From Candidatus Goldiibacteriota bacterium (GTDB lineage: Bacteria; Oederibacteriota; PGYV01; DYJU01): 64,000 nucleotides of DNA. Positions 1-64,000 of this stretch are shown here, piece after piece. The notes beneath the pieces were generated by a model, which was given only the letters and a program-made list of their open reading frames with translations, was not told the DNA's origin and did no database searches. Position 1 is the first letter of the stretch; each line of letters starts with the position of its first letter. A program made the translations under genes and the position numbers. The stretch is taken from NCBI GenBank assembly GCA_938034975.1, contig CALHNI010000031.1:1-64000 (forward strand), given 5' to 3'.

Positions 1-118
1 CATTTTATTTAAATTTTTAGACATTTTTTTAACAAAAAAGTTTCTTTTTAAAATTAAATTTAATATTTTGAATTATTATATAATTAAAAGAAATATTTTG
101 TCAATATTATACTTTTAA

Positions 119-329
119 CGGTAAAAACGCATTTGAAAATCCGTTTTTACGGAAATATAAAATATTTTTGGCTTTTTTGCTTATTAATTTTTTATTTTTA
201 TAGTAAATTACTTTAATTCACCTGTTTTTTAATTTTAAAAACAAATATACTCTTAAAATTCTTATTTGTTTATAAACCTTTTTATATATTTTCTCTTTTC
301 CACTGAAAAACGCTAATGCGTTTTTCAGG
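119..329 (+). repeat. Double-hairpin MITE-like element, copy A (about 211 bp)
   Basis: Left hairpin GTAAAAACGCATTTGAAAATCCGTTTTTAC (121-150), right hairpin CTGAAAAACGCTAATGCGTTTTTCAG (303-328); nearly identical to 19681-19891; flanked by TTTTAA on both sides (113-118, 330-335). Confidence 0.85.
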
Positions 330-425
330 TTTTAAATAAAATTCTTTCATTTAAAATTTTAGTTTCACTATATTTTAATTAATATAATCACACCTTTTTA
401 TTTTTATATAAAATTTTATAAATCT

Positions 426-3400
426 TTAATAAATAATTATTATTTTCTCTATTGTTGATTTTATTTCCTGACCATTTTTATCCTTAACATATAATACATA
501 ATAATATGTTCCACGCGAAAGACCAGTTAAATCTTTTCTAGAAATTTTTATTTCATTTTCACCCTGCAAAAAATTTTCCTTGTATATCTTTTCCATTATT
601 AACCTTAAACCACTCGTATAAATTCTTACCACTGCTGAGTTGGCTTTCTTGGTAATATTAAATTTTATACTAATATCTGTTTTGCCTGATGATGGATTTG
701 GATATACAATTACCGGTTTTTCTTTGTTAAACTCAAATTTTTCTGATTCAGTAGGAGTGGGAGTAGCTGGCATAGGAGTTAATGTTGTTGTAAAAGTTAT
801 TGTGCCTGTCGGTGTATTTGTATGTGTAAAAGTATTTGTAAATGTCATTGTTATAGTTGTTGTATTCATTGCTGTAAAGGTATAAGTTGATGTAACTGTT
901 AAAGTAAATGTGCTTGTGTGTGTACTTGTATAAGGTACTGTTGATGTTGATGTCATTGTATACGTTTCAGTTGGTATCTGTGTATTTGTATTTGTCCATG
1001 TCGCTTGTTGTGTGCCTGTTACTGTCTCTGTAAAAGTTGAGGTATCTGTCGGTATCTGAGTTTCTGTAGAAGTAAAAATATTTGTTGGTATATTTGTATC
1101 AGACATAGTATTTGTTTGCGTTTCAGTATACGTCCATGTTGCTGGTTGTGTTCCTGTCATTGTTTCAGTTAAAGTATTTGTTACAGTAAAAGTGTTGGTG
1201 CTGGTTGGAGTATGTGTTGTTGTAAATGTATGTGTAAATGTTGATGTTCTGGTTTGTGTTGATGTATTTGTTTCTGTTCTGGTAAAAGTTGTCGTAAATG
1301 TATTTGTATTGGTTGCTGTAAATGTTCTTGTACTTGTTGGTGTATCTGTATTTGTCCAGGTTGGTGGCTGACTTCCTGTTACTGTTTCTGTCGGAGTTTT
1401 TGTATCTGTTGATGTATTTGTTATTGTCCATGTATTTGTATTTGTTGGTGTATTAGTCATAGTATTGGTGAGAGTAAAAGTTCTTGTATTTGTTAATGTA
1501 TTTGTATTTGTAACAGTAAAAGTGTTTGTTGTAGTTGCTGTATTTGTCCGTGTGTTTGTTGATGTATGTGTTGCAGTGCTTGTCGGTGTATTTGTTGGCG
1601 GTGGCGTATTTGTCTGTGTGTTTGTTGGTGTTGCTGTATTTGTCCGTGTGTTTGTTGATGTGTTTGTTTGAGTATTTGTTATTGTAAATGTTCGTGTAGA
1701 TGTGGGTGTATTTGTTGATGTAAATGTTGATGTTCTTGTTGCTGTATTTGTAAATGTTGCTGTTTTAGTCGGTGTTGACGTCCAGTTCTGACATGGAAAC
1801 ATTTCAACTTCATCTATCCATAATTCAATGTATGACCATGGCTGTCCTCTTGTCTGCCACTGAATATCTTTTAAATTTTGAAGAACCAATGTTCTGTTTA
1901 CTGTTGTGCCCCAGCCTTCTTGGGTAAATGAAGTAAAAAATAATTGATATTGCTGCCAGTTATTCGTTACATTAAATGTAAATTTATAATGGTCTCCGCC
2001 TGTATTTACTGAATTTGTCGGAATTAATTTAATATCAAACGATGTTGCAGTTCCTTTTGCCCAGAATCTTATTCCTAAAAAACCTGTGCAATTAAAACCA
2101 ATTCCGGAACCACTTCCCGGATTTGTCTGTGTCCCCATCCCTATAAAACCATATAAATAATTGGTTGTCACATAACCAGTAATCCTTGCAGCATAAGCAG
2201 TTGATGCAGCCCCACCTGATGCCATTGTAAAAACAGAACCAGGTCGTGGCATAACATAACTTGTCCCTGAGTTTCCACTATCATCATAAGTATACCAAAA
2301 GCCACCCCAGTTATTTATATTATCCCCATCTTCACAGGTATCTAACTTTTCAGAGCAGCCAAAAGTCGGAGTTATAGTTGGTGATGATGTATACGTATAG
2401 GTATTTGTTGGTGTATTTGTTTTTGTTGGTGTTGGTGTCCAGCCAAGATTCGGATAAAATTCTATTTCATCTATCCAGAAATCAACATTATGCCCATAGC
2501 CTTTTGTCTGCCAGTTAATCTTTGATAAATATTGAAGAACAAGTGTTCTTGAAACAGGTGTGCCCCATCCAGCTTCCTGTGTCAAATCAGTAAAAGGTAT
2601 GGCAATTGGTGTCCATGTAGCAGGTGGAATAAATGAAAATTTATAATCATTATATCCAGTATTTGTTACGTTAGATGGCACAAACCTGATACTGTATTCA
2701 TTAGTTCCATCTCCTTTCACCCAGAATCTTATACCTGTAAAAGCACTCACATTCCTTGTGCCAGCCTCGTTTTCAACCATCTGGGTTCCCATACCAACAC
2801 AAGGATAATAAGAACCTGATTGTGCAGCAACATAACCTGTTATCCTACCTGCATATAAAGTGCTTGCTGCCCCGGGTGCTGATGGTGTAAAAGTTGTTCC
2901 ACCTGCCGGCCACACAGTTGAAGGAACCGAACCATCTGCTTTATAAGTATACCAGTATCCTCCCCATAAATTCTGGCTGTTGTTATCTTCAAAATTATCT
3001 AGCATTTCTCCAGAAGGAACAGGAGTAGCAGTTGCAGTTGGTTGTGGTGTTCCCATTGCTCGCAAATTATGAAAATTTCCTGACATTAAAAGTAATGTTA
3101 ATAATTGTAATGTGCCGTTATAATAACTTTCAGTAACATTAAATGATATTGTTTCCTGATAAAAATTATTGAGTTGTGTTTGATAAGTTGAACTTCTCAT
3201 TAATGCACAACCAGCAGTTCCTGTAAATGCCGCATTATGATATTGTCCTTCCGGGGTTCCGCTTGACACCCAATAACCATCTTTTACATTAGAAGGACCT
3301 ATATTATTAAAAAATGAAGCAAGTAAACTAACTTCATTTACCGGATCAACCCCATGCCATACATATTCCATTGCATATCTCCAAGGGACTCTGCATGAAT

Positions 3401-4235
3401 TGTATTTATACTTCCTGCCATCACATTGGCTACTGCATGGATCATCAGTCCTTGGGGTTCCATTTGTATTTAAAATTTCACCTATCAATCCATTATTATC
3501 ATTCCTACCTGTATCTATATGGGTGTTACAAGTGTTATATACAGCATTCCATTTTGCAGCATTAGCTGAATCTGCTTCAGCAAAAACTTTAAAAAATGCA
3601 GGCATAAAATACGATGGGTATTCCCAATTATCCCAATTATCACCAGGTTTTAAATGATTATCTGTGGCAATATCGTATAAACGTATGTCAGTAAGTTCTG
3701 CCATTGCAAGATTATAATAATTTAATGTCCCACCACTACCCCATTGCTTATCAGCCATAAGTAAAGAAAAACCAATATCAATATCAGCATCAGATGCCGA
3801 ATTCTGATCAATAATATTGCCATTTGAATCTATAAGCCATGGCATTAATTTACTGGGATTTTTAAAAGCACTTTTGTTCTGCTTGTATTTATATAAATCA
3901 TCAAATAATGCCTGATCATCAAAATAAACTGAAAGAAGCATTCCATATGCCTGACCTTCTGAGCATGTTGCATTTGTATAACCCTGTATTGGTTCCGGAC
4001 TTAAAACCCTTCTTGTTCCTGCTGGGCAACCGTTTGATGTAACATATCTTGCTTTCCAAGTATTGTATAGATTTAATAAAGTAGTATGATTTACATTTTG
4101 CGCTCTTATACCATATGAATAATTCAGATTAATTGGAAATGGATAATTTCCTGCCCAAATACCATTCATAAATAAAAAAACAAGTATAACGTTTAAACAA
4201 ATTTTTAATAAAAATTTTTTTATTTCTTTTAACAT
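426..4235 (-). CDS. Secreted glycoside hydrolase family 8 (endoglucanase-like) with two CBM11/CIA30-like modules, a long Thr-rich TNT repeat stalk and a C-terminal sorting/FlgD-like domain
   Basis: Signal peptide; GH8 motifs CSEGQAYGMLLSVYFDDQALFDDLYKY and ASDADIDIGFSLLMADKQW; duplicated module LDNFEDNNSQNLWGGYWYTY / LDTCEDGDNINNWGGFWYTY; C-terminus VIVYPNPSSGKTDISIKF...GLSRGTYYYVLYVKD. Confidence 0.9.
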   Translation of the reverse strand: MLKEIKKFLLKICLNVILVFLFMNGIWAGNYPFPINLNYSYGIRAQNVNHTTLLNLYNTWKARYVTSNGCPAGTRRVLSPEPIQGYTNATCSEGQAYGMLLSVYFDDQALFDDLYKYKQNKSAFKNPSKLMPWLIDSNGNIIDQNSASDADIDIGFSLLMADKQWGSGGTLNYYNLAMAELTDIRLYDIATDNHLKPGDNWDNWEYPSYFMPAFFKVFAEADSANAAKWNAVYNTCNTHIDTGRNDNNGLIGEILNTNGTPRTDDPCSSQCDGRKYKYNSCRVPWRYAMEYVWHGVDPVNEVSLLASFFNNIGPSNVKDGYWVSSGTPEGQYHNAAFTGTAGCALMRSSTYQTQLNNFYQETISFNVTESYYNGTLQLLTLLLMSGNFHNLRAMGTPQPTATATPVPSGEMLDNFEDNNSQNLWGGYWYTYKADGSVPSTVWPAGGTTFTPSAPGAASTLYAGRITGYVAAQSGSYYPCVGMGTQMVENEAGTRNVSAFTGIRFWVKGDGTNEYSIRFVPSNVTNTGYNDYKFSFIPPATWTPIAIPFTDLTQEAGWGTPVSRTLVLQYLSKINWQTKGYGHNVDFWIDEIEFYPNLGWTPTPTKTNTPTNTYTYTSSPTITPTFGCSEKLDTCEDGDNINNWGGFWYTYDDSGNSGTSYVMPRPGSVFTMASGGAASTAYAARITGYVTTNYLYGFIGMGTQTNPGSGSGIGFNCTGFLGIRFWAKGTATSFDIKLIPTNSVNTGGDHYKFTFNVTNNWQQYQLFFTSFTQEGWGTTVNRTLVLQNLKDIQWQTRGQPWSYIELWIDEVEMFPCQNWTSTPTKTATFTNTATRTSTFTSTNTPTSTRTFTITNTQTNTSTNTRTNTATPTNTQTNTPPPTNTPTSTATHTSTNTRTNTATTTNTFTVTNTNTLTNTRTFTLTNTMTNTPTNTNTWTITNTSTDTKTPTETVTGSQPPTWTNTDTPTSTRTFTATNTNTFTTTFTRTETNTSTQTRTSTFTHTFTTTHTPTSTNTFTVTNTLTETMTGTQPATWTYTETQTNTMSDTNIPTNIFTSTETQIPTDTSTFTETVTGTQQATWTNTNTQIPTETYTMTSTSTVPYTSTHTSTFTLTVTSTYTFTAMNTTTITMTFTNTFTHTNTPTGTITFTTTLTPMPATPTPTESEKFEFNKEKPVIVYPNPSSGKTDISIKFNITKKANSAVVRIYTSGLRLIMEKIYKENFLQGENEIKISRKDLTGLSRGTYYYVLYVKDKNGQEIKSTIEKIIIIY
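780..1780 (-). repeat. Degenerate short-period tandem repeat encoding the (T-N-T-x)n stalk of the GH8 protein
   Basis: Repeated tgtatttgt(t/n)ggtgta-type units; minus-strand translation is TNTPTNTxTxT. Confidence 0.9.
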
Positions 4236-4246
4236 GTTTTTCCCCC

Positions 4247-5215
4247 TTATTTTACTATTATAACATTTTTCTTTATAACATTGGAACCAATCTGTATATA
4301 TACAAAATACACACCTTCGCTTAATATATCACCTGTAGAATTTCTCCCATACCATTTTACTTCATAAACCCCTGGTTCTTTTTGCTCATCTATTAAATTT
4401 GAAACAACCCTTATCCTTTTATCATATATAATTATTTTCACTCTTGAACTTTCATCAACTTTTACCTTAATTATGCAATATTCCCCTTTTAATGGATTTA
4501 TCATATTATTACCTATTATTGCTTTATCTCTTTCCAGGAGTGGATTTGTAGTAGATGGCGTTGCAATTTCTTTTGCCATTTTTACACTAATATCATCTAC
4601 TTTTGATAAAGAATACCTAGGTTCATCAGATTTTTTTATCTGATTTAACTTCACTTTGGGCTGGTTAAGTGATTGAACATTTTCTGATAACTTGATTTCA
4701 ACTCTTTCATTAACAATTTTTTCATTTTTATTTTTAACAATTTCTTTATTAATATTTTCTTTATTTGCCTCTATCTTACTAACTTTTATATTCTTTGCTG
4801 CTGTCCTGGTCCCATCTGCCTTTGTAACCTTTTCCACTTTTTGTTCTGGTAAATTTATAGATAACTTAGTATCCTTTGTATATATAAGGAGAACAGAACA
4901 AATGATAATCACGGCAGATATTGCAAAAGATAAAGCCGGCTTTAAAATAAATCTTAAATCAAATATACTGACTTTTGGCCTAATTTGTTCATGTTCCTTT
5001 ATTTTTGCCATAATTTTAGATTCAAGATAATACGGCTCTTTTACTTTTAATTTTGACACATAAAACCTTAATTTTTTCATATTTTCAAGATAATTGTTGC
5101 ATTTTTCACATTGTGAAACATGATTATATAAAATATCCTTGTTTTCCTGATACAATAACCCATCTATATATTCCATTATCATTTTCTCTATTTTTTTACA
5201 TTCAAATATTTTCAC
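4247..5215 (-). CDS. Transmembrane anti-sigma factor: zf-HC2-like N-terminus, one TM, C-terminal FlgD-Ig-like domain
   Basis: N-terminal ..NHVSQCEKCNNYL..; TM LSFAISAVIIICSVLLIY; C-term VKIIIYDKRIRVVSNLIDEQKEPGVYEVKWYGRNSTGDILSEGVYFVYIQIG; adjacent to an ECF sigma gene. Confidence 0.8.
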   Translation of the reverse strand: MKIFECKKIEKMIMEYIDGLLYQENKDILYNHVSQCEKCNNYLENMKKLRFYVSKLKVKEPYYLESKIMAKIKEHEQIRPKVSIFDLRFILKPALSFAISAVIIICSVLLIYTKDTKLSINLPEQKVEKVTKADGTRTAAKNIKVSKIEANKENINKEIVKNKNEKIVNERVEIKLSENVQSLNQPKVKLNQIKKSDEPRYSLSKVDDISVKMAKEIATPSTTNPLLERDKAIIGNNMINPLKGEYCIIKVKVDESSRVKIIIYDKRIRVVSNLIDEQKEPGVYEVKWYGRNSTGDILSEGVYFVYIQIGSNVIKKNVIIVK

Positions 5216-5283
5216 TTAATTTCACCTTTCCTTAAATTACTGCTTTTATGACAATTAAACTCATAAAAAGTTTCGGACAAAAT

Positions 5284-5868
5284 TTATAAAATATCATCTT
5301 TTTTTAATTTATCCCTTAAATTTTCTCTTGCACGGAAAATTTTACTTTTTACTGCTGATACTGATAATTTTAAAATTTTACTTATTTCTTCATAAGATAA
5401 CCCGTCTATATCCCTTAAAATCAGCACTTTACGCTGCTCTTCCGGCAATTCACCCATTCTCCTGAAAACAATATTTTTAATCTCTTTTCTTATAAATAAA
5501 TTGTCAGGTTTCCTTTCTTCCTTATCCTTCACAGTTTCCTCTATAATATTAGTTCCTTCATTTTCATCCCATTCCGGTATTTCTTCTGTAATTTTTTCCT
5601 TTAATCTTTTTATTTGCTTTAACTTATTTTTACATAAATTTACAGTTATCCTGTATATCCAGGTTCCGAGTTTTGATTCTCCCTTGAATTTTTTTATGTT
5701 ATTATAAATATTCACAAATATTTCCTGAGTAGCATCTTCTGCATCTTCTTTTGTTCTTAAAAAACTATAAGCATGATTATAAACTACGCTTTTATATTTT
5801 TTTACTATTTCAGAAAATAATTCAACCTGTCCTTTTTTTAACCTTTTTACTAATTCTTTTTCATCCAT
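5284..5868 (-). CDS. RNA polymerase sigma-70 family factor, ECF subfamily
   Basis: Sigma region 2 (NHAYSFLRTKEDAEDATQEIFVNIYNNIKKFKGESKLGTWIYRI) and region 4 (LPEEQRKVLILRDIDGLSYEEISKILKLSVSAVKSKIFRARENLR). Confidence 0.95.
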   Translation of the reverse strand: MDEKELVKRLKKGQVELFSEIVKKYKSVVYNHAYSFLRTKEDAEDATQEIFVNIYNNIKKFKGESKLGTWIYRITVNLCKNKLKQIKRLKEKITEEIPEWDENEGTNIIEETVKDKEERKPDNLFIRKEIKNIVFRRMGELPEEQRKVLILRDIDGLSYEEISKILKLSVSAVKSKIFRARENLRDKLKKDDIL

Positions 5869-5881
5869 TTTATTGGTAAAT

Positions 5882-6805
5882 TTAAAATATATATTTTATT
5901 GTAAACCTATGGGCATTATCAGAAATAAAAAACGGCTGATAAGCATAATCAACAAAAAAACTTTCTATTTTTATTCCAGCACCAAGTGCTATTCTCCCTT
6001 CGGATATACCGAATATATAACCATATCTGAATGTAAAAATATCAAGATAAATTGCTTCTAAACCGAATGAAGTTTCAGTTCCTTCTATTTCATTTAAATA
6101 AATTCTTTCTTCAAGATACATTGCAATCTTATAAATATCCAGTTCCCTGTAAATTTCTACACCATAACCTGCCCTTATTATCATAGGAAATAAACTCTGT
6201 TCTTTTGTATATTTTGTTGAAAGCCCAAAATTTTCAAAAACAAATCCGAGCAAATATCTTTTCTCAAAATTTCTATAAAGAGCACCCAAATTAAAAACTA
6301 CTCCAAAATCTGTCGCCTTATAAATTTTACTCAAAAAAAGTTTGGTTGTTATTCCTAAACTGAACTCTTTCTCAAATTGTCTGCAATATGAACTGCCAAT
6401 TAAAATATCATAATTTTCAATTTTTTCAATAGCATATCCCTCTGAATCGGTCCTTTCTAGATTATCATTTGAATCATAAAATAAAAAACCACTTATATAA
6501 TCATTTGCATTTATTGGTTGTGCATACAAAAGTTGTTCATAATGAGTATCAAATACTGAAGTATAATGGGAAAAAATTATATATCGCGCAACTATTCCCA
6601 TTAATGATGCAGGATTAACAGTAGATGCACCTGGCTTTGCGTAAAATGGTGAATAAATACCACCTAGTGCTGTTTCCCTTGCTGAAATATTTACTAATAA
6701 AAAATCAGCAGTAATACTTGTTGAATGAATTATATTTATATTGACTATGAAAAATATTATCGTAAGAAAAAATTTTCTTAAAAAATTTTTCTTATCATAA
6801 ACCAT
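5882..6805 (-). CDS. PorV/PorQ-like outer-membrane beta-barrel protein
   Basis: Signal peptide then ADFLLVNISARETALGGIYSPF...STVNPASL, typical PorV/UPF0164 N-terminus; alternating beta pattern; terminal aromatic residue. Confidence 0.75.
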   Translation of the reverse strand: MVYDKKNFLRKFFLTIIFFIVNINIIHSTSITADFLLVNISARETALGGIYSPFYAKPGASTVNPASLMGIVARYIIFSHYTSVFDTHYEQLLYAQPINANDYISGFLFYDSNDNLERTDSEGYAIEKIENYDILIGSSYCRQFEKEFSLGITTKLFLSKIYKATDFGVVFNLGALYRNFEKRYLLGFVFENFGLSTKYTKEQSLFPMIIRAGYGVEIYRELDIYKIAMYLEERIYLNEIEGTETSFGLEAIYLDIFTFRYGYIFGISEGRIALGAGIKIESFFVDYAYQPFFISDNAHRFTIKYIF

Positions 6806-6808
6806 CTG

Positions 6809-7804
6809 CTATACTGATTCTCTGATTATTAATTCTGGTTCAAAGCTTATTATCTTTTTTTCACTTTCCTCTTTTCCTTCTATTACTTCCAGTAAAAGAT
6901 CAAATGATTGCATCCCCATTTTTGCTATCGGCTGCCTTATAGTTGTTAAAGCCGGTGTAGTAAGATTTGCAATATAAACATCATCAAATCCTATTATTGC
7001 AATATCATCAGGAATATTTATGCCTTTTTCTTTTGCAGCATCCATAAAACCGATTGCCGTTATATCACCTGCCGCACAAAAAACTGCATCTAATTTCTTA
7101 CTTTTTTCAAGCAATGAGTTTAAAGCTTTTTCTCCATCCTCAAAAGAATAATCAACTACTGTATGAACCAGTTCAGAATTAAATTCAATACCATGTTTGC
7201 TTAACGCTTCTTTATAGCCATGCAATCTTTCTTCTGCATTCATCCCTTTGTTGCCGACTATAAGTCCTATATTTTTTCTTTTATTTTTAATTAAATATTC
7301 TGTTGCTAAAAAAGCTGCTTTTATGTTATTGAATTTAACTGTTGGAAAATCCTCAATAAGTTCTTCTAAAAAAACAACAGCGACCCCTTCTTTTTTAAAC
7401 TCATCCATAAGTTCCTTTTTTGCCTTTAAACTTATTATTATCACCCCATCTGCCCTTCTTTCATATAAAATTCTTTCCAGTAAATCATCTTCATTTTCAT
7501 CCATTCCTTTTGTAGAGTATAAAATTAAATTATAAGGCGTCTTCCTTAAATTAAATTCAATGCCCCTTACAGCTTCCAATGCAAAAAGTGAAGCAAAAAA
7601 CGAAGCAACAACAGCTATATTATTCGTCTTGCCTTTAACTAAACTCCTGCCAATATAATTTGGATGATAATTCATTTCTTTTATTGCCTTTAAAACCCTA
7701 TCCTTGGTCTCCTGACTTATTTTGGGACTATTATTTATAACCATTGATACTGTTGCTGGTGTAACACCTACTTTTTTTGCTATATCTTTTATAGTCACCC
7801 TCAT
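6809..7804 (-). CDS. LacI family transcriptional regulator
   Basis: MRVTIKDIAKKVGVTPATVSMVINNSPKISQETKDRVLKAIKEMNYHPN HTH plus periplasmic-binding-like effector domain (IIGFDD...LTTIRQP). Confidence 0.95.
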   Translation of the reverse strand: MRVTIKDIAKKVGVTPATVSMVINNSPKISQETKDRVLKAIKEMNYHPNYIGRSLVKGKTNNIAVVASFFASLFALEAVRGIEFNLRKTPYNLILYSTKGMDENEDDLLERILYERRADGVIIISLKAKKELMDEFKKEGVAVVFLEELIEDFPTVKFNNIKAAFLATEYLIKNKRKNIGLIVGNKGMNAEERLHGYKEALSKHGIEFNSELVHTVVDYSFEDGEKALNSLLEKSKKLDAVFCAAGDITAIGFMDAAKEKGINIPDDIAIIGFDDVYIANLTTPALTTIRQPIAKMGMQSFDLLLEVIEGKEESEKKIISFEPELIIRESV

Positions 7805-9147
7805 TTTGAAGTTCCCTCTGAATTTTTATTAAGTTTATCTTTTATTTCCTGCCAATCAGAAGAGTCAAGAAATTCTTTTAATTTAATATTGGAAGGATCG
7901 TATTCCAGACCTTTTGAATATGCTTTATAAGCAAGTTCTTTTTTACCCAAATTTAAAAAACATGCTCCGATACCGACATAAGATGGTGAATATTTTTTGT
8001 TCCTTTTTAAAGATTCAGAAAACTGGACCAATGCTTCCTGGTATTTTCTTTGATATAAAAGTTCATACCCTTTTTTATAATATTCAACTGACAAATTTTT
8101 ATCTTCATATTCATGTTTTTCTGCTACACCTAAAAATTTACCGGTCAAAGAAATCCTGTGAGAAATCCCTAATTCCCCATAAGGTGTTAATGCATAATCA
8201 AGATCAAAATTAAGTTCTTTACTTGCTGTTAATTCATATCCTAATCCAAGTGTAAATCCTGACACCCAGCCAAGGTCTGTCCCGAATTTATAACCTAATC
8301 TTACACCAACTGAATGATATTTGTTTAATATCCAGAATTTTTCCGCACCTACATTTACCCTTGTTAATTGCTCTGTCGGATAATAAATAACATCTATATC
8401 TCCTACTGTATTATTTTCAGCAAATGTGAAATAACCTTCTTCTGAAAATGGTAACATAATATTTTCAAGTGCAAACCTGTATGCAAAACCCAAACGTAAA
8501 GTAAGTGGTAACTCTGGTCTATTATTGGTAAAACCTGCATTCTGAACTACAAATCCAATAGAATATGTATCATATTTGGGATAATAGAAAAATCCTATAT
8601 CAGTTCCAAAACCGCCTCCTGAATCAGTATAAATTTCTTCATTTATAAAATTTATTTTCAAACCCGCTGACATATCAGAAAAAAATGAATTTTCACCTAT
8701 TATTTCTCCTATTCTTTTTGCATAAGCAACTGAAAAATTCCAGTTTGATGCTTTTGCAATTTCACTTGTTAACAAATACTGCCCGGCACTGTCTTCTGTG
8801 GTTTTTGTAATTTCTCCGGCATTTAAAAAAGTTCCATAAACTGCAAAAGTCCCAAAACCAATAACAGGTAATGCATAAGCAATATATTCATAATTAACCC
8901 CCAAAAGCCAAAATGAATGCATAAGGCATGCCTGATGACGTGTAAGTTGTGAGAGCCCAGCTATATTATAATATATCGCATTTACATCATCGGCAATTCC
9001 GGTGAATGCTTCTCCCATTCCTGCCTGTCTTCCGCCTTGTGATATTTTAAGAAAATTTACACTTGTTGTTCCAGCGCCAATTGAAAAAATATTAGAAATT
9101 AAAATTAAATATATTATTATTAAAAATATCGTTGATTTTAACTTCAT
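7801..9147 (-). CDS. PorV/PorQ-like outer-membrane protein with C-terminal TPR repeats
   Basis: GAGTTSVNFLKISQGGRQAGMGEAFTGIADDVNAIYYNIAGLSQL; TPR-like tail YQEALVQFSESLKRNKKYSPSYVGIGACFLNLGKKELAYKAYSKGLEYDP. Stop TGA overlaps the ATG of the LacI gene. Confidence 0.85.
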   Translation of the reverse strand: MKLKSTIFLIIIYLILISNIFSIGAGTTSVNFLKISQGGRQAGMGEAFTGIADDVNAIYYNIAGLSQLTRHQACLMHSFWLLGVNYEYIAYALPVIGFGTFAVYGTFLNAGEITKTTEDSAGQYLLTSEIAKASNWNFSVAYAKRIGEIIGENSFFSDMSAGLKINFINEEIYTDSGGGFGTDIGFFYYPKYDTYSIGFVVQNAGFTNNRPELPLTLRLGFAYRFALENIMLPFSEEGYFTFAENNTVGDIDVIYYPTEQLTRVNVGAEKFWILNKYHSVGVRLGYKFGTDLGWVSGFTLGLGYELTASKELNFDLDYALTPYGELGISHRISLTGKFLGVAEKHEYEDKNLSVEYYKKGYELLYQRKYQEALVQFSESLKRNKKYSPSYVGIGACFLNLGKKELAYKAYSKGLEYDPSNIKLKEFLDSSDWQEIKDKLNKNSEGTSK

Positions 9148-9428
9148 TTTATACCTCCTGTTTTTATTATTTTAAATCCCTCACATATTTTTTATTATAT
9201 AAAACAGTATTCTATTTTTGTTTTACGATAACTTTTTTTATAATAATACTAAAAAAAAATGATAAAATCAATAAAAAAAATTGTGTTTTGTTGGATATAT
9301 AAATATTATGATAAGAAAAATTATTGAAAACTTATTTATATATGATTTTTATATCAAATTTTTTATTAATGTTTTTTAAAACGCTAAAATCTAAAGGATT
9401 TATAATTTTTGTCCAGCATTATTTAAAG

Positions 9429-9535
9429 CCGCAAAAACGTGTTAGAAAACATTTTACGGAAAAACAAAATATTTTCATAATGCATTATTTTATTCACAAG
9501 TTTTTTAATTTAAAATAAATAATAAGTATTATTTT
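9429..9535 (+). repeat. Degenerate/truncated copy of the double-hairpin element (copy D)
   Basis: ccgcaaaaacgtgttagaaaacattttacgg followed by the conserved body tttattcacaagttttttaatttaaaata. Confidence 0.55.
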
Positions 9536-11876
9536 AAAAAGGCACTAACATTTCATGCGGAACAAGTTGATCATAATTATTCCGTGGATTTTTCATTTGA
9601 AAATAAAAATATCCCCTATCTAAACCAGAATAAGTTATTTTTATCTTATGCAAACCTTCTTTTAGGTTAATTGTCGTTTCTCCTCTCCATGCTCTATATT
9701 CAGGTTTATTTGAAATTAATTTTTCATCATCAATATAAAGTTCATAAATTTGATGTCCCATTGCCTGTATATAAAAAGTATATATCCCGGTTCTGTCTAT
9801 ATTTATACTGCCTGTCCAGGAAGCATAAAATTCACCTGCTTCAAAACCAGGGTCAAACCAATCATAAAAAATAACCGGATCAATTCTATCGGCTGTTTTT
9901 TCACCATTTTTATTATAAGCTACAAATCTTAAACCGTTTTTTAATTTCGCTGTATCAAATGACTGTATTTCTTCCTTGGAAACTTTGTAAATAATAAAAC
10001 CTAATTCATTATCAGTATACGGCTTATAAACAGGTATATATTCACCATTGGGATAAACTTTCTGAAAAGCACTAAGAATACTAACTTCCCAGAAAGCAGG
10101 CATCATATATATATAATAATCTGCATCAGTATTAACAGGTGCTGGAAAAGTTTTACCAATGATAAATCTTTGAGCAACTTTGTTTTTAACTTTTTCATAA
10201 ATCAATTCAAAATCCGGCAACATAAACTCATATGGAAGAACTGCAACTATTTTTTTTCCTCTTTTTTCTTCAATCTTTTGTAATTCAATTAATTTTTCTG
10301 CGCTTTTTCTCCGCCATGCTTCTGTGGAAATCCATTTTGAAGGATCTTTCCCATAAACAAAAAAATATTTGTAATAATTATCTACCATATCAACTGTTAT
10401 CATAATAAAAAATAAAATAATTAAAAACACATTTGTCTTTTGCTGAAATTGATTTCTTAAATGTATATAAACACGCGATAATAAAAATGCCGCTATTATT
10501 ATGGCTATTGGCATTGCTAAAATTGTGCGAGAAGCATGAGGTGCGTCAACAAACATTATTCCACCATGAGCAAAACCTAAAAACATTATCATAATAATTC
10601 CTGCAAAAACAGAACCCGTAATAGCACGAAACGCAAAATATCCAATACCCGTTATAATAAAAACACCTGTTATAAAACCTGCCATGGGCATAGCATTTGA
10701 GTTATATATACCAAATCCGTAATCACCATATAAATTATAGATTAATAAAGTTTTTTTTGCACTATCCATATATATTTTTAAATATAGTAAAATTTTATCT
10801 GGCAAAGTTAATTTAATATTATCTGTTATATTTTTTTTATTTTTCATTAAATCTGCTCTTTTTTGAGCGATGGCTTTTTGAACCTCTGTATCAATATTGT
10901 TTTTATTAAAAAGAAAATGCCCAATTATGCGATGAGAAAAATTTTTATACTGGATAAAATACAACCCCAAGGGAGCAAATATTAAAAATGCAATTAAAAC
11001 TGAAACTGTCAACTTTTTTATATTTTTTGTAATGTAGGATTTTCTTATTATCAGTAAATATATGAGTATAATACCAAAAATGACCGGAATAGCACGCGAA
11101 GCATAATAAGTATGTTGTGTAAGTCCAAGGGTTATACCAAAAAGTATAAAATCTGACCATGCCATATATTTAAACAAACGAAAGAAAAAATAGAGACATA
11201 TAATCAAATATAAGGATGCTATACCAGCATGGAACATAATTCGATTAAAAACTACATTATAATAAAAATATGAATACAGAAAAGCACCTATTATTGCAGT
11301 CTGAATACCCCCAATAAGCCTCAATAAAAAATATAAAGCAATAACACCCAAAACACCAAGGAAACCCATAGCGGTTCTTGCCTCTGTCACGCCCACACCA
11401 AATATTTTAAACCATGCAGTAAGGGCATAAACGTTAAGTGCAGGATTATCCGCAACTGACCTTACATAAATAGGCAAACTTGTTCCTGTTCCTAATGTGT
11501 TCTCCCCTTTCATTATTTTCATAGCATCATAAGCAAATGCAGTTTCATCCCTGTGAAGACCAATTGGTATCTGATCTATTTTATAAAACCTGAAAAAAAC
11601 TGAAATAACTATAATGGTTAAAAATATAAACAACTCAAAAAATGATGGTTTGTCAGGTGTATTTTCTTTATTTTCATCAAAAAATCCAGAAAAAATATCT
11701 TTTTCCGGCTTAGAAATCAATTCAGTAATTATTAAAGAAATAAGTCCTAAACCAAAAAAAATTAAACCATATATTATATTTTTTTTAATATAAAGAAAAA
11801 ATTGTCCAACAAAAGAAAGAATAAAAAAAATTAAAATAAAAATTATCGGGACTTTTAAATTTATATTTTCTCTCAT
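9534..11876 (-). CDS. Glycosyltransferase family 39/PMT-like membrane protein with C-terminal PA14-like domain
   Basis: Multi-TM; HRDETAFAYDAMKIMKG loop typical of GT39-type transferases; C-term AGEFYASWTGSINIDRTGIYTFYIQAMGHQIYELYIDDEKLI...INLKEGLHKIKITY. Confidence 0.75.
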   Translation of the reverse strand: MRENINLKVPIIFILIFFILSFVGQFFLYIKKNIIYGLIFFGLGLISLIITELISKPEKDIFSGFFDENKENTPDKPSFFELFIFLTIIVISVFFRFYKIDQIPIGLHRDETAFAYDAMKIMKGENTLGTGTSLPIYVRSVADNPALNVYALTAWFKIFGVGVTEARTAMGFLGVLGVIALYFLLRLIGGIQTAIIGAFLYSYFYYNVVFNRIMFHAGIASLYLIICLYFFFRLFKYMAWSDFILFGITLGLTQHTYYASRAIPVIFGIILIYLLIIRKSYITKNIKKLTVSVLIAFLIFAPLGLYFIQYKNFSHRIIGHFLFNKNNIDTEVQKAIAQKRADLMKNKKNITDNIKLTLPDKILLYLKIYMDSAKKTLLIYNLYGDYGFGIYNSNAMPMAGFITGVFIITGIGYFAFRAITGSVFAGIIMIMFLGFAHGGIMFVDAPHASRTILAMPIAIIIAAFLLSRVYIHLRNQFQQKTNVFLIILFFIMITVDMVDNYYKYFFVYGKDPSKWISTEAWRRKSAEKLIELQKIEEKRGKKIVAVLPYEFMLPDFELIYEKVKNKVAQRFIIGKTFPAPVNTDADYYIYMMPAFWEVSILSAFQKVYPNGEYIPVYKPYTDNELGFIIYKVSKEEIQSFDTAKLKNGLRFVAYNKNGEKTADRIDPVIFYDWFDPGFEAGEFYASWTGSINIDRTGIYTFYIQAMGHQIYELYIDDEKLISNKPEYRAWRGETTINLKEGLHKIKITYSGLDRGYFYFQMKNPRNNYDQLVPHEMLVPF

Positions 11877-11924
11877 TATGTAAATTATACTTATTATAAA
11901 ATAAATGTCAAGAAAAATCCAAAA

Positions 11925-12117
11925 CTGAAAAATCGCAACAGGAAATTGCGATTTTCATGAAAAAAAATATTCTTAAAAAAATTAAATCTTTAAAATAATT
12001 CTTATGTGTTATTTTTTTATTAAAAAACGGATGAATAAAGTAATGGATAAAAAAAATAAAAAATATAAAAATATTTTGTTTTTTCGTAAAACGCATTTTT
12101 AAACGCGTTCTTACGGT
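11925..12117 (-). repeat. Double-hairpin element, inverted copy E
   Basis: ctgaaaaatcgcaacaggaaattgcgattttcatg hairpin at one end and cgtaaaacgcatttttaaacgcgttcttacgg at the other; reverse-complement body contains tttattcatccgttttttaataa. Confidence 0.65.
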
Positions 12118-12150
12118 TTATTACGATTTAAAAAAAGGGTTATTACCAAA

Positions 12151-13512
12151 TCATCTTATCTTAAAAGCAATATACAGCATCGCATCAGAGCGTTCTATTA
12201 AAAAAACAATTTCATCGCCTTTTTTAAACTTTGAAATTATTCTGTTAAAATCTTCTACATTTTTTACATTTTGTCCGTTTATTTCGTGTATTATATCTCC
12301 GCGCATAATACCATTATCATCTGCAGGACTTCCAGGTGTTATATTTAATACAACAACTCCGCTTGCCGAAGAAGTTGAATAAGGGCTTTCTGAAATATCA
12401 CCCACAATTATTCCAATATCATTTTCTTTTTTGTCTGTTTCTACCGGGGCATATACCTTTTCAATGTTTCTCTCACCTGTTATCACTTCTAAATATTTTT
12501 CTTTTCCTTCTCGTATAATTTTTACTTTTACTTTTTTATTAACTGGTGTTTGGGCAACTATGTTTTGTAATTCTCTGTAATTTATTACTTTTTTACCATC
12601 AAATTCCACTATAACATCTCCCCTTTTAATTCCGCCTTTTTCAGCAGGACTTCCTTTGAATACCTGTGAAATTAAAACACCTTCTTTTACTTTGAAATGT
12701 TTTGCAAGTTCAGGGGTTAATTCCTGAATCCCAACGCCCAACCATCCACGAATCACTTTACCTTTGGTTACAATATCATTATAAATTTTTTTTGCCATAT
12801 TTATAGGTATTGCAAAGCCAACTCCTTCATACCCTCCGGAACGTGAAGTTATCGCTGTATTTATCCCAATTACCTGGCCTGCAAGATTTACAAGTGGTCC
12901 TCCTGAATTTCCAGGATTTATTGCAGCATCTGTTTGTAAAAAATTATCATAATTGCCAGCGCCTATTATCCTGCCTTTAGCGCTTATTATCCCCTGAGTT
13001 ACAGATTGTTCAAGTCCAAAAGGACTGCCAATTGCAATTACCCAGTCCCCCACATCTATACTATCAGAATTCCCAAGTTCAGCAGGAATTAAATCAGTTG
13101 CCCCATTTATTCTAATAACTGCGACATCTGTTTCCTTATCAATTCCTACTATTTTTGCCTTATATTCTTTTTGGTTATATAATTTAACTTTTATTTCATC
13201 TGCCCGTTCAACCACATGACTGTTAGTCATTATATAACCGTTTTTATCAACAATAAATCCACTTCCTAAACTTTGCCTTTTAAATGTCCCTTTCGGTATA
13301 CCAAAAAACTTTTCTAAAATATAATCATCAAAAAATTGGTTATAAAAAGGGTCAACACGACCTTTTAATACTTCAACAGTTGAAATATTTACTACAGAAG
13401 GTTTTACTTTATTTGCAATTTCTTTAAAACTTGCAGGTATCATTTTAACTTCTGCAAAAACAGTAAAAACAAAAGACAACCAAACTAAAATTAACCAATT
13501 TAATTTTTTCAT
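12151..13512 (-). CDS. degP: Do-family periplasmic serine protease (DegP/HtrA) with two PDZ domains
   Basis: Signal peptide; GSGFIVDKNGYIMTNSHVV, TDVAVIRI, TDAAINPGNSGGPLVNLAGQVIGINTAI; two PDZ regions. Confidence 0.95.
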   Translation of the reverse strand: MKKLNWLILVWLSFVFTVFAEVKMIPASFKEIANKVKPSVVNISTVEVLKGRVDPFYNQFFDDYILEKFFGIPKGTFKRQSLGSGFIVDKNGYIMTNSHVVERADEIKVKLYNQKEYKAKIVGIDKETDVAVIRINGATDLIPAELGNSDSIDVGDWVIAIGSPFGLEQSVTQGIISAKGRIIGAGNYDNFLQTDAAINPGNSGGPLVNLAGQVIGINTAITSRSGGYEGVGFAIPINMAKKIYNDIVTKGKVIRGWLGVGIQELTPELAKHFKVKEGVLISQVFKGSPAEKGGIKRGDVIVEFDGKKVINYRELQNIVAQTPVNKKVKVKIIREGKEKYLEVITGERNIEKVYAPVETDKKENDIGIIVGDISESPYSTSSASGVVVLNITPGSPADDNGIMRGDIIHEINGQNVKNVEDFNRIISKFKKGDEIVFLIERSDAMLYIAFKIR

Positions 13513-13549
13513 AATGTCTCCTTTTTTATTTTTTAAATTATATTATATT

Positions 13550-14926
13550 TTATTTTATCTCTGTATCAGGCAATGACATATTATTTATATGTCTTGCTTC
13601 TATTGTATAAATTTCTTTTCTTTCCGGAACTTTAACATAAATATCTTCTTTCCCTTCTACTTTTTTACCTATAAAAACTGTCCCGATTACTTTATTATCA
13701 CCATCAAAAAGTCGTATATATTTGTCATCTTTTTCAAATCCGTATTTTTCTTTTTCATTGACTTTTTCATCTTCTTTTATCTTTTCTTTATAATCAGAAT
13801 TAAAAAGTTCAGAACTAACTGTCCACATTGATATTTTTTTCTTTTGCTCTTTATCAATATTTTGGGTTTCCTTATACTCCCAGTTTTCCACGCCTTTTTT
13901 GTCTTTTATTTTTTCCGCTACTATAAATTTATTTCCTGTTTTAATTTCTATCTTTTTTACTTTTTCCTGTTCAAAAATTATTATCTGTTTATTTCTCATA
14001 TCTTCAGCTTTAGTAAGATTGGTATAAACATAATCAGGTATCTCCAGTATTTCTTTAATTCTATTAGTTCTTACAAAATATGAATATTTTTCTTTATCAC
14101 TTTTTCCTATATAAATAATATGCTCTTTATCACCTTCATAAAATTTTATATATTCTTTTGGTGTTAAAAGTTCATATTTTTTTAAATTTATACTTGTTGG
14201 TTCTTCCATACTTTTTGCCATTGTTGTTTTAAAAGAACTTATTAGCGAATTAACCCTGTCTTTTCTTGCAATATCCTGTATTGGTTGTATCAAATGCCAT
14301 TCATCAGCCTTCTTTTCTAAAATAAACTTTTTTTCTTTATCATTTATATTTACTTCTATTTTAGATACTTTATTTTCATCCAATCTTAATAAATATCTAT
14401 ATCTATAATCAAATAATTTTTTTTCACACCAGCTTTTTATATCTGAATCCGTAATATAAACTATATTTGGATTTTCTGGCTTTAATATATAAGTATATAT
14501 TCCTGTCGGATTTTTATCACCTATATTTAATTTTAAATTTTTACCATCTGATGTTTTAATTTCTGTTTCAATAACAGATGCCGTATTGGTAAGTCCAAAA
14601 TCAGAAAGATTTGGATTATCTATTTTCTGTATCATTTTTCTGTTAGCATAAGCATTTATAATATTATCAATTGCAGAATTATCAGCAAAATCATGTATAG
14701 GTTCAAAAATTTTCCAGTCAGCACCAACTTTTTTAAATAAAAATTTTCCGTTTTCATTTTTAATAAAAACTTCTGTTACATTTTCTTTTTTTAACTCAGG
14801 AAATATTCTTTCCTCACTTTCTTTTTTTTCTATATCTTCTTTTTTCTTTTTTACTTCAAAAATATAATAATAACCTAACAAAAATAAGAATATTAAAAAA
14901 GTTATAAATATCTGTTTTGTTTTCAT
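13550..14926 (-). CDS. DUF4340 domain-containing protein
   Basis: Single N-terminal TM, repeated WKIFEPI.DFADNSAIDNIINAY / WHLIQPIQDIARKDRVNSLISSF units; follows GldG-like gene. Confidence 0.75.
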   Translation of the reverse strand: MKTKQIFITFLIFLFLLGYYYIFEVKKKKEDIEKKESEERIFPELKKENVTEVFIKNENGKFLFKKVGADWKIFEPIHDFADNSAIDNIINAYANRKMIQKIDNPNLSDFGLTNTASVIETEIKTSDGKNLKLNIGDKNPTGIYTYILKPENPNIVYITDSDIKSWCEKKLFDYRYRYLLRLDENKVSKIEVNINDKEKKFILEKKADEWHLIQPIQDIARKDRVNSLISSFKTTMAKSMEEPTSINLKKYELLTPKEYIKFYEGDKEHIIYIGKSDKEKYSYFVRTNRIKEILEIPDYVYTNLTKAEDMRNKQIIIFEQEKVKKIEIKTGNKFIVAEKIKDKKGVENWEYKETQNIDKEQKKKISMWTVSSELFNSDYKEKIKEDEKVNEKEKYGFEKDDKYIRLFDGDNKVIGTVFIGKKVEGKEDIYVKVPERKEIYTIEARHINNMSLPDTEIK

Positions 14927-14944
14927 AATTGATTTACCCCTTTT

Positions 14945-16531
14945 TTAATAACTTATTTTTCTTTTAATAAAAATCATAATGCCGATTGCCAAAACCAAAA
15001 GCGGCAGCAATATTGTTGGTAAAATAAATAACATTCTACCCTGGATTTTTGACATAAATAATGGTTCAAATGATCTGTCCTTTGCTCTTATTGAAATTAG
15101 TTCCCCTTGTTCTGCAAGGAAACTTATTGTATTTAAAAATAAATCCCTGTTTCCTGAAACAGAAAGATATGAATTATTTATAAATTCCGAACTTCCAAAT
15201 GCAATAACTTTTGCCTTTGATGTTGATGTGGCTGAATCAGGATCAATTTTAAATATGGAATTATCAATATAACTTATAACCATTACATTTAATGGTGATG
15301 TTTTATCAACCTTATCATTAAATCCTGCCTGACCTTTTTTTACTCCATTAAGATCTGTTTCACCCCAGCTTCCTGGATTTGTTTTGGCTATTACCTGTGT
15401 TGTAATACCGGATATTTCTTTTTTCAATTCAAATGACCTGCATAAAGGAAAAAATGAAGCAATATTAAATGACTTTGTTATATCATGGATTTCATATTGG
15501 GAAATAATAGGCATTAAAAAATCACCACCTAACATTCTACTGAATTTATCTACTATAACATCATCATCAGGTTCTATGCCGATTTCTTTTAATAATGATT
15601 CTAATTTTGGCAATTTTATAAATGGTGGATATAAAACAATTAAATTGCCACCCTTGCTTAAATATTTTTTTATATGCTTGACTTCTATATCAAAAAGATC
15701 AATCTGTGGACCTGCAATTAAAAGCAAAGAACAATCATCAGGCACAGAAGCAGAATTAAAAAGTTCTATATCTGCAACTTCATAATTTTCATTTGTTATT
15801 TCTTTTTTAACAATACTTAACCCTGTTTTTTCATTTTGTGGCGCATCAATTGATGGTTCTCCGTGTCCTTTTGTAAAATATACTTTTTTCTTTTTATCTT
15901 TTATTATTCGTATTAGAGCATTTGTTACTGCCTGTTCAGTAAGTTCATCAACTCTTTCAACTGCATCATTATCTTTTCTGTTTAAAGCAACTGTCCCATA
16001 TTTATTTATATTCAATTTCTTGGCAAGGGCAGGATTCCTGTCCGCATCAACTGCCTGAAATTTAATTTTAGGATTTACTTTTTCATATTGACGCAGAGTA
16101 TCTTCTATCTGTATATTCCTTGACTGAACAGAATAAAAATAATAAATATCAATATTGTTCTTTAATCCCTGCAAAACTTTCTTTGTCTGATCTGATAATG
16201 AATGCTTTTTATTTTTTGTAAGGTCAAGTTGAAATGTGTGTATGGAAAAAATTGCCTGAACAAAAGCAATAATCCCGATAAATAACAATGAATATATAAA
16301 AGCATTTATGCCATATCTGGTTGACCTGTTTAAAATTATCTGTTTTAAAAAATCTTTTTTTTCAAAAGAAACATAAAACAATAACAGAAAACCAAGTATA
16401 AGGAAAATTATTGAAACAATATTAAACTCACCTGTAATTGCAGCAATTAAACAACCAATAACAAAAAGAATAATTCCTGATGTTAAAACTATTTTTAATA
16501 CATTTTCATTTCTCATAATCAGCCCCTCCAT
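14945..16531 (-). CDS. GldG-like ABC-type auxiliary protein
   Basis: LDLTKNKKHSLSDQTKKVLQGLKNNIDIYYFYS...VYFTKGHGEPSI; C-terminal TM. Start may be 16516 (MRNENV). Confidence 0.85.
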   Translation of the reverse strand: MEGLIMRNENVLKIVLTSGIILFVIGCLIAAITGEFNIVSIIFLILGFLLLFYVSFEKKDFLKQIILNRSTRYGINAFIYSLLFIGIIAFVQAIFSIHTFQLDLTKNKKHSLSDQTKKVLQGLKNNIDIYYFYSVQSRNIQIEDTLRQYEKVNPKIKFQAVDADRNPALAKKLNINKYGTVALNRKDNDAVERVDELTEQAVTNALIRIIKDKKKKVYFTKGHGEPSIDAPQNEKTGLSIVKKEITNENYEVADIELFNSASVPDDCSLLLIAGPQIDLFDIEVKHIKKYLSKGGNLIVLYPPFIKLPKLESLLKEIGIEPDDDVIVDKFSRMLGGDFLMPIISQYEIHDITKSFNIASFFPLCRSFELKKEISGITTQVIAKTNPGSWGETDLNGVKKGQAGFNDKVDKTSPLNVMVISYIDNSIFKIDPDSATSTSKAKVIAFGSSEFINNSYLSVSGNRDLFLNTISFLAEQGELISIRAKDRSFEPLFMSKIQGRMLFILPTILLPLLVLAIGIMIFIKRKISY

Positions 16532-17298
16532 TGCTTTGATTCTAATATTCTTAAAGTTAAAAAGAAAAATAAAATTGTAAAATTAATATAAAAAATAATA
16601 TCTGAAGTATCAATCAACCCTTTTGAAAAACTGTCAAAGTGTTCAATTATTGAAAGTTCCTTTAAAATTTTACCAAAGAAAGGTCCTACACTCTGGGAGG
16701 CCCAGGATATTACAAAAAATAAAAGTAAAATACCAAATGAAATAACCGCTGCAACTATCTGGCTTTCAGTAAGTGTAGATACAAATATACCGAGCATAGC
16801 AAATGCACTCGTAATAAGAAGAAGACCTAAAATACCGGCTAAAGCAGGGAGAATATCATATGCTGTTATTATGCGCAAAATTATCATAGAACACAAAGTC
16901 CCTGTAAGCATCAATCCGAATATTGTCATAACTGCTGAATACTTTGCAAGGACAACAGTTGTATCTTTTACTGGGTATGTAAAAAGGAGTTCTGCTGTTC
17001 CATCTTTTTTTTCTTCAGCAAAAACCCGCATTGTTATTAGCGGAATTACCAGTAATAAAATCACAACCATATTATGAAAATATGGCCTGAATATACCATC
17101 TATGATATTAAGATCCATCATACTTCTATAATATTGATTCATACTGCGCATTGAAACCATTGAATAATAATTAGCTATACTCGTGAAAAAATATCCGCTT
17201 AAAACCATAAATACAACTAAGATCGCATAAGCAATCGGCAATGAAAAAAAAGTTTTCCATTCTTTTTTATAAATGGCTAAAAATTTTTGTAAATCCAT
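16519..17298 (-). CDS. GldF-like ABC transporter permease
   Basis: MDLQKFLAIYKKEWKTFFSLPIAYAILVVF...RVFAEEKKDGTAELLFTYPV; six-TM ABC-2 type. ORF track extends to 17337 but MDLQ is the probable start. Confidence 0.85.
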   Translation of the reverse strand: MDLQKFLAIYKKEWKTFFSLPIAYAILVVFMVLSGYFFTSIANYYSMVSMRSMNQYYRSMMDLNIIDGIFRPYFHNMVVILLLVIPLITMRVFAEEKKDGTAELLFTYPVKDTTVVLAKYSAVMTIFGLMLTGTLCSMIILRIITAYDILPALAGILGLLLITSAFAMLGIFVSTLTESQIVAAVISFGILLLFFVISWASQSVGPFFGKILKELSIIEHFDSFSKGLIDTSDIIFYINFTILFFFLTLRILESKQWRG

Positions 17299-17299
17299 A

Positions 17300-18238
17300 T
17301 TATAATTCCTCCTTTGTAACGAGTTTAAGGAAAACATCTTCTAAAGTCACCTGTTGTTTTCTTAATTCCAAAAGTCCCCAGTCGTTTTTTACTATCTTGT
17401 TTACTATATCCTTTATATCCTTTGAATTTTCCATTGATATAGAGTAAGAATAAATCCCTTCTTCTATCTTATCTATTTCCTGCGCTTCAATAACGCCTTT
17501 TAATTTTTTAATTTCACTTATAAATTGCGTTTTAGGGGCTTCAACTTCCAGATAAACTTTAGTCCCTTTCTGTGATGCTTTTGTTAAATTTTTTACTTCT
17601 TCCTGAGCTATGATTTTGCCTTCATTTATTATAATAACTTTATCACAGGTCATACTTACTTCAGGTAATATATGAGTGCTTAAAATTATTGTTCTTTCGC
17701 CTTTCATATTTTTAATTAAATTTCTTATTTCTATTATCTGAACTGGATCAAGCCCTACGGTTGGTTCATCTAGTATTAAAATTTCAGGATCATTTATTAT
17801 TGCCTGTGCAAGCCCAACCCTTTGTTTAAAACCTTTTGATAATTTACCAATTATAGTGTTTTTTACCTTGGTTATTCCGACTTCTTCCATTGCTTTATCA
17901 ATTCTTCCATCTATTTTGGATTTTGGAACACCTTTTATTTCTGCTATAAATTTAAGATAAGAATACACAGTTAATTCTTTATAAAGCGGCACATTTTCCG
18001 GCATATATCCGATTTTTTCTTTTACTGTCATAGAATCTTTTGATATATCATATCCGGCAATTTTCACGCTGCCTTCTGTCGGTGGGAAAAAACCAGTTAT
18101 AATTCTCATGGTTGTTGTTTTACCAGCTGCATTAGGTCCTAAAAATCCGACTATATCTCCTTTTTCAACTTTAAATGATATGGAATCTACGGCAATTTTA
18201 TTTCCAAATCGCTTGGTAACATTTTTAAGTTCTATCAT
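17300..18238 (-). CDS. ABC transporter ATP-binding protein (GldA-like)
   Basis: Walker A GPNAAGKTT, signature LSKGFKQRVGLAQ, Walker B ILILDEPTVGLDP. Probable start MIELKNV at 18238. Confidence 0.92.
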   Translation of the reverse strand: MIELKNVTKRFGNKIAVDSISFKVEKGDIVGFLGPNAAGKTTTMRIITGFFPPTEGSVKIAGYDISKDSMTVKEKIGYMPENVPLYKELTVYSYLKFIAEIKGVPKSKIDGRIDKAMEEVGITKVKNTIIGKLSKGFKQRVGLAQAIINDPEILILDEPTVGLDPVQIIEIRNLIKNMKGERTIILSTHILPEVSMTCDKVIIINEGKIIAQEEVKNLTKASQKGTKVYLEVEAPKTQFISEIKKLKGVIEAQEIDKIEEGIYSYSISMENSKDIKDIVNKIVKNDWGLLELRKQQVTLEDVFLKLVTKEEL

Positions 18239-18334
18239 TTTTTTCCTCCTCAATATAAAATCAGTATTGTGAAAAGTTTTAACGCCATCCATTTAATTTA
18301 ATAATCCTATTATTCGTATACTTCTGTTGCCTTT

Positions 18335-18453
18335 GTTCCCCCTTTATCAAAAGGGGATTTAAGTGGATTTAAATCCATTCTCTTTTTCTAGCTTTTTCTA
18401 GCTCTCTTTTAATTTAAAATCTCCACTAACCCCTCTTTATTAAAGAGGGAGAA
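18335..18453. repeat. Inverted-repeat (MITE-like) intergenic element
   Basis: ccccctttatcaaaaggggatttaagtggattt at the left is a near reverse complement of aaatctccactaacccctctttattaaagaggg at the right. Confidence 0.7.
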
Positions 18454-18582
18454 ATGTATATTATTTTTAATACTTTTAGTATATATTTTAATCTCTGCCT
18501 TCTTTCTTTTTCATAGAACTTTTCACATTATCATAAAATCTCATTTATAATAAAATTTAGACAAATAAAATCTCATTTAGGT

Positions 18583-19419
18583 TTACTTTATATTTATTAT
18601 AACATATAAATCTCCGCGTCTGCCTTCTGTATCAGAATTACCCTGGTTTTTTATTCTTAATTTTGTGTTATTTTTTATATTGGCAGGGATTTTTAACTTT
18701 ATTTTTGCTTCTTTTGTTTCTAATCCATTACCACCGCAATTTTTACATACTTTGGTTGCTTTACCTCTTCCTCCACACCGTGGACAGGTTTTACTTATTA
18801 TAAAACCTCCCTGGGAAAATTCAATCAATCCTTTTCCACCGCACATAGGGCATACTTCATCAAAATGGATTTTTTCAGATCCTGTTCCATCACATTTTTC
18901 ACATTTTTCCAGACGCTGAAATTTTAAAATTATTTCCCCGCCTTTTTTTGCTATGTCTGATTTTAAATTTATTTTTGTTGTTAAATCCAGATTTTCTTTT
19001 TCATCATCATAAAATCTGGTTTTTCTCTTACTTTCGCCAAAGTCAAAGAACATATCAAATATACTTGAAATATCACTCGTAAAACCAGTTTTTCTTTTAC
19101 CAGAAAACAAATCTGAAAATATATCAGAAAAATCAAAATTGCCTTGATAATTATAACTCTGCCCTGGTCTTTTAGCATAAGAAAAATCAAAACCAGAATC
19201 AGAATATTTTCTCATCTGGTCATAACGCGCTCTCTTTTCTTTATTGGAAAGAACTTCATGGGCTTCATTGATTTCTTTAAATTTTGCTTCTGCTGATTTA
19301 TCACCCGGATTCATATCAGGATGATATTGTTTGGCAAGTTTTCTAAATGCCTTTTTTATTTCATCTTCTGTTGCATTTTCATTGACACCTAAAATTTTAT
19401 AATAATCCTTTACAGGCAT
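18583..19419 (-). CDS. dnaJ: DnaJ-type co-chaperone lacking C-terminal domain II
   Basis: J domain with HPD ([12 protein letters not shown]...[10 protein letters not shown]), G/F region, four CxxCxGxG-type motifs; ends at [13 protein letters not shown]. Probable start MPVKDYY at 19419. Confidence 0.9.
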
Positions 19420-19500
19420 TTTTATCACTTCCATTTATAAAAATTTTAACAACTGCTTATTTTATTCAATCAATCTTATTATGTTAATGAACCTGTATAC

Positions 19501-19904
19501 CAGTAAAAACGCATTAGAAAACGCGTTTTTTACGGAAAAATTTTTATTATTTTTATTAAACAAATTTTTATTTTTATAACGCCTTACTTTTATTCACACG
19601 TTTTTTATTTAAAATAAAGAACTAGTGTTGTTTTAAATATTTTATTATTTTTTTCTGAAAATCGCAATATTTTAATGCGACCGTAAAAACGCATTAGAAA
19701 ATGCGTTTTTACGGAAATATAAAATATTTTTGGCTTTTTTGCTTAATAATTTTTTATTTTTATAGTAAATTGCTTTAATTCACCTGTTTTTTAATTTTAA
19801 AAACAAATATACTCTTAAAATACTTATTTGTTTATAAACCTTTTTATATATTTTCTCTTTTCCCCTGAAAAACGCTAATGCGTTTTTCAGGTGCGATTTT
19901 CATG
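19501..19904 (+). repeat. Double-hairpin element copy C, interrupted by copy B
   Basis: Left hairpin 19501-19535; right hairpin ctgaaaatcgcaatattttaatgcga interrupted at 19680 and resumed at 19892 with tgcgattttcatg. Confidence 0.85.
19681..19891 (+). mobile_element. Double-hairpin MITE-like element copy B, inserted into copy C with 5-bp TSD (TGCGA)
   Basis: CCGTAAAAACGCATTAG...CTAATGCGTTTTTCAGG; imperfect TIRs CC(GT/TG)AAAAACGCATTAG; TSD TGCGA at 19676-19680 and 19892-19896. Confidence 0.85.
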
Positions 19905-19920
19905 TATGCTATAAATACAA

Positions 19921-19957
19921 TTAAGCGGAGACAGATTTTTTTCTATCTCCGCTTAAT
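19921..19957 (-). terminator. Intrinsic terminator-like hairpin downstream of groEL
   Basis: ttaagcggagacagatttttttctatctccgcttaa inverted repeat just after the groEL stop. Confidence 0.65.
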
Positions 19958-19962
19958 TTAAA

Positions 19963-21911
<1,949 letters not shown>

Positions 21912-21940
21912 AAATGTCCTTCCTCCTTTCTTAAATTTGA

Positions 21941-23848
21941 TTATTTTGTTTTTTTATCATCATCAACAACTTCATAATCCGCATCAACAACATTATCTTT
22001 ATCTTTTGAATTTGAATTTGTTGATTCTGCCCCTGGTGCTTTTTGCCCTGAACTCTGATACATTTTTGTAGCAACTTTATGCCATTTGCCTGTTAAATCT
22101 TCCATGGCTTTTTTTATTTCATCTACCGGGGCTTTGTTTTTTAACAAATCCTTCACTTTGACTGCTGCATCTTCTAATTCTTTTTTTTCATCAGCAGACA
22201 CCTTATCACCTACTTCTTTTAATGTCTTTTCAGCATTATAAACCATACTATCTGCCTGATTTCTTATTTCAACTTCTTCTTTTTGTTTTCTATCCTGTTC
22301 TCTATACTGTTCTGCTTCCTTTATCTTTTTTTCTATTTCTTCTTTTGTAAGTCCAGAAGAAGCAGTTATTGTTATTTTTTGTTCTTTCTGCGTTGCAAGG
22401 TCTTTTGCAGAAACATTAAGTATACCATTTGCATCAATATCAAAAGTAACTTCTATTTGTGGAACACCCCTGGGTGCTGGTGGTATCCCATCAAGATGAA
22501 ACCTTCCAATTGTCTTGTTATCACGAGCCATCTCCCTTTCGCCCTGTAAAACATGTATTTCAACACTGGTTTGATTATCAGCTGCTGTTGAAAATATTTC
22601 ACTTTTTCTTGTTGGAATAGTTGTATTTCTTTCAATCAATTTAGTAAAAACACCGCCTAAGGTCTCAATCCCCAAAGATAATGGTGTAACATCAAGTAAT
22701 ACAATATCTTTTACATCTCCCTGTAAAACTCCTGCCTGTATGGCAGCACCCACTGCAACAACTTCATCAGGATTTACACCTTTGTGTGGTTCTTTACCAA
22801 AAAATTTCCGGACAAGTTCAACAACTGCCGGCATTCTTGTCATACCACCAACTAAAACAACTTCATCAATATCTTTGGCATCCAAATTTGCATCAGCAAG
22901 ACATTTTTTACACGGTTCTATGGTCCTGTCAATCAAATCTGCCACGAGTTGTTCTAACTTTGCTCTTGTTAAATTAATTACAAGATGCTTTGGACCAGTT
23001 GCATCAGCAGTTATAAATGGTAAATTAATTTCTGTTTGTGTTGTTGAAGATAGTTCTATCTTTGCCTTTTCTGCTGCTTCTTTAAGGCGTTGCAATACAA
23101 CTCTATCCTTACTTAAATCAATACCTGTATCTTTTTTAAATTCTTCAATAAGCCATTCAATTATTCTCTGGTCAAAATCATCTCCACCTAAATGTGTATC
23201 TCCATTAGTTGCTTTAACTTCAAAAACACCATCTCCTATTTCAAGAATTGATATATCAAAAGTTCCACCACCTAAATCATATACTGCTATCTTTTCGTTT
23301 TTCTTTTTATCAAGTCCATAAGCAAGTGATGCTGCTGTTGGTTCATTTATTATTCTCAAAACTTCAAGTCCGGCTATTTTCCCTGCATCTTTGGTTGCCT
23401 GTCTCTGCGAGTCATTAAAATAAGCCGGAACTGTTATGACTGCCTGAGTTACTTTTTCTCCAAGATAACTTTCAGCATCAGCTTTTAGCTTCATTAATAT
23501 CATAGCTGAAATTTCAGGTGGGCTATATCTTTTTCCCTGAACTTCTACATGTGCATCTCCATTTGGTGCTTCAACAACTTTATAAGGTGCTCTTTTTATT
23601 TCTTCTCCTACTTCTGAATATTTTCTACCCATAAATCTTTTAATGGAAAAAATTGTATTTTCCGGATTAGCTACTGCCTGTCTTTTCCCTGGTAATCCAA
23701 CTACTCTTTCTCCTGTTTTTGTAAATCCTACAACTGATGGCGTAGTTCTGTTACCTTCTGAATTAACAATAACTTTTGGTTCTTTTCCTTCCATTACAGC
23801 AACGCAAGAATTGGTTGTGCCTAAATCTATTCCTATTATTTTTGGCAT
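21941..23848 (-). CDS. dnaK: Molecular chaperone DnaK (Hsp70)
   Basis: [48 protein letters not shown]. Start placed at 23848 rather than the ORF limit 23899. Confidence 0.98.
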
Positions 23849-24136
23849 TTTTTGACTCCTTTTTTTATTTTTTTTAAATTTTATATAATTAATAAGCAAT
23901 AATCATACCACTTTATATATTTATTTTTAATGCATTTTTTTATATTAATGTTTAAAAATTTAACTTTTTAATAAAAGCAACGGTTTCATTTTGAAACATT
24001 TGTTGTTGGAATTCATTGGTTATATATAAACTATAATTTTTTTGTAATAGCAATCCATTAATTGCCATACGTTTTTTTATTAGGCGATTACCAGTTATTT
24101 TTATTTTTTTTGTTAACATATAAATAAAAATAAAAA

Positions 24137-24171
24137 CCCGTTTCTTTTTTTTTAAAAAAAAAAGAAACGGG
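24137..24171 (-). terminator. Intrinsic terminator downstream of the Thr-rich FlgD-like protein gene
   Basis: cccgtttctttttttttaaaaaaaaaagaaacggg perfect stem; followed on the minus strand by TTTTTATTTTTATTT. Confidence 0.75.
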
Positions 24172-24200
24172 CAAAAGGGGTTTAGGTCTTTTTTATTCGC

Positions 24201-27200
24201 CTACAATTCTTCTCCTACCTTCCTTACAATTATTAACTTTTTAATCAATTTCTGTGTTTTACCTGTTAATTCATTCCTGCCTTCTATTATTAATGGATAA
24301 ATTCCTGTGCTTACATTCTGTCCGGTTGATGTTTTCATATCCCAGTTAATTTCACCATATATCATCTCTCCATTTAATACTCTTACTATTTCTCCTGCTA
24401 TATTATATACTTTTACTCTTACCTGCCCTTTATTCTTTTTCTCCCATATTATTTTTACATCATTTACTCCTTTATTATCTATTATATACGGATTCGGTAT
24501 TATTTTTATTTCACCTAACACTTCATTTTCTCCTGCATTTATTATTGATACTGTTTTGGTCGCTACTGTTGTAAATCCTGATGATGTTTTTACTTCTACC
24601 TTTATCTCATAAATACCACTGTCAACTAATCTGCCAAAATCATTTTTTCCATCCCATTTTATCCTTGAACCATTCCCGTAATTAAATTCTATTTCCTGTT
24701 CCTTACCTATTAAAAGCACATCATCTATTGAAAGATCAACAACTGTATCTGTTGCTTTTTTCTCTATAATTTGTTTTACCAACTCGCCTGCTGTATTATA
24801 TATGCTTAATTTCACATACTCTTCTACTTTTAATATTTGCACATCATATATATATGTTGTCTCATATCCATAGGCATCTTTTCCACTAATCTTTATAAAA
24901 TATACTCCCTGATCCACATTCTGTCCGTTGCTGTTTAATCCATTCCATTCAAAATCAACGTATTCTTCTCCTATATGTTCTTTTGTTTGAATACCACTTA
25001 TCCTTATTACCAGCAATCCTTCTTCAGGATTATATATATTGCTTTCTTTCCCATTTACCATAAGTTTTACATCTTTTATTGAATCTGCCATTCTTGTATT
25101 TGCCAGTAATGCTATTTTTTCTCCTCCTGAATTGTATATTTCTATTACCAGCACATAAGGGAATGGAACTGGTGTCATTGTAATCGTAGGAGTTATGGTA
25201 GAAGTGGATGTTTCAGTTATTGTTGGTGTTATTGTAAAAGTAAAAGTTTGTGTCGGTGTATTGGTTAAAGTTGGTGTATTTGTCAATGTATACGTATTTG
25301 TGTTAGTTGGAGTTACAGTCCTTGTATATGTATTTGTATTCGTCGGGGTATCTGTTCTTGTATATGTATTTGTTGGTGTATCTGTATTTGTCCGGGTATT
25401 CGTATTTGTAAATGTAAATGTTGGTGAAAAAGTATTTGTTGGAGTATTTGTATAACTTGGTGTATTTGTATCTGTGGCAGTATTAGTATCAGTTCGTGTA
25501 AAAGTAAATGTGGGGGTAAATGTCACTGTAAAAGTTTCTGTCTGTGTATTTGTGTATGTTGCTGTATTTGTCTCTGTGCGTGTATATGTCTCTGTTGGTG
25601 TATTCGTATATGTTCGTGTGTTTGTCTCGGTTGGTGTATTTGTATATGTCCGCGTATATGTCTCGGTTACTGTCTCTGTTGCTGTGTTTGTGTATGTCAC
25701 TGTATTTGTATCTGTTGGTGTATTCGTATATGTTCGTGTATTTGTCTCGGTTGGTGTATTTGTGTATGTCCGCGTATATGTCTCGGTTGCTGTCTCTGTT
25801 GCTGTTGCGGTATTAGTATCTGTTTCAGTTGAAGTATTTGTATTTGTTATTGTTTGCGTTACTGTCTGCGTTATTGTTGACGTTATACTCGGTGTTATAC
25901 TCGGACTTACTGTATTTGTTATTGTCGCTGTTATTGTCTGCGTTTCTGTCCGTGTCATTGTTGACGTTATAGTAAAAGTTATTGTCCGCGTTATTGTAGG
26001 TGTTATTGTTGCTGTTATTGTCGGTGATGTCGTATTTGTTATTGTCCTTGTTACTGTACGCGTCATAGTTTGAGTTATTGTTGAAGTTATTGTCCTTGTT
26101 ATTGTCCGGGTTATTGTCGGTGTTATCGTCTGTGTCACTGTATTTGTCTGTGCCTGCGTTATTGTTAATGTTGCTGTTACCACAACAAACGCAACTGAAT
26201 TTGACCTGCCCACATCATCATACGCTATATTATGCACCCCTGTTGGTGTTATTGTCTGAGTTATTGTTAATGTTATTGTCGGGGTTATAGTTGGTGTATT
26301 TACAATACACCCGCTTATCCCGCATGGTTCTTCCCCACTATTTGAATCCATCACACTTGCACTTTTCCATTCACATACAAGTGTTCCGTTATAATATAAC
26401 GTTAAATATTTATTATCTGAACTCGGGGTTCCACAATTTGCTGAATCTCTTATTTTACTATAATCATTAGTATAATCATGATTCTGCCCATTGCTTCTTC
26501 TTATATAAGTTGTCCCGTTTGCTTCTATATACCCACCTCCACCCGGAAGCAACGGTTCATTATAATTCCCATTGCTAAATCTATGCTCATAATATAAATT
26601 TGTCATTCTGCCTGCACCACAATTTATTGTTCCGTATGTTACAAATCCATTATTGTTTACGCTGTAATTTTTTACATTGGTCCCGCTCCCGAAAAAAACT
26701 CCATGATTATTTGTCTGCGCCCACCATGAAGTATCTGCATCATAAACATAATATCTCCATGTTAATAATCTTACAGGGGACCCTGACTCACTCCAGTTAT
26801 ATATGCGAAACTTTATTCTTGTATCAATATTATTTGAAGCGTCATTACATACCACTAAATCTAATTTATAAGGATCCGGTGTCCCTACTATATTAACAGA
26901 TATTGAAACCTGATTATCTCTGCTTAAACCCTGCGAACAGCTGCCATACACACTGCAATCCCTTATTGGCACTATTAAATTCTTTGTCCCGCTCATTTCT
27001 TTTGGTATCTGTGTTATTATTGTTACATTCCGCCATACATTGCTATACGGTATTACATACCCACCGTTTAACCCGCTAACATCAGTATGGTCTGTACTTG
27101 TTACAGTTACTGTTGTGCTATCATACCACCATGTTGTATTTTTAAATAATCTGCTTGTTCCGCCATATTCCTGATTTGCAAATAGCCAGTCATCACCACA

Positions 27201-27413
27201 ACCAGGCGTTGTATCATCAGATAGCGCAATCCCAAATGCCTGTCCGCATCCAGGATTATCTCCTCTCACCTGAAATGTTATTGTTATTACCTGACCAGGC
27301 GCAGGTGATGCAGGACTTATTGCAAGATTCTGAACATACGATGTTCCAAATATTTTTCCACTAATTATAAACAGACCAATCCCTATCAATACTGGAATCA
27401 GTCTTTTTCTCAT
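24201..27413 (-). CDS. Large surface protein: N-terminal secreted domain, Thr-rich TIT/TNT repeat stalk, three FlgD-Ig-like C-terminal modules
   Basis: Signal MRKRLIPVLIGIGLFIISGKIFG; TITxTxTxT repeats; VEEYVKLSIYNTAGELVKQI..., RVKVYNIAGEIVRVLNG...STGIYPLIIEGRN. Start 27413 preceded by aaaggaaagaaaaa. Confidence 0.8.
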   Translation of the reverse strand: MRKRLIPVLIGIGLFIISGKIFGTSYVQNLAISPASPAPGQVITITFQVRGDNPGCGQAFGIALSDDTTPGCGDDWLFANQEYGGTSRLFKNTTWWYDSTTVTVTSTDHTDVSGLNGGYVIPYSNVWRNVTIITQIPKEMSGTKNLIVPIRDCSVYGSCSQGLSRDNQVSISVNIVGTPDPYKLDLVVCNDASNNIDTRIKFRIYNWSESGSPVRLLTWRYYVYDADTSWWAQTNNHGVFFGSGTNVKNYSVNNNGFVTYGTINCGAGRMTNLYYEHRFSNGNYNEPLLPGGGGYIEANGTTYIRRSNGQNHDYTNDYSKIRDSANCGTPSSDNKYLTLYYNGTLVCEWKSASVMDSNSGEEPCGISGCIVNTPTITPTITLTITQTITPTGVHNIAYDDVGRSNSVAFVVVTATLTITQAQTNTVTQTITPTITRTITRTITSTITQTMTRTVTRTITNTTSPTITATITPTITRTITFTITSTMTRTETQTITATITNTVSPSITPSITSTITQTVTQTITNTNTSTETDTNTATATETATETYTRTYTNTPTETNTRTYTNTPTDTNTVTYTNTATETVTETYTRTYTNTPTETNTRTYTNTPTETYTRTETNTATYTNTQTETFTVTFTPTFTFTRTDTNTATDTNTPSYTNTPTNTFSPTFTFTNTNTRTNTDTPTNTYTRTDTPTNTNTYTRTVTPTNTNTYTLTNTPTLTNTPTQTFTFTITPTITETSTSTITPTITMTPVPFPYVLVIEIYNSGGEKIALLANTRMADSIKDVKLMVNGKESNIYNPEEGLLVIRISGIQTKEHIGEEYVDFEWNGLNSNGQNVDQGVYFIKISGKDAYGYETTYIYDVQILKVEEYVKLSIYNTAGELVKQIIEKKATDTVVDLSIDDVLLIGKEQEIEFNYGNGSRIKWDGKNDFGRLVDSGIYEIKVEVKTSSGFTTVATKTVSIINAGENEVLGEIKIIPNPYIIDNKGVNDVKIIWEKKNKGQVRVKVYNIAGEIVRVLNGEMIYGEINWDMKTSTGQNVSTGIYPLIIEGRNELTGKTQKLIKKLIIVRKVGEEL
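25190..26300 (-). repeat. Thr-rich stalk microrepeat region, with an internal 120-bp tandem duplication
   Basis: 25561-25680 and 25681-25800 align column for column; surrounding tgtatttgt/tattgt short-period repeats. Confidence 0.85.
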
Positions 27414-27473
27414 TTTTTCTTTCCTTTTTATTTTATATTTTGCAGGCATAACAAGCCCACATTTCCAACTGCA

Positions 27474-30400
27474 TTATCGCTCTCGCTCTAAATCAATATC
27501 TTTATCTCTATTACTATACAAAACTCCTTTTATCCCTTTTGCTTTTATTGCCTTTATAACATCTTCCTCATCTATCATTGCATAATACTCCTTTTTATCT
27601 ATTAAATATGGCAACCTCGCCAATTTTACCCAGAAACATACAAATCCCCATTGCCCAACTGCAAGGTTCGTTATCGTCCACCTTACTACCCTTGTTGTTC
27701 CGTATGTATCTACAGTGCAGGTTGAACTTGCTGTTCCTGTTGAACACCCTATGAAATCAGTTATCGCTGGTATCGTATCCCATATATTAAATGTTGCTGC
27801 TTGTGGTCCGGGATTTGTATATGATATACAATATGTTATTGTATCTCCTAACATCACTATGCCTTTATCTATTGATTTTGCTAAATTTACTACTAATGCT
27901 GGTGTATTTGTCACTGTCAATGTTAATGTTACAGTTAAAGTTAAAGTAGGAGTTGCTGTTCTAGTTATTGTCTGTGTTATTGTTGGTGATGCTGGCAGTG
28001 TTGGTGTTATCGTTGGTGTATTTGTAGGTGATTGACATACAAGCGGTGCTCCTTCTATTAATTTTCCGTTATTTTTTGTTCCGCCAAGCATCATATAAAC
28101 ATTTGCAGTTGATGTTAATCTCTTATTTGTTCCACTGGTGCCACCATTATAATAAAACATAAATACCTGATCAGGTGCTGTTGATGTATACGCCGTTTGC
28201 CCTCTGTTCCAATCCGAACCCCATGTTACTATCCCTGTCTGGTCTAAGTATATTGTTGTTCCTGAATCCGGCACTAAAACTGATACATAGGAATCATTCC
28301 CTCCATGCATACTCATTAAAAAATCATTATCAAGCAAATGTGACCCTGTTCCACCGCTTGCCATCCAGTTTAAATTCCTGTTATTATATCCTGGAACATA
28401 ATCCATATCTGATGGATTCCAGAATTGGGTTACCTGCCCTCCTGTTACTGCCTGCACAGCTGCTGTTCCACCTGTTAATCTTATCCTTACTACGCCAGGT
28501 ATGTTATCCGGATTCATTACAACTGCCTGAGAGCCTGCATTTACTGTTCCTGATGATACTACCTGCCATGTCCCGGTTGCACCACTTATTGCAAAATTTC
28601 CAACTGAACCTGATGCTGGGACATATTTTTCTACTGTATAATTTTGACTCCCTGTCCCAAGCCCGGTTAATAATACTCTCCCATCTCCACTTTTAGTCCA
28701 GACACCGTATAATGTTTCTCCATTACCTGCCATTTTTTTATTATTTGGAGTTACTGCATACATAAATGCTGATTGCTGCCCTCCACCGCCTAAATCAAGT
28801 GCAAATGTATTTCCTTTATAAACCATAACATTACTCTGACTTATAACCATATATAATCCTTCTGATGAACTATCTGTTCCACCAAATAACCAGCATGAAT
28901 TGGCTGCTATATCCTGATTTGTAACCTGAGACCATGTTACTCCTCCATCTAATGATCTTACTATAAAAACTGTTACTGTTGTTGCATTCGGATTTATTAC
29001 GACCAAAGTATCTCCATGATTTGTATCATTATAATTAGATTCCGGATCCCTGTTCATCCTTGTTATAAATACTTTATCACTTGTGTTCATATCTGTTGAA
29101 TATAAAAACATCTGCCTTCCATTATTGTCTCTGCCAGGCATTGAATCAAATTCCCATAATACAGGATATGTTGATGTTATCTTATAATATGCTCTTGCTG
29201 GTGATGCTACAGGTAATGTATATGTATATTCCCGCCAGGCATTTAATGTCTGGTTTGTTATTACCTGATTATTTATTGTAAGTGGTGCTGTTGTTGATGG
29301 CTGACCACCTGTTACCTGATATAAGTTTACTGTGGTATTATCCTGTAAAGCATATATATGTATTTTAGATGTCCATGTTCCGTCCTGTCCATCATTAAAG
29401 TATGAACCGTATGATTTCCACGTATATGAACATCCCAAATGTTTTACTATTGCATTGGCAACTGGCTCTGACTGCTTATAGCCCGCACAATTATCCCTGC
29501 CATTTGCACGGTTTATTATTGGTATTGTTCCATCTGTTATTGATCCGGTTATGGCAAACTTAAACTGCTTTACTGCTGTTGATGTTATTGACTGGGCTGC
29601 CCAGTATATTCCCCACGCAGGCGTCCCGCTTGGCGTTGGATTTCCGCTTCCTGCTATGTAACTTGTCCCTGATGGGAAGCTATCCCATACATCTATTGTT
29701 AAATCCTGAACACCATAATTATATATAGTTATTGTGTATGTTATTGTATCCCCTGTCTGTTTTGATTCCTTGCTTATTGTATATGCGCACATCTCAGCAG
29801 GTGGTGCTATAAATACCATTTCGCATACAGGATGATTATCATTTCCTATGCATAACTCTGAATTTGCAAATCCTGAATATGACTCCCAAAACAAATATAT
29901 TGGATAATTTGATGTTATGTGTATATCATAAACGTTTTTTAATGTCCTGAACATCACGCCCTGAAAAGGTCCTGTTGTTGTCTGTATTGCAGGCGTGCAT
30001 CCTGGTGCATTTATTACTGTCCCTGGCAAAAATGCTATTGCGTGCAATGTTGCCGGACCCTGCCAGCCATTTGCATAATTTGAACTTACCCAGAATTCCA
30101 CATCTACCGGTCTTCCTGTATTTATTCCGCTTACAAATTTCGCATCATTATTTATTCCTTCCATTATTTTTGCGCCCATCGCTGCCTGCACAGGCACATT
30201 TGATCTTACTCTAAATGGTCTACCTTTAGCCGGGGCCCATGTATTTGCTGGCGTTGGCGACCAACCAATATGTGTCCCAGGATTTACAACAAATGGTCCT
30301 GCTACCTGTGTCCATGTTCCTGCTCCATTTGCTGATGTGCAAGGTAAATTATTTACAGGTCCTGTTGCCGGATCAAACCTGTCTATAAAAACTGTTGCCG

Positions 30401-31483
30401 GTGCATTTAATCCTGTTATAACTATATTATTATTTCCGGAACAGCAAGGTATATCAACATCTGTCACATATCAGTATAACTCTGTTCCTATCTGTAATCC
30501 ATCTGCCTTGTTTATTCCAAAAGTAAAATAATTATCTCCGTCTGTTGCTGCTGAAAACACATCTCCTTTATAGCATAATATATCTCCGCCCGTTACATTT
30601 ATTCTATATGCTCCCTGCACTGATAAATCTGTGCCTCTACCTGTTGCTGATGGTCCCCAACTATACACTCCATTTGCATTTATATTTACACTGAATCCTG
30701 TTGCTACCCATGCCGCACCATTCCAATAATCCACACTTACAGTTACAGCATTGTTATTTATATTAAAAAACATTAATGCATCTCCACGGTTCGGATCATT
30801 ACTATTTCCATCTACGTTTGCTACATATGGTCCAGGGACATTTCCACTCATATCACTATCGCACCTCATAAATGTACAAAATTTATTACCCTTAAAACTC
30901 TGTGCATTTACTGTATTTGTTGCACTCTGACTTGCAATAAAACTTGCACAATCTGATGCTGCTGTGCAATGCCATGAATTCCTGTCATTTGCTTCATAAG
31001 GTATGCTTGAATTTATTTCCCAGCATACCGGCTGGTCTGATTCACACATAAAATATGTAAATCCAAATCCATTTACTAAATCCGCAGAACCTCTTGTCCT
31101 TGCAGGATAATATATAGTCCCTAAATTTATAACTTCAATAGGCGTATCTGCGTTTGGTACAAATTGGTTTAAAATGGGCGCTCCGCCATTTATCTGAGTA
31201 AATGTTGGTGGTGTCATCTGCCCGTTTACCGCATACAACCGCACTGTTGTATTTGGCTGTGTGGTGAATAAATACATATGCCCGATGTTTGATTGCTGAG
31301 TTAATGCAAAGTTGGTCCAGGCCAGTTATCATTACTTCCCACATCTCCCCATGCTGCAAAAGTCCGGTATATTGCTCCATAATTTACTTGGATTATAATT
31401 AATAAATTTATAAGTAATATTATGTAGGTTTTTAATTTGGATGGAATTTTATCTTTGCCACTTTTTTCATTTTTATTTTTCAT
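27474..31483 (-). pseudogene. Disrupted large secreted DUF11-type repeat protein (signal peptide ORF 31301-31483, middle ORF 30471-31277, main ORF 27474-30467)
   Basis: 31301-31483 runs into WTNFALTQQSNIGHMYLFTTQP only after a frameshift near 31311-31330; 30471-30473 is an in-frame TGA (GTELY-TGA-YVTDVDIP) between two same-frame ORFs; DUF11-like TNxA/GDTITYTITIYNYG modules. Confidence 0.7.
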
Positions 31484-31884
31484 CTTCTAAACCCCTTTTT
31501 AATTTTTTACTTTTATCTTTCCCTTAAAATTCTAAAAATAAAACATCTGTGGCTATTACAATTATACTTTATATTTATTTTAGAGTCAATATTTTGTTAA
31601 AAAGTTTTGTATAAAACAACGCTTTCGTGTATTTTTCTATTTAAGCGATTAATTACATAAATTAAATTTTGATAAATTTTATGATTTTAAAAACTCATTA
31701 TAATTTTTTTGATTCATTTTGACTTTTATCCTTTTTTATATAAATCAATAAATAGTAACAAATTTATAAAAAAAACTATAATCAAAAGTATTGTTGTAAA
31801 AGTAATTTTAAAAATAAAAAACGCAGACAAAGTCAATATTGTAATAATTAAAAGATATAAAGAAATAAATAGTTTTTGCATATT

Positions 31885-33117
31885 TCACCTTAAATTAAAA
31901 AATAAAATTAAATAAAAACATAAAGATAAAAATAAAATTGAATTTTCATAAATTAATCCCAAAAATGACTTATGCAATTTAATTTTTTGTGCAAATGATA
32001 AGAAAATAAAAAATTTATTCAAAAAAATTATTAAAAAAAACAGCAAAATAAAGAACATAACCATCTTAATTAACCTGTTATCATTCATAGAAAAAGCAAG
32101 TTCAAAAACAATATAAATATTTAAAATTAAATTTAAAAAGAGATTTAAAATTAACTGAAAATTTTCTTTTACTTTATTAATATTATATTTAATAGAAGTA
32201 ACTGTCAAATTATCATCTTTATTGTTTTTTATAAATTCAGCAGAAGTCAAAAATAAAAAATATAAAAATATTAAAGAAATAACAAAAAATCTAATTTTAA
32301 TTTCAGATGTAAAAAGATAAAAAAATATGATTAATATATTGTTAATAATATCATAAAATAAAAATCTTTTATATTTTTCTTCGGTTAATAGATTAAATGC
32401 ATTGGTTATAAATAATATTACTAAAATTAATAATACCGGCTGCCAGATTAAAAATGTTTTATATGCTGTTAAAATTTTATAAAATATAATAAAATGCAAA
32501 ATAACAAGCGAATAAAAAATTGAATATTTATTTTTTAACATACCAACAGCATTTGTATTAAACACTGAAAAACCAAACATTAAAAGAATTAAGGCAGTTA
32601 AATAAAATTTATTTAATTTTTCGCTTTCATAAAAATTAAAAAAAACTCCCAGAATAAATATTGCAAATATAATATAAAATATATGTTTTCTCGTTTCTAT
32701 TTCATGAGATAAACCACTATAAAAAAATATCAGATTCGCAATTATTAACCCTGTAAATATTATAAAAAATTTTTCAAAAAAAATTACCGCAATTGCCGAA
32801 AGCAAAAATAAAAAATTCATTATTACATCATAATAGTCATTTGTTTTTTTTAAAATAATTATATTTAAAATTATTATAAATAAAAAAACATAAATTTTTC
32901 TTAATGGAAATCCTACAAGAAAATCAGTTTTATGTATGTAAAAAAAGATAAAAACGAAAATAAAAAACAAACTAATTAAAATTGCACTAAAAATCCATAA
33001 CTGTTTATTTTTTCGTTTAGTTGAAATAAAAGACACAGCTAATAAAATCCCGGAAAATAATAAATAAACCGGAAAAGAAAGTAAAAACCTTTCCAAAAAA
33101 TCCACCTGAAAAAACAT
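31885..33117 (-). CDS. Polytopic membrane protein, possibly NuoN/MnhD-like but highly divergent
   Basis: About 12 or more hydrophobic segments over 410 aa; position after NuoJ-like and NuoK-like parts. Confidence 0.5.
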   Translation of the reverse strand: MFFQVDFLERFLLSFPVYLLFSGILLAVSFISTKRKNKQLWIFSAILISLFFIFVFIFFYIHKTDFLVGFPLRKIYVFLFIIILNIIILKKTNDYYDVIMNFLFLLSAIAVIFFEKFFIIFTGLIIANLIFFYSGLSHEIETRKHIFYIIFAIFILGVFFNFYESEKLNKFYLTALILLMFGFSVFNTNAVGMLKNKYSIFYSLVILHFIIFYKILTAYKTFLIWQPVLLILVILFITNAFNLLTEEKYKRFLFYDIINNILIIFFYLFTSEIKIRFFVISLIFLYFLFLTSAEFIKNNKDDNLTVTSIKYNINKVKENFQLILNLFLNLILNIYIVFELAFSMNDNRLIKMVMFFILLFFLIIFLNKFFIFLSFAQKIKLHKSFLGLIYENSILFLSLCFYLILFFNLR

Positions 33118-34353
33118 TTATGAAAAGTCCTTTAAATCAACTACTATTATTTTTTTTGAATTCTGCGCAGAAATAAAAAGTTGCTTTCCGTCTTCAGATA
33201 AAGCAAGATATCTCGGTGTATCATCTTCTAAATTTAATTCATGAATTTTTTTCCTTGCTTTAATATCTACAAATATGACCTTATCTTTTACCGGAACAGA
33301 AATTATAAGGTATCTCTGGCTTTTTGATACTACTCCATAAAATATTCCACCATCAACTTTTATGCTTTCATTTACTTTGTAATTCACCTTATTAAACAAT
33401 ACAATTGTGCTTTTATAATTAAATACATATTCCCATTCATTTAATATAGCCAATTCTTTTTTACTTATCGGTATTATCTGTGTCGGCGAAATACCCGTGT
33501 GAACTTTTGTGAATATATGTTGTTCCTTTTCAGCATCTATAATTTCTATGGTATTTGTATACTTACAGCACACATAAAGATATTTTTCCTGTGAAAAATA
33601 TATATCAGCAGGCCATTTACCTACTTTTATTTTATTTTTTAACATGCCTGTATTAAGGTCAATTACAGCAATATTATCACTTCCCATGTTTGAAACATAC
33701 AGAAGGTTTTTCCATTTATTAAATTCAATTGAAGATGGATATAGTCCTCCGCATGATATATTCTCGTTTGTTTCATTATTTGGATCATAAATTGTTATTG
33801 AATTCCCAAGATTATTAACAGCAAATATCTTTTTATCAAAAATTTTTAATTTTACAGGTGATTGTCCTGTTCTTATTGCTTTAATCTCTTTTAAATTTTC
33901 CACATCATAAAAATAGGCTTTATTTCCATTCAAATGGGCAATTATAATTGTATTTTTATCAACGGCTATAATACTCCCAGGAGTAAATTCAAGTTTTATT
34001 TCATTTTTGTATAATGGATAATTTATTTTTATATTTTTGCATCCGGTTGAAAAAACAAGTAATAAAATGACTGCAAATAAAAATATAATATATTCTTTTT
34101 TTAAATTTATCTCTATGTTTTTTTTTTCATTTTCTTTTATAAAAATAAATAAAATTGGCATTATTAAAAACAAATAAAAAATATATACAATTTGTAATAA
34201 TCTTTCATTATAAAAAACCACTAAAAATAAAATATTTATTTTAAATAAAACAAATAAAAGGTAATTTGTAAAACTGCTTTTCTTTTTATAAAAAATAAGA
34301 TAATTTAAACTCATCAATAATAAAAACTGAAAAACAAAAAGTATTTTAAACAT
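33118..34353 (-). CDS. Membrane-anchored YVTN/YncE-like beta-propeller protein with an N-terminal 3-TM (NuoK-like?) region
   Basis: N-terminal TMs then VFSTGC lipobox-like motif; propeller repeats LLYVSNMGSDNIAVIDLNTGMLKNKIKVGKWP. ORF track extends to 34392; MFKIL start overlaps the upstream stop. Confidence 0.65.
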   Translation of the reverse strand: MFKILFVFQFLLLMSLNYLIFYKKKSSFTNYLLFVLFKINILFLVVFYNERLLQIVYIFYLFLIMPILFIFIKENEKKNIEINLKKEYIIFLFAVILLLVFSTGCKNIKINYPLYKNEIKLEFTPGSIIAVDKNTIIIAHLNGNKAYFYDVENLKEIKAIRTGQSPVKLKIFDKKIFAVNNLGNSITIYDPNNETNENISCGGLYPSSIEFNKWKNLLYVSNMGSDNIAVIDLNTGMLKNKIKVGKWPADIYFSQEKYLYVCCKYTNTIEIIDAEKEQHIFTKVHTGISPTQIIPISKKELAILNEWEYVFNYKSTIVLFNKVNYKVNESIKVDGGIFYGVVSKSQRYLIISVPVKDKVIFVDIKARKKIHELNLEDDTPRYLALSEDGKQLFISAQNSKKIIVVDLKDFS

Positions 34354-34771
34354 CTTGTTCACCGGCTTTTTTAAGTAAAATATAATAAACAAAAATATAA
34401 AAAGTTATCAATAACACAAATAGAAAAAATATTTCGTATTCTGTCAGCCCAAAAGAATTAACAAGTATAAAATTTTTAAAAATAAAAAATGTAAAAAATA
34501 CAATTATTGCCAGATTTATAATCACAAAAACCAAATCCCTTATATCCATATTTAAAGTCATATCTTTATCTTCTGCCAGATAAAAAACAAAATTTATAAC
34601 AAAAAAAACAAAAAGTATTAATATTAAATTATTTTTATAATTAAGAAAATATAATAACAATAAAATTAACACATCAAGCCCAACGCCGAGTAAAAATTTT
34701 GTTTTTTTATTTTTTATAAATATAATAACAGGATACAATAATATCAACAGGCAAAAAATAAAATAAAGCAT
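34346..34771 (-). CDS. Small polytopic membrane protein (possibly NuoJ/MnhB-like)
   Basis: 141 aa with about 5 hydrophobic segments; no catalytic motif recognised. Confidence 0.45.
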   Translation of the reverse strand: MLYFIFCLLILLYPVIIFIKNKKTKFLLGVGLDVLILLLLYFLNYKNNLILILFVFFVINFVFYLAEDKDMTLNMDIRDLVFVIINLAIIVFFTFFIFKNFILVNSFGLTEYEIFFLFVLLITFYIFVYYILLKKAGEQDV

Positions 34772-34785
34772 TAATCCACCGATGA

Positions 34786-35781
34786 TTATTTAACAAAATT
34801 TAATATGGCTGCTATATAAGCGATATAAAAAATAATGCAAAAAAAAAGAACAAAAGCATGTAGTTTTTTAAAAATTTTCATAAACATTACAACCACCAAT
34901 GAAGCCAAAATCGCAATTGCTGCTGAAATTTTTGCTCTGTCATTTAATACCCAGTTTGTTCCTAATAACCCAACAGCAACAACAATGCTGCTTTGAAAAA
35001 CCATTGCCCCGCTTATATTACCGAGCGCAAGTGTATCTTTTTGCTTTCCTATCCATATTATACTATTAAATTTTTCAGGGAGTTCAGTTGCAATTGGCGC
35101 TACAAACAAAGAAAAAATAAAAGGGGATACATTTAAATGATTAGAAAGATTTTCAATGCAAGATACAAAAAATTTAGCTCCGATTACAATGCCCAAAAGG
35201 GAAACAATATTCTGCAAAAGAATTAAAAATATTCCTGGTTCTTTATTTTTACCAAAATAAAGTGGATTCAACTCTATTTCATTTTCTACTTTTTCATGTG
35301 AAAAAGTTATATAAATATAAATTAAATATATTAATATAAAAATTATTCCTGAAAATTTTTTTATTTCACCTGATAAAAAAGAAACAGAAATTGCCAATAT
35401 ATATACCACTATAAAAAAAATAATATCATTTGAAAGTATCCTTGTATTTACTGAAAGCCACAAACTGCGTTTTCTGGTAAAATAATAAAAAATTGCAGCA
35501 ATCCCTGTAATACCAAATGCCAGGGTTGATAACATAAAAGGCGCTCCTAAAATCGCACCTATTCCTATTTCTTCCCCTTTTTTTCCAGGTATAAAAATCA
35601 ATGCTATTACTGGTATTATTGTTTCAGGCAAAGCAGTCCCTACTGCTGCCAAAATAGAACCAGTTACCCCTTCATTTAAATTAAATTTTTTACCGGTCCA
35701 TTCAATTGAATTAGTAAAAAATTCACAACTTATCAGTATCAAAATCAAACTTAATAAACTTAAAAAAATATAAAAAAACAT
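34786..35781 (-). CDS. Calcium/sodium (CaCA) exchanger, YrbG-like
   Basis: Two repeats: ITGSILAAVGTALPETIIPVIAL and NVSPFIFSLFVAPIATELPEKFNSIIW. Confidence 0.9.
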   Translation of the reverse strand: MFFYIFLSLLSLILILISCEFFTNSIEWTGKKFNLNEGVTGSILAAVGTALPETIIPVIALIFIPGKKGEEIGIGAILGAPFMLSTLAFGITGIAAIFYYFTRKRSLWLSVNTRILSNDIIFFIVVYILAISVSFLSGEIKKFSGIIFILIYLIYIYITFSHEKVENEIELNPLYFGKNKEPGIFLILLQNIVSLLGIVIGAKFFVSCIENLSNHLNVSPFIFSLFVAPIATELPEKFNSIIWIGKQKDTLALGNISGAMVFQSSIVVAVGLLGTNWVLNDRAKISAAIAILASLVVVMFMKIFKKLHAFVLFFCIIFYIAYIAAILNFVK

Positions 35782-35783
35782 TT

Positions 35784-36704
35784 TTATTTTGATGTTTTCT
35801 TTTTTTCAATAATTTCCCAGTCAACAACCATAGAACTTGCAACAAAAATGGAAGAATAAGTGCCAACTAAAATACCAAGTAGTAAAGCAAGAGAAAAATT
35901 ATGCAAAACTTCTCCTCCCCAGTAAAAAAGAGTAATAACAACTAACAGTGTCGTTCCTGAAGTTATTATTGTTCTGCTCAAAACTTCATTTATGCTTTTA
36001 TTAACTATTTCAAAAAAATTAAATTTCAAAATATACCTTAAATTCTCCCTTATTCTGTCAAAAACAACAACAGTATCAGTGAGCGAATAACCTGCCAGAG
36101 TAAGTAAAGCAGTTATTATAAGAAGATCCATCTCTTTTTTTAAAAAAACCAAAATACCAAGAACAACCAACACATCATGTAATGTGGCAAGCGTTGCTGC
36201 AACAGCAAATTTAAATTTAAATCTTATCCATATATAAATTAAAATCCCTATTGCAGCCCAGAATACTGCATTTAATGCTTTTTGTTTAAGTTGGGCACTA
36301 ACAGTTGGTCCTATTTCGTTACTTCCTAATGTCTCAATGCTATTATCATTGATTTCTTTTCTTAACATATTAACCAAAGTTTCTGCAGCATTCCCTATTT
36401 GCATTGATGCCGCACTTATTCTTATTAAAAAACTATTTTCCTGTTCTTTACCAATCTGTTGTATTGTTACCTGTTTTATACCATTTTTTTCTATTATCTG
36501 TCTTATCTGTTCCACTTTTACAGGTTGTGAGAATTTTATCTGAACAGCTGTTCCGCCTGTAAAATCAAGCCCCATCTGCGCCTTACCTGAATTTATCAGA
36601 TAAATAGAATAAAAACCATTTAAAACAAGAATCGCTGAAATGATGTATGCTAACTTTCTTAACTTTAAAAAATTTATATTTGTATTTTTTAATATTTCCA
36701 GCAT
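35784..36704 (-). CDS. secF: Protein translocase subunit SecF
   Basis: GLDFTGGTAVQIKF; LAGYSLTDTVVVFDRIRENLR; RTIITSGTTLLVVITLF. Confidence 0.96.
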   Translation of the reverse strand: MLEILKNTNINFLKLRKLAYIISAILVLNGFYSIYLINSGKAQMGLDFTGGTAVQIKFSQPVKVEQIRQIIEKNGIKQVTIQQIGKEQENSFLIRISAASMQIGNAAETLVNMLRKEINDNSIETLGSNEIGPTVSAQLKQKALNAVFWAAIGILIYIWIRFKFKFAVAATLATLHDVLVVLGILVFLKKEMDLLIITALLTLAGYSLTDTVVVFDRIRENLRYILKFNFFEIVNKSINEVLSRTIITSGTTLLVVITLFYWGGEVLHNFSLALLLGILVGTYSSIFVASSMVVDWEIIEKKKTSK

Positions 36705-36721
36705 CTTTCCCTCCTTATAAT

Positions 36722-38062
36722 TTATATACTCAATTTATTATACTGTTTTCTCAAATCAAAAATTGCTTTGGTCACAAAAAACGATGTAAATAAACTTACA
36801 ACTATACCCCAGAACAAAGTAACAGCAAATCCCCTTATAGGTCCTGTTCCAAATTGAAAAAGAATTGCCGCAGTTATCAGAGAAGTAACATGAGAATCAA
36901 TAATAGTCCATAAAGCCCTGTTATATCCCGCATCTATACTTGCCCTTATTGTTTTTCCTGTCCTTAATTCCTCCCTTATTCTTTCAAATATAAGAACATT
37001 TGCATCAACAGCCATACCCAATGTTAATACCAAACCGGCAATACCAGGAAGAGTCAAAGTTGCATTTAAAGAAGCAAGAATTGCAAGAACAAATAAAAAA
37101 TTTAAAAACAAGGCAAAATCAGCAATTAATCCGGAAATCCTGTAATAAATAACCATAAACAAAACAACCAAAATCCCGCCAATTATTGTTGCCATCTTAC
37201 CTTTTTCAATTGAGTCGGCACCCAGTGAAGCACCTACTATGTATTTATTTATTATTTTAACTGGCGCCGGCAAAGCACCAGCCCTTAAAACAAGGGCTAA
37301 ATCCCTGGCTTCTTCCAAAGAAAAATTTCCTTCTATAATCCCTTCTCCACCAGATATCCTCGTCCTTATAACAGGAGCAGAATAAACCCTATCATCAAGA
37401 ATAATAGCAAGGCGCCTTCCAACATTATCACCTGTAACTTCAGCAAATATTTTTCCGCCTTTGGGAGACAATTTAAATCCAACAACAGGCATGCCATATT
37501 GTCCCATCTGAACTTTTGCATCAACAAGGTCAGCTCCTGTCAATATCTCTTTCTTTTCAATTACCATTCTTTCTCCTTCTTTGGTATTAAGTATCATAAC
37601 TTCTTCTGGAATTTTTGATGCAACTGTATTTCCCTGTGAATCTGTCATGTCAGAAATTTTATGAATTTCATCTACAAGTTTAAACTGTAACAATGCCGTT
37701 TTTCCTATGATATTTAATGCTCTGTCCGGATCTTTAATTCCAGGAAGTTGAACAACTATGTTTCTGTCTCCTTCTGGCTGTATTATTGGCTCTGCAACTC
37801 CCAGAGCATCAATTCTATTTCTTAAAATTTCAAGCGCTCTTGCAACCGCTTCTTCTAATTTTATTTCCTTTGGCATGCTATCTGTATCAATGGCAAGTTT
37901 TAAATACATACCACCCTGCAAATCAAGCCCGAGTTTTATTTTACCTTTTTCAATTACACTGCCTTCTGAATCTTTTATATCAAAAGGCGGGTATATTTTC
38001 CATATTGATAATGCAATTAAAATAACAGTTATTATTCCTACTATATGTATATTCCTTTGCAT
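36722..38062 (-). CDS. secD: Protein translocase subunit SecD
   Basis: IKLGLDLQGGMYLKLAID; LPGIAGLVLTLGMAVDANVLIFERIREELRTGK; IDAGYNRALWTIIDSHVTSLI. Confidence 0.96.
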   Translation of the reverse strand: MQRNIHIVGIITVILIALSIWKIYPPFDIKDSEGSVIEKGKIKLGLDLQGGMYLKLAIDTDSMPKEIKLEEAVARALEILRNRIDALGVAEPIIQPEGDRNIVVQLPGIKDPDRALNIIGKTALLQFKLVDEIHKISDMTDSQGNTVASKIPEEVMILNTKEGERMVIEKKEILTGADLVDAKVQMGQYGMPVVGFKLSPKGGKIFAEVTGDNVGRRLAIILDDRVYSAPVIRTRISGGEGIIEGNFSLEEARDLALVLRAGALPAPVKIINKYIVGASLGADSIEKGKMATIIGGILVVLFMVIYYRISGLIADFALFLNFLFVLAILASLNATLTLPGIAGLVLTLGMAVDANVLIFERIREELRTGKTIRASIDAGYNRALWTIIDSHVTSLITAAILFQFGTGPIRGFAVTLFWGIVVSLFTSFFVTKAIFDLRKQYNKLSI

Positions 38063-38074
38063 ATTTACCTCCGT

Positions 38075-39037
38075 TTATTTTATTTTTGTGCTATTTTTTA
38101 CCAAATTTTTAGCTGCATCAATTATATGGTTTTCTGAAAGACCATACTTTTCAAATAACTGATCTGGCTCGCCGGATTCAGCAAAAATATCTTTTACTCC
38201 AAGTCTAATCATAAAAACAGGATAATTTTCTGCAAGGACCTCTGCTACTGCACTTCCTAAACCACCTATTATACTATGTTCTTCAATAGTAATTATCCTG
38301 CCTGTCTTTTTTGCTGATTCAATTATGATTTCAGAATCAATTGGTTTAATAACCGGCATATGAATAACATCAGCAAATATACCAATCTGCTTTAATATTT
38401 CATAAGCCTTTAAAACATTAAATAGAGTAACTCCTGTGCTTATTATAGTTATATCCTGACCTTCTTTAATTTTTATTGCTTTTCTAAATTCAAACTTATA
38501 GTTACTATCAAAAACAACAGGCGTATTCATTCTTGCCAGACGGACATAAACTGGTGATTCATAATAGGTTGCAAGAAATTCAATAATTTTTTCGGTTTCA
38601 ACAGAATCTGCAGGAACTATTATTTTCATATTAGGAAGAACACGCATTATTGCCAAATCTTCGCATGCCTGATGTGTTGGACCATCCGGCCCTACTGATA
38701 ATCCGCCATGTGTTACAACAATTTTCACAGGTAAATTTGGATAACATATTGAATTTCTTATCTGTTCCCAGGGTCTGCCTGAACCAAACATTGCAAAAGT
38801 AGATACAAAAACAGACATACCTGATGCTGCAAGCCCTGCTGCTGTGCTCATCATATCCTGCTCAGAAATACCCATATCCAAAAATCTATCCGGATATGCT
38901 TTACCAAATCTTATTGTCTGGGTTGATTTAGCCAGATCAGCATCTAAAACAACTATATTTTTATAAATAGCACCTAAACGGACAAGTGTATCTCCGTATG
39001 TATTGCGCATTGATGTTGTTTTTATTTTGTCTGCCAT
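38075..39037 (-). CDS. Transketolase C-terminal half (pyrimidine-binding + C domain)
   Basis: DKFLDMGISEQDMMSTAAGLAASGMSVFVSTFAMFGSGRPWEQIRNSICYPNLPVKIVVTHGGLSVGPDGPTHQACEDLAIMR. Start MADKIK at 39037 overlaps the upstream gene end. Confidence 0.93.
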   Translation of the reverse strand: MADKIKTTSMRNTYGDTLVRLGAIYKNIVVLDADLAKSTQTIRFGKAYPDRFLDMGISEQDMMSTAAGLAASGMSVFVSTFAMFGSGRPWEQIRNSICYPNLPVKIVVTHGGLSVGPDGPTHQACEDLAIMRVLPNMKIIVPADSVETEKIIEFLATYYESPVYVRLARMNTPVVFDSNYKFEFRKAIKIKEGQDITIISTGVTLFNVLKAYEILKQIGIFADVIHMPVIKPIDSEIIIESAKKTGRIITIEEHSIIGGLGSAVAEVLAENYPVFMIRLGVKDIFAESGEPDQLFEKYGLSENHIIDAAKNLVKNSTKIK

Positions 39038-40824
39038 TCTGCACATCCTAATTCTTTTAAAGCACGCTGACATTCATCTTCTGTAGGTGCTACTCCATGA
39101 TATTCTACTTTTCTCTCCATAAAAGAAACTCCTTTACCTTTTATTGTTCTTGCTATGATAATCGTCGGTGCATCTTTTACTTTTTTTGCATCTTCTAAAG
39201 CTTCTAAAATTGCTTCATGGTTATGCCCATCAATCTCTATTACATTCCAGTTAAATGCTTTCCATTTCTCAACAACCGGTTCTAATCCTGATTTTACTTC
39301 TCCTATGCTTCCATCTATCTGAAGGCCATTATAATCTAGGATTGCGCATAAATTATTCAATCTCCTTGTTGCAGAAGTCATAGCCGCTTCCCATATCTGG
39401 CCTTCCTGTATTTCACCATCACCGAGCAAAACATATATGCGATAATCCTTTTTGGCAAGTTTTGCTGCAATTGCCATTCCATTTGCAACAGAAAGTCCCT
39501 GGCCTAAAGACCCTGTTGTCATATCAACCCCAGGTGTTTTTCTCATATCAGGATGCCCTGAAAGATCACCACCTAATTTCCTTAATTCCCACAATTTTTC
39601 TTCCGAGAAAAAACCTGCTTCTGCAAGAGCTGCATATAAAGCAGGAGCACCATGCCCCTTTGATAAAATTAATCTGTCTCTGTCTTCCCAGTTTGGATTT
39701 TTAGGGTCAATCCTCATCACTTTAAAATAAAGCACTGTTATAATATCAGCAATTGATAAAGAACCGCCAAGATGACCAGACCCTGCACATCCAAGCATTT
39801 TAATAATACTAACCCTTATTTTATTTGACTTTTGCTCAAATAATTTTATAGTGTCATCATACTTTTTGTAAACTTTACCATGATTATCTTTCTTTTTTTC
39901 ATTGATAAATTTATCAAGTTCTTCCTTTGTTGGTAATCCTTCCTGTGCACCGATTTTCATAGTAACCAACGCTCCTGCAGCATTTCCATAGTCAATGGCA
40001 TCAACAACAAAATTACCTTCTGCAATTTTAACTGCCACAGCACCGACAAAAGCATCTCCACCACCTATTGTATCCACAACCTCAACTCCATATCTATGGA
40101 AAACCGTCGCGCCATGATTATTTACAAGCAAAGTCCCTTCTTTGCCCATTGTTATTATTACATGATTTACACCTGATTTCCTTAATTCCATTGCAGATAA
40201 TGTTCCTGTTTCCATATGCGATATAACCCGATTAGTTAAATAACCGCATTCTCTCTCATTTGTAATAACTATATCCAAACCCTGTAAAACTTCTTTTATT
40301 TCTTCCCTGTTTTTTGTCCCTGCCGCACCTATGTTTAATATTGTCTTGATATTATATTTTCTTGCAATTTCCAAAACTTTTTTTACTGTTTTTATTGGTA
40401 TTTCAGTTGAAACAACAACTACTTTTGATTTTTTTATAACTTCTTCTGCTCTCTCAACTTCATTTTCTGTTAAAGCATCATTTGCACCTGTATAAAGCGT
40501 TACTTTGTTTCCTCTATTACCTGTGGTATTTATTAATGCAACTCCAGTTTGCAAACTTTCATCTGTAATAAAATAATCAAGATTTACATTAGGATGTTTT
40601 AAATTTTTCATAACAACATCCGGTATTAAATCTCTCCCCTTTTTGCCTATAAAAAAAACTTTTTTGCCCAAACGTGCAATTGCGACTGCCTGATTTGCAC
40701 CCTTACCTCCTGGTAAATAATAAATATTATCCCCTGCTATTGTTTCCCCACGCTCAGGCATTCTTTCTGTTTTAACTATAATATCAAGGTTAATACTTCC
40801 TATTACTGTTATTATATCTTCCAA
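39022..40824 (-). CDS. Fusion protein: PfkB-family ribokinase (N-terminal) + transketolase N-terminal TPP-binding half (C-terminal)
   Basis: Ribokinase: GSINLDIIVKTERMPERGETI, YLPGGKGANQAVAIARLG, VVDTIGGGDAFVGAVAV. Transketolase-N: GCAGSGHLGGSLSIADIITVLYF, DRLILSKGHGAPALYAAL, TTGSLGQGLSVANGMAIAAKL, VLLGDGEIQEGQIWEAAM. One uninterrupted frame. Confidence 0.92.
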   Translation of the reverse strand: MEDIITVIGSINLDIIVKTERMPERGETIAGDNIYYLPGGKGANQAVAIARLGKKVFFIGKKGRDLIPDVVMKNLKHPNVNLDYFITDESLQTGVALINTTGNRGNKVTLYTGANDALTENEVERAEEVIKKSKVVVVSTEIPIKTVKKVLEIARKYNIKTILNIGAAGTKNREEIKEVLQGLDIVITNERECGYLTNRVISHMETGTLSAMELRKSGVNHVIITMGKEGTLLVNNHGATVFHRYGVEVVDTIGGGDAFVGAVAVKIAEGNFVVDAIDYGNAAGALVTMKIGAQEGLPTKEELDKFINEKKKDNHGKVYKKYDDTIKLFEQKSNKIRVSIIKMLGCAGSGHLGGSLSIADIITVLYFKVMRIDPKNPNWEDRDRLILSKGHGAPALYAALAEAGFFSEEKLWELRKLGGDLSGHPDMRKTPGVDMTTGSLGQGLSVANGMAIAAKLAKKDYRIYVLLGDGEIQEGQIWEAAMTSATRRLNNLCAILDYNGLQIDGSIGEVKSGLEPVVEKWKAFNWNVIEIDGHNHEAILEALEDAKKVKDAPTIIIARTIKGKGVSFMERKVEYHGVAPTEDECQRALKELGCAEWQTK

Positions 40825-40881
40825 TTTAATTTTCCTTTCTTTTAAATTTGGATTATTAAGATTTTATATTATACAGATATT

Positions 40882-43386
40882 TTAAATTTTTTCTATAATT
40901 TTTTTCAGATATTTTTTATATTTTTCAACAATGGACTTTGCAGCAGGTTTTGTTTTTGCCTCTGCATATATATGAAAATAAGGTTTATCATTATCAGGTA
41001 GAATTAATATTCTGTTGTCATTTTCAATAAGTTCAATTCCTTCTATGGGTTTAGTATTTTCTTTCATAAGATTAACCAGTTCTTTCATAACTGCGCCTCT
41101 TTTATCCCATGGAACAGGAACATTTTCAAGGATTTTATTATATTCAGGAATTTCATCAACCAATGTAGATAAAGGTGAACCATAAACAGCAAGATATTCA
41201 AGCGCTTTTATAGTTGCCATCATACCATCAAAAGCAGGTAAAAACTCAGAAAAAATATAACCTCCTTTTTCCTCTGCCACAAAATCTGCTTTTTTTTCAT
41301 TTGCCACAGTCATCATTGCCCTGTATGTTGTTCCAACTCTTATTAAACTTCCGCCATTTTTATTTACTATTTCTTCTAAACACCGCGTCACTGTAACAGG
41401 AACCGCAACTGTTCCTGATTTTCTGGCATTTAAAAAAAGACGTGTCATTACTATTAATCCATCATCACCAGAAAGGATGCGCCCTTTATCATCAACAAGA
41501 AAAATCTTCTGTCCGCCGGAATCTATCATAACTCCTATGTCTGCCTTTAAAGTTTTTACTGTATCGGCTAGGGTATCAAGATCTTCTTCAAATTTTGCTT
41601 GCGAACGGGTTAATTTATTTTCATCATTATAGGCATTTAATGCTATTACTTCACAGTCAAGTTCTCCTAATATAGCCGGAAAAATATTTAATGTTGTACC
41701 ATGGGTATAGTCAATTACAACTTTGAACTTCCTCCTTTTTATCACATCTTTATCAAAAGCCATTTTTAAACTTTCTATATAATATTCAAGTGCCCTGGGC
41801 GGATATGTTATTATACCAACTTTGTCATCATCAACACGTCTGTATTCTTCCCTGAAAAAAGATGATTCAATTGTTTTTTCCTGAGATAATGAAATATCAA
41901 GTCCCTGATTATCAAAAAATTTTATGTCAATCATTTTTTCATCATAAGGGGATTTTCTTATATGTAAACCACCTGCTATATTTAATGATTTCGCAACCAT
42001 TTTACTTACAGGTAATGGATTTATTCTAAAATCAAAAATATTAACCCCAGCAGATAAAATGCCTGACATTATGCTTCTTTCAATCATAAGTGAACTTCTA
42101 TGATAATCCCTGCTTATTAAAATATAACTTCCCTTGGGCAATGTAGAAGCATAAGCCGATCCAATCTTTGCTCCTATTTCAGGGGTTAATTCTGTGTTTA
42201 TCATTGCTGTAATACCATAAGCATCAAATAATCTATTGCTCCAGCGCTCACCCCAGACAAGCGAAGAAGATAAAATTGAATTATCTTCAACTTTTTTACC
42301 TGGCCAGAGTTTTACTTCCGGTTTTATTATAGTTTCTTTACCTATTATACAGTTATCGGAAATAACCGCTCCCACACCAATATATGCTCTGTCTTTAATA
42401 AGATTATTGTTTCCTATAACAACTTCTTTTATATCAACTTCGTTATTTATTCTATTATTATTCCATATAACCGACCTTATTAACTTGCTGTTTTTCCCAA
42501 TTACATTATTATCACCAATAACAGAATTTGAAATTTCAGCATTTTCCTCTATAACACAATTATTTCCTATTACAACCGAATCTTTTAATTTAGCCTTGGG
42601 ATCAATTTTTACATTTTTCCCTATCCAGACATCGCTTCCTATTCTCCCTTTTCTTTCTCCTCTTATATCGCATTCTATATCTCCGTTTAAAATCTGTTCA
42701 TGAACATATTTATATTCAGCAAGTGTTCCTATATCTATCCAATAGCCATCACATATCACGCCATAAAGTGCTTCTTTTTTTTCCAAAAGCAAAGGGAAAA
42801 GATTTTTACTAAAATCCATGTTTGTATTTTCCGGAATATAATTTAATATTTCCGGATTTAAAATATATATTCCTGTATTTATTGTATCACTGAAAACTTC
42901 CCCCCAGGATGGTTTTTCCAAAAATTTTTTTATTTTCCCGTCTTTTTCTGTAATAACAATACCATATCTTAAAGGATCAGAAACTTTTGTTAGCACAATA
43001 GTAGCAAGTGATTGCTTTTCATTATGAAAATTTATTGTTTCTGTCAGATTAAAATTGGTCAGAACATCACCGCTTATAATCAGAATTTTTTCATTTCCAA
43101 TTTTTTCTTTTGCAAGAGTTAAGCAACCTGCTGTCCCTAAATCTTTTTCTGCAATAATATAATCAATTTTAACATCCCAGTTTTTACCATCCTTAAAATA
43201 ATTCATAATAATTTCCGGCTGAAAAAAAAGCATCATAGTAATATCTGTTAAATTGTTTTTCTTTAATAGATTTATTATATGCTCAAGCATAGGCGTATTC
43301 ATAACAGGAGCCATTGGTTTTGGAATATTAACTGTAAGCGGACGTAATCTTGTCCCGAAGCCACCTGCCAACACTATAGTTTTCAC
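40882..43386 (-). CDS. Bifunctional sugar-1-phosphate nucleotidyltransferase / phosphomannomutase (NTP_transferase + left-handed beta-helix + PGM/PMM)
   Basis: VKTIVLAGGFGTRLRPLTVNIPKPMAPVMN; hexapeptide repeats; PMM-type VMIDSGGQKIFLVDDKGRILSGDD. GTG start at 43386 with GGAGG 8 nt upstream. Confidence 0.88.
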   Translation of the reverse strand: MKTIVLAGGFGTRLRPLTVNIPKPMAPVMNTPMLEHIINLLKKNNLTDITMMLFFQPEIIMNYFKDGKNWDVKIDYIIAEKDLGTAGCLTLAKEKIGNEKILIISGDVLTNFNLTETINFHNEKQSLATIVLTKVSDPLRYGIVITEKDGKIKKFLEKPSWGEVFSDTINTGIYILNPEILNYIPENTNMDFSKNLFPLLLEKKEALYGVICDGYWIDIGTLAEYKYVHEQILNGDIECDIRGERKGRIGSDVWIGKNVKIDPKAKLKDSVVIGNNCVIEENAEISNSVIGDNNVIGKNSKLIRSVIWNNNRINNEVDIKEVVIGNNNLIKDRAYIGVGAVISDNCIIGKETIIKPEVKLWPGKKVEDNSILSSSLVWGERWSNRLFDAYGITAMINTELTPEIGAKIGSAYASTLPKGSYILISRDYHRSSLMIERSIMSGILSAGVNIFDFRINPLPVSKMVAKSLNIAGGLHIRKSPYDEKMIDIKFFDNQGLDISLSQEKTIESSFFREEYRRVDDDKVGIITYPPRALEYYIESLKMAFDKDVIKRRKFKVVIDYTHGTTLNIFPAILGELDCEVIALNAYNDENKLTRSQAKFEEDLDTLADTVKTLKADIGVMIDSGGQKIFLVDDKGRILSGDDGLIVMTRLFLNARKSGTVAVPVTVTRCLEEIVNKNGGSLIRVGTTYRAMMTVANEKKADFVAEEKGGYIFSEFLPAFDGMMATIKALEYLAVYGSPLSTLVDEIPEYNKILENVPVPWDKRGAVMKELVNLMKENTKPIEGIELIENDNRILILPDNDKPYFHIYAEAKTKPAAKSIVEKYKKYLKKIIEKI

Positions 43387-43507
43387 GTTTTTCCTCCAAA
43401 AAATCAAATAATTTTTTAATCAGATTAGATTATAATATAACACTTTTTTTATGTCAAATAATAATAACCCCCGAAAAATGCATAAATAAAAATGTTTTCT
43501 TTAAATT

Positions 43508-46093
43508 TTATTTAATTCGTGAAACCAAATACCCGTCTTTTTCATCAATTTCAATTGTGTTTCCTTCTTTTAATTTCCCTGAAATAATATACTGTGCCAG
43601 GCTATTTTCTATATTTTTTTGTATTACACGTTTTAAAGGTCTTGCTCCATATTTTTCATCATACCCTTCTTTTGCAAGATATTCTTTTGCTTTTTGGGTA
43701 ATTTTGATTTTTATATTTTTTTCTTCTAACCTTTTTAATAATTTCTCCATCTGAATATCAACAATTTTTAAAATTACATCTTTTCCCAATTTATTAAATA
43801 TAATAATTTCATCTATTCTATTTAAAAATTCCGGTTTAAAATATCTTCTCAATTCTTTCTGTATATCTTCTTTTAAATCAACATTTTCTGTCTTCAATTC
43901 CATTATTATATCTGTTGCTATATTTGAAGTCATGATAATTACTGTGTTTTTAAAATCAATTGTCCTGCCCTGTCCATCTGTTAACCTTCCTTCATCTAAA
44001 ACCTGAAGTAAAATATTGAATATATCAGGATGTGCTTTTTCAATTTCGTCAAGCAAAATAACTGAATAAGGTCTTCTTCTTACTTTTTCGGTTAATTGTC
44101 CGCCTTCTTCATAACCTACATAACCGGGTGGTGCTCCAATTAATTTTGCAACCTCATGCTTTTCCATATATTCAGACATATCAAGCCGTATTATGGAATT
44201 TTCATCATTGAATAAAAATTCAGCCAAGGCTTTTGCAAGTTCGGTTTTTCCAACTCCTGTTGGACCTAAAAATAAAAAACTTCCCAGGGGTTTTGTTGAT
44301 TCTGATATACCTGCACGCGAACGTATAATTGCATCAGCAACTGTTTCTACTGCGTAGTCCTGCCCTACTACTCTTTTTTTAAGTATATCCTTTATATGTA
44401 AAAATTTCTCAGTTTCTGTTTCCATCATTTTACTAACAGGAATTCCGGTCCATTTAGAGACAGTTTTGGCAACATCCTCTTCATCAACTTCTTCTTTTAA
44501 AATTGTTCCATCCTTTGTTATCTCTTCTAACTTTTTTTCTAACTCTTCTAATTTTTTCTTAAGTTCAACCAATTCTCCATATCTTATTCTTGCAACTTTT
44601 TCATAATTTCCTGCAATTTCATTTTGTTCTTCTTCTATTTTCTTTCTGTCAATCTCACTTTTTACATTTCGTATCTGCTGAATTATGTCTTTTTCCATAT
44701 ACCATTTTTCTTTTAATTTTCTTTCTTCTTTTTCTAATTCTTCTATCTGTTTGTTAATATCGCTTAATTTCTTTCGTGTATTTTCATCCTGTTCTTCTTT
44801 TTTTACTGCTTCTCTTTCTATTTCCAGCCTTCTTTTTTTTCTTTCTATTTCATCTATTTCTACTGGCATACTTTCAATTTCCATCTTTATCTGAGATGCG
44901 GTTTCATCTATTAAATCAATTGCTTTATCAGGCAAAAATCTGCCTTGTATGTATTTATCAGAAAGAACAGCAGCAGTAACTAATGCAGAATCTTTTATTC
45001 TGACTCCATGATGAACCTCATATTTTTCTTTAAGCCCGCGCAATATTGAAATTGTATCTTCTACAGATGGTTCTAAAACCAAAATTGGCTGAAACCTTCT
45101 TTCCAAAGCAGGATCTTTTTCTATGTATTGTCTGTATTCTTTTAAAGTTGTTGCGCCTATAGCCCTTAACTCACCCCTTGCAAGTGCTGGTTTTAAAATA
45201 TTAGCCGCATCCATTGAGCCTTCGGCCCTGCCAGCACCAACAAGATTGTGAAGTTCATCAATAAAAAGTATTATTTTCCCTTCCGAAGATATTACTTCTT
45301 TTATAACCGCCTTTAACCTGTCTTCAAACTCGCCACGGAATTTAGTTCCTGCAACCAATGATGCTATATCCAAAGCAACTACTTTTTTATTTTTAAGATT
45401 TTCAGGCACATCTCCTTTAAAAATTCTTATCGCCACACCTTCGGCAATTGCTGTTTTACCAACACCTGCTTCTCCAATTAAAACCGGATTATTTTTGGTC
45501 CTGCGGCATAAAACCTGCATTACTCTCCTTATTTCTGAATCCCTGCCAATTACCGGATCTATTTTCCCTGTTGCTGCTTTTTCTACAAGATCTATACCAT
45601 ATTTTGAAAGAGCATTATACTTGTCTTCTGGATTCTGATCAGTGATCCTGTGGCCGCCTCGTAATTCCCGCATGGCATTTAAAATTTTTTGATTATCTAT
45701 GCTATATTTTAAAAGCAATTTACCGGTATCGGTTTCTTTCATTTCAGCTATTGCCAGTAAAAAATGTTCAGTATTTATAAAATCATCTTTTAACTCATTT
45801 GCTTTTTTAAAAGCTATAGTAAAAAGTTCTTTTGTCTCTTTTGAAATATAAATCTCTGAAACGCCGCTCACTTTGGGTAATTTATCAATTAATTCTTCTA
45901 TGTCTTTTTTTAATCCATTAACATTTATTCCTATTTTCTTTAAAATAGAATTTATAATACCCTCGTTATCATTAAGCATGGCATATAATATATGTTCTGG
46001 CATAATCTGCTGATTGCCATTTTCACCAGCAATATTATAAGCTTGTCTCATTGTATCCTGTGCTTTTATTGTAAATTTTTCAAAATTTATCAT
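43508..46093 (-). CDS. clpB: ATP-dependent disaggregase ClpB
   Basis: Clp_N repeats; [15 protein letters not shown]; long coiled-coil middle domain; [20 protein letters not shown]2-small domain. Confidence 0.96.
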
Positions 46094-46228
46094 TTTTCTT
46101 CCTCCTCTTTAATAAAATAATCCAGTCATTAATTTTTATTTTACTTTTTTTATTAAATTTTTCAAGAATTTTTAATTTGCTTTTAATTCCAACTTGACAT
46201 CAAACACAAAAAAAGCAATAATTTTTAT

Positions 46229-47398
46229 ATGAAACAAAAAGAAAAAAAAATTATTTTCATAGCAAATGGATTTGGTTTATCACCTGTTTTAAGCGGTGGA
46301 GAAGTAAGATTATTTAATTTATTAAAATATATAAAAAATTATTTTATTCCGGTATTAATTACAACATCAGGCGGGACAACCGCAATAAAAAATTATTTAA
46401 AAACAGTTAATTTTGATATTAAAACTGTTAAATGTTCTTTTATTTTAAAAAAAGAATTTTTTTCTATTCAACGACTTACTGGTTATTTTATATCTGCATT
46501 TCATACTTTTTTATTGTTAAGAAAAATAAATTTTAATGCCATATATACCAGTTCTGATGCCATATGTGATATTTTACCTGCTTTTTTTATTAAGATTTTT
46601 AAAAATAAAAAATGGTTTGTAATGTTACATCACAAATATTTATCACCATTTAAAAGACCGGGTAATTTTTTTAAAAATCTTTTTCTTTTTTTCTTACAAA
46701 ATTTTTCTTTTACTTTAATTGCAAAAAAATCTGATTTTGTTTTTATTTTAGATACAGAAGAAGGCGAACAAATCAAAAAAACTTTAATAAAAAAAGGATT
46801 TAATGGTGAATTTTTTAAAACAAGAAATGGTATTGATATAGATAATAATATCTTGCAAAAAAAATTCAAAAAAGAAAAAAATATGGCTTTATATGTTGGT
46901 GGTTTAAGGCCAGGAAAAGGGCTTTACGATATTATTCCGGTATGGGAAAAAGTTATAGATAAAAATGAAGATCTTAAATTATATATTATTGGTATGGGTT
47001 CTGAAAAATCAATGAAATATTTAAAAAATGAAATAAAAAAGAAAAATTTAACCCAAAATATTTATATGATGGGTTTTATCCCTGATAGTAAATTAAAAAA
47101 ATTTTATGAAAAATCCCTTGTTTTCTTTCTTCCGTCTCATGAAGAAGGATGGGGTATTTCAATCCTTGAAGCTTTAAAATATAAATGCATTCCTGTTGTC
47201 TATGATTTACCCGCATTTAAAATTTTTAAGAATCATATTATCTCGGTTCCATGTTTTGATGTGAAAATTTTTTCTGAAAAAATACTAAATATATTTTCAG
47301 GAAAGTTAAAATTTAAGATTAAAAATAATTTTTTAAATTCCTTTGCCTGGGATAAAATTATGAAAAAAGATATAAATATTTTAAAAAATAATTTTTAA
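46229..47398 (+). CDS. Glycosyltransferase family 4-like
   Basis: ALYVGGLRPGKGLYDIIPVWEKV...LYIIGMGSEKSMKYL; HEEGWGISILEALKYKCIPVVYD. Confidence 0.88.
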   Translation: MKQKEKKIIFIANGFGLSPVLSGGEVRLFNLLKYIKNYFIPVLITTSGGTTAIKNYLKTVNFDIKTVKCSFILKKEFFSIQRLTGYFISAFHTFLLLRKINFNAIYTSSDAICDILPAFFIKIFKNKKWFVMLHHKYLSPFKRPGNFFKNLFLFFLQNFSFTLIAKKSDFVFILDTEEGEQIKKTLIKKGFNGEFFKTRNGIDIDNNILQKKFKKEKNMALYVGGLRPGKGLYDIIPVWEKVIDKNEDLKLYIIGMGSEKSMKYLKNEIKKKNLTQNIYMMGFIPDSKLKKFYEKSLVFFLPSHEEGWGISILEALKYKCIPVVYDLPAFKIFKNHIISVPCFDVKIFSEKILNIFSGKLKFKIKNNFLNSFAWDKIMKKDINILKNNF

Positions 47399-47402
47399 TT
47401 TT

Positions 47403-48746
47403 TTATCTCGGCACAGCTGATACTTCGCTTGAATATTTACTTTCCCTTCCGCTTTTATCAACTGCTGTTACCACAAAATAGCACCTTAAGCCACTTTTTA
47501 AAGGTCCAACAATTAAATAATAATTTGTTATTGGGTTTTTATTTAATTTATGATATTTTCCACCTGGTTTATAACTTAAATAAACATTATATCCCTGCAA
47601 TTTATCCTTTGTTTTTTCATCAACACTCCAACTAACTACTATTTTTTTTGTCTGCGGTGTTAATTTAACAACTTTTGGCGGGTTTACCGGTTGTGGGGTT
47701 GGTGTTGGAGTTGGTTCTCCCACGGATATTGTAAGTCCCATCCTATGCGAATTACCTAAAATTCCATATGGTATATACGCATAATCAATTGCTGCATCAA
47801 CACCTTCAAAATTTTTTCTGATACCACCGCCAACTGATAGCCCTGCTAATGCTCCCAAATCACTTATGAATTGTGCATTTCCATTAAATCTGTATCCAGT
47901 CCTTATTGAAAAATTAAAATCTGAAATATTAACTGTATAATCAATTCCTAAATGTAGTTTAAATGGCATATTTGCAGGAACAATTGGTAAAATCCCATCC
48001 AGTCCAAATGTAAAATTATCCTTTGGATCAAGTTCAGAAGTAAATAATTTTTTTAATTTATAACTTATTCCAAATTTTAGATTTAAAGGTAATGGTGCTC
48101 CATTCAACTGCATATATGAAATATTCTGAAAAACAACTCCTATGTCAAATCCTTCTAAAAATGTTTTTGCTAAAATCCCTATATCTGCTGCTGGTATCCA
48201 GCCCTCTTCAACTGCTATTTTTTGATTTATCATTTTTATAGTTGCACCTACTGAAAACATCTTTGCTGCCTGCCAGCTATATGATAAACCAACTAATGTC
48301 CCACCAGCACCATATACTTCTTCTCCCCTGTCTGTTTTGTAATTTTCAGAGTAAATATATGTTCCGCCAACATATTCTTCTTTTGTTTGCACAATATCCT
48401 GCACCCTTACTAACATTGCTGTAATTCCTATTGTCCCCCATATATCAATACCTAATTGCTCTGCTGGTTCTGCAAAAGCAAGATATTCATAAGATGTTTC
48501 TCCAAGCGCTGAATGATGCATAAAAGTAAATTGGGGATTAACAACCCTTACCAATGCTCCTGGATTCCACCATGCAGCATCTACATTATCAACAACAGCA
48601 GTATATGCTTCTCCCATTGCACATGGTTTTGCACTAACCCCTAAGTTAAGATATGGTGCTGCTGTTACTCCACCATATTCTGCTGAATATATAGAAATAT
48701 TAATAAATGAGAATATATAAATATATATAAATATCTTTTTATACAT
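47403..48746 (-). CDS. PorV/PorQ-like outer-membrane protein with C-terminal fibronectin type III-like domain
   Basis: AAPYLNLGVSAKPCAMGEAYTAVVDNVDAAWWNPGALVRV; C-terminal PPKVVKLTPQTKKIVVSWSVDEKTKDKLQGYNVYLSYK. Confidence 0.85.
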   Translation of the reverse strand: MYKKIFIYIYIFSFINISIYSAEYGGVTAAPYLNLGVSAKPCAMGEAYTAVVDNVDAAWWNPGALVRVVNPQFTFMHHSALGETSYEYLAFAEPAEQLGIDIWGTIGITAMLVRVQDIVQTKEEYVGGTYIYSENYKTDRGEEVYGAGGTLVGLSYSWQAAKMFSVGATIKMINQKIAVEEGWIPAADIGILAKTFLEGFDIGVVFQNISYMQLNGAPLPLNLKFGISYKLKKLFTSELDPKDNFTFGLDGILPIVPANMPFKLHLGIDYTVNISDFNFSIRTGYRFNGNAQFISDLGALAGLSVGGGIRKNFEGVDAAIDYAYIPYGILGNSHRMGLTISVGEPTPTPTPQPVNPPKVVKLTPQTKKIVVSWSVDEKTKDKLQGYNVYLSYKPGGKYHKLNKNPITNYYLIVGPLKSGLRCYFVVTAVDKSGRESKYSSEVSAVPR

Positions 48747-48757
48747 AATTGCTCCTT

Positions 48758-50302
48758 TTATCTTTGATATACAGGATCGCATTTATAACAGACAATTATC
48801 CGTTTAACATCTGATTTTCCATCAGGTGATTGTAAAACAAGATAATAAAGACCTGTTACTACTTTTGTCCCATTTTTGTTTCTGCCATTCCATTTAAAAC
48901 TACCCTTTTCCGTGGTATATTCACCTTCATTAACTAATGAACCATCCATAGCATATATCTTTACTTTTGTATTATTTGGCACATTATCAACATAAAAATG
49001 TTGACTGCCTTTATCAGGATTAAAAGGATTAGGATAGACATGAGCAGAAGCTATATCTGCAACAGTCGGAGTTATAGTTGCTGTAGGTGTATTTGTTGGT
49101 GAACCTGGTGTTATAGAAGCAAGCGCTGTTAAATCCAAAGTAGGAGTAGAAGTAGGTGGCCTTGGCGCTAATTGCACACAAACCTCTGTTGCTTCTTCTA
49201 AAAGTCCTTCATTGTATGTAACATTTATCGCATTCATTGTATTGCCATCAAATATTCCTGGTCCATTGTCACAGGATATTACTTTATAACAGGCAGTTAT
49301 AGTATTACCTGTTGTATTGCCTTGTTCATCAAAAAAATTTTTAACCCCTGGTGTATTTGCTATAAAATCAACACCATAATAAGGTCCACCATCTATTGAT
49401 CTGTAAATATGATACGCAGTTATTGGATAAGTTCCTGTTTTTGTTGCAGGGTTAAAAGAAAGCCGTGCAGCATCATAACCCAAACTTGTATCTACAGAAA
49501 TATTCACAGAAGAAGGTGGAGAATTTGGCATTGCATCAGCACCTAATGTTAAATAATCATAATAAATAATTATCCTGCCCTTATCTCCTGTTAAACCCCA
49601 GTCTGAATAATCAACACTATCAACATCCGGGGCATGTATAGTTATACTTTTTATATTTGTTGTATCAAACCTATGCCCATTAATTGTCTGATTTTTAAGA
49701 TAATTAATAGATACTGCAAAATATTCATCCCAGATGCGGTCATTTTCACAATTTAATGCTCTGCTTGCTGTAAAAGTTACTGTTCCATCAAAAATTGAAA
49801 CTGGTTGATATATTGTTTCAGGGCAACCATTCATAGCACTATTCAAATAAACATAAAATTTCACATAATCATAACATGACCAGTCCTTTGCATTTGCAGG
49901 ATCATAATTTGAATAATCAGGCATTGGAGTTGGATTACACCCCACATTTTCAAAATAATCATTTTTTAATAAAATATACTGCCCTTTGTTTAGCCATTTT
50001 ATCCGGCCTGCATTTACACCATGCACTGCGCCTGCCATAGGAGACGTAGGATAATTTAAATCAGATGTAATAGGTGTTCCCCCACCTACTAATGGCGGCG
50101 GCGCTCCATATGCTTCCCATTTGTTAATATCATTACTATAACCAATAGGTGCCGTAGGCGAACCTGCTAAAGGTGGATCAAAATCATTTACTAGTCCTTC
50201 CATTCCTCTATAAGCCGGCCATCCAACTATGTATGCAAAAATTTTTATAGTTATTAAAAAAATTAAAATTATAATAATATAAGAAATCGTGCTTTTTTTC
50301 AT
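48758..50302 (-). CDS. Secreted protein with fibronectin-like region, short Thr/Pro linker and FlgD-like/sorting-like C-terminus
   Basis: Signal-like N-terminus; TSTPTLDLTALASITPGSPTNTPTATITPT; C-term SAHVYPNPFNPDKGSQHFYVDNVPNNTKVKIYAMDGSLVNEGEYTTEKGSFKWNGRNKNGTKVVTGLYYLVLQ. Confidence 0.8.
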   Translation of the reverse strand: MKKSTISYIIIILIFLITIKIFAYIVGWPAYRGMEGLVNDFDPPLAGSPTAPIGYSNDINKWEAYGAPPPLVGGGTPITSDLNYPTSPMAGAVHGVNAGRIKWLNKGQYILLKNDYFENVGCNPTPMPDYSNYDPANAKDWSCYDYVKFYVYLNSAMNGCPETIYQPVSIFDGTVTFTASRALNCENDRIWDEYFAVSINYLKNQTINGHRFDTTNIKSITIHAPDVDSVDYSDWGLTGDKGRIIIYYDYLTLGADAMPNSPPSSVNISVDTSLGYDAARLSFNPATKTGTYPITAYHIYRSIDGGPYYGVDFIANTPGVKNFFDEQGNTTGNTITACYKVISCDNGPGIFDGNTMNAINVTYNEGLLEEATEVCVQLAPRPPTSTPTLDLTALASITPGSPTNTPTATITPTVADIASAHVYPNPFNPDKGSQHFYVDNVPNNTKVKIYAMDGSLVNEGEYTTEKGSFKWNGRNKNGTKVVTGLYYLVLQSPDGKSDVKRIIVCYKCDPVYQR

Positions 50303-50373
50303 TATAAAACTCCTTTCTGCTCCTTGAATTTATTATAAAGCAAAAAAGAAATATAGTCAAATTTTTTTTATAA

Positions 50374-50562
50374 CCGTAAAAACATGTTTTTACGGGAAAA
50401 CGAAATTTTTTTATTATTTTTATAATGCATTTCTTTTATTCACCTTTTTTAAGTTAAAATAAAACTTAATTTTGTTTTAATATTTTATTTTTAAAAACTA
50501 ATATTTGTTTTTTTTGTGTTTTTTCTCCTGAAAATCGCAATCTTTTAATGCGATTTTCATAT
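50374..50562 (+). repeat. Double-hairpin element copy F, overlapping the 3' end of the methyltransferase gene
   Basis: ccgtaaaaacatgtttttacggg ... tttattcacctttttt ... cctgaaaatcgcaatcttttaatgcgattttcat. Confidence 0.8.
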
Positions 50563-51220
50563 ATAATTTTCTTGCTTTTATTATAATACTTCGGCCTAAA
50601 GAAGGAAAAATTTTAGCAAGAAATTTTGATTTAAAAGTACCTTTTGCGTTAAAATTAACTTCATCAGATAAATATTTTTCTATTTTAAATCCGTTATCTG
50701 ATAACAATTTAAAAATAGTTTCTTTTACAAAATATCTTATATGTCCAGCAGAATCTTCTCTTAAATAATACTCAATATGCGGATTTTTCCCAAAAAGCAA
50801 TAGCAATCTTCTTCCAAGCGTTGCAAGATTTGGAGTTGTTATAATAATATACCCGTCTTTTTTTAATTTTCTTTTTATATCCTGTAAAAATTTATCAGTA
50901 TCATAAATATGCTCTAAAATTTCTCCAAGTATAATTCCATCAAAAAAATTATCTTTAAATGGAATTTTTTTCTGTATATCAGCAACTTTAGCAATAATTC
51001 CTTTTTTTCTTGCGTTTTTAACCGCACCTTTTGAATAATCAACTCCATAGACAGTATTACCTTTTTTCTTTATTTGTTCTCCTATTAAACCAACCCCACA
51101 ACCAATATCAAGTATTTTTTCACCAACCCCTGTCAATTCAATTATTTTTTTTATACGTTCTTTATCTCCTGGTATAAATTCACCGTATCTTTTTTCTATG
51201 ATATTTTTTTCTTTTTTCAT
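50498..51220 (-). CDS. Class I SAM-dependent methyltransferase
   Basis: GVGEKILDIGCGVGLIGEQIKKKGNTVYGVDYS; IILGEILEHIYDTDKFLQDIKRKLKKDGYIIITTPN. Likely start MKKEKNIIEKRYG. Confidence 0.9.
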   Translation of the reverse strand: MKKEKNIIEKRYGEFIPGDKERIKKIIELTGVGEKILDIGCGVGLIGEQIKKKGNTVYGVDYSKGAVKNARKKGIIAKVADIQKKIPFKDNFFDGIILGEILEHIYDTDKFLQDIKRKLKKDGYIIITTPNLATLGRRLLLLFGKNPHIEYYLREDSAGHIRYFVKETIFKLLSDNGFKIEKYLSDEVNFNAKGTFKSKFLAKIFPSLGRSIIIKARKLYMKIALKDCDFQEKKHKKNKY

Positions 51221-51221
51221 A

Positions 51222-54200
51222 TTATCTTGTAATAATAAAATCAGGGGATAAAATGCCAAAGGCAATATCTTCATCCTGTCTGCCATTTATACTCCATTTT
51301 AAATTTAAAAAAGTTATATTAATCGCATAAATTTCAATTTTATGTTTCCCTTTTTTCAAATTAAAAGTATTAACTCTGTTTTTTCCAGGCAAATTTATTT
51401 TTTCCTGAACAGATGACTGCAATGACCCTGCCTCCAAATAATCATTATCATCAATAATAATTCTTATAAATCCTTGATTTTTAATTATGAATCTGTATAA
51501 ACCGTCTTCTATAATATCTAATATACCTGATAATTTAAAAGAAGGGGCATCACCAGGATTTATCTTTGCATAAAAAATTTCACCTATTATTTCTTCGTTT
51601 ATTACGGGTGTTTGACCTGCAAATTCACTTCCATAATAATAAGCATGTAAACCTGTATTTTTTACAGTATAAAGGTATTTTTCATTTAATTCTATTTTTT
51701 CATAGTTTGATGAATAAGATACTCTGCCTGTTCGTGCAATATACAACCCAACCCTGAAAATATCATTGATACTTTTTCTTTGCGTTGTAATTTTTATATT
51801 ATGAAAACCTTTGGCAAGTTTATATATTTCGTTAAAATTTATTTTGTTATTATCAATCCATATTTCAGAATCAACATTTCCTTCATTCTTAAAGACCGCA
51901 TTGCAATAATAAGGTATTAAAATACAGCCCTCCCATATTACTTTATATGGTAATTTTAATTGTTTTTCAGGACTGAAAACAGGTATTTCATTTTCAATAG
52001 TTTCTTTTGTTTTATCATTATAAATATATGTGCCTTTTAACCCTCTTACTTTTTTTATATCTTCATTTTTAATTAACGCAACATCAAAAAATTTCCCAAA
52101 TGCTTCATGCGAAAAAGAATCAAAAGTAACACCCGGAATTAAATTTTTCCAGTATTCTTTTGCATCCAATGTATCATGATGAAAATAAATTGCATAATTT
52201 TCATCATCTATTAAGGATAAATTAACTACGCTATCCGTAAAATCCGCAGATGAATTTACCTTATAATCCCATCTATAAACCCTGAAAGGCGGATGACCTG
52301 GATAATAAAGTGAAGTATATAAAAAAATCCTGTATGATTTACCTAATTTTTCAGAATACATACCTGCAGCAGTTGCAAGTTCATCCATTCCGCCAACCCA
52401 TCTTTTAAAATACTGGTTATAATTATCTTTTAAAATAAAAAACAATGGTATTGCAATTATTACAGGAAAAACAAATTTTTCTAATTTTGAACCAAAAACA
52501 CGTTTTATTGCTATCCATATTTTTTCAACTATGATTGCTATAAAAAAAATTACAGGAACCATTGTCCCGATTGCACGCATTGCAGATGGTGCTTCTATGG
52601 AAAAAATAGAACCTGATGCCTGGGAAAAAAACAACATAATTAGTATAAAAAACAAAAAATACCTGCTGTAATAAACAGCATAAATAAACCCAATTCCAAA
52701 AAACATTGATGAAACAAAATCAATAGTTGGTTCATAAGGCATACCACCTGAATTTCTCTGTCTGTTATCTCCAATATGATTGAACATCAAAAGCACACTT
52801 TTGGTATTTTCTACAATACCTATTGCTGGATTACTCTGCCTTTCCAGACCGACCTGACCAAAAACTGATACTTCTCCTATTCTTTTAAAATAGATATTTT
52901 TTGATATAAAAAAATTGTGAATATGCTGCGAAGCAAAAACCCAAAATCCCAGGATAAAAACTATAATACCAATCATATTCTTTTTTAAAAAATCTTTTGT
53001 TGTTAATTCCTTAGCAGCAAAGTAAGCAATAGGCATTATAACAACCAACCATCCGGTTAAAAGTCCATACCAACATAGTCCTGTTGTTAAACCAGCCATA
53101 AAATATGTAAGTTTATCCCTTTTCTGTATTGCTTTTAAAATAAAATAAATTGCCAAAGTTTCTGCAACTATCATTAAAATTGTTCCGTGGCCTGACCTGC
53201 TATAATGTAAATTCCATCTTAAAAAAGTAAAAATCAATGTAATTACAACTGCTATTCTTGCATTAAAAACACTACGTATTGCAAAATACATAGCCGGAAT
53301 TGTTATCATACCCATCATAACCCCGGGCGCTCTTAATGCAATTCTTGGCATTTCAAATAATTTATATGAAAGTTCAGCAACATATGCATAAATCGGGTGC
53401 TGTCCTACCCAGAAATTTTTAACAACAGAGACCATACCACCTGCTTCATCATTTTCAAGACCAAAAGGCCTTATATTAAGTTCTTTTATCCTTAAATAAA
53501 AGCCAATTGCCATTATCAAAAAAAGAAAAATTATTTCCAGAAAAAGCGGCAATTTTTCTTCCTGTTCTTTTATTGAATATACAGGAAATAAAACAATAAA
53601 AATAATAGCCGCTATTAAATATTTTATTATGGCAGGTTCAATTTTATGTTGTGTAAAATCCATCTGCCCTTTATATGCAATATAAAAAGCAACCCCTATC
53701 ATTATAAGTTTAAAAATATTTAAAAGTTTATTGTCATAAAATTTTTCCTGAAAATTTATCCAAGGCAAAGAAAAGAAAAAAGCAGCAATTGCCAGTGCAT
53801 AAAAAATAAAACAATACATATTTATATTTGAATCATGCATTATAAAATTACCTATTTTAAGCATAACAAAAGCAAATATCAAAAGTAAAATCTTAACCCA
53901 AAATTTGTCTAAAAATTTATAATTAATAAAAAGTATATCTGTTCCTGTTTCTGAATAAGTACTTTCCATCTGATTTTCAGGCAACCCGAAAAAGGCAAGT
54001 AATATACCAACGGTTGTAAAAATAACCCCGATATTCTGGATATTCTGCTTTGGATTTATAAGAAATATCCAGCCAATTATAATGCACACCACACCGATAA
54101 AAATCAAAAGTAATTTTAATCCTTTTATAAGATTGAAAGAAAGATCTAATGCATTTTCTTTCATCAATAAAATTTTCAAGAAAATAAAAATATCAACTGC

Positions 54201-54671
54201 AAGAAAAATAAAGCAATATAACAATTTCTGTTTAAATAAAAAAATTTGCGCTAAAAAAAACAATATAAAACCTGTTATTAATAGTATTTTTTTTGTAAGG
54301 ATAATTTTTACAAGAAATTTTTCTTCTACTTTTTGTTCTTTTTCAAGCAATATCTTTTGCTGATTTTCCTCTTTTTTTAAAATTATATTTTCTTTTTTAA
54401 TTTTTCTCTCATCCGCAACGACAACTTTTTTTTCCATATCCGCAACACTTATGCTACTAAAAAATACTTTTATTTTTTTCACCAGCCATACAAATAATTC
54501 CAATGCTTTCATATATGTTTCTGTTATTGCAACTATTAAAATTAAAAAAGATAAAAGAGATAAAGTAATCCCGGCCAAATAATTATTTGGTCCTATTATT
54601 AATCCCTGCCCTGCAATAAAAAAAATTAAAGCAACAATACTAAATAAAAGTTTAACAAAATTTCTATTCAA
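51222..54671 (-). CDS. Very large GT39/PMT-like membrane glycosyltransferase with extra N-terminal TMs and C-terminal PA14-like domain(s)
   Basis: GLENDEAGGMVSVVKNFWVGQHP; many TMs; C-term ISGILDIIEDGLYRFIIKNQGFIRIIIDDNDYLEA...TFNLKKGKHKIEIYAI; layout like 9534-11876. Confidence 0.75.
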   Translation of the reverse strand: MNRNFVKLLFSIVALIFFIAGQGLIIGPNNYLAGITLSLLSFLILIVAITETYMKALELFVWLVKKIKVFFSSISVADMEKKVVVADERKIKKENIILKKEENQQKILLEKEQKVEEKFLVKIILTKKILLITGFILFFLAQIFLFKQKLLYCFIFLAVDIFIFLKILLMKENALDLSFNLIKGLKLLLIFIGVVCIIIGWIFLINPKQNIQNIGVIFTTVGILLAFFGLPENQMESTYSETGTDILFINYKFLDKFWVKILLLIFAFVMLKIGNFIMHDSNINMYCFIFYALAIAAFFFSLPWINFQEKFYDNKLLNIFKLIMIGVAFYIAYKGQMDFTQHKIEPAIIKYLIAAIIFIVLFPVYSIKEQEEKLPLFLEIIFLFLIMAIGFYLRIKELNIRPFGLENDEAGGMVSVVKNFWVGQHPIYAYVAELSYKLFEMPRIALRAPGVMMGMITIPAMYFAIRSVFNARIAVVITLIFTFLRWNLHYSRSGHGTILMIVAETLAIYFILKAIQKRDKLTYFMAGLTTGLCWYGLLTGWLVVIMPIAYFAAKELTTKDFLKKNMIGIIVFILGFWVFASQHIHNFFISKNIYFKRIGEVSVFGQVGLERQSNPAIGIVENTKSVLLMFNHIGDNRQRNSGGMPYEPTIDFVSSMFFGIGFIYAVYYSRYFLFFILIMLFFSQASGSIFSIEAPSAMRAIGTMVPVIFFIAIIVEKIWIAIKRVFGSKLEKFVFPVIIAIPLFFILKDNYNQYFKRWVGGMDELATAAGMYSEKLGKSYRIFLYTSLYYPGHPPFRVYRWDYKVNSSADFTDSVVNLSLIDDENYAIYFHHDTLDAKEYWKNLIPGVTFDSFSHEAFGKFFDVALIKNEDIKKVRGLKGTYIYNDKTKETIENEIPVFSPEKQLKLPYKVIWEGCILIPYYCNAVFKNEGNVDSEIWIDNNKINFNEIYKLAKGFHNIKITTQRKSINDIFRVGLYIARTGRVSYSSNYEKIELNEKYLYTVKNTGLHAYYYGSEFAGQTPVINEEIIGEIFYAKINPGDAPSFKLSGILDIIEDGLYRFIIKNQGFIRIIIDDNDYLEAGSLQSSVQEKINLPGKNRVNTFNLKKGKHKIEIYAINITFLNLKWSINGRQDEDIAFGILSPDFIITR

Positions 54672-54695
54672 AAATTATTCTCCTTAAAAAATATT

Positions 54696-55646
54696 TCAGT
54701 ATTTGATTGCTTCAAATATAGCAAGGGAATAAGAACCAACATAAAGATTATTATCAAGTCCGCCTGAAAAAGCACCTGGAACTCCTATTTTATATTTATA
54801 ATCAATATCTGTATCAAAATTACCCAATAATTTACCATTAGGTGAAAACACAATTATTTTTGATTCAGCAACATCATTTATATAAATATTTCCATCATGA
54901 GTTATAGCAAGAGCTTCAAGTCCTGATAATTTTTTTAATTTTAATTCAAATTTACGTATTAATTTGCCATCTGCTGTAAAAACTTTAATATAATATGGTT
55001 GCATCGTATCTATCAAATATATATTATCATTTTTATCTATAAAAATCCTGCCTGCTCTTCTTATTTTATCTCTGCCACCAAACTCCAAAATTTTCTCGCC
55101 ATTGATATCATATTTATAAATCTTTAAAGATGAATTATCACTTAAATAAATATTATCCTGGCTGTCTATCACCATTCCAACCGGTTCTCTTACCTCTTTT
55201 ATTGAAATTTTTCCTGTTAATTTATTCCCGGTGTATTTTAGTAATTCATCTGAATCATATAATAAAATTATGGTATCACCTGTGCTTGTTTCAACTACCC
55301 ATTTAGGTGTTTTTTCAACTGGATATGCATCAATTACCGTGCCGTTCATTTTATCATATTTTGTTATTATATTAGAATTATTATCAATTACATAAAGATG
55401 GTCACGCCATACAGGCATTCCTATCTGGCCTTTATACTGCGGACGCCATTCACCAATAAAAACAGGTTTTTTACTCATTGAAATCTGTTTTTTAACAACA
55501 ACATAAATCTCAATTGCAAGAAACAAAATAACCATTATTGAAAGCAGGATAACAAGTAAAGTATTTTTGTTTTTTAAATTATCTTTTACTTTTTTTTCTG
55601 TTTTAGTTTTTGTCTTTATTACTTTTTTATTTTTTTTTTCCGCCAT
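54696..55646 (-). CDS. NHL-type beta-propeller protein with single N-terminal TM
   Basis: Repeats such as PVGMVIDSQDNIYLSDNSSLKIYKYDINGEKILEFGG and RRAGRIFIDKNDNIYLIDTMQPYYIKVFTADGKLIRKF. Confidence 0.8.
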   Translation of the reverse strand: MAEKKNKKVIKTKTKTEKKVKDNLKNKNTLLVILLSIMVILFLAIEIYVVVKKQISMSKKPVFIGEWRPQYKGQIGMPVWRDHLYVIDNNSNIITKYDKMNGTVIDAYPVEKTPKWVVETSTGDTIILLYDSDELLKYTGNKLTGKISIKEVREPVGMVIDSQDNIYLSDNSSLKIYKYDINGEKILEFGGRDKIRRAGRIFIDKNDNIYLIDTMQPYYIKVFTADGKLIRKFELKLKKLSGLEALAITHDGNIYINDVAESKIIVFSPNGKLLGNFDTDIDYKYKIGVPGAFSGGLDNNLYVGSYSLAIFEAIKY

Positions 55647-55873
55647 TTTTTCCTCCTTTAAATTTTTATTATTTTATATTATTTTTATAAAAAAGTAAAT
55701 AAACACTTTTACCCATAAAAAAACTTAAGAAATCACGTTTTTTTTCAAAAAAAAATTTTTATAACGCAATATTTTTTAATAAAACATAAAGTTATTTTAA
55801 TATTTTATGTTTTAATAAATTTTTGATAATCTTTTCTTTTAAAAATAATTTCTTTAATATTTTATTAATTTTT

Positions 55874-56875
55874 TTATCTTAATTTTTTGCTATGCTCTGC
55901 TATTTTTTTCATTAACTTTAAATAATAATCAATTGTTTCCTTTAAACCATCTTTAAGGCACCACTCAGCTTTAAATCCTAATTTTTCCAAAGCCAGTTGA
56001 GTATCTGCTTTTCTTCTTTTATATCCATCAGGAAAATTTGTGTTAAAAATAATTTTAACATCCCTGCCTGAAATTTTTATAATCATTTTTACAAGGTCTT
56101 TTATTTTAATTTCCTCATCACTTCCCAAATTTACCGGTTCTGCAATAGCATATTTTTCCATAGTAAGCATCATACCACGAACAACATCTTTAACATAAAG
56201 AAAAGTCCTGGTCTGCTCACCGGTTCCCCACACTTCTATTTTTCCATCTTTTGTATTAAACACTTTATTTATAATAGCTGCTATAACATGCGCATTTTCC
56301 ATATCAAATTTATCTCTTGGGCCATAAGCATTATAAGGTCTGACAATTGCCACATTTATCTTATATTGTTTATAAAGTAATTTACCCGTAATTTCTGCTG
56401 CTCTCTTTGCCCATCCATATCCAAGGTTGGTTTTTTCAGGTTCTCCTTTAAAACCATCTTCTTCTTTTGTTGGAACATTAACATCCGAAGGATAGACACA
56501 TGCAGAACTTGTAAATAAAACATTTTTTATTTTATTTTTCACAATTGCTTGCGCTACATTTGAAGTCATTATTACATTACCAAGAAAAATATCAGCCGGA
56601 TATTTCATATTATAGTTTATTCCTCCAACCAATGCTGCTAGATGCATAACAACATCAAAATTTTTTATATTTTTTATACATTCTTTCAAATTAAAAAGAT
56701 TAATTTTTAAAAATTTTATTTTTTTTCTATATTTGCTTTCTTTTATAAAACCTTCTTTTAAATCTCCTGAAAAAACTTTTGCATTTTTTTGGACAAGTTC
56801 TTCACAAAGATGAGAACCTATAAAACCTCCCCCACCTGTTACTAAAACTTTTTTCCCTTCCCAAAAATTTGACAT
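55874..56875 (-). CDS. NAD-dependent epimerase/reductase, GDP-L-fucose synthase / ColC-like
   Basis: VLVTGGGGFIGSHLCEELV; SSACVYP; YGWAKR; GTGEQTRTFLYVKDVV; FPDGYKRRKAD. Confidence 0.85.
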   Translation of the reverse strand: MSNFWEGKKVLVTGGGGFIGSHLCEELVQKNAKVFSGDLKEGFIKESKYRKKIKFLKINLFNLKECIKNIKNFDVVMHLAALVGGINYNMKYPADIFLGNVIMTSNVAQAIVKNKIKNVLFTSSACVYPSDVNVPTKEEDGFKGEPEKTNLGYGWAKRAAEITGKLLYKQYKINVAIVRPYNAYGPRDKFDMENAHVIAAIINKVFNTKDGKIEVWGTGEQTRTFLYVKDVVRGMMLTMEKYAIAEPVNLGSDEEIKIKDLVKMIIKISGRDVKIIFNTNFPDGYKRRKADTQLALEKLGFKAEWCLKDGLKETIDYYLKLMKKIAEHSKKLR

Positions 56876-56889
56876 AAATTTAACACTCC

Positions 56890-58080
56890 TTATTTTAAAA
56901 TCTTTTTAAAAATCTCACCAATATAATCTATATCATTTTCTGTCAAATACTGATGACAACCAATATAAAAACCATTTTTCCCTATATTTTCAGCAACAGG
57001 CAATTTACCTGTGTATTTATCCTTTAAAAAAGAATAAGCAGGTTGTTGGGTGGGAATGCAACCAAAAAGTGGTCTTGATTCTATTCCGTTATTTGCAAGT
57101 TCTTTTCTTAACTTTAATCTGGAAATTTTTAATGTATCTTTTATAACCAAAGGATAGGCAAGATAACTTATATTTTCATCATAATAAGGCAACTGCAAAA
57201 TATTTTCAAAATTTTTCAATTTTTCATTTAATTTTTTAACATTTTCACGTCTTTTTTTTATTATTTCTTCAATTTTTGATATTTGCAAAATACCAAGGGC
57301 TGCCTGAAATTCCATTGTTTTAAAATTATATCCAATAATATTATGAGTAAATCTTGGATCATTATCATCATCTACCGGCTCTTTGGGACATTTATTTTGA
57401 TTTCTCGTGCACTCCAGGCAATCGCACATTCTTCCATTAGCTTTTATCTGACGGACAAGTCCAGCTAATTCTTTATCATCAGTAACTATTGCACCCATTT
57501 CACCAACCTGTATGTTATGGGCAATATAAAATGAATAATCAGCCATAATTGAAAAAGTTCCTACATTTTTTCCTTTTATTTTTGTATTATGTGCCTGTGC
57601 AGCATCTTCAAAAACAAGTAAATTATATTTTTGTGCAATTTTGACTATTTCTTCCATATCACACGGATAGCCCATAAGATGAACAGGCAATATTAATGAG
57701 TATTCTTCAGGGTCAGAAATTTTTAATAATTTTTCTATGTTTTCCGGTGTAATACAAAAAGTTTTACTATCTATATCAACATAAACCGGCTCTAATCCAC
57801 AAAGCATAATTGCATTTGAGGTTGCAATATATGTAACAGGTGTTGTAATTACTTTGCTGCCTTTTTTTATTTTCCCTGAATAAATCAAACTTAAAAGACC
57901 TGCTATTAATGCAGATGTTCCCGATGATAAGGCAACACAATATTTTACCCCAACTTTTTTTGCAAACTCTAATTCAAATTTTTTTACATATTTTCCTTCT
58001 GAAATTCTGCCGCTTTTAATAACTTCATTTATAACTTCTTTTTCCTCAGCACCAATCCTGAAATCACCAACAGTTATCAC
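56890..58080 (-). CDS. DegT/DnrJ/EryC1-fold sugar 3-dehydratase-like enzyme (RfbH/E1 or ColD type; His in place of PLP Lys)
   Basis: DYSFYIAHNIQVGEMGAIV (His where aminotransferases have the Schiff-base Lys); Cys motif CDCLECTRNQNKC; IGYNFKTMEFQAALGILQ. Confidence 0.82.
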   Translation of the reverse strand: MITVGDFRIGAEEKEVINEVIKSGRISEGKYVKKFELEFAKKVGVKYCVALSSGTSALIAGLLSLIYSGKIKKGSKVITTPVTYIATSNAIMLCGLEPVYVDIDSKTFCITPENIEKLLKISDPEEYSLILPVHLMGYPCDMEEIVKIAQKYNLLVFEDAAQAHNTKIKGKNVGTFSIMADYSFYIAHNIQVGEMGAIVTDDKELAGLVRQIKANGRMCDCLECTRNQNKCPKEPVDDDNDPRFTHNIIGYNFKTMEFQAALGILQISKIEEIIKKRRENVKKLNEKLKNFENILQLPYYDENISYLAYPLVIKDTLKISRLKLRKELANNGIESRPLFGCIPTQQPAYSFLKDKYTGKLPVAENIGKNGFYIGCHQYLTENDIDYIGEIFKKILK

Positions 58081-58101
58081 TTACACTTACTCCCTTTCAT
58101 G

Positions 58102-59088
58102 TCATATTATTTCTTCTTTTTTCTTACCTGACAAAAGTTTAAGATCAGCATCAACCATCATCTTTACAAGTTCTTTAAATTTAACCTCAGGCTTCCATTT
58201 AAGTTTTGTTCTTATTTTTGTCGCATCGCCTATAAGCAAGTCAACCTCTGCCGGTCTTAATAAATTTTTATCAATTTTAATGTATTTTCTATAATCAAGA
58301 TTTACATAACTAAATGCTATTTCTAAAAATTCTTTAACGCTATGTGTTTCTCCGGTTGCAATAACATAATCCTCTGGTTTATCCTGTTGCAACATAAGCC
58401 ACATTGCTTTTACATAATCACCTGCAAACCCCCAGTCCCTTTTTGAATTCAAATTTCCCATTTTTAATTCTTTTGCCATGCCCAGTTTTATTTTAGCAAC
58501 ATTATAAGATATTTTTCTGCTGACAAATTCCAATCCACGCCTTGGTGATTCATGGTTAAAACATATTCCTGAAACAGCAAACATATTAAAACTTTCCCTG
58601 TAATTTACAGTAATCCAGTGCCCTGTTACCTTAGCAATACCATAGGGACTGCGCGGATAAAAAGGAGTATTTTCATTTTGTGGTGATTCACGAACTTTTC
58701 CAAACATCTCACTACTTGATGCCTGATAGAATTTTATTTTTTTATCACAAAGCCGTATGGATTCTAAAACATTTATAACTCCTAAACCGCCTATATCAAC
58801 AGTTAATATTGGTTCTTTCCACGAAACCGGAACATATGACATTGCAGCAAGATTATATACTTCATCAGGTTTTATTGATTTAATTGCCCTTAAAACAGAT
58901 GAAAAATCTGAAAGGTCAGCATCTGATATTTCTATTTTATCTATTATATGTCTTATCCTTTCTATATTTGGAGAACTTGTTCTTCTTATAATCCCGTAAA
59001 TTTTATAACCTTTTTCAAGTAAAAATTCAGACAGATAAGAGCCATCCTGTCCCGTTATTCCTGTTATAAGGGCTTTTTTCTTTTTCAT
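58102..59088 (-). CDS. gmd: GDP-mannose 4,6-dehydratase
   Basis: [94 protein letters not shown]. Confidence 0.95.
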
Positions 59089-59153
59089 TGTTATCCCCTT
59101 GGATATTAATTTTTTAAATAACTTTTTTATTTAACAAAAACTCAAAAAATTTC

Positions 59154-59228
59154 TGGCGTCCCCAGCGGGAATTGAACCCGCGATACCGCCTTGAAAGGGC
59201 GATGTCTTAACCGCTTGACCATGGGGAC
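59154..59228 (-). tRNA. tRNA-Glu (anticodon UUC), CCA encoded
   Basis: Minus strand GTCCCCATGGTCAAGCGGTTAAGACATCGCCCTTTCAAGGCGGTATCGCGGGTTCAATTCCCGCTGGGGACGCCA; 7-bp acceptor stem GTCCCCA/TGGGGAC, loop CTTTCAA. Confidence 0.95.
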
Positions 59229-59288
59229 GCACATTTATGTTAAATTTGCCTTATTATACATATTTTATTTTATTTGACAAGAGTTTTT

Positions 59289-59320
59289 TAAAAACGCTTT
59301 TTCTAACGCATTTTTACGGA
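59289..59320 (-). repeat. Single-hairpin remnant of the double-hairpin element (copy G)
   Basis: aaaaacgctttttctaacgcatttttacgg. Confidence 0.5.
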
Positions 59321-59339
59321 TATTTTTTATTTCCATGGT

Positions 59340-60824
59340 TTACCTAATTCTTTTCTCCACAGCTTTTTTGTAAATCTCCACATATTCTTTTGCCGACTCA
59401 TCCCATGAAAAATCCGCTTTCATACCATTTAGTTGTATTTTTCTCCATGTAGTTTTGTTTTTATAAGTATCAATTGCAATTTTTAAATTATAAAGCAAAG
59501 CATATGGGTCATATCCGGAAAAAACAAATCCGTTACCCTGTTTTGTTTTAAAATTATATTGTGAAACAGTATCTGCAAGTCCTCCTGTTTCTCTCACCAA
59601 AGGAACAGTTCCATATTTTAATGCTATCATCTGCCCTAAACCGCATGGTTCAAACCTGGATGGCATTAAAAAAATATCAGAACCGGCATAAATAAGATGG
59701 GCAAGTTTATTATCAAATTTTATATTTACTGAAATTTTTTCCGGATATTTGGCTTTTATCTGGTTAAATAAATTATGATACTTTTCATCTCCGGTTCCAA
59801 GTAAAACAAATTGCAAATTTAATCTCATCATTTCATCAATAATCGCCGCGATAAAATCCAGCCCTTTCTGGTCATCAAGCCGGGAAATAAGTCCTACAAG
59901 CGGTATATTTTCAATATATTTAAGTCCAACACTTTCTAATAAATTTTTCTTTATATTCTCTTTTTGCTCTAATGTATCTTCGTTATAATTTACAGGTAAT
60001 AATTTATCTGTTTGTGGATTCCATATTGTATAGTCAATACCATTTAATATCCCGTAGACATCATCTGCTTTTGATTTTAAAACTCCATCAAGCCCGTAAC
60101 CGAACTCAGGTGTCATAATTTCTTCACGGTATTTTTTACTGACCGTATTTATTATATCAGAAAAAACAATACCACCTTTCATATAATTTATTCCACCATA
60201 AAATTCCATTTTATCAATTGAAAACAAATCCATCGGCAGACCGGCATGGGATAATTTTTCTTTATCAAATAATCCCTGATACGCGATATTATGTATTGAA
60301 TAGACAGTTGCAATATTTCTATAAAAATCATTATTACTGTATATTGTTTTTATATAAACAGGTATTAAAGCAGTATGCCAATCATTTATGTTAATTACAT
60401 CTGGTTTAAAATCCATCAATCTAATCATTTCAACCACAACTCTGGAAAAGAACATAAATCTTTCAGCATTATCCCAGTATTCTCCCTGCGGCGTTCTATA
60501 CAGTTCATCCCTGTCAAAAAATTCCGAGTTTTGAATAAAATAAACTAAAATATCTGTTCCTGGGAAAAATGTTTCTTTAATTATGGCAGTATGATTGGTA
60601 AGTGCTATATCAATATTCACACGAAGTCCTGTATCCCTGATATTAAACTTTTCATCATCAATTAATTTATATTTGGGAATTACAATACGAACATCATGTC
60701 CTAATTTTTTTAAAGCTAAAGGTAATGCTCCAACAACATCAGCAAGCCCGCCTGTTTTTGCAAAAGGAACACATTCTGAGGCCGCAATTAAAATTTTAAG
60801 TTTGTTGTTTTCTTTTTTTGCCAT
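59340..60824 (-). CDS. glgA: Glycogen (starch) synthase, GT5
   Basis: LKILIAASECVPFAKTGGLADVVGALPLALKKLGHDVRIVIPKY; SRFEPCGLGQMIALKYGTVPLVRETGGLADTV. Confidence 0.96.
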   Translation of the reverse strand: MAKKENNKLKILIAASECVPFAKTGGLADVVGALPLALKKLGHDVRIVIPKYKLIDDEKFNIRDTGLRVNIDIALTNHTAIIKETFFPGTDILVYFIQNSEFFDRDELYRTPQGEYWDNAERFMFFSRVVVEMIRLMDFKPDVININDWHTALIPVYIKTIYSNNDFYRNIATVYSIHNIAYQGLFDKEKLSHAGLPMDLFSIDKMEFYGGINYMKGGIVFSDIINTVSKKYREEIMTPEFGYGLDGVLKSKADDVYGILNGIDYTIWNPQTDKLLPVNYNEDTLEQKENIKKNLLESVGLKYIENIPLVGLISRLDDQKGLDFIAAIIDEMMRLNLQFVLLGTGDEKYHNLFNQIKAKYPEKISVNIKFDNKLAHLIYAGSDIFLMPSRFEPCGLGQMIALKYGTVPLVRETGGLADTVSQYNFKTKQGNGFVFSGYDPYALLYNLKIAIDTYKNKTTWRKIQLNGMKADFSWDESAKEYVEIYKKAVEKRIR

Positions 60825-60825
60825 T

Positions 60826-63171
60826 TCAACCCATTATAACTTCTACAAAACATTCTTTTTTATCTTTTAATATTGGAATCAAATTCCCATTTATCTCCTT
60901 ACCATCAACAATGACTTTTTTTACACCTTTACTTACACTATCAGGATTTTTAACTGATATATTATAGGTTATTCCACGAAAAACCCTTTTTACTTTAAAT
61001 TGTTTCCATTTTTCAGGAATACAAGGATCAATTAAAAGTCCGTCAAATTGCGGTCTTATACCAAGAATATACTGAGAAATTGCAACAAAATTCCAGGCAG
61101 CTGTTCCTGTAAGCCATGAATTTTTTGCCTGACCAAAATCCTTATGCTCTTTTCCTGCTATCATCTGAGAATAAACATAGGGTTCTGTCCAGTGTATATC
61201 AGCTATTTTATTTGCTTCATAAGGCAAGATTGTTTTATAATATAAAAATGCATTATCTCCTCTGCCAATAATTGTTTCTCCTATCATTGCCCATGGATTT
61301 GTGTGACAAAAAATTGCTCCATTTTCTTTTAGTCCTTTTGGAAAAACAGAGACATAACCTAATTTTTCACTGTATTTTGAAAATGCTGGCCAAAAAAGCA
61401 CAATTCCGTATTTTGTATAAAGATATTTTTTTATGCTATTTGCACATTTTATTGCTCTTTCTCCCTCTGCAACCCCGCTTATTAAAGCCCAAACCTGGGT
61501 TTCCAACCATATTTTTCCTTCTTCATTTTTTGAACTACCAACCGGCATTCCATCATCATCAAATGCCCTTAAATACCATTCCCCATCCCATGCATTTTCA
61601 TTTATTCTTTTTTTCATCTCATCAGCCATTTCCCTGTATTTTTCAACTTCTAAAACCCTGCCTGACCTTTCAGCAAGTTCTGCAAGCAAATTTGCTGCCT
61701 GGACAAATTGTTCTGATATCATCACAGAAACACCCATCTTTTTTGGGCCTTTTAAATTAAGACAATCATTCCAGTCAGCATTTTCTGCTTTTACTAAACC
61801 GTGATACCCTGTATTATTCCAGGAGTAATCTATTGCTTTTTGCAAATGCTCATACATTTTTCCTTTTGTCCCGTCGTTATATGGGACTATTTCATTTAAA
61901 AAATTAATATCTCCTGTTTCTTTGATATAATTATGAACTGCCAGAATAAGCCACAGATGGTCATCACCATATCCTTCTTTATTTCCTTTTTTAGTAAGCG
62001 GTGAATATTGATGCATTGCTCTGCCTTCGGGAAATTGAATTGATGCCAAATCAATCAATCTTTGTTTTACCTTATCAGGTATCATATGAACAAAACCAAG
62101 CGTATCCTGATTTGAATCCCTGAACCCCATCCCGCGTTCTCCGCCTGCTTCATAATAAGAAGCAGAACGCGACCAGTTAAAAGTTGTCATACATTGATAC
62201 TGATTCCATATATTTACAAACGAATTAACTGCTTTATCAGGTGTTTCTGCCTGATATTTTGATAAATTATTATCCCAGTATTCTTTTAAATTTTTAAGTT
62301 CCCTGTCAACTTCACCTGCTTTTTTATATTTTTCAAAAATTTTTTCTTCTTCCCCCATTTTTTCACAATAACCTAAAATAAAAACAATTTCTTTTTCTTC
62401 TCCTGTCTTTAAATTACAATCAACATGAAGCCCGGCAAAAGGAGCCCATCCAACAGCAAGAGAGCCGCTACATTTTCCGCGTTCAACAGCAATAGGATTG
62501 GCTTCTCCCCTATAATTCCCGGTAAATGCCTGCCTTAAACCGTCAAAACTTTTTACTTTACTATTACACCAAAAATATGAAAAATATGACTGATGCATAT
62601 TATAAAGAGTAAGATGATAAATTGCATTGTTTTTAAACTCAGTTCTTCCTATATTTAAATTATACTGGAAATCCGTCATATCGTTCTGCGCGTCCCACAT
62701 ACAAAATTCAACATAAGTAAACAAACTTAATTTTCTTGCTTTTTTTGATTTATTCTTAAGTTTTATTCTCCATATTTCATACGTTGCATTTACAGGAACA
62801 AAATAAGTTGTCTCGCTTTCTATATTTAAATATTCTGCTTTTATTTTTGTATAACTTAACCCAACTCTGCATTCATATTTGTACTTTTTTAAATCTTTAT
62901 TTGTCGGTTGCCATGATGCTGACCAGTAATCTTTTTTAATATTATCTCTTATATAAATATACCTGCCTGGTCTGTCTGATGGGACATTATTATACCTGTA
63001 TCTTAATATCCTTCTATGTGCTGCATCTTTATAAAAACTATAACCGCCTGCTGTATTTGATAAAAGCCCACAATATTCGTTTACCCCCAGATAATTAATC
63101 CATGGTAATGGAGTATCTGGTCTTATTATTACGTATTCTCTTTTTTCATCATCAAAATAACCGTATTTCAT
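60826..63171 (-). CDS. GH94 cellobiose phosphorylase-like
   Basis: MKYGYFDDEKREYVIIRPDTPLPWINYLGVNEYCGLLSNTAGGYSFY; GGERGMGFRDSNQDTLGFVHMIPD; KAENADWNDCLNL; preceded by aaaggaggaattata. Confidence 0.92.
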   Translation of the reverse strand: MKYGYFDDEKREYVIIRPDTPLPWINYLGVNEYCGLLSNTAGGYSFYKDAAHRRILRYRYNNVPSDRPGRYIYIRDNIKKDYWSASWQPTNKDLKKYKYECRVGLSYTKIKAEYLNIESETTYFVPVNATYEIWRIKLKNKSKKARKLSLFTYVEFCMWDAQNDMTDFQYNLNIGRTEFKNNAIYHLTLYNMHQSYFSYFWCNSKVKSFDGLRQAFTGNYRGEANPIAVERGKCSGSLAVGWAPFAGLHVDCNLKTGEEKEIVFILGYCEKMGEEEKIFEKYKKAGEVDRELKNLKEYWDNNLSKYQAETPDKAVNSFVNIWNQYQCMTTFNWSRSASYYEAGGERGMGFRDSNQDTLGFVHMIPDKVKQRLIDLASIQFPEGRAMHQYSPLTKKGNKEGYGDDHLWLILAVHNYIKETGDINFLNEIVPYNDGTKGKMYEHLQKAIDYSWNNTGYHGLVKAENADWNDCLNLKGPKKMGVSVMISEQFVQAANLLAELAERSGRVLEVEKYREMADEMKKRINENAWDGEWYLRAFDDDGMPVGSSKNEEGKIWLETQVWALISGVAEGERAIKCANSIKKYLYTKYGIVLFWPAFSKYSEKLGYVSVFPKGLKENGAIFCHTNPWAMIGETIIGRGDNAFLYYKTILPYEANKIADIHWTEPYVYSQMIAGKEHKDFGQAKNSWLTGTAAWNFVAISQYILGIRPQFDGLLIDPCIPEKWKQFKVKRVFRGITYNISVKNPDSVSKGVKKVIVDGKEINGNLIPILKDKKECFVEVIMG

Positions 63172-63263
63172 TATAATTCCTCCTTTAAATAAAAAATACT
63201 TTCTCAATGATATTAAAATAATATTAAATAAATTTAAACGAAAAAATGATTTTTGTAAAGAAA

Positions 63264-63292
63264 AAAGATAGGAGAAAATTTCTCCTATCTTT
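63264..63292 (-). terminator. Intrinsic terminator-like hairpin downstream of the partial PorV-like gene
   Basis: aaagataggagaaaatttctcctatcttt inverted repeat followed on the minus strand by TTTTC-rich sequence. Confidence 0.7.
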
Positions 63293-63321
63293 GTATTTTT
63301 TTATAACTTATTTATATTATA

Positions 63322-64000
63322 TCAGAATTTACCTATAACTGATAAATATTGAACCGGGGTTAATTCGTTATATACGTAAGCATAATCAACACCTATAAAA
63401 TACCATCTCAAACTTGCACCTATTGACCAGTCAGATGTCTGCTGTAACTGTGTTCCTGCACTTTCTAAACCACCCCAACTTTTAATTCCACCCCTTATCC
63501 CAACCATTTTATTCCACCAGATTTCACCACCAGCATGAATAATTATCTGGTATTTTGTATCAAGATCACAACCAGCAATTATTTCAAACTGGGAAATTGG
63601 CAATCTATAAGCAATTCCTGGTTTTGCATTTATTGCAACCTGTTCAGTTGAACCTTCTGAAACACCGGCAATTGCACCCCAGGAAATTGTTGTATAAACA
63701 TCCTGAACATTAACACCTAATGAAAGTCCTTTTAACTCTTTTACTCCCATAATATCTCCAATATTTGTAAATAAACCAATATCACAACCAAAACCTGAAT
63801 AATTTATAGTGGTTGGCGTTGATTCTGACGTTGTTGAATTATAAACCAAAGCAGGATAATTACCTAAAAGTAATTTCAAAGAAGTTCCTATAGCCAGACC
63901 TTTTACTATGTATCTGCCATAAGCAATGTAAATTGTGTTATCTGCATTTTCAGTTGATTCTTTTATTATATCGCCTTTGATATCAGTTAATGGTATTCCG
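63322..64000 (-). CDS. PorV/PorQ-like outer-membrane protein, 5' end outside the window
   Basis: Frame stays open to the window edge upstream of 63879 (...IKESTENADNTIYIAYGRYIVKGLAIGTSLKLLLGNYP); beta-barrel pattern as in the other PorV-like proteins. Confidence 0.7.
   Translation of the reverse strand, partial: GIPLTDIKGDIIKESTENADNTIYIAYGRYIVKGLAIGTSLKLLLGNYPALVYNSTTSESTPTTINYSGFGCDIGLFTNIGDIMGVKELKGLSLGVNVQDVYTTISWGAIAGVSEGSTEQVAINAKPGIAYRLPISQFEIIAGCDLDTKYQIIIHAGGEIWWNKMVGIRGGIKSWGGLESAGTQLQQTSDWSIGASLRWYFIGVDYAYVYNELTPVQYLSVIGKF

Follow-up and report, generated by a model that had tools for sequence, protein, structure and literature searches.

Hairpin-ended MITEs of a Goldiibacteriota genome lie at a fixed distance upstream of predicted promoters and are probably mobilised by an IS1380-family transposase

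The window, the whole stretch of 64,000 nucleotides analysed here, corresponds to contig 31 of a 1.93-Mb draft genome (66 contigs, 84% complete). Two small elements lie one inside the other beside the promoter of dnaJ:

19459-19464, minus strand: -10 hexamer of the dnaJ promoter, TAAAAT; the orthologous promoter in genome G001, of the same genus, has no element beside it
19482-19487, minus strand: -35 hexamer of the dnaJ promoter, TTAACA, 13 nt outside copy C
19495-19500, plus strand: left target duplication of copy C, GTATAC, with its right partner GTATGC at 19904-19909
19501-19903, plus strand: copy C, a subfamily-2 element interrupted by copy B
19676-19680, plus strand: TGCGA, target duplication to the left of copy B
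19681-19891, plus strand: copy B, an intact subfamily-1 element, recognised by its sequence and folds
19681-19714: left hairpin of copy B
19864-19891: right hairpin of copy B
19892-19896, plus strand: TGCGA, target duplication to the right of copy B

The nested insertion is real. An earlier note on this DNA had placed copy B at 19681-19891, within the right hairpin of copy C, and both the position and the nesting are exactly as it claimed. The 5-bp duplication TGCGA that it described is present on both sides, in flanks that read ..TTTTAATGCGA, copy B, TGCGATTTTCATG.., and belongs to the right hairpin of copy C, into which copy B inserted. Folding confirmed the hairpin ends: the 5' end of copy B forms a perfect hairpin of 34 nt with a 15-bp stem, the 3' end one of 28 nt with a 12-bp stem, and the fold of the element beats all 200 shuffles (z of about -9). 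Relatives of copy B elsewhere in the genome are 85-98% identical. The two halves of the copy C duplication agree at five of six bases, with one difference.

Further copies are distributed along the window, and those labelled A and F, like copy C, each lie at a fixed distance upstream of a predicted sigma-70-type promoter (offsets are counted outward from the element end):

119-329, plus strand: copy A, a subfamily-1 element with the duplication TTTTAA
about 99-104, minus strand: predicted -35 hexamer TTGACA beside copy A, at offset 14, with TATAAT 18 nt further on at about 75-80; the promoter reads away from the element
9429-9537, plus strand: partial copy, with only a -35-like TGGACA at offset 13 and no clear -10
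11929-12116, minus strand: diverged subfamily-2 copy whose left end has no detected promoter
50374-50560, plus strand: copy F, a subfamily-2 element
about 50355-50360 and 50332-50337, minus strand: predicted promoter beside copy F, TTGACT-N17-TATAAT at offset 13, upstream of an open reading frame of 514 aa (48758-50302)
59286-59319, minus strand: diverged left hairpin with no right partner detected

Two stretches of the window's minus strand, 785-1800 and 25192-26311, encode large proteins whose long, degenerate repeats are rich in threonine and have a 6-nt/12-nt periodicity.

The family is large. With up to three mismatches allowed, the left hairpin has 131 matches in the genome, and the right hairpin of subfamily 1, to which copy B belongs, has 52; the reversed control pattern gave none in either case. 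Copies B and F, used as queries, each returned at least 40 scored candidates, and the two sets largely represent different subfamilies. There are two main subfamilies, with elements mostly of about 160-220 bp, in which each end is a near-perfect palindrome. These short elements carry no open reading frame of their own and end in inverted-repeat hairpins, as MITEs do, which bears out the non-autonomous, MITE-like nature that the earlier note had proposed. Because many contigs break inside copies, the assembly underestimates the family and the true copy number is probably higher; the starts or ends of contigs C4, C6, C13, C20, C24, C35, C48, C51 and C61 of the source genome (G000) fall within MITE copies. 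Solo left hairpins with no right partner also occur (L091 1503-1532, L092 1793-1822, L088 2916-2945 and L106 1538-1567); some lie close to gene starts, and each may have moved as a unit of roughly 34 bp.

The earlier note had suggested a search of the genome and related MAGs; across 40 related genomes this returned only weak, short, AT-rich low-complexity matches, which were dismissed on inspection. The hairpin pattern had no match in G001 or in viral contigs. Several diverged copies were found on AT-rich contigs of an actinomycetotal MAG, Candidatus Calidifonticultor daggyaiensis (G045; L108 158-191, L207, L208, L210 and L211), and may reflect mis-binned contigs or horizontal transfer. This MAG gave no match to the IS1380 transposase query discussed below, and the few ends of its diverged copies show no promoter peak.

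Target duplications were listed for all elements with both ends, as had also been suggested. Exact duplications of 5 or 6 bp flank 30 of these 66 paired copies, where about 1.4 are expected: 19 are of 5 bp (1.03 in shuffled pairings) and 11 of 6 bp (0.36), the null being drawn from 500 shuffled pairings. The family thus shows the target-site duplication typical of MITEs. The duplicated sequences include TTTTAA, TAAAA, AAAAT, AAGAAA, TCGTTA, TTTCTA, TACAA and others; since they differ among copies, TGCGA is not a part of the element consensus, an objection that the earlier note had anticipated. An empty site, whose absence would have weakened the case, was found in G001, where dnaJ and groEL are likewise adjacent and 82-84% identical to those of the source genome. 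The gap between them is 138 bp without an element, versus about 538 bp here. It retains a dnaJ promoter-like sequence, TTGACA-N16-TATAAT, the counterpart of TTAACA-N17-TAAAAT in the source genome, so that copy C appears to have inserted beside a pre-existing host promoter. Together, the varied duplications and the empty orthologous site uphold the reading of the locus as transposition rather than passive duplication.

The ends, which start with CC, and the AT-rich duplications of 5-6 bp pointed to the IS1380 family, which served as the lead in the search for a mobilising enzyme. The Pfam profile PF13701 matched the source genome six times, each match decayed or cut by a contig end, and G001 once, in an intact copy (element L166). 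The predicted transposase of L166 scores 286 bits against NF033539 (cut-off 180; 2.9e-85) and 154 bits against PF13701 (cut-off 34.7; 4.2e-45), and these profile matches confirm its assignment to the IS1380 family. The residues D145/D147, D221 and E339 are invariant across six members of the IS1380 transposase alignment. The ends of L166 were set by alignment with other species, and no target duplication was found for this copy; in genome G018, element L168 has a TAAGA duplication on both sides, next to ends that start with CC. For L193, an ISEcp1 copy, and for L166, usable ends were not located automatically.

No IS1380 transposase matched on the contig of the window, in agreement with the earlier remark that the window holds no transposase. 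The wider search for one succeeded in part, with decayed copies elsewhere in the genome and the intact one in G001, but none intact in the draft, which is 84% complete. Transposase scans of viral contigs gave no match, and phage and plasmid collections yielded only IS1380 proteins of about 25% identity. A long-distance hairpin pair on contig C42 was considered as an autonomous element and rejected, as the genes between the hairpins are ordinary cellular ones, one of them nagA-like.

Three features tie the MITEs to IS1380: the end motif, the length of the duplications and derivatives that contain transposase DNA. The left arm of the MITEs and the IS ends of several species share a layout of CC, about seven bases and CG[CA][AG][AT]T, and a 17-nt layout, CC-N7-CGCRTTAG, is common to MITE and IS ends; the R2 arm of the MITEs resembles the right end of the source genome's own IS. 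Among the derivatives, L119 has a 91-bp stretch of the transposase gene, 97.8% identical to L160, between a left-type hairpin and an R2 hairpin, and in L161, L162 and L163 an R2-like hairpin is joined to the 3' part of the gene. On this strong circumstantial evidence, an IS1380-family transposase is very probably the mobiliser of the MITEs. The earlier note rightly called the element MITE-like and non-autonomous, but it is no orphan type. High copy number, palindromic ends and solo hairpins would also suit repeats of the REP/REPIN kind, which rely on a RAYT (Y1) transposase and lack target duplications. Here duplications are present, their length of 5-6 bp points to a DDE enzyme and the transposase fragments inside copies are of IS1380, so a RAYT link is not indicated and we regard it as highly improbable. 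As a separate observation, the upstream regions at L160 2587 and at L027 2006 and 3429 are related and carry insertions at almost identical positions, but the inserted elements differ: one region has a full IS1380 copy and the others have MITEs.

We then considered a feature absent from the earlier note, the placement of the elements relative to promoters, called as consensus matches to the sigma-70-type TTGACA-N16/17-TATAAT and read outward from the element end. At a two-hexamer score of at least 9 of 12, 43 of 121 left flanks have a -35 hexamer at offset 13-14, whereas windows of equal width contain 0.9 on average and 3 at most; the nominal binomial p of 2e-59 treats flanks as independent and is indicative only. 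A wider window, offsets 12-16, captures 51 of 123 left flanks, against 1-7 in other windows, and TTGACA with at most one mismatch lies at offset 13-15 in 37 of 121, against about 0.6 at each other offset. The peak spans just two to three nt, the spacers between the hexamers are mostly 16-17 nt, and an open frame begins 46-120 nt away at most promoter-facing copies. Both subfamilies show predicted promoters at their left ends (18/41 and 11/24), and right ends have a weaker peak (10/90). At just over half of the left ends, no clear promoter lies at this distance. One of these ends is that of copy B: it sits inside a hairpin, and no promoter was detectable at the expected spacing in its left flank. 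Overall, the left element end is placed about 50 bp upstream of predicted transcription starts, and insertion is not random with respect to these predictions.

Full-length IS relatives share this placement at the four left ends available, which come from G001, G018, G012 and the source genome, four species in all. TTGACA or TTGAAA occurs there at offsets 14, 13, 13 and 13, each followed by a -10-like hexamer 17 nt further, and the right end L061 of the source genome has TTGACA-N16-TATAAT at 14. Among 15 ends of distant IS1380 elements, with transposases 22-26% identical, none has a promoter at the fixed spacing. The more distant elements that lack the spacing include two from the same phylum, of about 25% identity. 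We rejected promoter targeting as a general IS1380 trait.

Such a pattern could arise if the elements inserted nearly at random in AT-rich intergenic DNA and survived, or were kept for regulation, just upstream of promoters. Insertions within genes and core promoters would be purged, and at -50, in the zone of UP elements, an insertion might influence expression. Purging alone, however, would leave the insertions broadly spread. The observed peak is narrow and equal in both subfamilies, which selection alone explains poorly, and full-length IS with different ends share the spacing in other species. We consider this account improbable. Somewhat better placed, though still unlikely, is direct reading of a TTGACA-like DNA motif by the transposase, with the promoter link secondary. 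The -35 offset is indeed as tight as, or slightly tighter than, that of the -10 (s.d. 1.09 versus 1.22). Yet a -10 hexamer matching at five or more of six positions follows 27 of 39 TTGACA sites at the target offset, compared with 4 of 47 TTGACA sites elsewhere in these flanks. Even where the -35 is weak, -10 hexamers are in excess (28/82 flanks, against about 10). The excess at target sites indicates that the signal is the whole promoter and not TTGACA alone.

We therefore favour, with a probability of roughly 0.8, a MITE family that depends for its movement on a DDE transposase of an IS1380 subgroup, supplied in trans, and that prefers targets upstream of promoters. From sequence comparison we infer both that an IS1380-like enzyme moves the MITEs in trans and that the fixed promoter spacing reflects target choice at integration. 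Each hairpin would hold two facing transposase recognition arms; use of the two outer ends would mobilise the element in full, and pairing of an outer with an inner site could yield solo hairpins. The complex of transposase and ends might find the promoter through RNA polymerase holoenzyme bound there or through the DNA of the promoter. If the holoenzyme guides it, the staggered cut would fall in the UP-element region, at about -50 to -45. Insertion would have one preferred orientation, with the left end towards the promoter, and gene and promoter would be spared. Polymerase tethering and recognition of promoter DNA fit these data alike; the dependence on the -10 leans towards the whole promoter. 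The more specific proposal, that a subgroup of IS1380 recognises promoter-bound holoenzyme and integrates in one orientation at about -50, is tentative, and we hold it at slightly less than even odds.

Most insertion sequences choose their targets loosely. If the proposed preference is true, promoter finding accurate to two or three bases would show how mobile DNA can build up well over 100 copies while leaving genes unbroken, the insertions would form a natural promoter map for a lineage without transcript data, and a coupling of transposase to transcription in bacteria would become directly testable. Expression may also be tuned by the insertions, given that the duplications fall in the UP-element zone. 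We found no precedent in the open-access literature for IS1380 MITEs that target the region upstream of promoters.

The elements can be compared with several known systems. They share CC ends, short AT-rich duplications and probably a DDE transposase with the IS1380 family (ISEcp1, ISSsu5, and Bacteroides and Priestia members), from which the MITEs differ in being gene-less with palindromic ends. Like REP/REPIN sequences they are high-copy intergenic palindromes, but their duplications of 5-6 bp are clear and their probable partner is of the DDE type. Other bacterial MITEs, such as Correia elements, are likewise small, non-autonomous inverted-repeat elements with a duplicated target, often near genes. 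Correia elements carry their own promoters (review of bacterial MITEs, PMC10969869), whereas here the promoter is the host's and lies outside the element at a fixed distance. As for placement, integration of yeast Ty3 and Tf1, and of piggyBac near transcription starts, is likewise fixed with respect to the start of transcription; if the holoenzyme does guide the elements described here, they would be a bacterial parallel to promoter tethering in yeast. The enzymes are unrelated or very remote, the transcription machinery is different and tethering is only proposed here; a study of piggyBac takes IS1380 transposases as its outgroup (PMC10813416).
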